Virus record (IMG/VR): IMGVR_UViG_3300008267_006518
Location: 1-32,370 of that record
Reading direction: 5' to 3' (one strand)
Length of the DNA stretch: 32,370 nucleotides
From: a virus
In this document: positions 1-32,370 of the stretch, one piece after another
Position numbering within the stretch: the stretch's first letter is position 1
How the letters are laid out: every line of letters starts with the position of its first letter
Notes under the pieces: model-generated
What the model was told of the DNA's origin: nothing
The model's database searches: none
Seen by the model: the letters and a program-made list of their open reading frames with translations, nothing else
Position numbers and translations under genes: made by a program

Positions 1-1
1 T

Positions 2-619
2 GAAGAGAATATTGATACACCGAAATCAAAGATACTTGCAGTTTATTTAAAAGAAGAACTTGGTGATAAGGCAACTTTTATTGATGTCCACGAATTGAAT
101 ATATCCCCTTGTGAAGGCAATGTATCAAGAAAAGAAGGTAACTCTTGTGGAATCAAAAAGGCTTTATTAAAGGATGACAAAAAGAATCCATCAGGATTTC
201 ATAGATGTTGGGCAAGTATCAACAACAAGAAGGATGAACTATGGAAAATATCCAAAGAACTTTTTGAATCTGATTGTGTAGTTTTCTTTTCTTCTGTTAG
301 ATGGGGTCAGGCAAATATGTATTACCAAAATTTAATTGAGAGACTCACTTGGATTGAAAATAGACACACAACTCTTGGTGAGAAGAATATAGTTGAGGGC
401 GTTGAGACAGGTTTTATCTGTGTGGGACAAAATTGGAATGGTGAGGTTGTCACTGAAACCCAAAAGAAGGTTCACGAATTTTATGGCTTCACACCGAATG
501 ATAGTTTATATTGGAATTGGCAATTTACAAAAGATGTGAACGATGAAACACAAAAGTCTTACAAAGCCGCTTTTCCTAAGTTTGTGAAAGACACAAAACT
601 TGACGAATACGAGGATTAA
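2..619 (+). CDS. Flavodoxin-fold NAD(P)H-dependent reductase, 5' end missing
   Basis: The frame is open from the first complete codon of the window, so the true start lies upstream; 205 residues are visible. The segment ending in SPCEGNVSRKEG and GNSCGIKKAL, followed by a strand-like DCVVFFSSVRWGQANMYYQN, resembles the NADPH-dependent FMN reductase / flavodoxin-like family, which uses FMN to move electrons from NAD(P)H. The SPC(x)G stretch and the W-G-Q-A-N-M-Y-Y-Q segment fit the FMN phosphate and isoalloxazine contacts of that fold. It converges on the thioesterase gene with a 4-base overlap of 3' ends. The fold is fairly likely; the substrate is unknown. A TTG at 95 could be read as a start but cuts the fold, so the longer partial reading is preferred. 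Confidence 0.7.
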   Translation, partial: EENIDTPKSKILAVYLKEELGDKATFIDVHELNISPCEGNVSRKEGNSCGIKKALLKDDKKNPSGFHRCWASINNKKDELWKISKELFESDCVVFFSSVRWGQANMYYQNLIERLTWIENRHTTLGEKNIVEGVETGFICVGQNWNGEVVTETQKKVHEFYGFTPNDSLYWNWQFTKDVNDETQKSYKAAFPKFVKDTKLDEYED

Positions 620-1023
620 TTCTCTATTGTAAGTTCAGCAAAACTCAAATTATGTGGGATAGGTTTTCCCTCCTTAACCGCAACAAATGTAAACATAGCG
701 GTGCACATTTTTTGTGTAAATCCTTTTCTATCTTCTCTGTAAACTTTACACTGAATCAACATAGAAGATCTACCTAAAGATTTAAGCGCGGATTTGATTG
801 TTATTAGATCCCCCAAATGACCTGGAACTAAAAAATCTACCTTATCCATTGATGCTGTAACCGCACCATCAGCTTCTGTATTATAAAGAAGTTTTCTTGC
901 CAATGTTGCCGCGGCAATATCCATCTTACCAAGAAGTGTTCCACCAAATAAAGTCCCTGTAAAATTAATGTGATCAGGAAATACGGTAAAATCTGTTATA
1001 TATTCTAAATTATTCTCCATCAT
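616..1023 (-). CDS. Acyl-CoA thioesterase, hot-dog fold (YciA/ACOT-like)
   Basis: 135 residues, the usual length of a single hot-dog domain. The pattern GTLFGGTLLGKMDIAAATLA matches the GxxFGGxxMxxMDxxA core of YciA-type acyl-CoA hydrolases, where the Asp is catalytic, and ASMDKVDFLVPGHLGD matches the conserved VxFxxPxxxGD strand. The family hydrolyses acyl-CoA to free acid and CoA and acts as a cytosolic oligomer. Its start forms an ATGA overlap with the stop of the upstream surface-protein gene, so the two are probably co-transcribed. A lipid-metabolism enzyme is unusual cargo for a phage; it may alter membrane lipid or CoA pools during infection (inference). ATG codons at 1023 and 1020 are both possible starts. 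Confidence 0.85.
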   Translation of the reverse strand: MMENNLEYITDFTVFPDHINFTGTLFGGTLLGKMDIAAATLARKLLYNTEADGAVTASMDKVDFLVPGHLGDLITIKSALKSLGRSSMLIQCKVYREDRKGFTQKMCTAMFTFVAVKEGKPIPHNLSFAELTIEN

Positions 1024-4000
1024 CTAACTAAACTGAATTGTCCTTTCAGAACAATCTCTTTATCCATTCTTGTAACATACTTAATTTCATACACATAGAT
1101 ATCCTCAGGTGCTGGTCTACCATTCAAATCATATCCATCCCATACTTTGGACATAGCGTTTGATTCAAATACCAAATTACCCCATTTGTTCCAAACTCTC
1201 AAAAATTGGAAATTAGGAATACCTTCTGAATGTGTGTAGAAATAATCATTAATACCATCGTTGTTTGGTGTAAATGAATTAGGTGTAAAGATTTGAACAA
1301 TCATTACTTTTTTAGTTGTTGAATCCTTACATCCTGAAATGTTTTCGATTACAAGTTTGACTGAATATTCACCTTCGTTTTCATAATCGTGATAAGGATT
1401 CTGTATATTTGAAAAATTATCATCCCCAAAAGACCAGTACCATTTGGTTGCGTTTTGTGAAAGATCTGTAAAATAAATTCTTTGATCCACAATATTGGTT
1501 ATAAAGTCATCAGTTGTGAAGTCAGCGATTGGTAGTGGATAAAATATGGCATAAACTTGATTAGAAGCACTATCTTTACAACCATAAGGTGATGTAACTA
1601 CCAATTGAACATTATAGTATCCTGTGTCAACATATTGAACATTTGGATTTGGGAGTGTGGATGTTGTTCCATTTCCTAAAGTCCAAAAATAAGTTGAGTT
1701 TGGTTCACTAATAGAAGTGTTTGTGAATTGTATTGTAGTCTTGGAACAACTGATTGAGGTATCATTTGTAAATGAAACAATAGGTAGTGGTCTTGATGTG
1801 AAATTAAAATCAGATGTATCTGAACAACCATTATTGTCTGTTACTATGAGACTATAATTTCCTGTTGTTGATACATATATTGATTGTGTTGATTGACCAG
1901 TGTTCCAAACATATGTCGGGTAAATGTTGGTGCATCTAATAAGTGATGAGTCAGGAAAACAAAGTTCATTAATTCCTGTTATATTGAATATAGGTAATGG
2001 ATTAACAACACTAATTATGGAATCTGAAGATGAACAACCATTATTATCAGTTATTGTAAGTGTATATGTAGATTGATTGTTAACATTAATTGTCGGAGAT
2101 GTAGATCCATTACTCCACTGATAGTTAGGGTATACCAAAGAAGTTGATAATGTGGTAGAGTCACCAATACAAAATGGTTGATTACCCAATATTGTTGGTG
2201 GATTGGGTAGATCATTAACAACTATTGTAGAGTAAAGAGTGTCTTTACAATTATATGAGTTAGTTAAAATTACTGAATATACATCAGGATTATAAACAAC
2301 AATTGACTGACTTACTTGACCATCATTCCACAAATATGAATAACTTGGATCTGTTGATATTGTCACAGAATCTCCATCACAAATTATTGTGTCTGTTGGG
2401 TAAATGTCCGCTGTGAAGTTGTTATCCCAACTTATTGTATCTATTGATGAAATTAAACTACAACCTGATGAATCATACATAACAACCTTATAAGCCATTT
2501 CCGCCTCACATAGATTACCATTTGTTGTGTCAACCAAGTTAGTTACATTGGTTGAATCTAGTAGTATCCAACTCGATCCGATTGGGTATTGTTTGTAAAT
2601 GTAATACTTCTGAATGTGTGTTGAAAGTAATGGGGTAATTGGATTGTTCCAACTCAGAGTGTCATTGTTATTGACACCTAAACTACTATTGAGATATATG
2701 GTGCTAAGTGTGTCAGTTTCGGTTGATATTGAATCTCCATTACACCCTGATCTTGTCAACATATAATAATATAGTTGTTGTGATTGAGCATTAACACCAG
2801 TATGCGTGTAACTTAAAGTGTTGGGATTGAATATACTATCAACAATTGTGTATGGTCCATTTTGATTTGTCGAGTAATATATTTGATAGTTATAAAATGT
2901 ATTCTGAGTGTCCTTATCAAAAGGTTTGATCCAATTCAAATTAACACTACCATCTTCATTAACAGATAAACATCTCAGTTTTGGTGAATCAAGTTTTGGT
3001 GGGGGTAATACTACAATTGTGATGGTAGAGTATGAAGATGCATTTGCAGGACAATAGTTGTCTGAGGATTTGAATACAAAGTTATAACTATTTTTTTGTC
3101 TTGCGCACAAAGTATCATACCCTTCAACATGCCTACAATTTACTCTCCAATAAAAATTTAAATTACCCGCAACTGGAAATGTTTGAGGAACATTTGTGGT
3201 TAGTGTTGCGCAAGGGGTGATTGGACAACCACCATTTTGATTTGTGATGGGAACACCGAACTCATTTCCTGTTGCAGACATTGTAATGAGTTGTGATTGT
3301 CCACCAGTGAAAAAATTAAAGTCCGTAACTTCGAGTTGGAATCTAACGGTATCACCAGCATAAACGGTATCAATGAATGATGTCTGAAGTCCTGTTGCGG
3401 GATCTATGAATGGGGCATATACGGTTGGTGGTGTGTTTGATGTTCCCCAAGCTACAGCAGGACAATTATTGTTTAATACAACATTTATCTCACGAAATAT
3501 CTCAGCAACTTTTATACCACATTTATAAGCCGCCACTTTAACTACCGTTACAAAATAACCACCTGTAAATGATGTATAGTTTACCTCACCTGTATTTGGA
3601 TTAATCGTTGCCGCAACATTGTTTACATTTTGAGTAGGACTTGGTAATTGACTTGTAACACTATAACCTGGAGCAAAACCCAAATTGGTTAGATTGTCAT
3701 CGATAGGACTTGCCCAAGAATAAACAAGTGAGTCCAATTCCTTATCAACTGCGTTGTGATTATATTTGAAAGGATAACCAGTGCAAATAATTGTTGATGG
3801 TTTTTCGGCAAAATATGGTGAAGAATCAAAACAAGGATTTGCGTTTTGACCATTGTATGGATACATTATGGCTCTGTTGGCAAAACCTTTTGTGCCAGGA
3901 TTTGTGATATTGGTTAGAAAACTACTTCTACAACAAGTTCCCCAAGAGAATATCCATCCCGTTGGTGGTGGAACACCATTGAGTGTGGTCGGATTGGATT

Positions 4001-4349
4001 CATATATAAACTCCTCAACAAGTCCTTGTATAGGATTTTGTTGATTTCCGTTAATACAATCAGCACAAGGAGTTGTTCCATTAGAAAAGAATCCATTTGG
4101 ACTTATGTCCTGTTGTGATACCAAGAATAATGTTATAATTGGTCTACCAGGAACCGTAGTCTCCATATCAACCGATCCTGGCATACTAATACCATTACAA
4201 TCACGATAGAACTTCATTCTGAACTTGTATTGTCCGTTACCCAAACAATCCCAAGTTATTTCTCCACCCATTCCGTGTGTGGCAAATGAGACTTGTGGTA
4301 AAGAAACCAAAAATACCAAAGACAATAAAAATATCAGTTTCTTAACCAT
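1020..4349 (-). CDS. Large secreted surface protein with PKD repeats and gliding-motility-type C-terminal (CHU_C) domain
   Basis: 1109 residues. An N-terminal signal peptide (hydrophobic run ending SFATHG) is followed by a Bacteroidota surface-protein head (GGEITWDCLGNGQYKFRMKF), an FN3-like segment around residues 460-560, Ig-like/SprB-like repeats around 650-860 with recurrent Y.W..G...I motifs, two PKD-like domains (FWTLGNG and WYWSFGDD) around 860-1020, and a C-terminal block (FTPNSFTPNNDGINDYF, NKWGNLVFES, WDGYDLNG) that is the CHU_C / gliding-motility-associated domain. In Bacteroidota such C-termini are type B-like signals for type IX secretion. I infer export to the host surface, perhaps as adhesin, decoy or superinfection barrier. 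It looks host-derived and is odd cargo for a phage. It could alternatively be a virion adhesin, but the signal peptide argues against that. Confidence 0.9.
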   Translation of the reverse strand: MVKKLIFLLSLVFLVSLPQVSFATHGMGGEITWDCLGNGQYKFRMKFYRDCNGISMPGSVDMETTVPGRPIITLFLVSQQDISPNGFFSNGTTPCADCINGNQQNPIQGLVEEFIYESNPTTLNGVPPPTGWIFSWGTCCRSSFLTNITNPGTKGFANRAIMYPYNGQNANPCFDSSPYFAEKPSTIICTGYPFKYNHNAVDKELDSLVYSWASPIDDNLTNLGFAPGYSVTSQLPSPTQNVNNVAATINPNTGEVNYTSFTGGYFVTVVKVAAYKCGIKVAEIFREINVVLNNNCPAVAWGTSNTPPTVYAPFIDPATGLQTSFIDTVYAGDTVRFQLEVTDFNFFTGGQSQLITMSATGNEFGVPITNQNGGCPITPCATLTTNVPQTFPVAGNLNFYWRVNCRHVEGYDTLCARQKNSYNFVFKSSDNYCPANASSYSTITIVVLPPPKLDSPKLRCLSVNEDGSVNLNWIKPFDKDTQNTFYNYQIYYSTNQNGPYTIVDSIFNPNTLSYTHTGVNAQSQQLYYYMLTRSGCNGDSISTETDTLSTIYLNSSLGVNNNDTLSWNNPITPLLSTHIQKYYIYKQYPIGSSWILLDSTNVTNLVDTTNGNLCEAEMAYKVVMYDSSGCSLISSIDTISWDNNFTADIYPTDTIICDGDSVTISTDPSYSYLWNDGQVSQSIVVYNPDVYSVILTNSYNCKDTLYSTIVVNDLPNPPTILGNQPFCIGDSTTLSTSLVYPNYQWSNGSTSPTINVNNQSTYTLTITDNNGCSSSDSIISVVNPLPIFNITGINELCFPDSSLIRCTNIYPTYVWNTGQSTQSIYVSTTGNYSLIVTDNNGCSDTSDFNFTSRPLPIVSFTNDTSISCSKTTIQFTNTSISEPNSTYFWTLGNGTTSTLPNPNVQYVDTGYYNVQLVVTSPYGCKDSASNQVYAIFYPLPIADFTTDDFITNIVDQRIYFTDLSQNATKWYWSFGDDNFSNIQNPYHDYENEGEYSVKLVIENISGCKDSTTKKVMIVQIFTPNSFTPNNDGINDYFYTHSEGIPNFQFLRVWNKWGNLVFESNAMSKVWDGYDLNGRPAPEDIYVYEIKYVTRMDKEIVLKGQFSLVR

Positions 4350-4364
4350 AGTAATAAATATGTT

Positions 4365-4772
4365 TTATTTTTCAATTTTATTCCACTTGTTGTTTGAATC
4401 CAATTTAACTGCAAAAAGAAACTTTTGTTTCCATTCGTGAGGTTCGATCATAGATAAAAAACAAGCATCATTTGGCTTTTGATATAGAAAATATGTCTTA
4501 CCCACAATTGGTATGAAACTATATTCAACTTTTGAGTAAATATATTGGTTAAGATCGTAATCTTTGAGAAGTTTTTGAAACTCATCCTTCAGTTCATTGT
4601 ATTTGGTTTCAAACTGATGATTGACATTGGTTACTTCTCTTGCTCTCCAACCTTTTACATCATCTACTTTGATTACAGGTGCTCCGAGATCTGTAGGATA
4701 GGCAAGTTGTTTTGCGTAGTAACCTTTTTCTTCGTCCCACACAACAAGATCTGGTTTCTTCTTTTTTTTCAT
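4365..4772 (-). CDS. DUF2452-family protein
   Basis: 135 residues beginning with a lysine run and then KPDLVVWDEEKGYYAKQL, which I recognise as the start of DUF2452, a family of unknown function common in Bacteroidota. Later KVEYSFIPIVGKTYFLY, FLSMIEPHEW and the C-terminal KWNKIEK also fit that family. No signal peptide or membrane segment is seen, so it is probably cytosolic. Its start overlaps the stop of the upstream lipoprotein gene by ATGA. A phage copy of a host core-like gene is likely an acquisition. Function unknown. Confidence 0.75.
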   Translation of the reverse strand: MKKKKKPDLVVWDEEKGYYAKQLAYPTDLGAPVIKVDDVKGWRAREVTNVNHQFETKYNELKDEFQKLLKDYDLNQYIYSKVEYSFIPIVGKTYFLYQKPNDACFLSMIEPHEWKQKFLFAVKLDSNNKWNKIEK

Positions 4773-4996
4773 TTTGAAACTCTACAAGAGTCGTATTTGT
4801 GTCCCCAATAGCTTATTTCGAGTTCTTTAAATTCAAGTTCTTTTTCCATAAACTTGATAAACTTTTTTTGTTCTTTGGTTTGGTTTTCCAAGGAATCTAC
4901 TTTGTGGGTAAGTTCTTTAACTTCTTTAATTGTAGAGGTGTGAACACAACCACCAATTGCGAGAATGATGAATAAAATTACGAAGCAAGTTTTCAT
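4769..4996 (-). CDS. Small lipoprotein with coiled coil
   Basis: 75 residues. Residues 1-17 form a lipoprotein signal (MKTCFVILFIILAIGGC) with the lipobox IGGC, giving a lipidated Cys17. The rest (KEVKELTHKVDSLENQTKEQ and onward) has heptad-like spacing and probably forms a coiled coil. It is likely anchored in the inner or outer membrane facing the periplasm. Such small lipoproteins could be outer spanins or superinfection-exclusion factors, but nothing proves either. The A-rich leader just before the ATG lacks a Shine-Dalgarno site. Confidence 0.7.
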   Translation of the reverse strand: MKTCFVILFIILAIGGCVHTSTIKEVKELTHKVDSLENQTKEQKKFIKFMEKELEFKELEISYWGHKYDSCRVSK

Positions 4997-5001
4997 TTTT
5001 T

Positions 5002-5175
5002 TTAATTTTGATTTCGTTTAGCAAAGATCCAAATAAAGATATAAGCCCAAAATGTGCCGGGGATAAAGATAGCTGCAATCCTCCAAAGAAGGGGATCTGT
5101 ATTGGTGTATTCTCCGAGTCCTGAACAAACTCCACCGATCATTCTTTCGTTTTTTGATAAGTAAAATGGTTTCAT
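5002..5175 (-). CDS. Short PspC-domain membrane protein
   Basis: 57 residues: MKPFYLSKNERMIGGVCSGL starts the protein, then GEYTNTDPLLWRIAAIFIP and a hydrophobic C-terminal span. The pattern R-M-I-x-G-V-C-x-G-L-x-E-Y-x-x-x-D-P-x-x-x-R is the hallmark of the PspC domain, which in bacteria is a membrane protein linked to phage-shock and envelope-stress responses. The phage copy holds the domain only, without the long C-terminal region of host versions. It lies between two genes with a typical A-rich leader and is probably co-transcribed with them. It could modulate the host envelope-stress response at the membrane (inference). Confidence 0.8.
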   Translation of the reverse strand: MKPFYLSKNERMIGGVCSGLGEYTNTDPLLWRIAAIFIPGTFWAYIFIWIFAKRNQN

Positions 5176-5180
5176 AATTT

Positions 5181-6041
5181 TTAATTTTGATTTCTTTTAA
5201 GAAATTCTTCAATTTCTTCTCTTGTAACATGAATTGACTTTGCCCCCAATTCTTCCATATATTTATCACGCAATTCAATTGGAATCGGAATCATTGATAG
5301 TTTTAAATTTATCTCGTTTTCTTTTGAGTTTTTTTCATCGGCTTCAAAGAAATGAACCGAAATATGAGTTTGTTTTTCTGTTTCAATTCCAACAAGATTC
5401 ATATTTTCGTTTGAATTGTTTGTAACAACTTCTTCAAAAAGACCTCTTACAAAAATCCCTTTTTCACCTTTTACTTGATAATTTTCAGGATTATCAAAAA
5501 TCTTATCAAGGGTTTCGTGTAATTGTTTTCTTAAAATGAATTCGCCATTTTTTTTGATATCATCTACCATTGATGGGGTTCCAAGTTCATATATTTGTTT
5601 ATCTTGAGAAAATTCAGGAGAAAATTCTAATACCAACTTCTTTTTTGGTTCAAAAGTTTTTGGATCGTAAATTGTTGGGGTAATACAAGCTCCATCTAAA
5701 ACTGGTTCGTGCATCTTGTTAGGGTCAAACATTTCGGGTGTGAGGGCTAAAGATAGTAGATAACACTTTCCTTTAAATGTGTGTTTGTCATCATTTTTTA
5801 CTTTGTATGTTTTTGGATTAATGGTTTCTCCTTTATCGTTTAAAGTAACAGGGTGCTTCATTATAATTAACTCTTCACAATTAGCAAACTCCTCTGTCTG
5901 TAAAATCCTGTCTTTGAATTGTTCTAAATCTTCGCCATAAATTGTCTCGTCAACAATTCCGAATTTGTTTATTGAAAATCCTTTTTTGTTTTTGAGTTCT
6001 CCTGATGAGAAAATGTCTAATAATAGTTCTTGTAGTTTCAT
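5181..6041 (-). CDS. Hypothetical phage protein, 286 aa
   Basis: 286 residues, mixed charged and hydrophobic, with no signal peptide, membrane segment or motif I recognise. The N-terminus MKLQELLLDIFSSGEL resembles the short amphipathic starts of other phage structural or accessory proteins; the C-terminus (REEIEEFLKRN) is helical and charged. It ends 5 bases before the PspC start and begins 5 bases before the end of the thymidylate synthase C-half, suggesting one transcript. Function unknown. Confidence 0.65.
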   Translation of the reverse strand: MKLQELLLDIFSSGELKNKKGFSINKFGIVDETIYGEDLEQFKDRILQTEEFANCEELIIMKHPVTLNDKGETINPKTYKVKNDDKHTFKGKCYLLSLALTPEMFDPNKMHEPVLDGACITPTIYDPKTFEPKKKLVLEFSPEFSQDKQIYELGTPSMVDDIKKNGEFILRKQLHETLDKIFDNPENYQVKGEKGIFVRGLFEEVVTNNSNENMNLVGIETEKQTHISVHFFEADEKNSKENEINLKLSMIPIPIELRDKYMEELGAKSIHVTREEIEEFLKRNQN

Positions 6042-6046
6042 AATTT

Positions 6047-6592
6047 TTAATTTGATAATGGCATTTTTATTGTTGGGTGATACTGATAATTTTCAAGTGT
6101 TATATCTTCTAAAGTATATTCTGATATATCATTAACTTTTCTGTCAGATAGTTTCAATCTTGGTAGATCATAAGGTTTCCTATCAATTTGTTCTTTAACA
6201 CCTTCTATCTGATTCAAATATATGTGACAATCACCTAAATTACATATAAGTTCATCAGGAACCATATCAACTTGTTTTGCAATCATCATTAGAAGTAAGG
6301 CGTATGATGAAATATTGAATGGTAACCCTAATGCGGTATCTACTGAACGTTGATTCCACATTAGAGAGATTGATCTGGTTGGAATTAAATCTAATGGATC
6401 TATATTTGGAGTTAAGTTCCTTCTTTTATATTCATCCATCCTTTCTTGAAGGGTTAACTCTCTTGTATAAACTTGAAATCCATAATGACAAGGTGGAAGA
6501 ACCATTTGGTCTAATTCACCTACATTCCAAGCTGAAACCATTAGTCGTCTTGAGTCTGGGTTTGTTTTAAGATCTACGCCACTGAGCTCCAT
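6047..6592 (-). CDS. thyA: Thymidylate synthase, C-terminal part of a broken gene
   Basis: 181 residues covering the second half of thymidylate synthase, which methylates dUMP to dTMP with methylene-tetrahydrofolate. NPDSRRLMVSAWNVGELDQM carries the two phosphate-binding arginines; VLPPCHYGFQVY has the catalytic Cys; LPFNISSYALLL and GDCHIYLNQ carry the substrate Asn and His. The frame begins at an ATG that lies out of frame inside the N-terminal half. Relative to intact enzymes about 20 residues between the QWR motif and the NPDSRR motif are missing, and the frame is shifted by one base at the same point. This looks like an internal deletion with frameshift, so activity is doubtful unless the halves reassemble. 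Confidence 0.85.
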   Translation of the reverse strand: MELSGVDLKTNPDSRRLMVSAWNVGELDQMVLPPCHYGFQVYTRELTLQERMDEYKRRNLTPNIDPLDLIPTRSISLMWNQRSVDTALGLPFNISSYALLLMMIAKQVDMVPDELICNLGDCHIYLNQIEGVKEQIDRKPYDLPRLKLSDRKVNDISEYTLEDITLENYQYHPTIKMPLSN

Positions 6593-7034
6593 AAATTGGG
6601 CCTAATTCACCCCATCTAAAAGCAAACATTTTATCTGTTTTGATTCGCTCAATAAACTCATCTTTAGAGTAAGGTTCAATAGTTGGAACACCTTTTGTAT
6701 CAATTGAATATGATTTCAAATATCTTACAATATCCTTATCACTAATTACTTTATGTAGATAATTTTTATAAGCATCACCATCCCAAATGTGACAATTATT
6801 ATCTACAAGGTATTTGATGTTGGTGTCACCTCTTAAAAACCACAAAAGTTCAGTTACCATTGTTTTAAATGCCATCTTCTTTGTTGTAAGAAGAGGGAAT
6901 CCTGTTTTCATTTTGTGACGAAGTTGTCTACCAAATACTGATATGGTTCCTCCGTTTCTATTTTCTTTTTTCTCGATACCAAAACGAAGGATGTCTTCCA
7001 AGAGTTCCAAATAATCTTCTTCAATTCTGTTCAT
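6567..7034 (-). CDS. thyA: Thymidylate synthase, N-terminal part of a broken gene
   Basis: 155 residues with the first half of thymidylate synthase: SVFGRQLRHKMKTGFPLLTT holds the phosphate-binding Arg and the folate-side loop, ELLWFLRGDTN holds the conserved Glu, HIWDGDA the Trp-Asp pair, and FRWGELGPIYGAQWR the segment before the active-site loop. It then stops (TAA) two codons after QWR, overlapping the C-terminal part by 26 bases in a different frame. All residues before the break match the family well, so the break looks recent. The start overlaps the stop of the upstream membrane-protein gene by 14 bases. Confidence 0.85.
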   Translation of the reverse strand: MNRIEEDYLELLEDILRFGIEKKENRNGGTISVFGRQLRHKMKTGFPLLTTKKMAFKTMVTELLWFLRGDTNIKYLVDNNCHIWDGDAYKNYLHKVISDKDIVRYLKSYSIDTKGVPTIEPYSKDEFIERIKTDKMFAFRWGELGPIYGAQWRRS

Positions 7035-7446
7035 TGTTTGTATGTTTTTTTGCTATCTTTAAAACTTGTTTAAGTGCAATTGTATTATCTTCTTCAATCC
7101 CCGAACTTGATGCGGGTGCTCTATCGGGTTCGGATTCAGCGGGTGGTGTGGATACCATCATTGAATCAACTTGACCTGAGGATTCATTTCCTGGCGCCGC
7201 TTCATTATCTCCAAATACCAAATCTTTATTTTCTTCACCAACTTGTTTTCTGAGAATATCCACGATCTGAACATAATCATTTACAAGTTCTTTATTTTGT
7301 TTTATTACCGCAGAACAATCAGATCCTTTCAACCAAGTAATTGATATGGTTGTCAAAGATATGAAAACTAATATGAGAATCAAAACAACAAGTCGTTGTT
7401 TTGAATCAAATTGCTTGATAATTTCGGGGATTTCTTTCAGACTCAT
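7021..7446 (-). CDS. Single-pass membrane protein with acidic Ser/Pro-rich tail
   Basis: 141 residues. After a short charged N-terminus (residues 1-17) there is one clear membrane span (about 18-40, LVVLILILVFISLTTISI), then a helical stretch (SAVIKQNKELVNDYVQIVDI), a low-complexity acidic Ser/Pro/Ala-rich linker around residues 80-115, and a helical end. The layout (N-in, C-out, linker) is compatible with an inner-membrane spanin or another envelope-spanning phage protein, but no family is recognised. It overlaps the preceding gene by 41 bases and the thyA N-half by 14. Confidence 0.6.
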   Translation of the reverse strand: MSLKEIPEIIKQFDSKQRLVVLILILVFISLTTISITWLKGSDCSAVIKQNKELVNDYVQIVDILRKQVGEENKDLVFGDNEAAPGNESSGQVDSMMVSTPPAESEPDRAPASSSGIEEDNTIALKQVLKIAKKHTNNEQN

Positions 7447-7732
7447 AAGTAGAATTTATATTTGTGAAGTTATTACGATTTCTTTGTTTACGGATCTTTA
7501 GGTTTGGTGTTGTGCAGTTACAATTACCGCTACCTCCATTGATTGGATTACAGGAACAAATTTGATGATAATAGACCTCTTCGAATTCATCATCAAAAGA
7601 AAAGGGTTGAACGGATGTGTTATCAGAAGCATAGAGATCGATGAACCCCATTACCGCTTCTTTGAACTGTTCCATATCACTTGTTTTGTGATACTCATCT
7701 TCAATAAGTTTTTTGAGTGTTTCTATTTTCAT
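7406..7732 (-). CDS. Small hypothetical protein with Cys-rich C-terminus
   Basis: 108 residues from the ATG at 7732, chosen because it gives an ATGA overlap with the upstream gene's stop. The N-terminal half (KIETLKKLIEDEYHKTSDME, then QFKEAVMGFIDLYAS) is helical and acidic. The second half has YYHQICSCNPINGGSGNCNC, with four cysteines that could bind metal, and a basic tail. The last 13 codons overlap the membrane-protein gene in another frame. No known family; function unknown. Confidence 0.55.
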   Translation of the reverse strand: MKIETLKKLIEDEYHKTSDMEQFKEAVMGFIDLYASDNTSVQPFSFDDEFEEVYYHQICSCNPINGGSGNCNCTTPNLKIRKQRNRNNFTNINSTYESERNPRNYQAI

Positions 7733-7926
7733 TTTGTTTCTGGTTTCCAATTTAATACCCACTTACCTGATGTGGTAAAAACATAATCATACATCTCTTT
7801 ATTATCTTTAAGTGCGGATTCCGCTCTTCCCAAAACTTGTTGTAATGTGTCAATCACAACTAGTAGATCCTTTCTTTCCTTTTCAAGATTATTGATCTCT
7901 CTTCGATATTCTTTTTCTGTCATCAT
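7729..7926 (-). CDS. Small coiled-coil hypothetical protein
   Basis: 65 residues from the ATG at 7926 (a second ATG follows directly). EKEYRREINNLEKERKDLLV and the following VIDTLQQVLGRAESALKD have heptad-like spacing, suggesting a short coiled coil; the end is MYDYVFTTSGKWVLNWKPET. The start overlaps the upstream stop by ATGA and the stop overlaps the downstream start by ATGA, so translation is probably coupled through three genes. No family recognised. Confidence 0.6.
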   Translation of the reverse strand: MMTEKEYRREINNLEKERKDLLVVIDTLQQVLGRAESALKDNKEMYDYVFTTSGKWVLNWKPETK

Positions 7927-8156
7927 TTTATTATTTTTACTTCTGATTCTGTTTCGATTACAACTCTTGCCCCACAACTAATAAGTGGTTTAACATCTCC
8001 TGATCCACAATAGGTGATCTTACTTGGTCCCAAGATTTCAACCTCATTACAATAGGTGTTTGTCTTACCTTGTTTAACCGTAATGACAGGTAGATCAGTT
8101 CCTTTGGTCTTGTTGGACCTTATATGATGTTGATTGACGTGAATCTTGGTTTTCAT
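7923..8156 (-). CDS. Small conserved-looking phage protein, 77 aa
   Basis: 77 residues. The central pattern LPVITVKQGKTNTYCNEVEI, then LGPSKITYC, then LISCGARVVIETESEV resembles small proteins I associate with many T4-like phages, where HVNQHxIRxN, PVITVKxGKxN and SCGARVWIETE recur; no function is known. All-beta and without signal or membrane segment. Coupled by overlaps to genes on both sides. Confidence 0.65.
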   Translation of the reverse strand: MKTKIHVNQHHIRSNKTKGTDLPVITVKQGKTNTYCNEVEILGPSKITYCGSGDVKPLISCGARVVIETESEVKIIK

Positions 8157-8680
8157 TAATAGTCTTTAGATTCTTTAGCTTTCTTTTTAGCAATCACTTC
8201 GTCAATAATAACACCCTCTTGATATGTTATTTTCACTGAACACTCTTGAGTAACAAAAACAGAAATATTATTGTCATCTTCAGGATCACTTGGTGTGTTT
8301 CTATTATCAAAACTCCAAAGTGATGCCATTGAAACTTTATCATTTTTCACCATACTTTCGGTATATGTATATTTGTCACTTTTTGAATAAGGATAAGAAT
8401 AATGTTCGATTGTTTTTTTTGGTTTGTAATATCTTTCGCTTATGGTTTCCACCACATTATCATAAAGTGTGAATATTTTTGAACAGGTTGATGGTGATAC
8501 AAATATTAATACCGTATGAAGTCTGTCATCATCTGAAAACTGAAATATAACAAAATGGTTTTTTACCTCTTGTCTTTTGGATCCAAATTCAATACCCAAT
8601 ACAGAGGTCATCATATTGGATTGCGCAAAAGTTGTAATCGAAAGTAATAAAAATACGATTAGTGTTGTTAGTTTTTTCAT
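8156..8680 (-). CDS. Secreted hypothetical protein
   Basis: 174 residues from the ATG at 8680, chosen because it starts a clean signal peptide (MKKLTTLIVFLLLSITTFAQ) ending in an AQ cleavage site typical of Bacteroidota; an in-frame ATG further upstream would bury it. The mature part (VLGIEFGSKRQEVKNHF at its start) looks like a small periplasmic or surface protein with mixed alpha/beta content and a basic tail. No family recognised. It probably opens the run of overlapping genes down to the broken thyA. Confidence 0.65.
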   Translation of the reverse strand: MKKLTTLIVFLLLSITTFAQSNMMTSVLGIEFGSKRQEVKNHFVIFQFSDDDRLHTVLIFVSPSTCSKIFTLYDNVVETISERYYKPKKTIEHYSYPYSKSDKYTYTESMVKNDKVSMASLWSFDNRNTPSDPEDDNNISVFVTQECSVKITYQEGVIIDEVIAKKKAKESKDY

Positions 8681-8743
8681 TTTTTTTGATTTTATATGTT
8701 TTATTTCAAATAATATATAATTTTTTGACAATATTCAAATATT

Positions 8744-9112
8744 TTACCCCTTATTACTTTTAAATGACCCTTCATTTCTAACTTCTATAAGTTCATTGGG
8801 TTTTCCACAAGGACACGAACCTTTTGGGTATTTTTTAAAATCTATATTACAAACACAAGTTTCTTTTCTTCTAACAATTCTATAATCAATCCAACCCTCC
8901 AATTTATAATTCAGTGGTTTCCCATCAACGATTATCGAATCTGAGAATTTTTGTAGATTTTTGAATGGATAAAACCCGAACAAACCAAAATATCTCTCTT
9001 TAAATTCTAATTTACCCTGAATTCTATATGAGTTAAAAATATAAAACTTATATTTGAAAAACCTAAAAACTAAATGTGTATATTGGTTTTGAATACCTAC
9101 AACTGATCCCAT
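8744..9112 (-). CDS. Hypothetical protein with C-terminal four-Cys cluster
   Basis: 122 residues, aromatic and basic in the first half (FKYKFYIFNSYRIQGKLEFK), and near the C-terminus CVCNIDFKKYPKGSCPCGKP, a CxC...CxC cluster that could bind zinc. No signal peptide. It stands apart from its neighbours by more than 60 bases on each side, next to the plus-strand membrane-protein pair transcribed divergently. Function unknown. Confidence 0.55.
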   Translation of the reverse strand: MGSVVGIQNQYTHLVFRFFKYKFYIFNSYRIQGKLEFKERYFGLFGFYPFKNLQKFSDSIIVDGKPLNYKLEGWIDYRIVRRKETCVCNIDFKKYPKGSCPCGKPNELIEVRNEGSFKSNKG

Positions 9113-9150
9113 TTCATAAAAATAAATAAAAAATATTTTTTTTAAATTTC

Positions 9151-9179
9151 TTGTTGTAATGATTTTTTTTATATCTTTG
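9151..9179 (+). promoter_or_regulatory. Bacteroidota-type promoter for the two small membrane proteins
   Basis: TTG at 9151-9153 and TATCTTTG at 9172-9179, separated by 18 bases. This matches the Bacteroidota housekeeping consensus TTTG at -33 and TAnnTTTG at -7. A start of transcription is expected just before 9190, and the first ATG follows at 9202. Confidence 0.65.
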
Positions 9180-9201
9180 TATTTCTAAAACAAATCAAAA
9201 A

Positions 9202-9336
9202 ATGGTAACGAATATTCTCTCGGCAATTTTAAAATTTGGTCTTGTAAGTGTCGCCATTTTCTTTGGTTTGGGTATAGCCTTGTCAGCAATTCTAATCTAT
9301 CTAATTATAAAAGCAATATGGAAAAGTTTACCTTAA
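9202..9336 (+). CDS. Tiny membrane protein, 44 aa
   Basis: 44 residues, MVTNILSAILKFGLVSVAIF at the start, hydrophobic through to residue 39 with a short basic end (KAIWKSLP). One long or two short membrane spans. It is led by a good promoter and an A-rich leader and overlaps the next gene by 19 bases. Size, hydrophobicity and pairing resemble phage holin or superinfection-exclusion peptides, but no family is recognised. Confidence 0.55.
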   Translation: MVTNILSAILKFGLVSVAIFFGLGIALSAILIYLIIKAIWKSLP

Positions 9337-9476
9337 TTCTCGCAAGTTTTTTTGTAATTTGTTTCTTTGGTCTGATCGTTGTATTCGTATGTTCGGATCT
9401 GGTGATGCGATTCGCACCAAAGAACGGAAAATTGTATTCTTGGTGGAGCCGACATATATGTGATATAATCGAATAA
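9318..9476 (+). CDS. Tiny membrane protein, 52 aa
   Basis: 52 residues: an N-terminal membrane span (FTLILASFFVICFFGLIVVF) followed by a short basic, aromatic tail containing YSWWSRH. It starts inside the preceding small membrane gene in a different frame, so the pair is co-transcribed and probably coupled. It ends 14 bases before the convergent outer-membrane protein gene. Function unknown; a two-component membrane pair is possible. Confidence 0.55.
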   Translation: MEKFTLILASFFVICFFGLIVVFVCSDLVMRFAPKNGKLYSWWSRHICDIIE

Positions 9477-9490
9477 TTGGTAGGTAGTAT

Positions 9491-10147
9491 CTATTGATTA
9501 TTGTAAGGTTGGTTTTTGGTGTTACCTCTATAATGGTAATAATCAAAGATATAGGAAACACCAACAGATATTCCCCAATTCAAAACTCGGATCTCCTCGT
9601 TTCTGAGATAACTGGTAATTGAATATTCACCAAATGCTCCAATGTGATAAGACCAATCTCTTCTATATGAATATGGTTCATTATCAAAACCAATTGAAGC
9701 ATAAAGTTTCAAATGGTTTGGATTTATATCCCACTTTGGAATTCCTGTTATATTGGTCTCATAGTCATACTGATATATAAAACCTACTTTATATATGTTG
9801 TTCCATTCGTTCTCCTTAACGGCAAAAAATGCTGGTATCTGAATACTTTTATTATTGTAGACTGACTCTTGTTGAAAATCGTTCAGACTAAAATTTTCAT
9901 AGTTTGCGTAGAGACCAGTTGTTAAACCTATCATATTACCATTATACCTTCTTACCTTATCGAATACAATTGTGTATTCAACACCCATTTTTCTTCCAAT
10001 CAAAGACTCGTATAAAGTCTCGGGAACCTTAGGATCTGTACTAGGTAATGAAGTTAATTGATAGGCAACTCTTGCACCAAATTGGTATTGTTGCCCCAAC
10101 AATTCAAGTGGTAGAAGAAGAATAAGTATCAGTATGAGTCTTTTCAT
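9491..10147 (-). CDS. Predicted outer-membrane beta-barrel protein
   Basis: 218 residues with a signal peptide (MKRLILILILLLPLELLGQ) and then alternating strands rich in aromatic residues: YQFGARVAYQL, GLTTGLYANYENFSL, YKVGFIYQYDYE, HLKLYASIGF, YHIGAFGEYSITSY, NWGISVGVSYIFDYY. The regular amphipathic strands and GxxxxYxF-like ends fit a small eight-stranded porin-family barrel of the Bacteroidota PorT/OmpW-like type. Phages rarely encode such barrels; one inserted in the host outer membrane could mask or replace a receptor (inference). Confidence 0.7.
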   Translation of the reverse strand: MKRLILILILLLPLELLGQQYQFGARVAYQLTSLPSTDPKVPETLYESLIGRKMGVEYTIVFDKVRRYNGNMIGLTTGLYANYENFSLNDFQQESVYNNKSIQIPAFFAVKENEWNNIYKVGFIYQYDYETNITGIPKWDINPNHLKLYASIGFDNEPYSYRRDWSYHIGAFGEYSITSYLRNEEIRVLNWGISVGVSYIFDYYHYRGNTKNQPYNNQ

Positions 10148-10158
10148 ACTGATAAATA

Positions 10159-10428
10159 TCAGTAACCTACACCATCATTCCAATTGATGTCATCAATTGT
10201 ATAAGATTTCTTTGGTAAAGTATAAAAAACACTAACGGCACTTGCCGGAAATCTTGCTAAGATTTCTGTGTAGTTTGAATCCGCATCCATAACTTGATAG
10301 GTTGTTTCATCAACGATGTCTAACATCAAACTACAATTTGTCCACTTGGCATCTACAAATAAAGTTGAGTTGTTTAAAATGCTGACTTCTTTGTTTGTTT
10401 TGTCGTGATAAAGAATAATTGATCCCAT
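10159..10428 (-). CDS. Hypothetical protein, 89 aa
   Basis: 89 residues with no signal peptide or membrane span; composition suggests a small beta-rich domain (NNSTLFVDAKWTNCSLMLDI). Not recognised. It lies 11 bases upstream of the barrel gene on the same strand and is probably co-transcribed with it. Confidence 0.55.
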   Translation of the reverse strand: MGSIILYHDKTNKEVSILNNSTLFVDAKWTNCSLMLDIVDETTYQVMDADSNYTEILARFPASAVSVFYTLPKKSYTIDDINWNDGVGY

Positions 10429-10454
10429 AATAATTGATTAAGTTTATAATTGTT

Positions 10455-10643
10455 TTATTTTATCCATTCATCATAACCTATTTGAATCGCCTCTTCAACA
10501 GATAGGTCATTATTTTCTTTCATTGCCAATAGAGCTGACAATACAACTTCAGTTACTAATCCTTCAGATTCAGAATCTTCTAAGATCCTGTTTATTAACA
10601 TCAGAGATGGAAACTCATTTGAATTCTTATTCTGAGTTTCCAT
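10455..10643 (-). CDS. Small acidic hypothetical protein
   Basis: 62 residues, acidic and helical (LINRILEDSESEGLVTEVVL, then SVEEAIQIGYDEWIK). Cytosolic by appearance. Its start overlaps the end of the upstream lipoprotein gene by 17 bases. Not recognised. Confidence 0.55.
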   Translation of the reverse strand: METQNKNSNEFPSLMLINRILEDSESEGLVTEVVLSALLAMKENNDLSVEEAIQIGYDEWIK

Positions 10644-10863
10644 GCCTAATCTTCTGTAACTGCCATCTTTTATCTTCTTTTCTAACTGCGGGGTGATTCA
10701 AACTACCCCTTTTACTTGGTCTGTTTTTACTGATGAATGGCCCTGTGTGTTTTTTATGATCAAACTTCTTAAGGTTTTTGGTTTGATAATTTGTTTGGCT
10801 TGGAAAAACCGCACAACTACTTAAAAATAAAACACTAATAAGAGCAATAATTAACTTTTTCAT
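10627..10863 (-). CDS. Small basic lipoprotein
   Basis: 78 residues from the ATG at 10863, where a lipoprotein signal begins (MKKLIIALISVLFLSSC, lipobox LSSC, lipidated Cys17). The mature part is strongly basic with His and Lys clusters (FDHKKHTGPFISKNRPSKRG). The start overlaps the upstream stop by ATGA. Host composition suggests an envelope protein of unknown role. Confidence 0.6.
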   Translation of the reverse strand: MKKLIIALISVLFLSSCAVFPSQTNYQTKNLKKFDHKKHTGPFISKNRPSKRGSLNHPAVRKEDKRWQLQKIRHGNSE

Positions 10864-11078
10864 TTGTTTTCCTTTATATGTTTTTTGAAATAATATGGTA
10901 TTCCTGAAACATTGAGTCCGAATCCAAGCCAAGAAAGGGTGAGTCCCGGTGTTTCTTTTATGGTTATCTTATCAGACTCAATGGTCAGTTTTCTAACTTC
11001 TAAATTTGGTATCAAGTTTATCATAAATCTTTTTTTAGACCAATGATTCTCGAAACTAAACTTATACTTTTTCAACAT
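10860..11078 (-). CDS. Hypothetical protein, 72 aa
   Basis: 72 residues, basic at both ends, with PNLEVRKLTIESDKITIKET in the middle and a hydrophobic stretch GLTLSWLGFGLNVSGIPYYF near the C-terminus that is borderline for a membrane span. Overlaps the lipoprotein gene by ATGA and the upstream 59-residue gene by 17 bases. Not recognised. Confidence 0.5.
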   Translation of the reverse strand: MLKKYKFSFENHWSKKRFMINLIPNLEVRKLTIESDKITIKETPGLTLSWLGFGLNVSGIPYYFKKHIKENK

Positions 11079-11241
11079 TTTGAATGTTTTTTACTTTTTC
11101 TTGGAAATACTTCCTGATCCTTTTTCCCAAATCCTGATCATTTGGTGTTAGGATTATCATTTCCGCAATTTCATACTTGTCAGCGGTTTTATTGAATTCT
11201 GAGACAAGTTCGTGAAAATTTTTAACTTCGATAGATGTCAT
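11062..11241 (-). CDS. Small helical hypothetical protein, 59 aa
   Basis: 59 residues starting MTSIEVKNFHELVSEFNKTA and continuing with EIAEMIILTPNDQDLGKRIR, ending in a lysine-rich helix. Short cytosolic protein of unknown role. It sits between two overlapping or adjacent small genes in the same direction, which supports it being real. Confidence 0.5.
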   Translation of the reverse strand: MTSIEVKNFHELVSEFNKTADKYEIAEMIILTPNDQDLGKRIRKYFQEKVKNIQNVEKV

Positions 11242-11247
11242 AGTATT

Positions 11248-11421
11248 TTAGTCTTTTGATTTGTTTCTGAAAGATACTACTGATAAAACTGAACCTATGA
11301 ATCCGAACACCAAAAGTGCTCCTCCCAAATATGTTGCTTCATCATTCATCCAAACTCCACCAACCACCAAACATGCAACGCTTATACCTGCAAATATTCC
11401 TAATTTTTTTTGACCTGTCAT
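11248..11421 (-). CDS. Small membrane protein with two spans
   Basis: 57 residues: a short basic start (MTGQKKLG), span one (IFAGISVACLVVGGVW), a short acidic loop, span two (YLGGALLVFGFIGSVLSVV) and a basic end (RNKSKD). Both ends are predicted inside. It fits between the genes on each side with 6 and 4 base gaps, so it belongs to the same operon. Holin-like in size, but no specific evidence for that. Confidence 0.6.
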   Translation of the reverse strand: MTGQKKLGIFAGISVACLVVGGVWMNDEATYLGGALLVFGFIGSVLSVVSFRNKSKD

Positions 11422-11425
11422 TTTA

Positions 11426-12487
11426 TTAATTGTTTGACTTGTTTATTTTAAAAGATTGATAGTTTTGACCATCGAATACATTAACAATATAAATACCTGA
11501 GGTAAGATCGTTTAACCAATTCTGATCGAAATACACGGATTTATTGGACGATACAATTTGTCCTGTTGTAGTAATAATGGTATATGTTTTCTCAACATTT
11601 GTTGTCTGAGTCATTTCATTAAATCCTGGAAAAATAGCTACTCCACCATCGTTTTTATTTGATGAACTAACGGCAACATCACAAGAGATTCCCCAACAGA
11701 ATGTCCAACCATTAATAATAACTCGAGAACGAACTGAATATAATTCACCAGGAATCAAAAGGTTTGCCGGTGTTGATCGAGATCCAATCGGAGGAAAATA
11801 TGTAAACATATTTGTAGGATTAGAAACTTGTGTGAATTCCATTTCATATTGTGTAGGATATAGGAAATCTAATACAAGTCCTGCGGGGATTGAATCATTT
11901 GGATTGATATTTGTTTTACCACAATAGAATGATCCGACACCATTTGGAGCCCTTACTCCACGAATTACAAGTGTATCAGAATTCAAAGAACATACACCAG
12001 GAATAGATGCTGTATACCATACAACCGATGTATCGAGTTGTGGTCCAGAGTAAACTGAATCACGAACTGAGATATAAGTTGGGAGGATTGTTCCATTGTT
12101 CCAAACATAGTTGTTATAACCACTTGTTGATCCGAGAATAACGGTATCAAACCTACAAACCCAAGGTCCTTTAACAACATTGATTGTTGGTTTTGATAAG
12201 ATGTTATAAGTTTGGGAAACTGTAACGGTAATTGTTCCACCATTACGACCTTGTCGTGTTCCAGTAACAGAACAAGTATATGTTCCACTTGTGTTGATCA
12301 CGATAGATTGGGTGATAGCTCCTGTATTCCACAAATAAGATTGGGGAACGAAACTGTTACCAGGAGAAGAAATAGAAATTGTTGTGTTTTCACAAACATT
12401 TGTCCGATTTGGGACGATCCTTACGCTGTTTTGAGCAAACAAAGTGAAAGGAATAAGAAGTGCAAGAAGTGTGATGAGTTTTTTCAT
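11426..12487 (-). CDS. Secreted Ig-like protein with type IX secretion (type A) sorting tail
   Basis: 353 residues. Signal peptide MKKLITLLALLIPFTLFAQ; then Ig-like segments with the motif SYLWNTGAITQSIVINTSG and NNYVWNNGTILPTYIS as in SprB-type repeats; then a C-terminal block of about 70 residues (KTYTIITTTGQIVSS, LTSGIYIVNVFDGQNYQSFK) that matches the T9SS type A sorting domain, including the G-x-Y-x-V-x-V strand and basic end. In Bacteroidota this tail directs proteins across the outer membrane through the type IX system. Encoded by a phage, it would use the host machine to reach the surface. A promoter with ideal spacing lies just upstream. Confidence 0.85.
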   Translation of the reverse strand: MKKLITLLALLIPFTLFAQNSVRIVPNRTNVCENTTISISSPGNSFVPQSYLWNTGAITQSIVINTSGTYTCSVTGTRQGRNGGTITVTVSQTYNILSKPTINVVKGPWVCRFDTVILGSTSGYNNYVWNNGTILPTYISVRDSVYSGPQLDTSVVWYTASIPGVCSLNSDTLVIRGVRAPNGVGSFYCGKTNINPNDSIPAGLVLDFLYPTQYEMEFTQVSNPTNMFTYFPPIGSRSTPANLLIPGELYSVRSRVIINGWTFCWGISCDVAVSSSNKNDGGVAIFPGFNEMTQTTNVEKTYTIITTTGQIVSSNKSVYFDQNWLNDLTSGIYIVNVFDGQNYQSFKINKSNN

Positions 12488-12508
12488 TATTTTAGTTTTT
12501 TAGTTTTA

Positions 12509-12539
12509 CAAATATACAAAATTTAAAAGCGAATGTCAA
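12509..12539 (-). promoter_or_regulatory. Bacteroidota-type promoter upstream of the T9SS-tail protein
   Basis: Read on the minus strand: TTG (complement of 12537-12539), 20-base spacer, TATATTTG (complement of 12509-12516). The start codon is at 12487. The -33 part lies inside the last codons of the upstream gene. Confidence 0.65.
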
Positions 12540-12952
12540 TCCAAGTCATACGATGCAAACAAACTAAGTTCCATTTCCACCTCTTCCGTATCAATTTTGA
12601 ATGACAAACTACCCAAAAAAGCACCTGTTTTGAATTTTTCTGAATGAGGATTATTTTTTCTTGATACAACTTTTCCATTAACCGCAATTTGGATTGATTC
12701 AACAAAACTAATTGCGTCTTCATAGACTTTATTCATACCTCGACAAATTTCATAAGGTAGTCCGTCACTTGGAAATTTAATATTCAACCAAATTGTGTAA
12801 CCTTCAACATTCCATCCTGGTCCTTGGAAATCAAAATCAAAATTATCAATATGGATTTTTGTGTTATGATCAGAAACTCTTTGTCTTAACATTTCTGCAT
12901 ATAACTTTTGGGAATGACCAAGTTGTTGTTTTTTTTCTGATGATATTGCCAT
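12536..12952 (-). CDS. Hypothetical phage protein, 138 aa
   Basis: 138 residues. The N-terminus (MAISSEKKQQLGHSQKLYAE) is helical; the rest looks beta-rich (KIHIDNFDFDFQGPGWNVEG, TIWLNIKFPSDGLPYEI, IQIAVNGKVVSRKNNPHSEK). No membrane or signal segment. One base separates it from the upstream gene, so they probably form a pair. Could be a small virion component; not recognised. Confidence 0.6.
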   Translation of the reverse strand: MAISSEKKQQLGHSQKLYAEMLRQRVSDHNTKIHIDNFDFDFQGPGWNVEGYTIWLNIKFPSDGLPYEICRGMNKVYEDAISFVESIQIAVNGKVVSRKNNPHSEKFKTGAFLGSLSFKIDTEEVEMELSLFASYDLD

Positions 12953-12953
12953 T

Positions 12954-13265
12954 TTAGTTTCCTATTACAAGATCGTCATAATTCATATTATCACCCTTTT
13001 TAATGGTGTCGGTAACTTCGTCATACATATAAGACTTGACCACACCTATGATACTTTGTTCGGCTTGAGCGATTTTGGTTTCTTGCCAATCTTCAAGTTG
13101 TTCTCCTTCGGGCATTGATTCCCACATTTTATATGCTAAGGTTGCGATGGTAAACAACTGTTGTTTAGCCATATATGAACCTTCTTCGTGATTTTCTTTT
13201 ACTTGGTTTTGTAATTGACCAACAACACGAGCCAATTGTTCTTCTGATATAATGATGTTACCCAT
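12954..13265 (-). CDS. Phage protein with N-terminal IISEE tag
   Basis: 103 residues. The start MGNIIISEEQLARVV closely resembles the starts of two proteins encoded at 22015-23436 and 23439-23762, suggesting a shared tag. The remainder is helical and acidic (AKQQLFTIATLAYKMWESMP). Probably a virion-associated or structural accessory protein by analogy with phage proteins that begin this way, but there is no direct evidence. Confidence 0.6.
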   Translation of the reverse strand: MGNIIISEEQLARVVGQLQNQVKENHEEGSYMAKQQLFTIATLAYKMWESMPEGEQLEDWQETKIAQAEQSIIGVVKSYMYDEVTDTIKKGDNMNYDDLVIGN

Positions 13266-13274
13266 TTTTTTTAT

Positions 13275-13376
13275 TTATAAATATAAGGTTAAATCAAAAG
13301 TGGGGGCATTGCCCCCACAATTAGGTCGAACAGGTTTATGTTCAACTCCACCATCCCATTTGCAAAACGGGCAAAC
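13275..13376 (-). other. In-frame zinc-ribbon-like extension after a stop codon
   Basis: Directly after the TAA of the gene at 13377-13571 the same frame stays open for 33 codons and reads VCPFCKWDGGVEHKPVRP then NCGGNAPTF before the next TAA. CxxC followed by CGG resembles a zinc-ribbon half. There is no start codon in this stretch, so it would need stop readthrough, or it is the relic of a once longer gene. The terminator hairpin lies inside it, which weakens the coding reading. Confidence 0.25.
13291..13318 (-). terminator. Intrinsic terminator
   Basis: Perfect 8-bp stem GTGGGGGC / GCCCCCAC with a 3-base loop (13300-13318), followed on the minus strand by TTTTGATTT. It would end transcripts coming from the small membrane protein and tRNA region upstream. 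Confidence 0.75.
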
Positions 13377-13571
13377 TTATATTGGAATTGGAAAGAATCT
13401 TTTAGCCTTTTCCCAAATCTTCATCAGGATCTTTGAATTCTGAATTTCATTTTGGAAACTGGTTTTAACTTTGTTATTAATGGTTTTGCTTTCTTGAAAC
13501 AACTTCATAAGAAGATATCCCAAAAGAGCGATGATCGCACAATAAAATAAGAATTTAATTGTCTTTCCCAT
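13377..13571 (-). CDS. Small membrane-anchored protein, 64 aa
   Basis: 64 residues: basic start, one membrane span (FLFYCAIIALLGYLLMKLF), then a polar helix with basic residues (NSKILMKIWEKAKRFF). Single-pass with the C-terminus outside or inside undetermined. Its stop is followed in the same frame by a Cys-containing open stretch. It lies between the tRNA-Leu-like gene and a terminator, so it is the last gene of its transcript. Not recognised. Confidence 0.55.
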   Translation of the reverse strand: MGKTIKFLFYCAIIALLGYLLMKLFQESKTINNKVKTSFQNEIQNSKILMKIWEKAKRFFPIPI

Positions 13572-13588
13572 TTATTTGATTTTGTTTG

Positions 13589-13672
13589 TAGACAAGGGAG
13601 GACTCGAACCTCCACGATTATGTATCTCACAGGTTAAACCTGATTAGCGTCTGCCAATTCCGCCACTCATCT
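13589..13672 (-). tRNA. tRNA-Leu-like (class II), anticodon probably TAA
   Basis: 84 bases. Acceptor AGATGAG pairs with CTTGTCT (two G-T pairs), D-arm GCGGAATTGGCAGACGC is of leucine type, a short variable arm (GAT-loop-ATC) follows, and the T-arm GGAGG-TTCGAGT-CCTCC is perfect. No CCA is encoded. The anticodon region CAGGTTTAACCTG is self-complementary: one register gives loop TTTAACC with anticodon TAA (Leu, codon UUA), another gives GTTTAAC with TTA, which would read the UAA stop. Neither stem is fully paired, so the anticodon is uncertain and the RNA may be altered or degenerate. Confidence 0.7.
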
Positions 13673-13677
13673 ATTGG

Positions 13678-13818
13678 TTATGCCTCTTGGACTTGAACCT
13701 CAACCTCAAAAACATCTGAGTCGTGAACTTTAGATCGACCCAAAGCTAAGGTTTGATCTGAGGTCCAAATTTTAACACCATTCTTGGCAAAGTAATAATA
13801 CATTTTAATTGTTTTCAT
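13678..13818 (-). CDS. Tiny hypothetical protein, 46 aa
   Basis: 46 residues beginning MKTIKMYYYFAKNGVKIWTS and ending in an acidic, Val-rich stretch. It sits in the gap between the tRNA-Leu-like gene and the next gene, on the same strand, with a plausible A-rich leader. The size and beta-like sequence fit small phage accessory proteins; nothing more can be said. Confidence 0.45.
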   Translation of the reverse strand: MKTIKMYYYFAKNGVKIWTSDQTLALGRSKVHDSDVFEVEVQVQEA

Positions 13819-13832
13819 TGTTATATAGGGTT

Positions 13833-14141
13833 TTAGGTATTTTCAATATCTTTAAGACTGTCGGCACTTTTGACTTTATGGATCCAATCGGCAACTTCAT
13901 CGGCTGAACACCATCCTTTTACTTGATCTGTGCCGAAATCGAACCACTGGTCAGTCTCATTCCAAATTGCAATTTCTGCATCTTGTGACTCTACAATGTG
14001 TATTTTCATCTCTGATTCAGCATCCAAGTCGAAGGATCTACGAGAACAATAGTTCATTGTTCCGATCTGAACCGATATGGTTAGACCATTGTCGAATTTC
14101 ATTTGAAATCCTTTGTTTCGTGTTGATACGATTTTTGACAT
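13833..14141 (-). CDS. Conserved-looking phage protein, 102 aa
   Basis: 102 residues. KGFQMKFDNGLTISVQIGTM, then NYCSRR, then DAEIAIWNETDQWFDFG and VKGWCSADEVADWI form a pattern I associate with small proteins in many large phages, of unknown function. Cytosolic, mixed alpha/beta. The strong conservation-like pattern of W, G and D residues argues it is functional. It starts just downstream of the tRNA-Met gene. Confidence 0.65.
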   Translation of the reverse strand: MSKIVSTRNKGFQMKFDNGLTISVQIGTMNYCSRRSFDLDAESEMKIHIVESQDAEIAIWNETDQWFDFGTDQVKGWCSADEVADWIHKVKSADSLKDIENT

Positions 14142-14163
14142 CTTTTTTAGTTTTTTAATGTTG

Positions 14164-14240
14164 TGGTGGGCCTGGTTGGGTTCGAACCAACGGCTTCAAA
14201 ATTATGAGTTTTGCACTCTCACCAACTGAGTTACAAGCCC
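14164..14240 (-). tRNA. tRNA-Met (CAT)
   Basis: 77 bases including an encoded CCA. Acceptor GGGCTTG pairs with CAGGCCC (one G-T pair), D-arm ACTC/GAGT, anticodon arm CAAAA-CTCATAA-TTTTG with anticodon CAT, T-arm GTTGG-TTCGAAC-CCAAC. A CAT anticodon can be elongator Met or, when lysidinylated, Ile2; the sequence alone does not decide. Confidence 0.9.
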
Positions 14241-14248
14241 GATTTGAT

Positions 14249-14530
14249 TTACTTGGTTACTGGCGCTTCTATTTGAGATTTGGTAATCAGATGATCTGCC
14301 AAGGTGTAATTATTCTTATTGGTCACAACAATACACTGAACGAGGATCTTCTTGGGGATGTTAACAAAGAAGTCAACTCCGTTGAAGAATGTGAGATCGT
14401 TCTTCAGTGTGATACATCCGTCGATCATCTTGAGAAACAACTTGAATTGAATTGGATCAACAAATGTTTCCTCAAGTAACACACCGAACTTTTCGTGGAT
14501 GATTTTGATCTTGTGGGTCTGAACTGACAT
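14249..14530 (-). CDS. Hypothetical protein, 93 aa
   Basis: 93 residues from the ATG at 14530, chosen because a well-spaced promoter ends about 20 bases upstream and an earlier in-frame ATG would lie on top of it. Sequence such as HKIKIIHEKFGVLLEETFVD and FNGVDFFVNIPKKILVQCIV suggests a compact alpha/beta domain. No signal or membrane span. The opposite strand is also open here but lacks any protein-like pattern. Function unknown. Confidence 0.6.
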   Translation of the reverse strand: MSVQTHKIKIIHEKFGVLLEETFVDPIQFKLFLKMIDGCITLKNDLTFFNGVDFFVNIPKKILVQCIVVTNKNNYTLADHLITKSQIEAPVTK

Positions 14531-14551
14531 AGTTATCTCGTTTTGTGAATA

Positions 14552-14583
14552 CAAAGATATAACAATTTTTTGAATTCACCAAA
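14552..14583 (-). promoter_or_regulatory. Bacteroidota-type promoter
   Basis: On the minus strand TTTG (complement of 14580-14583), a 20-base spacer and TATCTTTG (complement of 14552-14559). It drives the 93-residue gene and possibly tRNA-Met downstream. Confidence 0.7.
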
Positions 14584-14588
14584 TTTTT

Positions 14589-14771
14589 TTAATCTTTTTT
14601 TATGTTCAAAACCCACTCAAGCATTTTCATAGATATACCAAACTCTCTGACAACTTTTGACAAATAATCTTTCATATGAATATCCAAAGTCTCCTCACAC
14701 TGTTTATTCAATTTTTCATATGCAGCCTTTGTGGTTTGGTAATGATCCCTTATTTCTTGTTCTGACCTCAT
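14589..14771 (-). CDS. Small helical hypothetical protein, 60 aa
   Basis: 60 residues, almost all helical (RSEQEIRDHYQTTKAAYEKL, then LSKVVREFGISMKMLEWVLN). Cytosolic, of unknown role. A -7-like TATCTTTG lies about 50 bases upstream. Confidence 0.55.
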   Translation of the reverse strand: MRSEQEIRDHYQTTKAAYEKLNKQCEETLDIHMKDYLSKVVREFGISMKMLEWVLNIKKD

Positions 14772-14822
14772 TTTTTTATAATTTTTTCAATACGATCAAA
14801 TAATGTTTTAAGATTTGAACTA

Positions 14823-14856
14823 CAAAGATACAAAATTATTTGAATTACCGAGTCAA
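14823..14856 (-). promoter_or_regulatory. Possible promoter, weaker spacing
   Basis: TATCTTTG on the minus strand (complement of 14823-14830) with a TTG 23 bases upstream, inside the last codons of the preceding gene. The -7 part is perfect but the spacing is longer than in the other sites of the window. Confidence 0.4.
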
Positions 14857-15219
14857 TTCCTCAATATTAATATTATATTGATCGAACAATTCATTTAAAA
14901 TATTCAATGTTAGTTCAATACCCGGATCATACTTATCTTGATCGTTAAGGTTATCTGCTTCAGCATATACTTTACCACGAAGATTGAATCTGATATGCCA
15001 AAGCATTTGTGCCATTTCGGAAGCTTTAACACAAGCCAAGTGTTCCATCCTGTCATCAGGATCATTCAAATCGAATTCTAATATTCCTTTCATTTTATTT
15101 TCGTGTTTTTTGATTTTAACTAATAAGGGACACTCTATATCTTCACTATGATATGTAAAACATTGTTTACAATAATCAGTTTCGTTAACAGATATTTTGA
15201 ATTCCAAGTCTTCAGTCAT
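14845..15219 (-). CDS. Phage protein with CxxC head and conserved-looking core
   Basis: 124 residues. The first 40 hold a possible zinc-binding set (YCKQCFTYHSEDIECPLL). The core from about residue 43 (MKGILEFDLNDPDDRMEHLA, then AQMLWHIRFNLRG and NILNELFDQYNINIEEL) resembles a small protein family I associate with many tailed phages, which begins xGxLxFxLPE/D and carries W...LR; its function is unknown. An internal ATG at that point could give a shorter product. Confidence 0.6.
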   Translation of the reverse strand: MTEDLEFKISVNETDYCKQCFTYHSEDIECPLLVKIKKHENKMKGILEFDLNDPDDRMEHLACVKASEMAQMLWHIRFNLRGKVYAEADNLNDQDKYDPGIELTLNILNELFDQYNINIEELTR

Positions 15220-15265
15220 TTAGTCTGTTTGTTTTCCATAGGTTTCATATCAATGTTATAGGTAA

Positions 15266-15469
15266 TTAAAAAATTGATTTCAACCGTTTCCACCACGATT
15301 TCCATCTGAACCTAACTATTGTATCACATATCATACATTTATCCATTGTATAATGTTCTGTATTTGTGTAAACGATATGACGGAAATCGTTGCAGTCATG
15401 TTTAAAAAAAGTTACTGCTTTGTCTTGTTCTTTATTCAGCCATTCAACTGCGGTTTGTTTCTTTTCCAT
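15266..15469 (-). CDS. Small phage protein, 67 aa
   Basis: 67 residues from the ATG at 15469, which follows the stop of the upstream phosphatase gene. The start MEKKQTAVEWLNKEQDKAVT resembles small phage proteins that open with K-Q-T-A-V-E-W-L. Later MDKCMICDTIVRFRWKSWWK contains a CxxC and a basic Trp-rich end that could touch nucleic acid or membrane. Function unknown. Confidence 0.6.
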   Translation of the reverse strand: MEKKQTAVEWLNKEQDKAVTFFKHDCNDFRHIVYTNTEHYTMDKCMICDTIVRFRWKSWWKRLKSIF

Positions 15470-15470
15470 T

Positions 15471-16154
15471 TTAAATTTCAATTATATTTCCGTTATTAAA
15501 ATAATTTGTATTTCCAAACTTACCATCATATACACAAGTTCCGTTGGAGAAGAGTGTTTGACAACCATAGATCTTTGTTGTTCCAGCATTTGTTATATCT
15601 TCAAAGTTATGAATATGTCCAAATAAACAAAGTTTTGGTTGCAATTTCAACATCTTCTTTTTCATATTTGAACATCCACAAAACTCAAGAACATTCATTC
15701 TGTTGTAACTCAGATCAAGAACTCCTTTGGGCGGTCCGTGAGAAAGAACGATATCGGTGTTATCGGGGATGGAATCCCAAACCTTATGCATCTTTTCTCT
15801 TTTTCTGTTCCAAGCCCAACCAACACCAAACTCAGGTGTGCAAGGAGTTCCCCATATGTTCAATCCTTCAATTTCAACACCATCGTTCTCCAAATACACA
15901 ATACCTTTATTTGTGATATCCTTTGGTTTAACCAATCCTTTTTCAATACTTGTGTCGTGGTTTCCCGCAACAAAGATCTTGTGTTTGATATCAATGGATT
16001 CATACCACTCAAGAAAGTTCAATACCTCTTGTTCGTTAAAGTATGGATTTGAGGGATTGCTACAATCTCCGGTGTGTATAACCATATCAACACCTTGGGG
16101 AACTTTTAAGAACCCGTGCATGGAATGTGTGTCAGATATGTGCCAGATTTTCAT
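15471..16154 (-). CDS. Calcineurin-like metallophosphoesterase
   Basis: 227 residues with the full set of metallophosphatase motifs: ISDTH (Asp8, His10), HTGDCSN (Asp30), AGNHD (Asn65, His66, Asp67), LSHGPP and FGHIHN. The family uses a two-metal centre to cleave phosphomono- or diesters; this length and the GTPCTPEF / SHGPP features fit the MPPED-like subgroup acting on cyclic nucleotides or other diesters. In phages such enzymes may recycle nucleotides or remove signalling nucleotides of host defence; substrate not shown. A promoter with ideal spacing precedes it. Confidence 0.9.
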   Translation of the reverse strand: MKIWHISDTHSMHGFLKVPQGVDMVIHTGDCSNPSNPYFNEQEVLNFLEWYESIDIKHKIFVAGNHDTSIEKGLVKPKDITNKGIVYLENDGVEIEGLNIWGTPCTPEFGVGWAWNRKREKMHKVWDSIPDNTDIVLSHGPPKGVLDLSYNRMNVLEFCGCSNMKKKMLKLQPKLCLFGHIHNFEDITNAGTTKIYGCQTLFSNGTCVYDGKFGNTNYFNNGNIIEI

Positions 16155-16173
16155 TGTCTTTGTTTTGGAATTA

Positions 16174-16205
16174 CAAAGATAAAAAAATAAAATGAATATT
16201 ACAAA
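16174..16205 (-). promoter_or_regulatory. Bacteroidota-type promoter of the metallophosphoesterase gene
   Basis: Minus strand TTTG (complement of 16202-16205), 20-base spacer, TATCTTTG (complement of 16174-16181); start codon at 16154. Confidence 0.75.
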
Positions 16206-16241
16206 TCTTTCTTAAAAAATGTTGAGTTCTAGTATCAACCC

Positions 16242-16361
16242 TTATACTTTCAAATCTCTGACGCGGATGATTCGCCGATTGCCAGTAATTGTATAAGACT
16301 GAATGGCTTCACCAACCCTCGATAACCAAATCATCCGTCTAACCAATTCCGCCACCTGACT
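16242..16361 (-). ncRNA. tRNA-like sequence lacking a recognisable 3' half
   Basis: Begins (16361 downward) AGTCAGGTGGCGGAATTGG, identical over this run to the 5' acceptor and D-arm of the tRNA-like RNA at 17014-17126, then diverges. A stem GGATGATT / AATCATCC (16328-16335 with 16266-16273) encloses about 55 bases. No T-arm and no CCTGACT acceptor partner is found, so this is either a truncated relic or another kind of RNA. The interior also reads as a 30-codon frame (16242-16334, beginning MIWLSRVGEAIQSYTITGN) that looks protein-like but unproven. The 3' limit is arbitrary. Confidence 0.4.
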
Positions 16362-16368
16362 ATTTATA

Positions 16369-16530
16369 TTACTGATTTGATTTACCCTTTGTATCAATCC
16401 ATAATCTCAATTCATTATAGAGGGTAATGTCATTATTAAATGTCGGCCCGAAACCCCTGAACATATATATAAATTGTTTTGCCCACCACAATTTAAACCA
16501 AAACGGTAATCTATAATAATACTTTTTCAT
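16369..16530 (-). CDS. Small basic aromatic protein, 53 aa
   Basis: 53 residues from the ATG at 16530: MKKYYYRLPFWFKLWWAKQF followed by IYMFRGFGPTF. Rich in Trp, Tyr, Phe, Lys and Arg, suggesting membrane-surface binding or a short amphipathic anchor. A longer frame exists upstream but would overlap the previous gene by 50 bases, so the short form is preferred. Not recognised. Confidence 0.45.
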   Translation of the reverse strand: MKKYYYRLPFWFKLWWAKQFIYMFRGFGPTFNNDITLYNELRLWIDTKGKSNQ

Positions 16531-16540
16531 ATCTAATTTT

Positions 16541-16996
16541 TTATGATAATGATAATACAATTCTGTCTTCCTTTTTAAAACATTCTCCATTAACTATCAT
16601 ATCACCATTTTCATTTCTTTCGCTTTCTATAGTGCAGTAAACCCAACGAAGTTGATCAAGATGAGATATAACTTTTGTAAATTTACACCATTTTGGTTTA
16701 AATATATCACTTGCAGTATCAATATCATCTAATAATTTAAACATATACTCAATCGTGTGTGATAAGGTTGCAATATTTATACCTTTGCGTTGTGATAAAT
16801 CAACAGCATAAGTGTCTTCAATCATTTTAACTAAATCATCATCAATTGAGTGTGCGTCTTTTGCTTTATTATAACAATACTTTACATAATTTTTATTACC
16901 TTCTATACCTTCATATCCTTCAAGAATATCTTCAATTGATGATAATATATCCCTTAATTTATTTGCCGAATACAGCATTTGATCTTTGTTATTCAT
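16541..16996 (-). CDS. Hypothetical helical protein, 151 aa
   Basis: 151 residues, largely helical and acidic in the first two thirds (LRDILSSIEDILEGYEGIEG, AKDAHSIDDDLVKMIEDTYA) and with Cys and Trp residues later (FKPKWCKFTKVISHLDQLRW). Cytosolic. It follows the tRNA-like RNA at 17014-17126 by 17 bases and may be on the same transcript. No family recognised. Confidence 0.6.
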   Translation of the reverse strand: MNNKDQMLYSANKLRDILSSIEDILEGYEGIEGNKNYVKYCYNKAKDAHSIDDDLVKMIEDTYAVDLSQRKGINIATLSHTIEYMFKLLDDIDTASDIFKPKWCKFTKVISHLDQLRWVYCTIESERNENGDMIVNGECFKKEDRIVLSLS

Positions 16997-17013
16997 ATTT
17001 TTTTATTTTTTTG

Positions 17014-17126
17014 TAGTCAGGACAGGATTCGAACCTGTAATTGTAGTAACGAACTGAGAACATCGCTTCCGGCTGCGAGTTACTACCCTTGTTCATTGGT
17101 GCGTCTACCAATTCCGCCACCTGACT
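17014..17126 (-). tRNA. tRNA-Leu-like RNA with oversized middle (113 bases)
   Basis: Acceptor AGTCAGG pairs perfectly with CCTGACT, the D-arm GCGGAATTGGTAGACGC is of leucine type, and the T-arm ACAGG-TTCGAAT-CCTGT is perfect. Between D- and T-arm there are about 61 bases where a class II tRNA has about 31. They include an 8-bp stem GTAGTAAC / GTTACTAC with an inner hairpin, and no normal anticodon arm can be placed with confidence. No CCA encoded. It may carry a short insertion or intron, or be a tRNA-derived RNA with another task. Confidence 0.6.
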
Positions 17127-17131
17127 AGTTG

Positions 17132-17287
17132 CTATTTATTTTTCCATCTTATATAAATGCTGAAGAATGCTACGGCTATAGTAACTACACGCCTGTATGT
17201 GTGATGGTAATAAGTTTTATTGTAGCTTATGCCAAGATCAAACCACCAATCAGCAACGCACAACCATTCTTCAGGATAAGAAGCCAT
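17132..17287 (-). CDS. Small protein, 51 aa, in the tRNA-like cluster
   Basis: 51 residues starting MASYPEEWLCVADWWFDLGI, then YNKTYYHHTYRRVVTIAVAF and a basic end. Its last third is hydrophobic enough for a membrane span. It lies between two tRNA-like RNAs, with stop 6 bases before the next tRNA-like 5' end. Upstream, at about 17302-17309, the acceptor-like sequence AGTCAGGT occurs again. Real gene likely but not certain; a 22-codon alternative in another frame was judged weaker. Confidence 0.45.
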   Translation of the reverse strand: MASYPEEWLCVADWWFDLGISYNKTYYHHTYRRVVTIAVAFFSIYIRWKNK

Positions 17288-17318
17288 CTTCTCATTATGT
17301 GCTACCTGACTATATAAT

Positions 17319-17435
17319 AACCAAAGAGGTCTTCGTCTCTCCTAGCTGGCCCACTTGAAGTTTTTCACTTCGTGCCCGACTCGAACGGGAATGCTAGCAA
17401 CCCAATCCAGCTTGCTCTTTTCAGAGTCTTTGGCT
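17319..17435 (-). ncRNA. Compact folded RNA with GAAA tetraloop and T-arm-like hairpin
   Basis: On the minus strand a 9-bp closing stem AGCCAAAGA / TCTTTGGTT (17427-17435 with 17319-17327, one G-T) encloses: hairpin CTCT-GAAA-AGAG, a 6-bp stem AGCTGG / CCAGCT, and inside that CCCG-TTCGAGT-CGGG, which mimics a tRNA T-arm, plus a hairpin closed by GAAGT / ACTTC. There is no acceptor or D-arm of a normal tRNA. The nested pairing in a gene-free gap between tRNA-like RNAs suggests a functional RNA; no known family is recognised. Confidence 0.5.
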
Positions 17436-17444
17436 ATTATTTTG

Positions 17445-17573
17445 TAGTCAAGACAGGAATCGAACCTGTACTGTCATAAAGGACATCAGCCTCGGGTTAC
17501 ATCACGCATAGTTATTTCTAACATCCCCGATACTATGCGACGGCTTTAGCGTCTTCCACTCCGCCACCTGACT
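17445..17573 (-). tRNA. tRNA-Leu-like RNA with oversized middle (129 bases)
   Basis: Acceptor AGTCAGG pairs with CTTGACT (one G-T), D-arm GCGGAGTGGAAGACGC is of leucine/serine type, T-arm ACAGG-TTCGATT-CCTGT is perfect. The middle is about 79 bases. It holds CGCATAGT / ACTATGCG (8 bp) and TCGGG / CCCGA in interleaved order, so a pseudoknot is possible, and an outer AGCC / GGCT. No anticodon arm can be assigned. The ends match the tRNA-like RNA at 17014-17126 almost exactly, so both descend from one tRNA. Confidence 0.6.
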
Positions 17574-17574
17574 T

Positions 17575-17654
17575 TAAGGCCATGCGAGCTCATCTGCATG
17601 CTTAGGCTTTTTGTCTTCTCGGTTCCGGAACCTTACGACCGTAGCGTCACCTTA
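17575..17654. other. Short structured gap
   Basis: About 80 bases without a gene. Contains hairpin CATGC-10-GCATG (17581-17600), the 12-base palindrome GGTTCCGGAACC (17621-17632) and a weak closing pair TAAGG / CCTTA. The size resembles a tRNA but no tRNA arms fit. It may be the leader or processing region of the RNA cluster. Confidence 0.3.
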
Positions 17655-17807
17655 TTTTTTTAGTTTGAAACACAAATGCCACCATATCAACATAATTCTT
17701 AAACCCCAACTATGAATTTGTATTCCCAAATCATAATGTTTGAATCCAATGTGGAGTATGAAGATGTCATTATCTTTTATGACATGCTTACTCTTTATAA
17801 TGTGCAT
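17652..17807 (-). CDS. Small His/Ile-rich protein, 51 aa
   Basis: 51 residues: MHIIKSKHVIKDNDIFILHI then YDLGIQIHSWGLRIMLIWWH and a basic end. Aromatic and basic, perhaps membrane-associated. It follows the CDGSH gene by 9 bases on the same strand. No family recognised; moderate confidence that it is translated. Confidence 0.45.
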   Translation of the reverse strand: MHIIKSKHVIKDNDIFILHIGFKHYDLGIQIHSWGLRIMLIWWHLCFKLKK

Positions 17808-17816
17808 TTTGTTTAA

Positions 17817-18017
17817 TTACATTAGAAGTCCTGTAGATGGACAAGCTTTGTGGGCACCATCACAATAAGGTTTGTTCTTGGAGAATCCACAACGACATAG
17901 AGCCACTTTTCCTTCTTTTTCTTCTACTCTCCCATCGATGTTTGTTATTTCGAAACTTCCTTCCAAGATAACTGGTCCTTGGGATAATACCACCACTTTT
18001 GTTTTTTCTTGTTGCAT
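17817..18017 (-). CDS. CDGSH-type iron-sulfur protein
   Basis: 66 residues. Near the C-terminus CRCGFSKNKPYCDGAHK is the CDGSH motif (C-x-C-x2-S-x3-P-x-C-D-G-[SAT]-H; Cys41, Cys43, Cys52, His56), which binds a labile 2Fe-2S cluster through three Cys and one His. The N-terminal half (VVVLSQGPVILEGSFEI) matches the preceding strand of bacterial CDGSH proteins. Such proteins sense redox state or shuttle clusters. It is unusual in a phage. It precedes the 51-residue gene and the tRNA-like cluster on the same strand. Confidence 0.85.
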   Translation of the reverse strand: MQQEKTKVVVLSQGPVILEGSFEITNIDGRVEEKEGKVALCRCGFSKNKPYCDGAHKACPSTGLLM

Positions 18018-18038
18018 TTTTTTAAATTTTTGAATATT

Positions 18039-18242
18039 TTATTTGAATAAGAAATATAGAATTGTAATGAACATAATCAAGGAGTAGGCCATAAAATGTA
18101 GATACATTTCGGTATATCTTTTGATTTTTTCCACTGGTATGGGATCTTCCATCAACATTTTGTTCCTTTTTCGTTTTATTACAAAACCTGTTATTAGAAA
18201 CCCATAACCCATTATTAGAAAGATAATCAGTATTAGGTTCAT
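18039..18242 (-). CDS. Two-span small membrane protein, 67 aa
   Basis: 67 residues: span one at residues 1-22 (LILIIFLIMGYGFLITGFVI), a basic loop (KRKRNKMLMEDPIPVEKIKR), span two in the C-terminal third (LHFMAYSLIMFITILYFLF). The start overlaps the stop of the upstream gene by ATGA. The overlapping frame on the same strand lacks hydrophobic order and is rejected. Function unknown. Confidence 0.6.
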   Translation of the reverse strand: MNLILIIFLIMGYGFLITGFVIKRKRNKMLMEDPIPVEKIKRYTEMYLHFMAYSLIMFITILYFLFK

Positions 18243-18628
18243 ACATGCAACATCTTTAGAATAACTGCTGTCTTACCATTCCACACTTTGATTTGAGACT
18301 TTGGGACCCAAAATTCAAATTCGCCAATTTCTTCAACTCTTTTGAGATACTCCTCACGAAATCTTTCAGCTTCAGATGCGTCTTTGATGTATTCTACTCC
18401 GAAGTGTTTAGCACAAGTCTTACCCATACCAGTCAACATTGAGAATTCATCAGTCAAAGTCATACCACAAGACATACAAACACTTCCCCTTTTGATGGTC
18501 ATTTTGCCAGCGAACTTCACGGCTTTTGGAGTCACAGCCAAGACTTTGGTCATATCGATCAAGATAGGATTGAACTTAAGACCATAGTTCTTCTTGATAT
18601 CTTGACCAGTCTTTCTACCGTTGACCAT
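18239..18628 (-). CDS. Zinc-binding phage protein (DUF6011-like)
   Basis: 129 residues. The central CMSCGMTLTDEFSMLTGMG then KTCAKHF has the C-x2-C-G-x-x-L-T-x-x-x-S-x(5)-G-x-x-C-x-x-H pattern of DUF6011-like zinc domains in phages and plasmids, thought to bind one zinc. The N-terminal half (KKNYGLKFNPILIDMTKVLA) and the C-terminal helix flank it. Likely a nucleic-acid or protein-binding accessory protein. It is the second gene of a transcript whose promoter is at 18733-18764. Confidence 0.65.
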   Translation of the reverse strand: MVNGRKTGQDIKKNYGLKFNPILIDMTKVLAVTPKAVKFAGKMTIKRGSVCMSCGMTLTDEFSMLTGMGKTCAKHFGVEYIKDASEAERFREEYLKRVEEIGEFEFWVPKSQIKVWNGKTAVILKMLHV

Positions 18629-18710
18629 ACTTTTGGATGGTGTCTTTCATTTTAATAACAAATGAGTTCTTACCTTGATAGTTCTTTACTTTGTTGATGG
18701 TGTCTGTCAT
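18615..18710 (-). CDS. 31-residue leader-like peptide gene
   Basis: 31 codons: MTDTINKVKNYQGKNSFVIK then MKDTIQKYGQR. It is the first frame after a well-formed promoter and overlaps the next start by 14 bases in another frame. KVKNYxGxNSFVLxMKDxI resembles the N-terminal region of longer phage proteins that carry the DUF6011-like zinc domain, so this may be the separated N-terminus of the downstream gene. Confidence 0.45.
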   Translation of the reverse strand: MTDTINKVKNYQGKNSFVIKMKDTIQKYGQR

Positions 18711-18732
18711 AGTTTTTCCCGTTTTGTTGACA

Positions 18733-18764
18733 CAAAGATATAACAAAAAATTGAATTGCACAAA
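18733..18764 (-). promoter_or_regulatory. Bacteroidota-type promoter
   Basis: Minus strand TTTG (complement of 18761-18764), 20-base spacer, TATCTTTG (complement of 18733-18740). It starts the transcript for the 31-residue frame, the zinc protein and the following genes, immediately after the terminator of the giant RNA. Confidence 0.75.
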
Positions 18765-18771
18765 AAAAAGT

Positions 18772-18811
18772 AAAAAAAAATAGGTTAAGATTTCGGGGAT
18801 CCTAACCTATT
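18772..18811 (-). terminator. Strong intrinsic terminator of the giant RNA
   Basis: On the minus strand AATAGGTTAGGAT pairs with ATCTTAACCTATT over 13 bp (one G-U), loop of 7, followed by a run of nine T. It defines the 3' end of the structured RNA near 18772. Confidence 0.9.
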
Positions 18812-19890
18812 TAAACCAAAGCTTCAGCACTTATCTTTGTGTTAAGAAGATCAATAAACTATTTCACAATCATAGTCTACAATTGGTAGTAATTTTACGA
18901 GAAGTTAGTATCGTGTTTTATGCTCGGACTTATACACGCTATCAACCATTAAAGAAGCAGGTCTATCGTAAACACTTATCCAAAGGGTGAACATCGTTAG
19001 AGTCTAATCCCCAGTGGGTTTAACCAAAGTTTGATTTTGTTTAATTTCTTTAAAAAACGATGAGATTACTCGTTTGGTTTGGAGACCTTTACATCGGATT
19101 ATTGTTTCCCGACTTATCCACAGAATTTTGTTCTGTATTCTCCAGTGTCGATGAGTTAGACCCATCACTCCTCAAGGTTTCATCTACTCTATCACTACTC
19201 CACTCTCTTCGAGGATGCCTCCCCAATTAGTCCTTGCGGGACTAGAGGTTTTTGGTGACAATATGATCAGACTTGGGATCTGAATCATCCTACCGACAGC
19301 CGGTAAGTAAGTGGACACCTTCCGATGAAACCTGCCGAACACTTTTCCTTAAGAACATTTAGTTTCTTTTAGATTGTGTCGTGGATTATCAAGGTAGTGG
19401 TTCGGCACCAGAGATATAAACTTTTGATCTATACCTATACTGAACTACCCTGTGAAACATCCCTGCTTCCTAACTTTTAGACAACTTCGAGATCCAACTC
19501 TTGGTAAAGTTTGATCAAGGAAAGTAACGGCACCACCCGTACACCTTCATACCTTTAGGTTTTAAGTCACCTATGATTATGGATACCGTAATGATATGGT
19601 TGGATAACCATACTTCTCACAAGAACCCTACGGGTTATTCTTATTGTCCTTCCGAACTCAACTGAACGACCCACATCGCTCAGTTACCTAACCATTTCTC
19701 CTACAGTGTCACCCTCGAATACTCAGGTTTGGTAATATCCCGCTTGCATACTCGAGCTCGGTTACCCAAGCCGCAGAGTCATTACACTTGTGACTCCACT
19801 TTATACCCCTTTCAGGGTTTATTTTAAAAGGACTATATGCCGCCCAAATACTATCTTTCAAAGAACGATGAGAAACGATTTTTCTCAAAC
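18772..19890 (-). ncRNA. Giant structured noncoding RNA, about 1.1 kb, GOLLD/ROOL-like
   Basis: No convincing gene exists in this stretch on either strand. A promoter (19897-19927) and a terminator (18772-18811) on the minus strand delimit one transcript of about 1.1 kb. Local stems are abundant: 19776-19796 (6 bp), 19660-19685 (6+3 bp), 19624-19636 (5 bp, triloop), 19595-19612 (7 bp, tetraloop), 19291-19305 (5 bp), 19263-19288 (9 bp with one bulge), 19228-19244 (6 bp plus outer 4), 19121-19135 (5 bp). GC content is clearly above the neighbouring gaps. Size, density of structure, phage setting and nearby tRNAs are those of GOLLD and ROOL RNAs, which are reported to assemble into RNA-only cages. 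Family assignment is not tested; it could be a new class. Confidence 0.85.
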
Positions 19891-19896
19891 AGAATT

Positions 19897-19927
19897 CAAA
19901 TATATAAATACTTTTTTGATTTGTCAA
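19897..19927 (-). promoter_or_regulatory. Promoter of the giant RNA
   Basis: Minus strand TTG (complement of 19925-19927, in TTGAC), 20-base spacer, TATATTTG (complement of 19897-19904). Transcription should start near 19890, where the structured region begins. Confidence 0.8.
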
Positions 19928-20059
19928 GGGGTGAAAACAAATTTTTTCTCCTTCTGTTATCTATATATTAAGTTTTATCTTTTTTATTTAAATTAGGTCG
20001 AATGTTAATATTTATTTAATAGATTGGTAACAATTTATTAATATATAAAATTTAAAGCT

Positions 20060-20389
20060 ATGAAATACTTGATTTTAATTGTTTTGATGTTTTGTTCCAC
20101 ACTCAGTTTCTCCCAAACTAAAAATAAAGTTATCAAATATTATCCTGATGGATCTATAGAGGAAATTAGATATTTCGATAATAGATCAAGAAGGGTGGGT
20201 GAATGGATTAGATACTATGATAACGGAAAGATAAATGGTATTGCTTATTTTGAGAAAGGTAAGAAGACAGGTATGTGGAAAACTTATGATTTTGATGGAA
20301 AATTAATTTATGTGACCAGTTTTTCCAATAACAAAAGGGTTAATGTATTCCATTGGTCTGAATCATCAGGTCTAGTGGTTAAGAATTGA
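20060..20389 (+). CDS. Secreted MORN-repeat protein (YwqK-like)
   Basis: 109 residues. Signal peptide MKYLILIVLMFCSTLSFSQ; then repeats of the YYxDGxIxxxxYFxxxxxxGxW form: KYYPDGSIEEIRYFDN, RYYDNGKINGIAYFEKGKKT, GMWKTYDFDGKLIYVTSF. These are the MORN-like repeats of the YwqK antitoxin-component family, which in Bacteroidota are often exported. Likely a periplasmic or surface beta-structure. It reads away from the giant RNA; 19928-20059 between them is AT-rich with no clear promoter. It converges on the Nudix gene with an 11-base overlap. Confidence 0.75.
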   Translation: MKYLILIVLMFCSTLSFSQTKNKVIKYYPDGSIEEIRYFDNRSRRVGEWIRYYDNGKINGIAYFEKGKKTGMWKTYDFDGKLIYVTSFSNNKRVNVFHWSESSGLVVKN

Positions 20390-20789
20390 GAACTATTTGA
20401 ATTATTTCTTTAAGTTTTGGATTCAATGGTGTTGGTAATTCACTCACATCGAAATATGCCCAAGTTGAATGTTCATCACCATCTTTAGCTTTATTAAGAT
20501 CTGGTTTGATAATTTCTTCAGAATCCATGCAGAATACATACATCATACCTTTGATCCTTTGACCATCTCTAGTATGTCTTTCGATCATACCACATAGATT
20601 GATCTCGTTGTTGGCTTTTACATTTGTCTCTTCATAGAATTCACGCAAAGCCCCTTCACCCGGATTTTCACCTTCTTCCAAACTTCCACCGAATATGCTC
20701 CACTCACCTGGAAGAGTCCCTTTGTTGTTTCTTTTTGCCAAAAGGACTTTACCTTTGTGACGAACCATAATTCCCGAGTATCTTTTCAT
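20379..20789 (-). CDS. Nudix hydrolase
   Basis: 136 residues from the ATG at 20789 (a TTG one codon earlier was not chosen). The Nudix box runs from Gly35: GSLEEGENPGEGALREFYEE, then TNV, matching G-x5-E-x7-R-E-U-x-E-E-x-G-U except Asn for Gly near the end. The motif binds Mg and the enzyme cleaves nucleoside diphosphates linked to another moiety. WSIFGGSLEEGE and EHSTWAYFDVSEL fit NTP pyrophosphohydrolases of phage type. Possible roles are cleaning oxidised nucleotides or removing NAD- or ADP-ribose-type signals; substrate unknown. Confidence 0.9.
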   Translation of the reverse strand: MKRYSGIMVRHKGKVLLAKRNNKGTLPGEWSIFGGSLEEGENPGEGALREFYEETNVKANNEINLCGMIERHTRDGQRIKGMMYVFCMDSEEIIKPDLNKAKDGDEHSTWAYFDVSELPTPLNPKLKEIIQIVLNS

Positions 20790-20809
20790 CAAATTTAATA
20801 TTTATAAGT

Positions 20810-21151
20810 ATGCAAATATCGATAAACGACATTAAAATATCAACAGAATTTGTTCATTCTCCTGAAAAAATATCGAAAGGAATGATGGGTAGAAGATTCA
20901 AAAAACCAAATGATGGAATGTTATTTGGTATGGGTAATGGTAAACATTCCTTTTGGATGAAAAATTGTGTTCAGGATCTGGATATTTTGTTCATTAAAGA
21001 TGGTATTATAAATAAAATATATCATAATTGTCCACCTTGTGAGACTGAAGATTGTAAACATTATAATGGTGTTGGCAATTTTGTATTGGAACTCAGTGGT
21101 GGTTTTTGTAAAAGACACGGAATCGAAGAGGGTGATGAGTTGACAATGTAA
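20810..21151 (+). CDS. DUF192 family protein
   Basis: 113 residues. EFVHSPEKISKGMMGRR then GMLFGMGNGKHSFWMKNC and QDLDILFIKDG match DUF192 (typical GLMFRxxLxxxxGMLFxF...xFWMKNTxxPLDIxFI). In bacteria these are small beta-barrel domains of unknown role; phage and archaeal copies lack the signal peptide, as here. The extra Cys pairs (CPPCETEDC) may bind metal. Divergent from the Nudix gene with about 20 bases between starts. Confidence 0.8.
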   Translation: MQISINDIKISTEFVHSPEKISKGMMGRRFKKPNDGMLFGMGNGKHSFWMKNCVQDLDILFIKDGIINKIYHNCPPCETEDCKHYNGVGNFVLELSGGFCKRHGIEEGDELTM

Positions 21152-21169
21152 CCACATTTTTATATCTTG
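21140..21169 (+). promoter_or_regulatory. Possible Bacteroidota-type promoter, imperfect -7
   Basis: TTG at 21140-21142, 20-base spacer, TATCTTG at 21163-21169, one base short of the usual TATCTTTG. It would serve the membrane-protein and transglycosylase pair. Confidence 0.45.
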
Positions 21170-21182
21170 TTACAAAAAAACT

Positions 21183-21503
21183 ATGAACAAGATAAAAGAA
21201 ATCCTCAAAAAAGCTTTAAACTATCTTTATGTAATCATCGTATCCGCAGTTTGTTTCATCGTGGGTTATTATTTTAATTTCATTGTTCAAACCGTGAATG
21301 GTGAAAAACACAAAGATCCCAAGTTTATTGGTAAAGATGAAGTAACTTTGGCAATAGATGAATACGACAATCTTATTCTAATTGATAAAGGTGATGGGTC
21401 TTATAATGTTTATCAGGACTCTGTCGGTATTTCTATTTTTAATCTTTATGCTAAAAGTATTTGGAACTCACACACAAAGACAACCAATGAAAAAACCCAA
21501 TAA
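21183..21503 (+). CDS. Membrane-anchored protein upstream of the transglycosylase
   Basis: 106 residues: a basic amphipathic start (NKIKEILKKALNYLY), one membrane span (VIIVSAVCFIVGYYF), then a polar domain (KFIGKDEVTLAIDEYDNLIL). Its end overlaps the transglycosylase start by 17 bases, so the two are probably made together. A holin or lysis-accessory role is possible from the position, but the long polar tail is not typical of holins. Confidence 0.6.
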   Translation: MNKIKEILKKALNYLYVIIVSAVCFIVGYYFNFIVQTVNGEKHKDPKFIGKDEVTLAIDEYDNLILIDKGDGSYNVYQDSVGISIFNLYAKSIWNSHTKTTNEKTQ

Positions 21504-22035
21504 CTTCAAACTTCTTGTCCTATTTATTTGTCTTTTAGTTTCGGGATGTTTCCTTTGGGTTCTACATCTTAAAACTTCCACAACTGAAAGTAAGGTGTTA
21601 TATCAAATGGGTGGTAACTCTGAGTCACCATACTGTTTGCAACTATACCACCTAATAGAAAAGTATTCAGAAGAATATAATGTTCCCAAACATATTGCGT
21701 ATAATGTCGCATATAAAGAAACAAGATATATGGGACCATTTCATTGGAAATACAATCCCAAACAGACTTCCCATGCTGGTGCGATCGGGGCAATGCAGAT
21801 CATGCCCCGAACTGCCACTTGGGTTGAGAAAAGAAAAGTTCCAACCAAGGAGTTGATGAATAACTTGGAATTGAATGTGAAGATCAGTATGAAGCTTCTC
21901 AGTGATCTACATAAAAAATATAAAGATTGGGGTATTACTTGTGGATACTACAACACAGGTTATCCGATTGTTAATGACTACGCATCATTTTGTGTTAGTA
22001 AGAAGAACTACAGATCAAACTGGATTAGTCTTTGA
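21487..22035 (+). CDS. Lytic transglycosylase (SLT domain), membrane- or lipid-anchored
   Basis: 182 residues from the ATG at 21487, chosen because it begins a signal-like segment KLLVLFICLLVSGC with a possible lipobox (VSGC, Cys21). The SLT domain follows: HIAYNVAYKETRYMGPFHWK has the catalytic Glu78, AGAIGAMQIMPRTA is the family's GxxGxMQxMPxTA block, and ITCGYYNTG the AxxAYNxG-like end. These enzymes cut the MurNAc-GlcNAc bond of peptidoglycan. It may act in lysis or, if virion-borne, in entry. Its end overlaps the convergent DHH gene by 21 bases. Confidence 0.9.
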   Translation: MKKPNNFKLLVLFICLLVSGCFLWVLHLKTSTTESKVLYQMGGNSESPYCLQLYHLIEKYSEEYNVPKHIAYNVAYKETRYMGPFHWKYNPKQTSHAGAIGAMQIMPRTATWVEKRKVPTKELMNNLELNVKISMKLLSDLHKKYKDWGITCGYYNTGYPIVNDYASFCVSKKNYRSNWISL

Positions 22036-23436
22036 TTCTTCCATTTTCTCCTTTAGTTTCTCAACAAACTCTTGTTGTAACATCTTTGTAAATTTAACAT
22101 AAGGAGCGTCATCATCGTCTTTAGATTTCTTTCTTGGTGTTGTTGAGCTTGGAGGTCTTGTACTCCTCCCCAAGTAATTAAGTCCAGAAATGTTTGTGAT
22201 ACATTTATGACCACCACTCATAGCTTGGATTATTTGCCAAGCATTTACACCAATTGAGTCCAAAATATTTAATTCTTCTTCGTTTAGTGATTTGAATGGT
22301 TTGTTCATAATAGTTTCCACTTCATTTATGATCTGTTCTTTTCCTTCAACCTTTTCAAGTTTATTAAAAAACAAAGCCATTAGGTCTTTGTATGTAAATC
22401 CAACACTGGATTCGGTTGCCTCGGTTTCAGAAATCCACTTAATGGTTGATAGTGGAACTACCTTAGATTTTAATTGTGACTCCCATTTGGATAATACTTC
22501 TTGGGCGATATCACCCAAGTGAACTCCTTTGAGTTCTCTATCTGATTTAAAAGGATTACAAGATATTTGCAAAAGTCCCATTGGCCAAGCAATTGCCAAG
22601 AAGTCAGCGTCGGGATTATTCTTAAATGGTGTATATCTGTCGTATGATCCTGGTTTACCCATAAAACCAGCTCCGTATTGAACGATGATTCCATCCTCAA
22701 CTCTTTTCTTGGGATAAGATTTCATCTTCTCGATATAATCTTCTTTGTTTTGTTCTAATTCTGATGGTTGAGCATATCCACCTTCTTTCATCAATCTTTT
22801 GATAACCGATAATATACTGATGATTGAGGGGTTTGCCTCAAGAACAATTGTTTCAAGAAAATTTGGTTTGTTCTTAAAGGCTAACAATAGTTTGTTGGTA
22901 ACTAAACCTAATAACATCTTGTTTCTTTTAACAGACTGGTCTTTGTCCATTTTGAACAAGTATGTTATAACTTGGTCTATACTTATATCGTGTTTTTTGA
23001 ATCCGGCGCTATCTACGGTAGAAATCAATTCCACATCATCTGGTGGAAATATTTCTTTTGGTGATACAACTTGTGATATTGTTTCGATATTGGATCTTGC
23101 TTGTCTGAATGATGTTGAGGTTCCTGTTTCAACACCCACTTGTGATAAGTGGTGATCGGTATGAATAACAAACATTACCTTTCCGTGGGCAAAATCAACT
23201 AATACTGGCATTATGTCTCCTGATGCATCTAATTTCTTTACCGCAAATTCTTTTTCTCCGTATTGGATAATTTCAGCATCAACAACTTTGATTCCATTAT
23301 CCTCAAGATAATGTTTCATTGCAAGTGCCGTGGTAACTCCATCCAAATCCTGATGAAAGTATATTTTTGCCTTTTGGTATCTTTGGGAAAGGGCGTTGAT
23401 ATTACGAATACCTGATTCGGATATTATATTTTTCAT
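22015..23436 (-). CDS. DHH-family phosphoesterase
   Basis: 473 residues. FHQDLDGVTTALAMKHYL (His28, Asp30, Asp32), VLVDFAHG (Asp81) and IHTDHH (Asp94, His95, His96) are motifs I, II and III of the DHH superfamily, which uses two Mn ions to cleave phosphodiesters (RecJ exonuclease, nanoRNase, cyclic dinucleotide phosphodiesterases). The C-terminal half is helical with a charged low-complexity segment (PRKKSKDDDD) near the end. The start MKNIISESGIRNI resembles the IISEE tag of two other proteins here. Likely acts on short nucleic acid or signal nucleotides; substrate not determined. Confidence 0.8.
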   Translation of the reverse strand: MKNIISESGIRNINALSQRYQKAKIYFHQDLDGVTTALAMKHYLEDNGIKVVDAEIIQYGEKEFAVKKLDASGDIMPVLVDFAHGKVMFVIHTDHHLSQVGVETGTSTSFRQARSNIETISQVVSPKEIFPPDDVELISTVDSAGFKKHDISIDQVITYLFKMDKDQSVKRNKMLLGLVTNKLLLAFKNKPNFLETIVLEANPSIISILSVIKRLMKEGGYAQPSELEQNKEDYIEKMKSYPKKRVEDGIIVQYGAGFMGKPGSYDRYTPFKNNPDADFLAIAWPMGLLQISCNPFKSDRELKGVHLGDIAQEVLSKWESQLKSKVVPLSTIKWISETEATESSVGFTYKDLMALFFNKLEKVEGKEQIINEVETIMNKPFKSLNEEELNILDSIGVNAWQIIQAMSGGHKCITNISGLNYLGRSTRPPSSTTPRKKSKDDDDAPYVKFTKMLQQEFVEKLKEKMEESKTNPV

Positions 23437-23438
23437 AA

Positions 23439-23762
23439 TTAAAATAATCTATTTAATATTTTACCAAGAATTCCCGAACTTATGTCGTTCAACATAGCTT
23501 TATCTTTTTCAGGCATCTTTGACATTGTATCTGGACCCCAAATACCATCAGCAGGTGAAACACCGATCATACTTTGATATTTGGATATTGCTTCCTCTGT
23601 TTTGGTTCCCGCCAATCCATCTGTTGCGATATTTGTTCCTAATCTCTTATTCAAAAATTCTTGAATATATTTGGTTTCGATAGCCGCTTGGTCTTGTTCA
23701 TTCAAATTATACATTTGACGAATAGAATTCTTTTCTTCTTCTGATATAATAAATTTTCCCAT
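23439..23762 (-). CDS. Peptidoglycan-binding domain protein with IISEE tag
   Basis: 107 residues. The first part MGKFIISEEEKNSIRQMYNL is the shared tag; KYIQEFLNKRLGTNIATDGL then AGTKTEEAISKYQSMIG and DGIWGPDTMSKM form a PG_binding_1 domain (three-helix, DGxxGxxTxxAxxxxQ pattern). It is a cell-wall-binding module without a catalytic domain. With the transglycosylase nearby it may help to anchor a wall-degrading complex or a virion protein to peptidoglycan. Confidence 0.8.
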   Translation of the reverse strand: MGKFIISEEEKNSIRQMYNLNEQDQAAIETKYIQEFLNKRLGTNIATDGLAGTKTEEAISKYQSMIGVSPADGIWGPDTMSKMPEKDKAMLNDISSGILGKILNRLF

Positions 23763-23765
23763 TTT

Positions 23766-23987
23766 TTATCTATTTCTTCTTGGTCCGTGATGAACTGGTC
23801 CTCTCGGATTGTGGTTATTGTGGTAATGATATTGATTACTGTGATAATAATTATGATGCCAATTTGGTGTGTAATAGTATTCGTTCGGATAATAGTATCT
23901 TGGTCTTGGATCAACAACATAATCTGTTGTTACTAAACAACTAGTCAGACTCAAAAACAAAATTGACAATAAAATTAATTTCTTCAT
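23766..23987 (-). CDS. His/Tyr-rich small lipoprotein
   Basis: 73 residues. Lipoprotein signal MKKLILLSILFLSLTSC with lipobox LTSC, then a low-complexity tail rich in Tyr, His, Asn, Pro and Arg (PRYYYPNEYYYTPNWHHNYY). Exposed at the envelope after lipidation. The composition could bind metals or cell-wall polymers. Unlike its neighbours in composition; function unknown. Confidence 0.6.
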   Translation of the reverse strand: MKKLILLSILFLSLTSCLVTTDYVVDPRPRYYYPNEYYYTPNWHHNYYHSNQYHYHNNHNPRGPVHHGPRRNR

Positions 23988-23988
23988 A

Positions 23989-24360
23989 TTATTTCAAAGT
24001 TAACAAATACTTTAACTTATTGAATTCGCCCATCATTTCATCTCTGATATTTAATAGGTCGGTATCAACTTTTGGATCCAAAGTTTCTGACAATGAAACA
24101 AAGAATTCAACACTTGAGTCTATGAATTCTTGAACTGATATTTCATCAATATCTTGTCCTTCGATTGTATATCCACCACTATATGATGGTCTTCCGTGTT
24201 TACCCATACAGGTTTCAACATATGAATCAATCAAACCATCAAGAGCCGAATAAACACCACCATAAGCTTGGTGTTTGGCATATGATTTAGTTTGCCAATG
24301 TAAAAATCTTAATTGTTGTTGTATTTCGACTAGTTTTTTTATTACTTCTGCATTTTCCAT
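23989..24360 (-). CDS. DUF5856-like helical (Dps-type) protein
   Basis: 123 residues from the ATG at 24360; the longer frame starts inside the terminator. QLRFLHWQTKSYAKHQAYGG then YSALDGLIDSYVE resembles DUF5856 and the first helices of Dps/ferritin-like proteins (LHWxT..xxxHxxxxxLxxxxDxxVE). Some ligand-like positions are present (His, Asp, Glu) but the full Dps ferroxidase set is not obvious. May protect DNA or store metal, or only share the fold. Confidence 0.65.
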   Translation of the reverse strand: MENAEVIKKLVEIQQQLRFLHWQTKSYAKHQAYGGVYSALDGLIDSYVETCMGKHGRPSYSGGYTIEGQDIDEISVQEFIDSSVEFFVSLSETLDPKVDTDLLNIRDEMMGEFNKLKYLLTLK

Positions 24361-24396
24361 ATTAAAACTTTTCTTTATAAATACATCAGTAAACAA

Positions 24397-24423
24397 AAAA
24401 CGGAGGTCATTGACCCCCGTTTT
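24397..24423 (-). terminator. Intrinsic terminator overlapping the methyltransferase stop
   Basis: Stem AAAACGG-x-GGTC / GACC-x-CCGTTTT with one mismatch and 3-base loop, followed on the minus strand by T-rich sequence. It includes the last codons and stop of the methyltransferase gene. Confidence 0.7.
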
Positions 24424-25261
24424 CAAAACTTATTTCTGTTTGTTTTTTCTTATCCACAAATCCCTGAACTCTCTCTCGGGCAACTTCCGTATAATTTGGT
24501 GATAACTCTATTCCGATCCACCTTCGGTCCAATACTTCTGCCGCTACCATACTTGTCCCGCTACCAGCGAAAGGATCTAAAACAATATCATTCCTATATG
24601 TAAGAATCTTTATAGCTTTGGTTGGTATGTCCATACTAAAGGTGGCTTTAGTTAGTTGTTTGGTATCGTTGAGGTATTTCCACTGACCAAAGACCAATTC
24701 CATAAATTCCCTTTTTGCGTCTTCAGTATATATGGTTTTCTTTTTTCCATCCTCAGTATCAATTACTTCACCTTTCCATTGTGGTTCACCTTTAACCTTT
24801 TTAATATGATTCTTTTTATAACCAAGAATTACACACTCTTTTGGGTTGTAAATATAAGGGCTAGATGGACTCATCCAACTTCCCCAAGCTGTGGTCTTAC
24901 TTCTGTGGGGACTATCTTCTTCAAGATCAACAACACCAAAGAACTTGAATCCAACTTTTTTCATCATTTGATAAAACTCAGACACAAAGAACACTCTTCC
25001 TCCTCTGTCTTGAACATTCACCTCATAGGGAATGTTGATAGCTACTCTCCCATCATCTTTAAGTAATCGATAAACTTCGGTTAACCATTTCTCAGTCCAT
25101 TCCCAATACTCAGGCATCATAACATTATCAATATGAGTATCGTATTGGATTCCCACATTATATGGAGGACTAGTTACAACTAAATCTATGCAAGATTCAG
25201 GTATGTCTTTCATTAACTCAACACAATCCCCATTAATTATTTTACCCAAATATTTATCCAT
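24407..25261 (-). CDS. DNA methyltransferase (N4-cytosine or N6-adenine, beta class)
   Basis: 284 residues. Motif IV TSPPYN (Ser31-Pro-Pro-Tyr34) comes first and the AdoMet motif DPFAGSGTSMVAA (from Asp229) last, the beta-class order. SPPY favours N4-cytosine but N6-adenine is possible. The middle (KTTAWGSWMSPSSPYIYNPK) is typical of solitary or type II enzymes such as those of phages. No restriction gene is nearby, so it probably protects phage DNA or changes host regulation. Its start overlaps the upstream DUF3310 gene by 8 bases. Confidence 0.9.
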   Translation of the reverse strand: MDKYLGKIINGDCVELMKDIPESCIDLVVTSPPYNVGIQYDTHIDNVMMPEYWEWTEKWLTEVYRLLKDDGRVAINIPYEVNVQDRGGRVFFVSEFYQMMKKVGFKFFGVVDLEEDSPHRSKTTAWGSWMSPSSPYIYNPKECVILGYKKNHIKKVKGEPQWKGEVIDTEDGKKKTIYTEDAKREFMELVFGQWKYLNDTKQLTKATFSMDIPTKAIKILTYRNDIVLDPFAGSGTSMVAAEVLDRRWIGIELSPNYTEVARERVQGFVDKKKQTEISFENGGQ

Positions 25262-25487
25262 TCTGTTCCAAATTTTTAATTTTTCTATCCAAATAAAATA
25301 ATGCTTTCTTTAAGTCTTCAATTTCCTTAGCAGGATCTTTTTTTCCTGATCTGACAATGTATTTCAACACATTAAAAAGATATGCATCTTTATCAAGACC
25401 AGTACCCTCAGCTATCTTAACCACTTCATATGGATTATCTCTACCTCCGTAATGGGAAGGATGGTTAACCATTTCTTTATTTTCCAT
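25254..25487 (-). CDS. DUF3310 protein (SaV-like)
   Basis: 77 residues from the ATG at 25487. HPSHYGGRDNPYEVVKIAEG followed by FNVLKYIVRSGKKDPAKEIE and KALFYLDRKI is the DUF3310 signature: HPxHY...EvI..w......GNvlKYi.Ra..K......DL.KA..YL. The family is frequent in phages and sometimes labelled nucleotide kinase-like. Cytosolic. One base separates it from the stop of the upstream gene. Confidence 0.9.
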   Translation of the reverse strand: MENKEMVNHPSHYGGRDNPYEVVKIAEGTGLDKDAYLFNVLKYIVRSGKKDPAKEIEDLKKALFYLDRKIKNLEQNG

Positions 25488-25488
25488 A

Positions 25489-25887
25489 TTAAACATCTTG
25501 TGGTTCTTGAACCAAGTTTTTAACCACCATTGATTCTTTGTCAACAACAAACCTAAAACTATTGATCAGTAGTTTTCCATCTGAATAATCACCTTTCTGT
25601 TCAAAGTTTGAACCTTTAACTTTAAAGGATAGATGACTAACTTCAATTCCTATTGGATCTAAATGTTTAACTTCTATGTTTGTAATATCAAAAAGGTCTT
25701 TTGGGTTGAATGTAAAATGTAATGGTTCAATGAATTCTGTTGTGAAAATCATTTCTTCCCCTTCGTTGAATATTTCATATTTACGAAAAAGGTATTCGGG
25801 AACTTCTATTCCAAAGAATTTGATTATAAACCTATTTTCCATTTTTGGTTCATAGGGATTAGGAGTTAAATTTAAATTTGGTTGCAT
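25489..25887 (-). CDS. Hypothetical phage protein, 132 aa
   Basis: 132 residues (117 if the internal ATG before ENRFIIKFFG is used). Beta-rich: RFIIKFFGIEVPEYLFRKYE, LHFTFNPKDLFDITNIEV, IGIEVSHLSFKVKG. The form resembles small virion proteins (tail or baseplate-like beta domains) and the phrase VPEYLFRKYE recalls hypothetical proteins of Bacteroidota phages. No firm assignment. Confidence 0.55.
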   Translation of the reverse strand: MQPNLNLTPNPYEPKMENRFIIKFFGIEVPEYLFRKYEIFNEGEEMIFTTEFIEPLHFTFNPKDLFDITNIEVKHLDPIGIEVSHLSFKVKGSNFEQKGDYSDGKLLINSFRFVVDKESMVVKNLVQEPQDV

Positions 25888-25899
25888 CTTGTTAATATA

Positions 25900-26091
25900 T
25901 TATTGTTTATTTTTTGTAACATAGTATCCAGGAAAACTCGGGTCTTCTTCAATAAATCCTTCTTTAACTAACTGATCAACAATAACTTTTGTTTCTTGCA
26001 AATCAGTATGAAGGATATACTTTCCGATATACCCAATGTAGACCGGTCTACGAAGTTTATTTAGAAGTTTTTTTAGATCTTTTTCCTTCAC
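25900..26091 (-). CDS. Small winged-helix-like protein, start uncertain
   Basis: 63 residues if started at the GTG at 26091 (KEKDLKKLLNKLRRPVYIGY, then KYILHTDLQETKVIVDQLVK and EGFIEEDPSFPGYYV). Helix-helix-wing spacing and a basic start suggest a small DNA-binding fold. The frame stays open upstream to 26226, but there it overlaps another gene that looks more genuine, so the shorter start is chosen. The overlap with that gene is 35 bases. Confidence 0.5.
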   Translation of the reverse strand: MKEKDLKKLLNKLRRPVYIGYIGKYILHTDLQETKVIVDQLVKEGFIEEDPSFPGYYVTKNKQ

Positions 26092-26248
26092 TTTCTTTTG
26101 GTTTTTCAGTGTTATCAACTTTTCTTCTGGTAACAGCTTTCCACTCACTTTTTGGAGCAAATGCCCAATTTCCTGAATTAACTTTAAGATCCGCCTCTTT
26201 GTCCTTGACGCGCGATAGTTCCCCATTTTTATCTTTAATTGTTTTCAT
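26057..26248 (-). CDS. Small basic phage protein, 63 aa
   Basis: 63 residues: MKTIKDKNGELSRVKDKEAD then WAFAPKSEWKAVTR and a lysine-rich tail. The pattern RVKDKEAxxKVxSGxWxFxPKSEWK is one I associate with small proteins of T4-like phages. Basic tail suggests nucleic-acid contact. Overlaps the upstream gene by 14 bases. Confidence 0.6.
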   Translation of the reverse strand: MKTIKDKNGELSRVKDKEADLKVNSGNWAFAPKSEWKAVTRRKVDNTEKPKESEGKRSKKTSK

Positions 26249-26429
26249 TGTTTAACTTATTTAATATTTCGTTATTGGTTAATCCTTGATTATATAATTG
26301 ATAAATTTTTTCAGATAAATCATCCGTGAAGATCAATGCTTCGGCATTGAATATTCTATTCAATGATTCATTCTTCTTTAAAGAAGATAACAAAGTTTCG
26401 AAAGAAATGTATCTTTTATGGAATCCCAT
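26235..26429 (-). CDS. Hypothetical protein, 64 aa
   Basis: 64 residues, helical (FETLLSSLKKNESLNRIFNA, LSEKIYQLYNQGLTNNEILN). The last part, L-Y-x-x-G-x-T-x-x-E-I-x-x-x-L, resembles a helix-turn-helix of resolvase or sigma-like type. A DNA-binding role is possible. A promoter ends just upstream. Confidence 0.55.
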   Translation of the reverse strand: MGFHKRYISFETLLSSLKKNESLNRIFNAEALIFTDDLSEKIYQLYNQGLTNNEILNKLNNENN

Positions 26430-26433
26430 AAAA

Positions 26434-26464
26434 CAAAGTTAAGCAAATTTTTTGTAAGTTTCAA
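26434..26464 (-). promoter_or_regulatory. Bacteroidota-type promoter
   Basis: Minus strand TTG (complement of 26462-26464), 20-base spacer, TAACTTTG (complement of 26434-26441). It lies in the last codons of the upstream gene; the start codon follows within a few bases (26429), so the leader would be almost absent. Confidence 0.5.
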
Positions 26465-27176
26465 CTACTCCTGATTGTAAAATATAACTTACAATTTTCC
26501 TTTTGAAAATTGGTAAAAGTGTTTCTTGTACTGGAAATTTTTCATTTGAAATTGCTTCAAAAATAGGATAAGTTTTTGTTCCTCTTGGTATTACTTCAGA
26601 TAATATTTCAGATATTGATCTTTCCCCAAGTTTACCTTTGAATATTTCTCTTGTCTCAGATTTTGTTTCAAAATTTGTTTTGGTTCCTTTTGATAATTCA
26701 TATTCCCAAACATATAAATCATCATCATTTAAATAATAAAAGTATCCGTTAATATTAAAAAGATTTTTTTTGTTCTTCTTTATTGATATGTGTGTGCTTT
26801 CATAAACTAAAGTCCAAACTGATTTTGCAATATTAAAGTAGTCTTGAAATTTTGGATATGCGAAATTTAAAACTTTTTGCATTTCTAATAATTGTTCATC
26901 TGTTAGTTGGGTTGGTATTGAATTGAAATCTAATTCAGATAATAAAAGTTCATCATCATTTGATTTAAAAACTTTCTTTGTTGTAATAAACATATTTTCT
27001 TTCAACAAAGTCTGAGTGTTTGCCAAATGAAGTGAAATCTCAATAAAATATGGATACAATTCAAAATCGTTTAACTTATCTGCAACTTTTTTCAAATAAG
27101 CCAAAAGAACATATTGTTTGTGTTCATAATCTATGGGATCCAAAAAAATCCAATTTGTATCTAAAATAAATTTCAT
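26439..27176 (-). CDS. Conserved-looking phage protein, 245 aa
   Basis: 245 residues. The start MKFILDTNWIFLDPIDYEHK then YVLLAYLKKVADKLNDFELY and EISLHLANTQTLL resembles a protein I associate with T4-like phages of marine and Bacteroidota hosts, of unknown function. No signal, membrane span or catalytic motif is obvious; the middle (KGKLGERSISEILSEVIPRG) is helical. Codon use is like its neighbours. It may be structural or an assembly factor. Confidence 0.6.
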   Translation of the reverse strand: MKFILDTNWIFLDPIDYEHKQYVLLAYLKKVADKLNDFELYPYFIEISLHLANTQTLLKENMFITTKKVFKSNDDELLLSELDFNSIPTQLTDEQLLEMQKVLNFAYPKFQDYFNIAKSVWTLVYESTHISIKKNKKNLFNINGYFYYLNDDDLYVWEYELSKGTKTNFETKSETREIFKGKLGERSISEILSEVIPRGTKTYPIFEAISNEKFPVQETLLPIFKRKIVSYILQSGVVETYKKFA

Positions 27177-27209
27177 AATTACTAAATTATAAGATAGATT
27201 TATTAATTA

Positions 27210-28373
27210 TCAATTTATCCTGACAACTATGTAATATTCATCTCCAACCTTATGTTCATCCCAACTTCCATCGTAAGATGAAATATATGTATATCCGTCT
27301 TGTCTGAATATATCATTCACGATGTCATCGAAATCAACAAATTCTCTTGCCGACTGTCCATGCTCTCTTAAATAATATAAAGGACTTCTTCTAACACTCG
27401 ACAACATATCATCTAATTTATCTTCAATCATTTCTTCAGTTGGTTCCCTATTTGATTCTATTTTGTCTTTTTTGGATTCCAAATCATCAATTTGTTTTTG
27501 TATCTCATCATACTTTTTGCTATACTCATCGGGGTCTTCAATTTCTTTGTTCAGATTTTCTTGTTGAGTTTCTAACTCTTCAATTTTTTCGGCTAACTGA
27601 TTAACATACACTTCTTGCTCATCTGTGAGAGCAAAATCACTATCATCAAAATATATTTCAGGATTATTTCTAATATCATCTTCAAAATAATCTTTGAAAT
27701 AATCTGCCACTTTATCTTCATCGATATAATTTTCAAAAAACTCATTATCGTATTCACCGATATTTTCTTCAATTCTTTCTTTTGTAAGTTCTTCCATATC
27801 CTCATTGGATCCGACCATCATTTCAATATTTTTTTTTATAAAACCATACTCATTCAATTGAAACTCTAAAATTCTACCTCTATAGATTGTGTGTGAAACA
27901 AATAGATCATAAACATCAATCTTTTCTTCTAATTCATCTATCTCGTCTTGTGTTGTTTCTATTTCTGCAAATAAATCTGTTAAATCTTCACCTGTTTCTG
28001 TCTTATTTTCTTGTTCTTTTTCTAAAGTTTCCAAATAATTTTTAAGATAGATAAGTCTTTCATCATCACCTTCTTCTTTTATTTTATAATCAAAATCGTT
28101 TTCAATTGTTTTTAAAACAGCGTGAGCCATATCACCTTCTTTTGAATTACCAATTTCCCATTCATTTTCTTCTCGTAGGCTTTGAGCGTGATTTTTCCTT
28201 TTTTGTATCTCTTGTTTCATTTCAAATTGCTCAAATGGAGTGTTTGAATAGTTGAGATAAGCTTTTGTTTTTACATTACCTAAAGATCTTATTTTTGTAT
28301 TTGCCAAGTCTAAAGACCCATCGATATATTCAATATTTCCCAAAGTTTCTATTGGTGTTCCTTTGAGACTCAA
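27210..28373 (-). CDS. Acidic coiled-coil protein with LRR-like head, possibly 5'-truncated
   Basis: 387 residues from a TTG at 28373; the same frame is open up to a stop near 28455 without an ATG. The head has two or three LRR-like repeats (VTGNLSLKGTPIETLGNI, IDGSLDLANTKIRSLGNV). Then come very acidic helical segments with coiled-coil character (ELEEKIDVYDLF, LETQQENLNKEIEDPDEYSK) and a folded end (FRQDGYTYISSYDGSWDEHK). The repeat head probably began earlier in the ancestor, so the 5' end looks trimmed or uses an unusual start. Function unknown; related layouts occur in phage structural proteins. Confidence 0.6.
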   Translation of the reverse strand: MSLKGTPIETLGNIEYIDGSLDLANTKIRSLGNVKTKAYLNYSNTPFEQFEMKQEIQKRKNHAQSLREENEWEIGNSKEGDMAHAVLKTIENDFDYKIKEEGDDERLIYLKNYLETLEKEQENKTETGEDLTDLFAEIETTQDEIDELEEKIDVYDLFVSHTIYRGRILEFQLNEYGFIKKNIEMMVGSNEDMEELTKERIEENIGEYDNEFFENYIDEDKVADYFKDYFEDDIRNNPEIYFDDSDFALTDEQEVYVNQLAEKIEELETQQENLNKEIEDPDEYSKKYDEIQKQIDDLESKKDKIESNREPTEEMIEDKLDDMLSSVRRSPLYYLREHGQSAREFVDFDDIVNDIFRQDGYTYISSYDGSWDEHKVGDEYYIVVRIN

Positions 28374-28437
28374 ATTACCAGTAACTTTTATTTTTTTTCC
28401 CCTAAAGTTTGGAAAATTTTTAAGTTGTTCTGCTTTG

Positions 28438-28466
28438 TATCCAACCAGATATTATAATGTTGGATA
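28438..28466. repeat. Inverted repeat upstream of the LRR-like gene
   Basis: TATCCAAC at 28438-28445 and GTTGGATA at 28459-28466, perfect 8-bp arms around a 13-base loop. It lies in the divergent gap and could be an operator or an RNA hairpin in either leader. Confidence 0.45.
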
Positions 28467-28506
28467 ATATTTATATATATAAATAAACTTTCAAACTATC
28501 AATCCT

Positions 28507-28671
28507 ATGGGATGCGGCTGCAAAAATAAAGTTCAAGGTCAGGTTCAACAACCAGTAAATCAACCTGCACCTCAACCCCAACCTCAAACACCGACTAATG
28601 GTTCTCAGACAATTCTTGAATCTGTTAAACAGACAATCGAGAAATACTATCAGAGTAACAAGTCTAATTAA
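28507..28671 (+). CDS. Tiny protein with GCGC start and Pro/Gln stretch
   Basis: 54 residues starting MGCGCKNKVQGQVQQPVNQP, a PQ-rich middle and a helical end (ILESVKQTIEKYYQS). The GCGC start could be lipid-modified or metal-bound; very similar tiny genes are common in phages of this group, as far as I recall. It is followed by a strong terminator 20 bases after the stop, so it is a one-gene transcript. Confidence 0.6.
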   Translation: MGCGCKNKVQGQVQQPVNQPAPQPQPQTPTNGSQTILESVKQTIEKYYQSNKSN

Positions 28672-28691
28672 AATTTAAAGGGGGATAATTT

Positions 28692-28723
28692 AAAAAGGGA
28701 TAATAATTTTATCCCTTTTTTTA
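28692..28723 (+). terminator. Intrinsic terminator
   Basis: Perfect 12-bp stem AAAAAGGGATAA / TTATCCCTTTTT with a 5-base loop and further T. It ends the tiny Cys-rich gene; the symmetry could also work in the other direction. Confidence 0.8.
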
Positions 28724-28735
28724 TATTTATATAAT

Positions 28736-29515
28736 ATGGCAAACAAAAGAATTACAATTGATCCAAAAGTTGACACACAACTTAAAAAGTTTGCTAGTAT
28801 AATTTCAAAAAATTATAAAAAGTTTACAAATTTTACCAAAATAGGTGAGATTTTATTTACCAACGACTCAGGTGATAATGGTTTTGTTCAAGTATTTGCC
28901 AAATATAAATTCGAGGATGAAGGATTATTGTTAGGCGACAAGATCGATGAATTAAAAATTTATGTTAAAGCGTCTCCAAGTCAAAAAAGTGTATACAATG
29001 GTCTTTATCACGAAATGTTACACGCAACAGATCCTGAATTTTTTAGTGAAGATTATTGGGAAGGTTATGATCCCGAAGAAGATGCGAGTTATTATGGTCA
29101 TAATTTAGAATTCAGAACAATGACAAATGAATTTTTAAATGCTCTGTTTAATACATTTAAAGAAAAATTGAAGGGGTCTAGTTCTTTGACCAAAAAAAGA
29201 TTGCACGATTCATTAACCAACATTGTCAATTATTATTTACACGATGAACCTTTAACTGATTTTTCATCTGATCTGTTGGATTACTCTGCCGGTGTAACAA
29301 AATACTCTGATAGTAAACTCAAAGATTTTTATTCAAGAACGCAATTAGAATATCCTGGAGAATATACTTTTACCGTATCATCTTTTAAAAGAGAAAAATT
29401 ACCATTATTTATCAGGGGTTATTTAAATAAAGTAAAGGAACACAACCCAACTCAGTGGTCAAATTTTATGTCAACTTTACTTTCAACAAGGGAAGAAATA
29501 TCTGATTTATTCTAA
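28736..29515 (+). CDS. Putative zinc metallopeptidase (HExxH)
   Basis: 259 residues. VYNGLYHEMLHATDPEFF contains HEMLH (His92, Glu93, His96), the zincin motif; a third ligand may come from the following GHNLEFRTMTNEF. The family uses the two His and the Glu to bind zinc and activate water for peptide cleavage. No signal peptide, so it acts in the cytosol or in the virion. The early part (TIDPKVDTQLKKFASIISKN) is helical. It is similar in size to the next gene, and both read in the same direction. Substrate unknown; the non-motif parts are not recognised. Confidence 0.6.
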   Translation: MANKRITIDPKVDTQLKKFASIISKNYKKFTNFTKIGEILFTNDSGDNGFVQVFAKYKFEDEGLLLGDKIDELKIYVKASPSQKSVYNGLYHEMLHATDPEFFSEDYWEGYDPEEDASYYGHNLEFRTMTNEFLNALFNTFKEKLKGSSSLTKKRLHDSLTNIVNYYLHDEPLTDFSSDLLDYSAGVTKYSDSKLKDFYSRTQLEYPGEYTFTVSSFKREKLPLFIRGYLNKVKEHNPTQWSNFMSTLLSTREEISDLF

Positions 29516-29565
29516 TTTTCTATTTAGAAATAATTCTATTTTCTTTATTCATTTAAAAAAAAGTT

Positions 29566-30345
29566 ATGGTTTATCAAAATACTGAACATAGATCTGGTTT
29601 AATGAATTTAATATCCGAGTTTATTGTTAAATTATTAAATGAAGACAATAATACAAAAACAAATATATCTGTTACCGATCACAAAAATTTTGTTGTAATC
29701 AATGGACAAACTGATTCAAAAAAAATTATGAGTGTTAATGATTTGAGAACATTGTTCACAAAAGAAATGAGTAATAGCACATCTTTATATGATATAAATA
29801 ATGTAAGTATTATTGATCTAATAGAATACAAAGAATCAAAAAATGTCGTGACTCCGAAGAATATGACATTTGTATTTTATAATTCTACTTTACCAAGATT
29901 TTCTCAAGAACAAATAGATAAAGTTATTGAATTGGAAAAAACCAATTACTCGGATGTTATATCATATGAGTTTGGAGTTATGTCTCTAACACCAAATGAA
30001 AATTATTTTCAATTGCCTTGTCAATCAAAATTTCCATACGGGTATTCATTAAACAATTGGAAAGGTATATTTCTTTATTTTGAATACATTAGTTTGAATG
30101 TTTTTCCAATGATAAAAGGATCTTCATTAAAGTTTGAGATTCAATCTGATATGTCATTTAATGTTACCTCTGACTCTTTATATGAGGCGGATAAAATTGA
30201 GTCAATGATCAAAGATGTTTTTGATATGAACTTGGGTGAATTCTTAACTAAGATTAATAATTATGATTTAACAAAAGATTGTCTTTTGTTTGTTGATAGA
30301 CCTTGGCTTATAAAAGATAGAGTCAGAGACGCTATTATTTTTTGA
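29566..30345 (+). CDS. Conserved-looking phage protein, 259 aa
   Basis: 259 residues. HRSGLMNLISEFIVKLLNED and NISVTDHKNFVVINGQTDSK resemble proteins I associate with T4-like phages of Bacteroidota and cyanobacteria, unassigned in function. The VTDHKNFVVINGxT phrase weakly recalls the start of S-adenosylmethionine synthetase-like folds, but the catalytic motifs of that enzyme are missing. Late segment FVDRPWLIKDRVRDAIIF is well defined. Converges on the glutaredoxin gene with an 11-base overlap. Confidence 0.6.
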   Translation: MVYQNTEHRSGLMNLISEFIVKLLNEDNNTKTNISVTDHKNFVVINGQTDSKKIMSVNDLRTLFTKEMSNSTSLYDINNVSIIDLIEYKESKNVVTPKNMTFVFYNSTLPRFSQEQIDKVIELEKTNYSDVISYEFGVMSLTPNENYFQLPCQSKFPYGYSLNNWKGIFLYFEYISLNVFPMIKGSSLKFEIQSDMSFNVTSDSLYEADKIESMIKDVFDMNLGEFLTKINNYDLTKDCLLFVDRPWLIKDRVRDAIIF

Positions 30346-30622
30346 GACTCTCTTTAATAATCTCAATACCTTGTTCGATACCTTCAAAGTCTCTATCGGG
30401 AGCAAACAACTTGGTCTTGGATAAGTCTTTAATATCTTCGATGATCATAAAAGCCGGAACAAAATCGTTTTCTGTTATTTCAACAAATAGTTTGTATTCT
30501 TCTTCGTATTCGTTGATGTCCCTGTCAAGAAAATCTATTTCATTTTCTTTTAATCCAGTTTTCATCTCATCACACCAAGGACATCCCTTCATTGTGAAAA
30601 GAATAAGTTGTTTCTGACTCAT
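30335..30622 (-). CDS. Glutaredoxin-like protein
   Basis: 95 residues. LILFTMKGCPWCDEMKTGLK has the CPWC redox site after the first beta strand; FVPAFMII carries the cis-proline; the remainder fits the thioredoxin fold. Glutaredoxins reduce disulfides with glutathione or a reductase and supply electrons to ribonucleotide reductase. The start overlaps the stop of the thioredoxin gene by ATGA, so the pair is coupled. Confidence 0.85.
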   Translation of the reverse strand: MSQKQLILFTMKGCPWCDEMKTGLKENEIDFLDRDINEYEEEYKLFVEITENDFVPAFMIIEDIKDLSKTKLFAPDRDFEGIEQGIEIIKESLKK

Positions 30623-30936
30623 AGGCTTTCAATCATTTTAACCATCTCGTTGATTGGTGGAACGCCTCTTCTAACTTCCACCTCTTCACCATCTTTATAA
30701 ACTTTGATGGTTGGAACCGCTCTTATATTTTCTGTCAAGATTGCTCTTTGGGTATCGTGGTCGATATTGACTTTGACCACTTTACCCGTTTCATATAATT
30801 TATATTTCTCATCCAACTGATCCAACATTTGGGAGAGCATCTTGCATGGCATGCATGTGTCACTATAAAAATCTACAATGAATGTTTCTTTATTTTGAAC
30901 CATTTCACTTAATTGATCTAAGTCTATGTTTTTCAT
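30619..30936 (-). CDS. Thioredoxin-like protein
   Basis: 105 residues. TFIVDFYSDTCMPCKMLSQM has a CxxC active site (CMPC instead of the usual CGPC) after the beta strand, and RAVPTIKVYKDGEEV has the conserved cis-Pro. Same fold as cellular thioredoxin but with Asp-Thr in front of the site instead of Trp. Probably reduces phage or host ribonucleotide reductase. It overlaps the upstream gene by 32 bases. Confidence 0.85.
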   Translation of the reverse strand: MKNIDLDQLSEMVQNKETFIVDFYSDTCMPCKMLSQMLDQLDEKYKLYETGKVVKVNIDHDTQRAILTENIRAVPTIKVYKDGEEVEVRRGVPPINEMVKMIESL

Positions 30937-31243
30937 TTCTATTTAAATTTGTTAAAAATAATATTATTTCATCAAGTTGTTTTGGTTGATGTAAAATCTT
31001 AACATCATACCTGTTTTCATTTTTAGATAAATATATAAAGAACCCTGAATTATGTGTATGAATTGATTCGAGTATGGTTAATTTGTTTTCCCCATTAAAC
31101 TCTGTTTTACAGATCTCAATTGGGAAGTTTTTTTCTTTAAGTTTTTGGGGTGTCAACTCATAACTAATATCAACATCCATCACTGAAAGTATCACACCTT
31201 CATTACTCTTTGTTTTGATATATTCTTCAAAAATTGAGTTCAT
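30905..31243 (-). CDS. Hypothetical protein, 112 aa
   Basis: 112 residues from the ATG at 31243, which overlaps the end of the PcfJ-like gene by 17 bases. Sequence such as NEGVILSVMDVDISYELTPQ and HNSGFFIYLSKNENRYDVKI suggests a small alpha/beta domain. Cytosolic, not recognised. Strong overlaps on both sides place it in the redox operon. Confidence 0.5.
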   Translation of the reverse strand: MNSIFEEYIKTKSNEGVILSVMDVDISYELTPQKLKEKNFPIEICKTEFNGENKLTILESIHTHNSGFFIYLSKNENRYDVKILHQPKQLDEIILFLTNLNRNEKHRLRSIK

Positions 31244-32370
31244 GCTCAATATGGTTATTATCATTTATATTTTCATCCCAGTCAAGATATCCCAAGTATG
31301 TTACCTTGGGTTTTAATCTTTTGGTTTGTCCGTTAGACAAAAATACATCAAGTTCATTGGTTTTAAATAGCTTGGATCTATTAATTTGTTTAGCCCTTTC
31401 ATCGATAACTTTTAGAACATTATCCCAATAATCTGGTAAATTTTGATTGAATCTACCTCTTGTCTGAACTCTGTTTAGGGTTAAATGTTTTTCTTCTGTT
31501 TTTTGAATTCTGAATTCAAGTGTTCCTCTTTCACTACCCTTTCTTACAGATACAATAAGTGACATACAACTTTTTGAATATGTTTTAACACAATGATTTT
31601 GAAATGAACTTTCCTCGTTATAATCTGATGACTTTATAAGAACCTTTGGTTGGTAAAGTCCCGATTCATCTTCAATGGGTTGTTCAAATACATTTACCAC
31701 AATATCATCAAATATTCTAACGATTTTGTTATTTGAATAAAATTCAACTTTGTCAGACCAATCCAAATGCTCTTCATTAAATGACTTCAGATCATTTGAT
31801 TTCCACTGAACAGGTTCATACTTATTGAGTTTATTATAGAAGTTTGGTAAATCCCAGCCATCAAAATAAAATCCGTTTTCATCAGGAAATTCAAATAATC
31901 TTGTTACATCCTCATCTGGTTTTTGGATCACAAAGTCATATCCAAATAAGGTGGTTGCAAAATTGAAAGAGTGGGTATTTGGAAATCCTTTTACTTTATG
32001 TAATATCTTACGAATTCTGTCACCTTTTAACTTGTTCCTTTTCATAAAGATATCAACAAGTTTATAGTCACTACTTTCAAGTTCCTTCTTTTTTGCAAGT
32101 GGAAACATTTTACTAAATATGAACCAATTATTTGGATACTTGATTCCTTTTCTTTTCAGGTAATTAAAGTAAGTTAGCTTATCAAGATCAATTGGTTGGT
32201 CAGTTGTGTAACCAGGAATATTTGATTTGAATATGTCATAAGCTTCCGCTAAGATCTCTGATCCTGATTTGGGATTCTTTTGATCTGTATAAAAGTCTGC
32301 ATAGTAATGTAAAAATAAAACACGGAACCTATTAAATGGTTCATCTGCAAAATAGTTTCGTTTTATTGAT
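31227..32370 (-). CDS. PcfJ-like protein, 5' end outside the window
   Basis: At least 381 residues; the frame is open to the window edge, so the start lies beyond 32370, and the ATG at 32108 is probably internal. The C-terminal part NHCVKTYSKSCMSLIVSVRK, then ERGTLEFRI and NRVQTRGRFNQNLP, matches the PcfJ-like family (HCVxxYxxxC...I.S.R....TLE......V.Q.rG..N) found in phages and conjugative elements, function unknown. The N-terminal part is helical and basic (NYLKRKGIKYPNNWFIFSK). Confidence 0.75.
   Translation of the reverse strand, partial: SIKRNYFADEPFNRFRVLFLHYYADFYTDQKNPKSGSEILAEAYDIFKSNIPGYTTDQPIDLDKLTYFNYLKRKGIKYPNNWFIFSKMFPLAKKKELESSDYKLVDIFMKRNKLKGDRIRKILHKVKGFPNTHSFNFATTLFGYDFVIQKPDEDVTRLFEFPDENGFYFDGWDLPNFYNKLNKYEPVQWKSNDLKSFNEEHLDWSDKVEFYSNNKIVRIFDDIVVNVFEQPIEDESGLYQPKVLIKSSDYNEESSFQNHCVKTYSKSCMSLIVSVRKGSERGTLEFRIQKTEEKHLTLNRVQTRGRFNQNLPDYWDNVLKVIDERAKQINRSKLFKTNELDVFLSNGQTKRLKPKVTYLGYLDWDENINDNNHIEHELNF

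Follow-up and report, generated by a model that had tools for sequence, protein, structure and literature searches.

The window analysed here is the whole of one IMG/VR virus record of 32,370 bases. It contains phage-type genes (thymidylate synthase and DNA methyltransferase), which, together with a protein bearing a type IX secretion signal of the CHU_C kind, point to a Bacteroidota host. The protein in question has 1109 aa, also carries PKD domains and is encoded at 1020-4349 on the minus strand. The thymidylate synthase is split over two overlapping minus-strand frames (6047-6592 and 6567-7034, covering positions 29-142 and 161-307 of PHROG 160), which may reflect a frameshift, an assembly error or recoding. 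The RNA features of the window are as follows:

13588-13672, minus strand: ordinary class II tRNA of 85 nt, Leu UAA-like, used as length yardstick (Rfam tRNA model, ARAGORN)
14164-14240, minus strand: ordinary tRNA-Met (Rfam tRNA model, ARAGORN)
16236-16360, minus strand: partial third copy with the 5' half of the scaffold, AGUCAGGUGGCGGAAUUGGUUAGACG, at about 16360-16339 (exact GTCAGGTGGCGG match at 16349-16360, plus repeat D1)
17014-17126, minus strand: tRNA-like RNA X, 113 nt (Rfam tRNA model; its ends are those of at least 474 relatives)
17314-17440, minus strand: RNA module M, with a 14-bp closing stem of AUAAUAGCCAAAGA (17440-17427) and UCUUUGGUUAUUAU (17327-17314)
17445-17573, minus strand: tRNA-like RNA Y, 129 nt (Rfam tRNA model)
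19057-19452, minus strand: conserved 3' domain of a GOLLD RNA (Rfam, 276.5 bits, E 4e-78)

ARAGORN labels the tta anticodon of the tRNA at 13588-13672 'Stop'. The GOLLD RNA lies on the same strand as X and Y at a distance of 1.5 kb, and the GOLLD covariance model (RF02032) matched the window at 19057-19452 only, hitting neither X nor Y. GOLLD is also present in 7 of 36 related records, in several of them within about 15 kb of a tRNA-like array.

Anatomy of X, Y and module M

In X, the acceptor stem is formed by nucleotides 1-7 and 106-112, the D-stem by 10-12 and 24-26 and the T-arm by 89-105, with A113 as the equivalent of A73. In Y, the acceptor comprises 1-7 and 122-128 (with one G-U pair), the D-stem 10-12 and 23-25 and the T-arm 105-121, followed by A129. 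A preliminary description of this DNA had reported near-identical, paired ends around middles about 30 and 48 bases longer than in a class II tRNA, and our analysis bears this out. All seven acceptor pairs are formed in both RNAs, the D-stem GCG/CGC and the T-stem ACAGG/CCUGU are intact, and the 36-nt 3' ends are 92% identical; in length, X and Y exceed the 85-nt class II tRNA by 28 and 44 nt. The gathering score of the Rfam tRNA model is reached at exactly 17126-17014 for X (39.4 bits) and exactly 17573-17445 for Y (33.1 bits), both on the minus strand, and it is reached only because the anticodon arm of X and the anticodon loop of Y are passed over in the alignment as inserts of 56 and 62 nt, respectively. 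With acceptor, D- and T-arms intact, the anticodon arm is replaced by unrelated structured RNA of 62 nt (X) and 79 nt (Y). X and Y thereby combine the hallmarks of a natural tRNA scaffold, namely a paired acceptor of the AGTCAGG type, a D-arm, a T-arm and a structured middle other than an anticodon arm. The parts of the two middles are:

17039-17100, minus strand: X cassette of 62 nt, replacing the anticodon arm (relatives L284, L371)
17043-17086, minus strand: 8-bp stem of X, GUAGUAAC (17086-17079) with GUUACUAC (17050-17043) (double change in relatives)
17078-17063, minus strand: hairpin UCGC-AGCCGGAA-GCGA, enclosed by the 8-bp stem of X
17058-17094, minus strand: candidate pseudoknot of X, GAACA (17094-17090) with UGUUC (17062-17058), read from the sequence
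17470-17548, minus strand: Y cassette, 79 nt (relatives)
17490-17543, minus strand: conserved Y core CCGUCGCAYARUAUCGGGG-(variable hairpin)-UAURCGUGAUGUAACCCGAGG

Minimum free energy folding of the single X and Y RNAs was not unusual (z about -1.4) and thus uninformative, and the case for structure is built on comparison. The X cassette was found in locus L284 (95% identity over 60 nt) and twice in L371, each time on an AGTCAGG scaffold. Of the candidate stems of the middles, the 8-bp stem of X is supported by a double change, with one pair being A-U in the window and G-C in L284 and L371; the adjacent pair shows a G-C/G-U change in the same two loci. The 7-bp stem of Y (GCAUAGU/ACUAUGC) is absent from relatives and was dropped. 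GAACA and UGUUC of X are invariant across four copies and could pair.

The Y cassette is 93.5% identical in L327, where it sits on the same scaffold. Its conserved structure consists of a core around UCGGG/CCCGA and a covarying hairpin. Across eight sequences, 37 of the 66 core columns are invariant, and the hairpin differs fully in sequence between relatives with its pairing retained and its outer pair covarying between G-C and A-U. The core was also found in 11 other contigs on at least four different scaffolds, among them tRNA-likes of the GAGAGAG or GAAAGAG type and of the GAGGTGG type, and a plain long stem. According to this comparison, the Y core would be a stand-alone conserved RNA motif, and it has no match in Rfam. 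No host copy was found among 296 Bacteroidota genomes, a weak negative for which no positive control exists. Scaffolds other than AGTCAGG carry the core in L362, L363, L365, L366, L368, L369 and L370, one of them being the plain long stem located between two tRNAs, and these phages apparently have different hosts.

The closing stem of module M surrounds a core that resembles a pseudoknot and has a T-arm, UUCCCGUUCGAGUCGGG, nested within it. The same core forms the middle of AGTCAGG tRNA-likes in L096, L109 and L346 and is allele 2 (six contigs) of a hypervariable site described below; a double change (AGCUGG/CCAGCU versus AGUUGG/CCAACU) is seen between copies. Scaffold and payload are, on this comparative evidence, separate units, because Y-related cores sit on other scaffolds and the M core lies inside AGTCAGG tRNA-likes elsewhere. 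The partial copy at 16236-16360 is without a recognizable T-arm or 3' acceptor strand. A further fragment, ATAGTCAGGTAGC, at 17301-17316 (minus strand) resembles the 5' end of the scaffold, is located directly before the short open frame ATGAGAAGATGG and may be a relic.

Constant ends and structured middles in the family

In order to define the family, IMG/VR was scanned with a pattern in which 50-80 free bases separate a D-arm of the Leu type from a T-loop, with the first five acceptor bases left open, and two further scans covered shorter and longer middles. At least 474 distinct members were extracted from 356 loci. The scans are exact patterns that favor AGTCAGG ends, and with loci of at most 15 kb the array sizes are lower bounds. 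The members have the acceptor AGTCAGG/CCTGACT and one T-arm in common, and all seven acceptor pairs are kept in 442 of 474 members among the matches listed. In arrays that contain both, acceptor and T-arm identity amounts to 94% for tRNA-likes, a value that is partly due to ascertainment as the scans favor AGTCAGG, and to 51% for ordinary tRNAs; general homogenization of phage tRNAs as the cause of the identical ends was rejected on this comparison. Two checks are less prone to ascertainment, namely an anchor scan from upstream sequence, presented below, and the scan with the open acceptor bases, where AGTCAGG was found in 102 of the 126 matches listed. The features conserved in members are those of a tRNA (T-loop UUCGAAU, GG of the D-loop, D-stem and T-stem pairs, A73). 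The same middle also occurs on AACAGAG/CTCTGTT scaffolds, in which most acceptor pairs are changed and the pairing is kept.

The arrays run on one strand, with zero matches to the reversed pattern, and contain up to 26 ordinary tRNAs, including Leu. Among 257 Gb of bacterial genome contigs, the family ends were matched three times, in each case in a metagenome-assembled genome and on a single small contig, and none was found in 394 other Bacteroidota genomes. Named phages yielded matches to ordinary tRNAs only, plus one relative with a different acceptor (LR756501). No single gene family consistently adjoins the tRNA-like arrays and could serve as marker protein. No published description of such RNAs was found in a search that covered mainly open-access papers. 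Judged by their sequences, neither X nor Y is a solitary pseudogene, and both belong to a large, virus-specific family of noncoding RNAs on a tRNA scaffold, which is apparently undescribed.

The middles of the 465 members of up to 200 nt fall into at least 304 unrelated clusters among the matches listed. Because 211 of these clusters are singletons, the sampling of middles is far from complete. Apart from tRNA, no Rfam family matches them, and neither Rfam nor ARAGORN identified a tmRNA in X, Y or the family. Consensus folds of 54 clusters contain 92 covarying pairs, compared with 22 on average and at most 39 in column shuffles; in one cluster, a 9-bp stem shows changes on both sides in seven pairs among three sequences. 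Antisense matches of the middles to their own contigs (locus portions of up to 15 kb) were not in excess (10.0 versus 9.9 nt), and antisense control of the phage's own genes is not supported as a function.

It could be argued that these RNAs are true tRNAs that contain introns or have oversized variable arms and that are spliced or read through and decode codons; introns were also among the options of the preliminary description. The Leu-like D-arm and the good scores of the tRNA model fit such an explanation, and a few short members look genuine. Against it, an anticodon arm of 5 bp and 7 nt directly after the D-stem, its normal place, was found in 14 of 465 members compared with 10.3 in shuffled middles, and ARAGORN finds only 1 of the 283 members of at least 100 nt. 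Moreover, the arrays already have ordinary tRNA-Leu, the lengths are continuous from about 60 to 190 nt, and no intron family was matched in the Rfam scans. We thus consider decoding tRNAs very improbable. Members of at least 100 nt are, by these sequence features, without an anticodon arm and probably not used in translation. Some members of 60-95 nt on the same acceptor may be real tRNAs, and the border between the family and tRNA is not sharp.

Cassette exchange and transcription

Where both adjacent flanks are homologous, 36 of 146 pairs carry unrelated middles. Loci L004 and L015, for example, show 99.2% identity along 986 nt on the upstream side and 98.6% along 350 nt on the downstream side and have the acceptor-end oddity CCTGACGA in common, with middles that are unrelated and of different length. 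The anchor scan, which used 22 nt upstream of one site and is independent of RNA content, returned 59 contigs. Of these, 55 were readable through, and the scaffold was present in all 55, holding 16 unrelated alleles. Since the median upstream identity is similar for different (91.0%) and equal (91.7%) alleles, there is hardly any linkage between an allele and its surroundings; the nearest upstream neighbor has the same allele in 34 of the 55. Outside this site, 15 of the 16 alleles were encountered again, nearly always in phages without further matching DNA (longest alignment at most 121 nt), and the identity reaches 100% over 111 nt. No integrase was recognized among the few identifiable genes at the anchor site. 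While allelic exchange is seen directly at other loci, the evidence for the window is indirect and comes from the occurrence of the middles of X, Y and M elsewhere. Together, these alignments give good support to a swapping of scaffolded RNA cassettes between viruses.

Decaying tRNA genes or assembly chimeras might be suspected behind such sequences. The partial copies in the window (16349-16360 and 17301-17316) would agree with that, and assemblies can go astray at repeats of about 25 bp, but the repeats are shorter than the k-mers usually used in assembly. In addition, the acceptor pairs are as intact as described above, the middles covary, and alleles recur in many independent metagenomes, as illustrated by allele 0, whose 9 contigs come from 9 data sets. 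In related phages, the acceptor and T-arm pairs show the opposite of random decay, and we regard decay or chimerism as extremely improbable. The earlier suggestions of selection on the tRNA-like ends and of a tRNA scaffold serving as the base for new RNA devices are both supported by the constant paired ends and the middles of related phages, which differ fully even at one site.

TAnnTTTG, the promoter box of Bacteroidota, was found with its end 2-9 nt ahead of nucleotide 1 in 35 of 551 copies, compared with 0.5% of random positions, and the distances peak sharply at 4 nt. Every allele of the 16-allele site is preceded by the box TATATTTG as a consequence of the anchor design, and this box was already common to the first eight copies. 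Transcription from the box would start at or beside the mature 5' end. RNAs located elsewhere in the one-strand arrays must, in our reading of their arrangement, have their ends matured by tRNA enzymes. Only 16 of 465 members encode CCA at the 3' end, so that CCA addition would be needed.

The exchange could also mean that the cassettes are mobile DNA, with ends kept mainly as recombination sites (inverted 7-bp sequences, attC-like) and transcription being incidental. Inverted ends, middles that are replaced as a whole at one fixed position and cassettes common to unrelated phages are what such elements would produce, and the frame could be kept for recombination instead of RNA maturation. The retained features, however, are those of a tRNA as RNA, from the T-loop to A73; the middles covary as RNA; a subset has a promoter box whose end lies 4 nt ahead of nucleotide 1; and the AACAGAG/CTCTGTT ends still pair despite the change of most acceptor pairs. 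We therefore find purely mobile DNA rather unlikely. The near-identical ends may be selected for RNA maturation and as recombination tracts, with both pressures acting together.

Proposed maturation, possible roles and known systems

We consider it probable that the family represents a constant tRNA frame with an exchangeable structured cassette, which is matured and protected as a tRNA and presents the cassette as payload. The frame would consist of the acceptor AGUCAGG/CCUGACU with A73, a Leu-like D-arm and the T-arm ACAGG-UUCGAAU-CCUGU, and it would hold the cassette where a tRNA has its anticodon arm and in some members in the D-loop as well. Host RNase P, the tRNA 3'-end enzymes and CCA addition would mature the RNA, and the closed tRNA elbow would shield it from nucleases. 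The phage would gain a stable, accumulating RNA that presents the cassette, and the near-identical end segments of about 25 bp might double as recombination tracts for cassette exchange.

This scaffold-type maturation is proposed because the anatomy matches that of the engineered tRNA scaffold of Ponchon, Dardel and colleagues, by which stable recombinant RNA is obtained in Escherichia coli (PMC3753655). There too, acceptor, D-arm and T-arm are retained, an arbitrary structured RNA replaces the anticodon stem-loop, and the product is matured and protected as a tRNA (PMC3753655). The engineered scaffold is artificial, whereas the family described here is natural, viral, hypervariable and exchanged between genomes, and its maturation is deduced. 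To judge from sequence alone, the architecture of RNA engineers would already be used in nature on a large scale.

Other known systems are similar in part. Phage tRNA islands have the shared arrays, the strand and the tRNA ends in common with the family, but phage tRNAs have 20 identities, whereas the family has one shared acceptor and long members without an anticodon arm. In tmRNA, a tRNA-like end domain likewise carries a larger RNA with pseudoknots; the present family differs by its D-stem, the lack of a fixed middle and the lack of tmRNA matches noted above. YrlA (bacterial Y RNA-like) is a small structured RNA that mimics tRNA and is known also from phages, but its ends form a Ro-binding stem in contrast to the tRNA acceptor ends found here. 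Integron cassettes with their attC sites also have constant ends and exchangeable contents, those contents being genes, whereas here RNAs are held between tRNA arms. GOLLD and ROOL are structured phage RNAs near tRNA islands, and their function is unknown (PMC12286853); they are large, differ in fold and size and are without the cassette architecture of the family.

With respect to the role of the RNAs, decoys have to be considered. Decoys for tRNA-cleaving defences were one option of the preliminary description; decoys for anticodon nucleases are unlikely because the RNAs have no anticodon loop as cleavage target. Decoys of another kind, binding the elbow or the acceptor, are possible. The RNAs would then be decoys or sponges for tRNA-directed defences that read these parts, with the middle being filler or an anti-cleavage design. 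Elbow and acceptor are indeed the constant part, and the phages also carry large sets of ordinary tRNAs, as is typical of phages facing tRNA depletion. Filler, however, would not be expected to be structured, allelic and common to several phages, and we judge the decoy explanation of the scaffold as a whole to be quite improbable.

Returning to the payload-presenting frame, each cassette might bind, block or act as decoy for a specific host or rival-phage factor, and an arms race would keep the alleles circulating. Such a conflict role is favored because of the allelic diversity at one site, the sharing across unrelated phages and the absence from host chromosomes. We put this use of the cassettes forward tentatively, with somewhat less than even confidence. 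In its widest form, which we hold to be slightly more doubtful, the proposal is that uncultured Bacteroidota phages maintain a communal arsenal of hundreds of RNA payloads on one tRNA-derived chassis, and that individual sites change between many unrelated payloads because each of these neutralizes a particular host defence or excludes particular rivals.

The pattern of sixteen alleles at one site is what an arms race would leave, which makes the modules good candidates for counter-defence by RNA or for exclusion between phages, where few examples are known. If true, they would be an RNA counterpart of the anti-defence protein cassettes and an exchangeable RNA toolkit of viruses. The family also provides a catalogue of about 300 structured RNA modules without known Rfam relatives, many of them common to unrelated phages. 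For the tRNA annotation of uncultured phages, it would imply that a second class of genes is hidden under 'tRNA-???' or under spurious Leu and Ser tRNAs.

Several additional observations concern the arrays and their relatives. The D-loop appears to be a second cassette position, with inserts in several unrelated members; the D-loops of L095, L061, L215, L346 and L306 have either a hairpin of their own or a shared insert, GGTACAAAGAGTAATGGTATGTGCC being one example. The relative in LR756501, a deposited megaphage genome of 735 kb, is a tRNA-like of 111 nt (L357, 4918-5028) with the acceptor AGTTAAG/CTTAACT and an oversized middle, and the same phage contains a second tRNA-like of 118 nt at 1865-1982. 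A second conserved RNA is located between tRNA-likes in L001, L046, L092, L232, L235 and L284; it starts with CTGACACGCACGGCA and contains ACCTCACTGTGCGTAGGTAAG, and a hairpin built as stem-GGAAAGAC-stem comes next.

Follow-up and report, generated by a model that had tools for sequence, protein, structure and literature searches.

The window analysed here, i.e. the whole 32,370-nt stretch of the IMG/VR record IMGVR_UViG_3300008267_006518, has genes for a transglycosylase, for a DNA methylase and for a protein bearing a T9SS-type secretion signal (CHU_C), together with a fragment of thymidylate synthase and further genes of phage type, a content which is consistent with a Bacteroidota phage. 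The thymidylate synthase gene (6567-7034, minus strand) matches its profile only from position 2 to position 100 (of 266) and looks truncated or interrupted. No conserved reading frame was found in positions 18772-19927: the only ORFs of at least 60 aa within this region are one 72-aa TTG ORF and one 68-aa plus-strand ORF, and the indels between relatives in a 20-sequence alignment do not fit a coding sequence. The GC content of the same region is 0.41, compared to 0.28-0.33 in its flanks. On the minus strand it begins with a promoter of the Bacteroidota type (19897-19927), in which a TTGACA-like element is combined with TATATTTG, corresponding to TAnnTTTG, and which can be read directly as TTG-N20-TATATTTG. 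This promoter is kept in three relatives (L004, L005 and L021), and most others have one of a similar kind. An intrinsic terminator (18770-18812, minus strand; stem 18812-18778 with 14 pairs, a 7-nt loop and a T run) closes a unit of about 1.12 kb, and the next gene has a promoter-like site of its own at 18763-18733. The first-pass annotation of this DNA had already described a stretch of raised GC content lacking a credible gene, with a minus-strand promoter and a terminator of a 13-bp stem plus nine T, and each of these points holds, the stem being counted here as 14 pairs.

The tRNA and tRNA-like genes which had likewise been placed downstream are found at 13.6, 14.2, 17.0 and 17.4 kb. At 13588-13672 (minus strand) a Leu-type tRNA is called with the anticodon TTA, which would read UAA, and an atypical anticodon stem; a 91% similar copy lies in L004 at 9233-9311. 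Two further elements on the minus strand (17014-17126 and 17445-17573, 113 and 129 nt) and one of 124 nt on the plus strand of another contig (L079:74) are tRNA-Leu-like, with intact acceptor, D and T arms, a structured insert of about 60 nt or longer replacing the anticodon and variable arms. ARAGORN, run on the window, does not call the two elements located there, and fragments of their arms recur in five other contigs (L012, L016, L020, L042 and L050).

A search with the Rfam covariance models identifies positions 19452-19057 of the minus strand as GOLLD (RF02032), the match extending over model positions 1-416 of 416 with 276.5 bits (gathering score 150) and an E value of 4.2e-78 in the window, or 8.8e-79 in a second search. 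The ROOL covariance model gives no match in the window, either at its gathering score or at E values up to 1. Of the giant RNA types proposed in the first-pass annotation, GOLLD is thus borne out by the end-to-end match. The setting is that of GOLLD as well, namely a phage record with tRNA genes 5 kb downstream, and in many relatives a tRNA adjoins the RNA. In the 833-nt GOLLD RNA env-38, residues 1-420 form the 5' domain and residues 421-833 the 3' domain (PMC12286853). Hence, RF02032 with its 416 positions describes the 3' domain only (here 19057-19452), and the approximately 400 nt upstream of the match (19453-19852, minus strand) correspond to the 5' domain, by analogy with env-38 the cap domain of a cage.

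A structured domain of about 400 nt, which in GOLLD is expected upstream and to be less conserved than the 3' domain, is indeed present. It folds far below its shuffled versions (z = -4.07) and has homologues across dozens of phage contigs. The consensus structure derived from the 20-sequence alignment (A1) comprises 194 predicted pairs, 134 of which show compensatory change, so that covariation is seen in both domains. For a separate count we used 96 pairs of the 5' domain and the two pairs of one long-range contact. Among these 98 pairs, 96.1% of the cells are paired, and changes on both sides occur in 70. None of 500 shuffles reaches any of five measures for this set, and sliding the partners by 1-3 columns lowers pairing to 38-44%. 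The control favours a structure which was drawn from the same alignment, although the 342 compensatory cells, compared to at most 50 after sliding, lie far beyond that bias. The local stems which had been recognised in the single sequence are therefore backed by covariation among homologues. Since RF02032 leaves the 5' domain uncovered, the alignment supplies a covariation-backed 5' domain for this group.

Within the 3' domain, two contacts deserve attention. A long-range loop pairing joins GG at 19348-19347 to CC at 19276-19275, the latter situated in a hairpin loop (columns 850-854); both pairs are formed with compensation in 20 of 20 sequences, as C-G or G-C (11/9) and as G-C or U-A (17/3), and for position 19276 (column 851) just one column of the entire alignment pairs with compensation in all 20, its neighbour likewise pairing in 20/20. 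This probably is the L20 contact, B7 in PMC12286853. The second is a hairpin of the L21a type (19230-19243, minus strand) with a self-complementary loop dinucleotide. In env-38, the half-shells join via self-pairing loops, among which L21a (bridge B8, a kissing loop) switches between GC and CG (PMC12286853). Assigned by model position (env-38 nucleotides 656-657 correspond to model positions of about 236-239), the loop reads CGCAA, i.e. GC, in 15 of the 20 sequences and UCGAA, i.e. CG, in the other five; it is always palindromic, and the window carries GC at 19237-19236. At the sequence level, a documented oligomer contact of GOLLD is thus retained here. A short variable linker, placed via the Rfam model at 19349-19376 (minus strand), corresponds to the mostly gapped columns 726-776 of A1, and the matching segment of env-38 is disordered and located in the cage interior (PMC12286853).

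Pattern scans of IMG/VR yielded about 50 contigs, and a BLAST comparison with the window, or an Rfam match, verified nearly all of them as GOLLD. BLAST also revealed relatives in the genomes of two phages, 635 and 642 kb long, and matches to the full GOLLD model were confirmed in both as well as in six further phage contigs. In every relative apart from L005, homology extends from near the 5' leader to about position 19052 of the window, whereas L005 matches the window through to 18700. L044 shows one more short AT-rich match, located in the promoter region of the next gene. A scan of bacterial genomes for the GOLLD motif gave one true match, in Mycobacterium (L057); a match in a Desulfobacteraceae MAG proved to be a false hit. 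Unannotated GOLLD sequences were found in the Acinetobacter phages YMC13/03/R2096, Herod and vB_AciJM_313 and in the mycobacteriophages Bongo and Rey, the calls in these five phages being based on BLAST similarity to GOLLD queries rather than on a covariance-model search. The GOLLD-like sequences of these phages (L083, L084, L085, L086 and L087) lie within tRNA arrays, and in the Acinetobacter phages the 5' domain is also visible by eye upstream.

The length of the unit, which exceeds that of env-38, had led the first-pass annotation to propose one giant RNA of 1.1 kb, longer than typical members and therefore possibly divergent or of a new class. Such a class, merely GOLLD-like and with a longer architecture, could be argued from the promoter-to-terminator unit of about 1.12 kb and from a tail without relatives. 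The stretch is, however, made up of two parts: the GOLLD RNA occupies about 19890-19051, and a tail with little structure follows it (19050-18778). The GOLLD core measures 836 nt (about 840 nt), and complete relatives span 813-934 nt from a boxA-like element to the 3' end, hence the GOLLD part is not oversized. Together with a match of 276.5 bits over the full model length and a 5' domain homologous to the GOLLD 5' domains of dozens of contigs, this makes a new class very improbable indeed. The locus is a GOLLD of ordinary size and kind, and its apparent excess length is a lineage-specific 3' tail of about 240 nt (18813-19050, minus strand) plus the terminator. This tail begins where homology to all other GOLLDs stops. 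It is common only to L005, a near-identical contig (100% over 287 nt), and is absent from L004, whose GOLLD is 89% identical, and from all other relatives. When the tail was compared by BLAST with the window and every fetched locus, and when an exact 18-mer from it was searched in IMG/VR, L005 was the sole match, and Rfam at lax thresholds gave chance hits but no family match over the tail. The fold of the last approximately 290 nt (19050-18778) is no better than that of shuffled sequences (z = -1.16). In the relatives, the slot just 3' of the conserved hairpin holds a terminator in some cases (e.g. L004, L009, L011, L021 and L044), and in others a tRNA or tRNA-like element lies within about 20 nt of the hairpin (e.g. 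L010, L017, L045, L046, L003 and L030). Glu-like tRNAs directly follow the GOLLD 3' end in L002, L003, L015 and L030, some of them called with a two-base anticodon or with enlarged D arms. A second T run at the end of the tail, TTTTTTTTGTGC, looks like what follows the terminators in several relatives, which suggests that the tail was inserted ahead of an older, ancestral terminator. This resemblance, the poor fold, the lack of a family match and the tRNA or terminator found at the same place in relatives would also suit a tail that is a small RNA in its own right, or what is left of a decayed former tRNA slot, with only the terminator retained. Against this speaks that there is no strong promoter-like site between GOLLD and the tail, which is thus probably co-transcribed; the identity with L005 would add to this, but L005 is too close to show constraint. 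We regard the matter as evenly balanced.

In the leader, 30 nt after the promoter, lies the boxA-like element GTTCTTTGAA (19857-19866, minus strand). BoxA (in E. coli TGCTCTTTAACA) binds NusB-S10 and guards untranslated rRNA against premature termination. The heptamer TTCTTTG is present in a leader setting in 33 of the 38 GOLLD contigs whose upstream part is long enough, and other leader forms are GTTCTTTAA in one further contig and GTTCTTAAAA in three near-identical contigs; the exact leader motif is missing from L003, L019, L027, L033 and L042. A1 does not provide an independent count of the motif, because its rows began at the motif where present. An RNAalifold pairing of the block with columns 1041-1045 was set aside as an isolated long-range artefact. 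The exact GTTCTTTGAA occurs twice in the window (0.23 expected); the second copy, at 11982-11991 on the minus strand, lies within a long ORF and is probably due to chance. Of 10 Bacteroidota 16S leaders, 7 also contain TTCTTTG, and GTTCTTTGAA itself precedes the 16S rRNA by 120-220 nt in operons of Segatella, Prevotella, Persicobacter and Aureibacter, in some of which a promoter of the type seen here lies upstream of it. Across six related contigs (1.16 Mb, both strands) the motif occurs 15 times, compared to once for the reversed pattern, its sites including positions before or inside tRNA arrays. Judged by position and resemblance, GTTCTTTGAA may thus be a Bacteroidota boxA. Alternatively, it could be a chance or ancestral leader sequence without any role in antitermination, given that the relatives share ancestry, so that the counts are not independent, and that no boxA was found near GOLLD in the fetched loci of Acinetobacter and mycobacterial phages, in which tRNA arrays surround GOLLD. 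The latter observation shows that a boxA leader is no general feature of GOLLD. Such a reading fits poorly, however, with a 10-mer that is the sole block kept in leaders which are otherwise largely unalignable, with its presence ahead of tRNA arrays in the same phages and with its similar position in Bacteroidota rRNA leaders, and we consider it rather unlikely, albeit a serious alternative. In the open-access literature we found no earlier report of a boxA with GOLLD, the matches of the search being unrelated, and no paper combining GOLLD, Bacteroid* and phage.

In conclusion, the region is very probably transcribed as one noncoding unit, from which a Bacteroidota phage makes GOLLD. Transcription would start at the promoter and, after a leader of about 30 nt, the boxA-like element would recruit the host NusB-S10 machinery as on rRNA; such antitermination could allow the long untranslated GOLLD to be made full-length and in quantity, a testable idea for how this RNA is produced. 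By homology with env-38, the RNA would fold as two domains, and about 14 copies would join by kissing loops and A-minor contacts into an RNA-only cage, most likely serving to enclose or sequester a macromolecule late in infection. The 3' tail, which occupies the tRNA or terminator slot of the relatives, might either be cut off in processing or be kept as an appendage, if it has a role at all. A bolder and doubtful reading is that GOLLD of Bacteroidota phages forms a cassette, consisting of an rRNA-style boxA leader and a slot after the conserved 3' hairpin for exchangeable appendages (a tRNA, tRNA-like elements or, here, the 240-nt tail) that would be carried on or delivered with the cage subunits. 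The slot shared with tRNAs at least suggests which molecules might be linked to the cage.

Compared to the leader of Bacteroidota rRNA operons, the order of elements is alike, with a TAnnTTTG promoter followed some 35-50 nt on by GTTCTTTGAA, whereas 16S rRNA lies downstream there and GOLLD here, where antitermination is a candidate role. ROOL, too, is a giant phage RNA near tRNAs and forms an RNA-only cage, an 8-mer (PMC12286853); the ROOL model matches nothing in the window at the thresholds given above, and the sequence and structure of ROOL are different. The closest counterpart is GOLLD itself (RF02032; env-38), about 14 copies of which form a hollow RNA-only cage according to cryo-EM (PMC12286853). 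The RNA described here shares with it the full 3' domain match, the 5' domain, the core size, the self-complementary L21a loop and the phage setting near tRNAs; it differs in its short linker without an inserted tRNA, in the extra 3' tail of about 240 nt and in the boxA-like leader. Beyond the latter and the swappable 3' slot, which represent two modest new leads, the locus is one more GOLLD.
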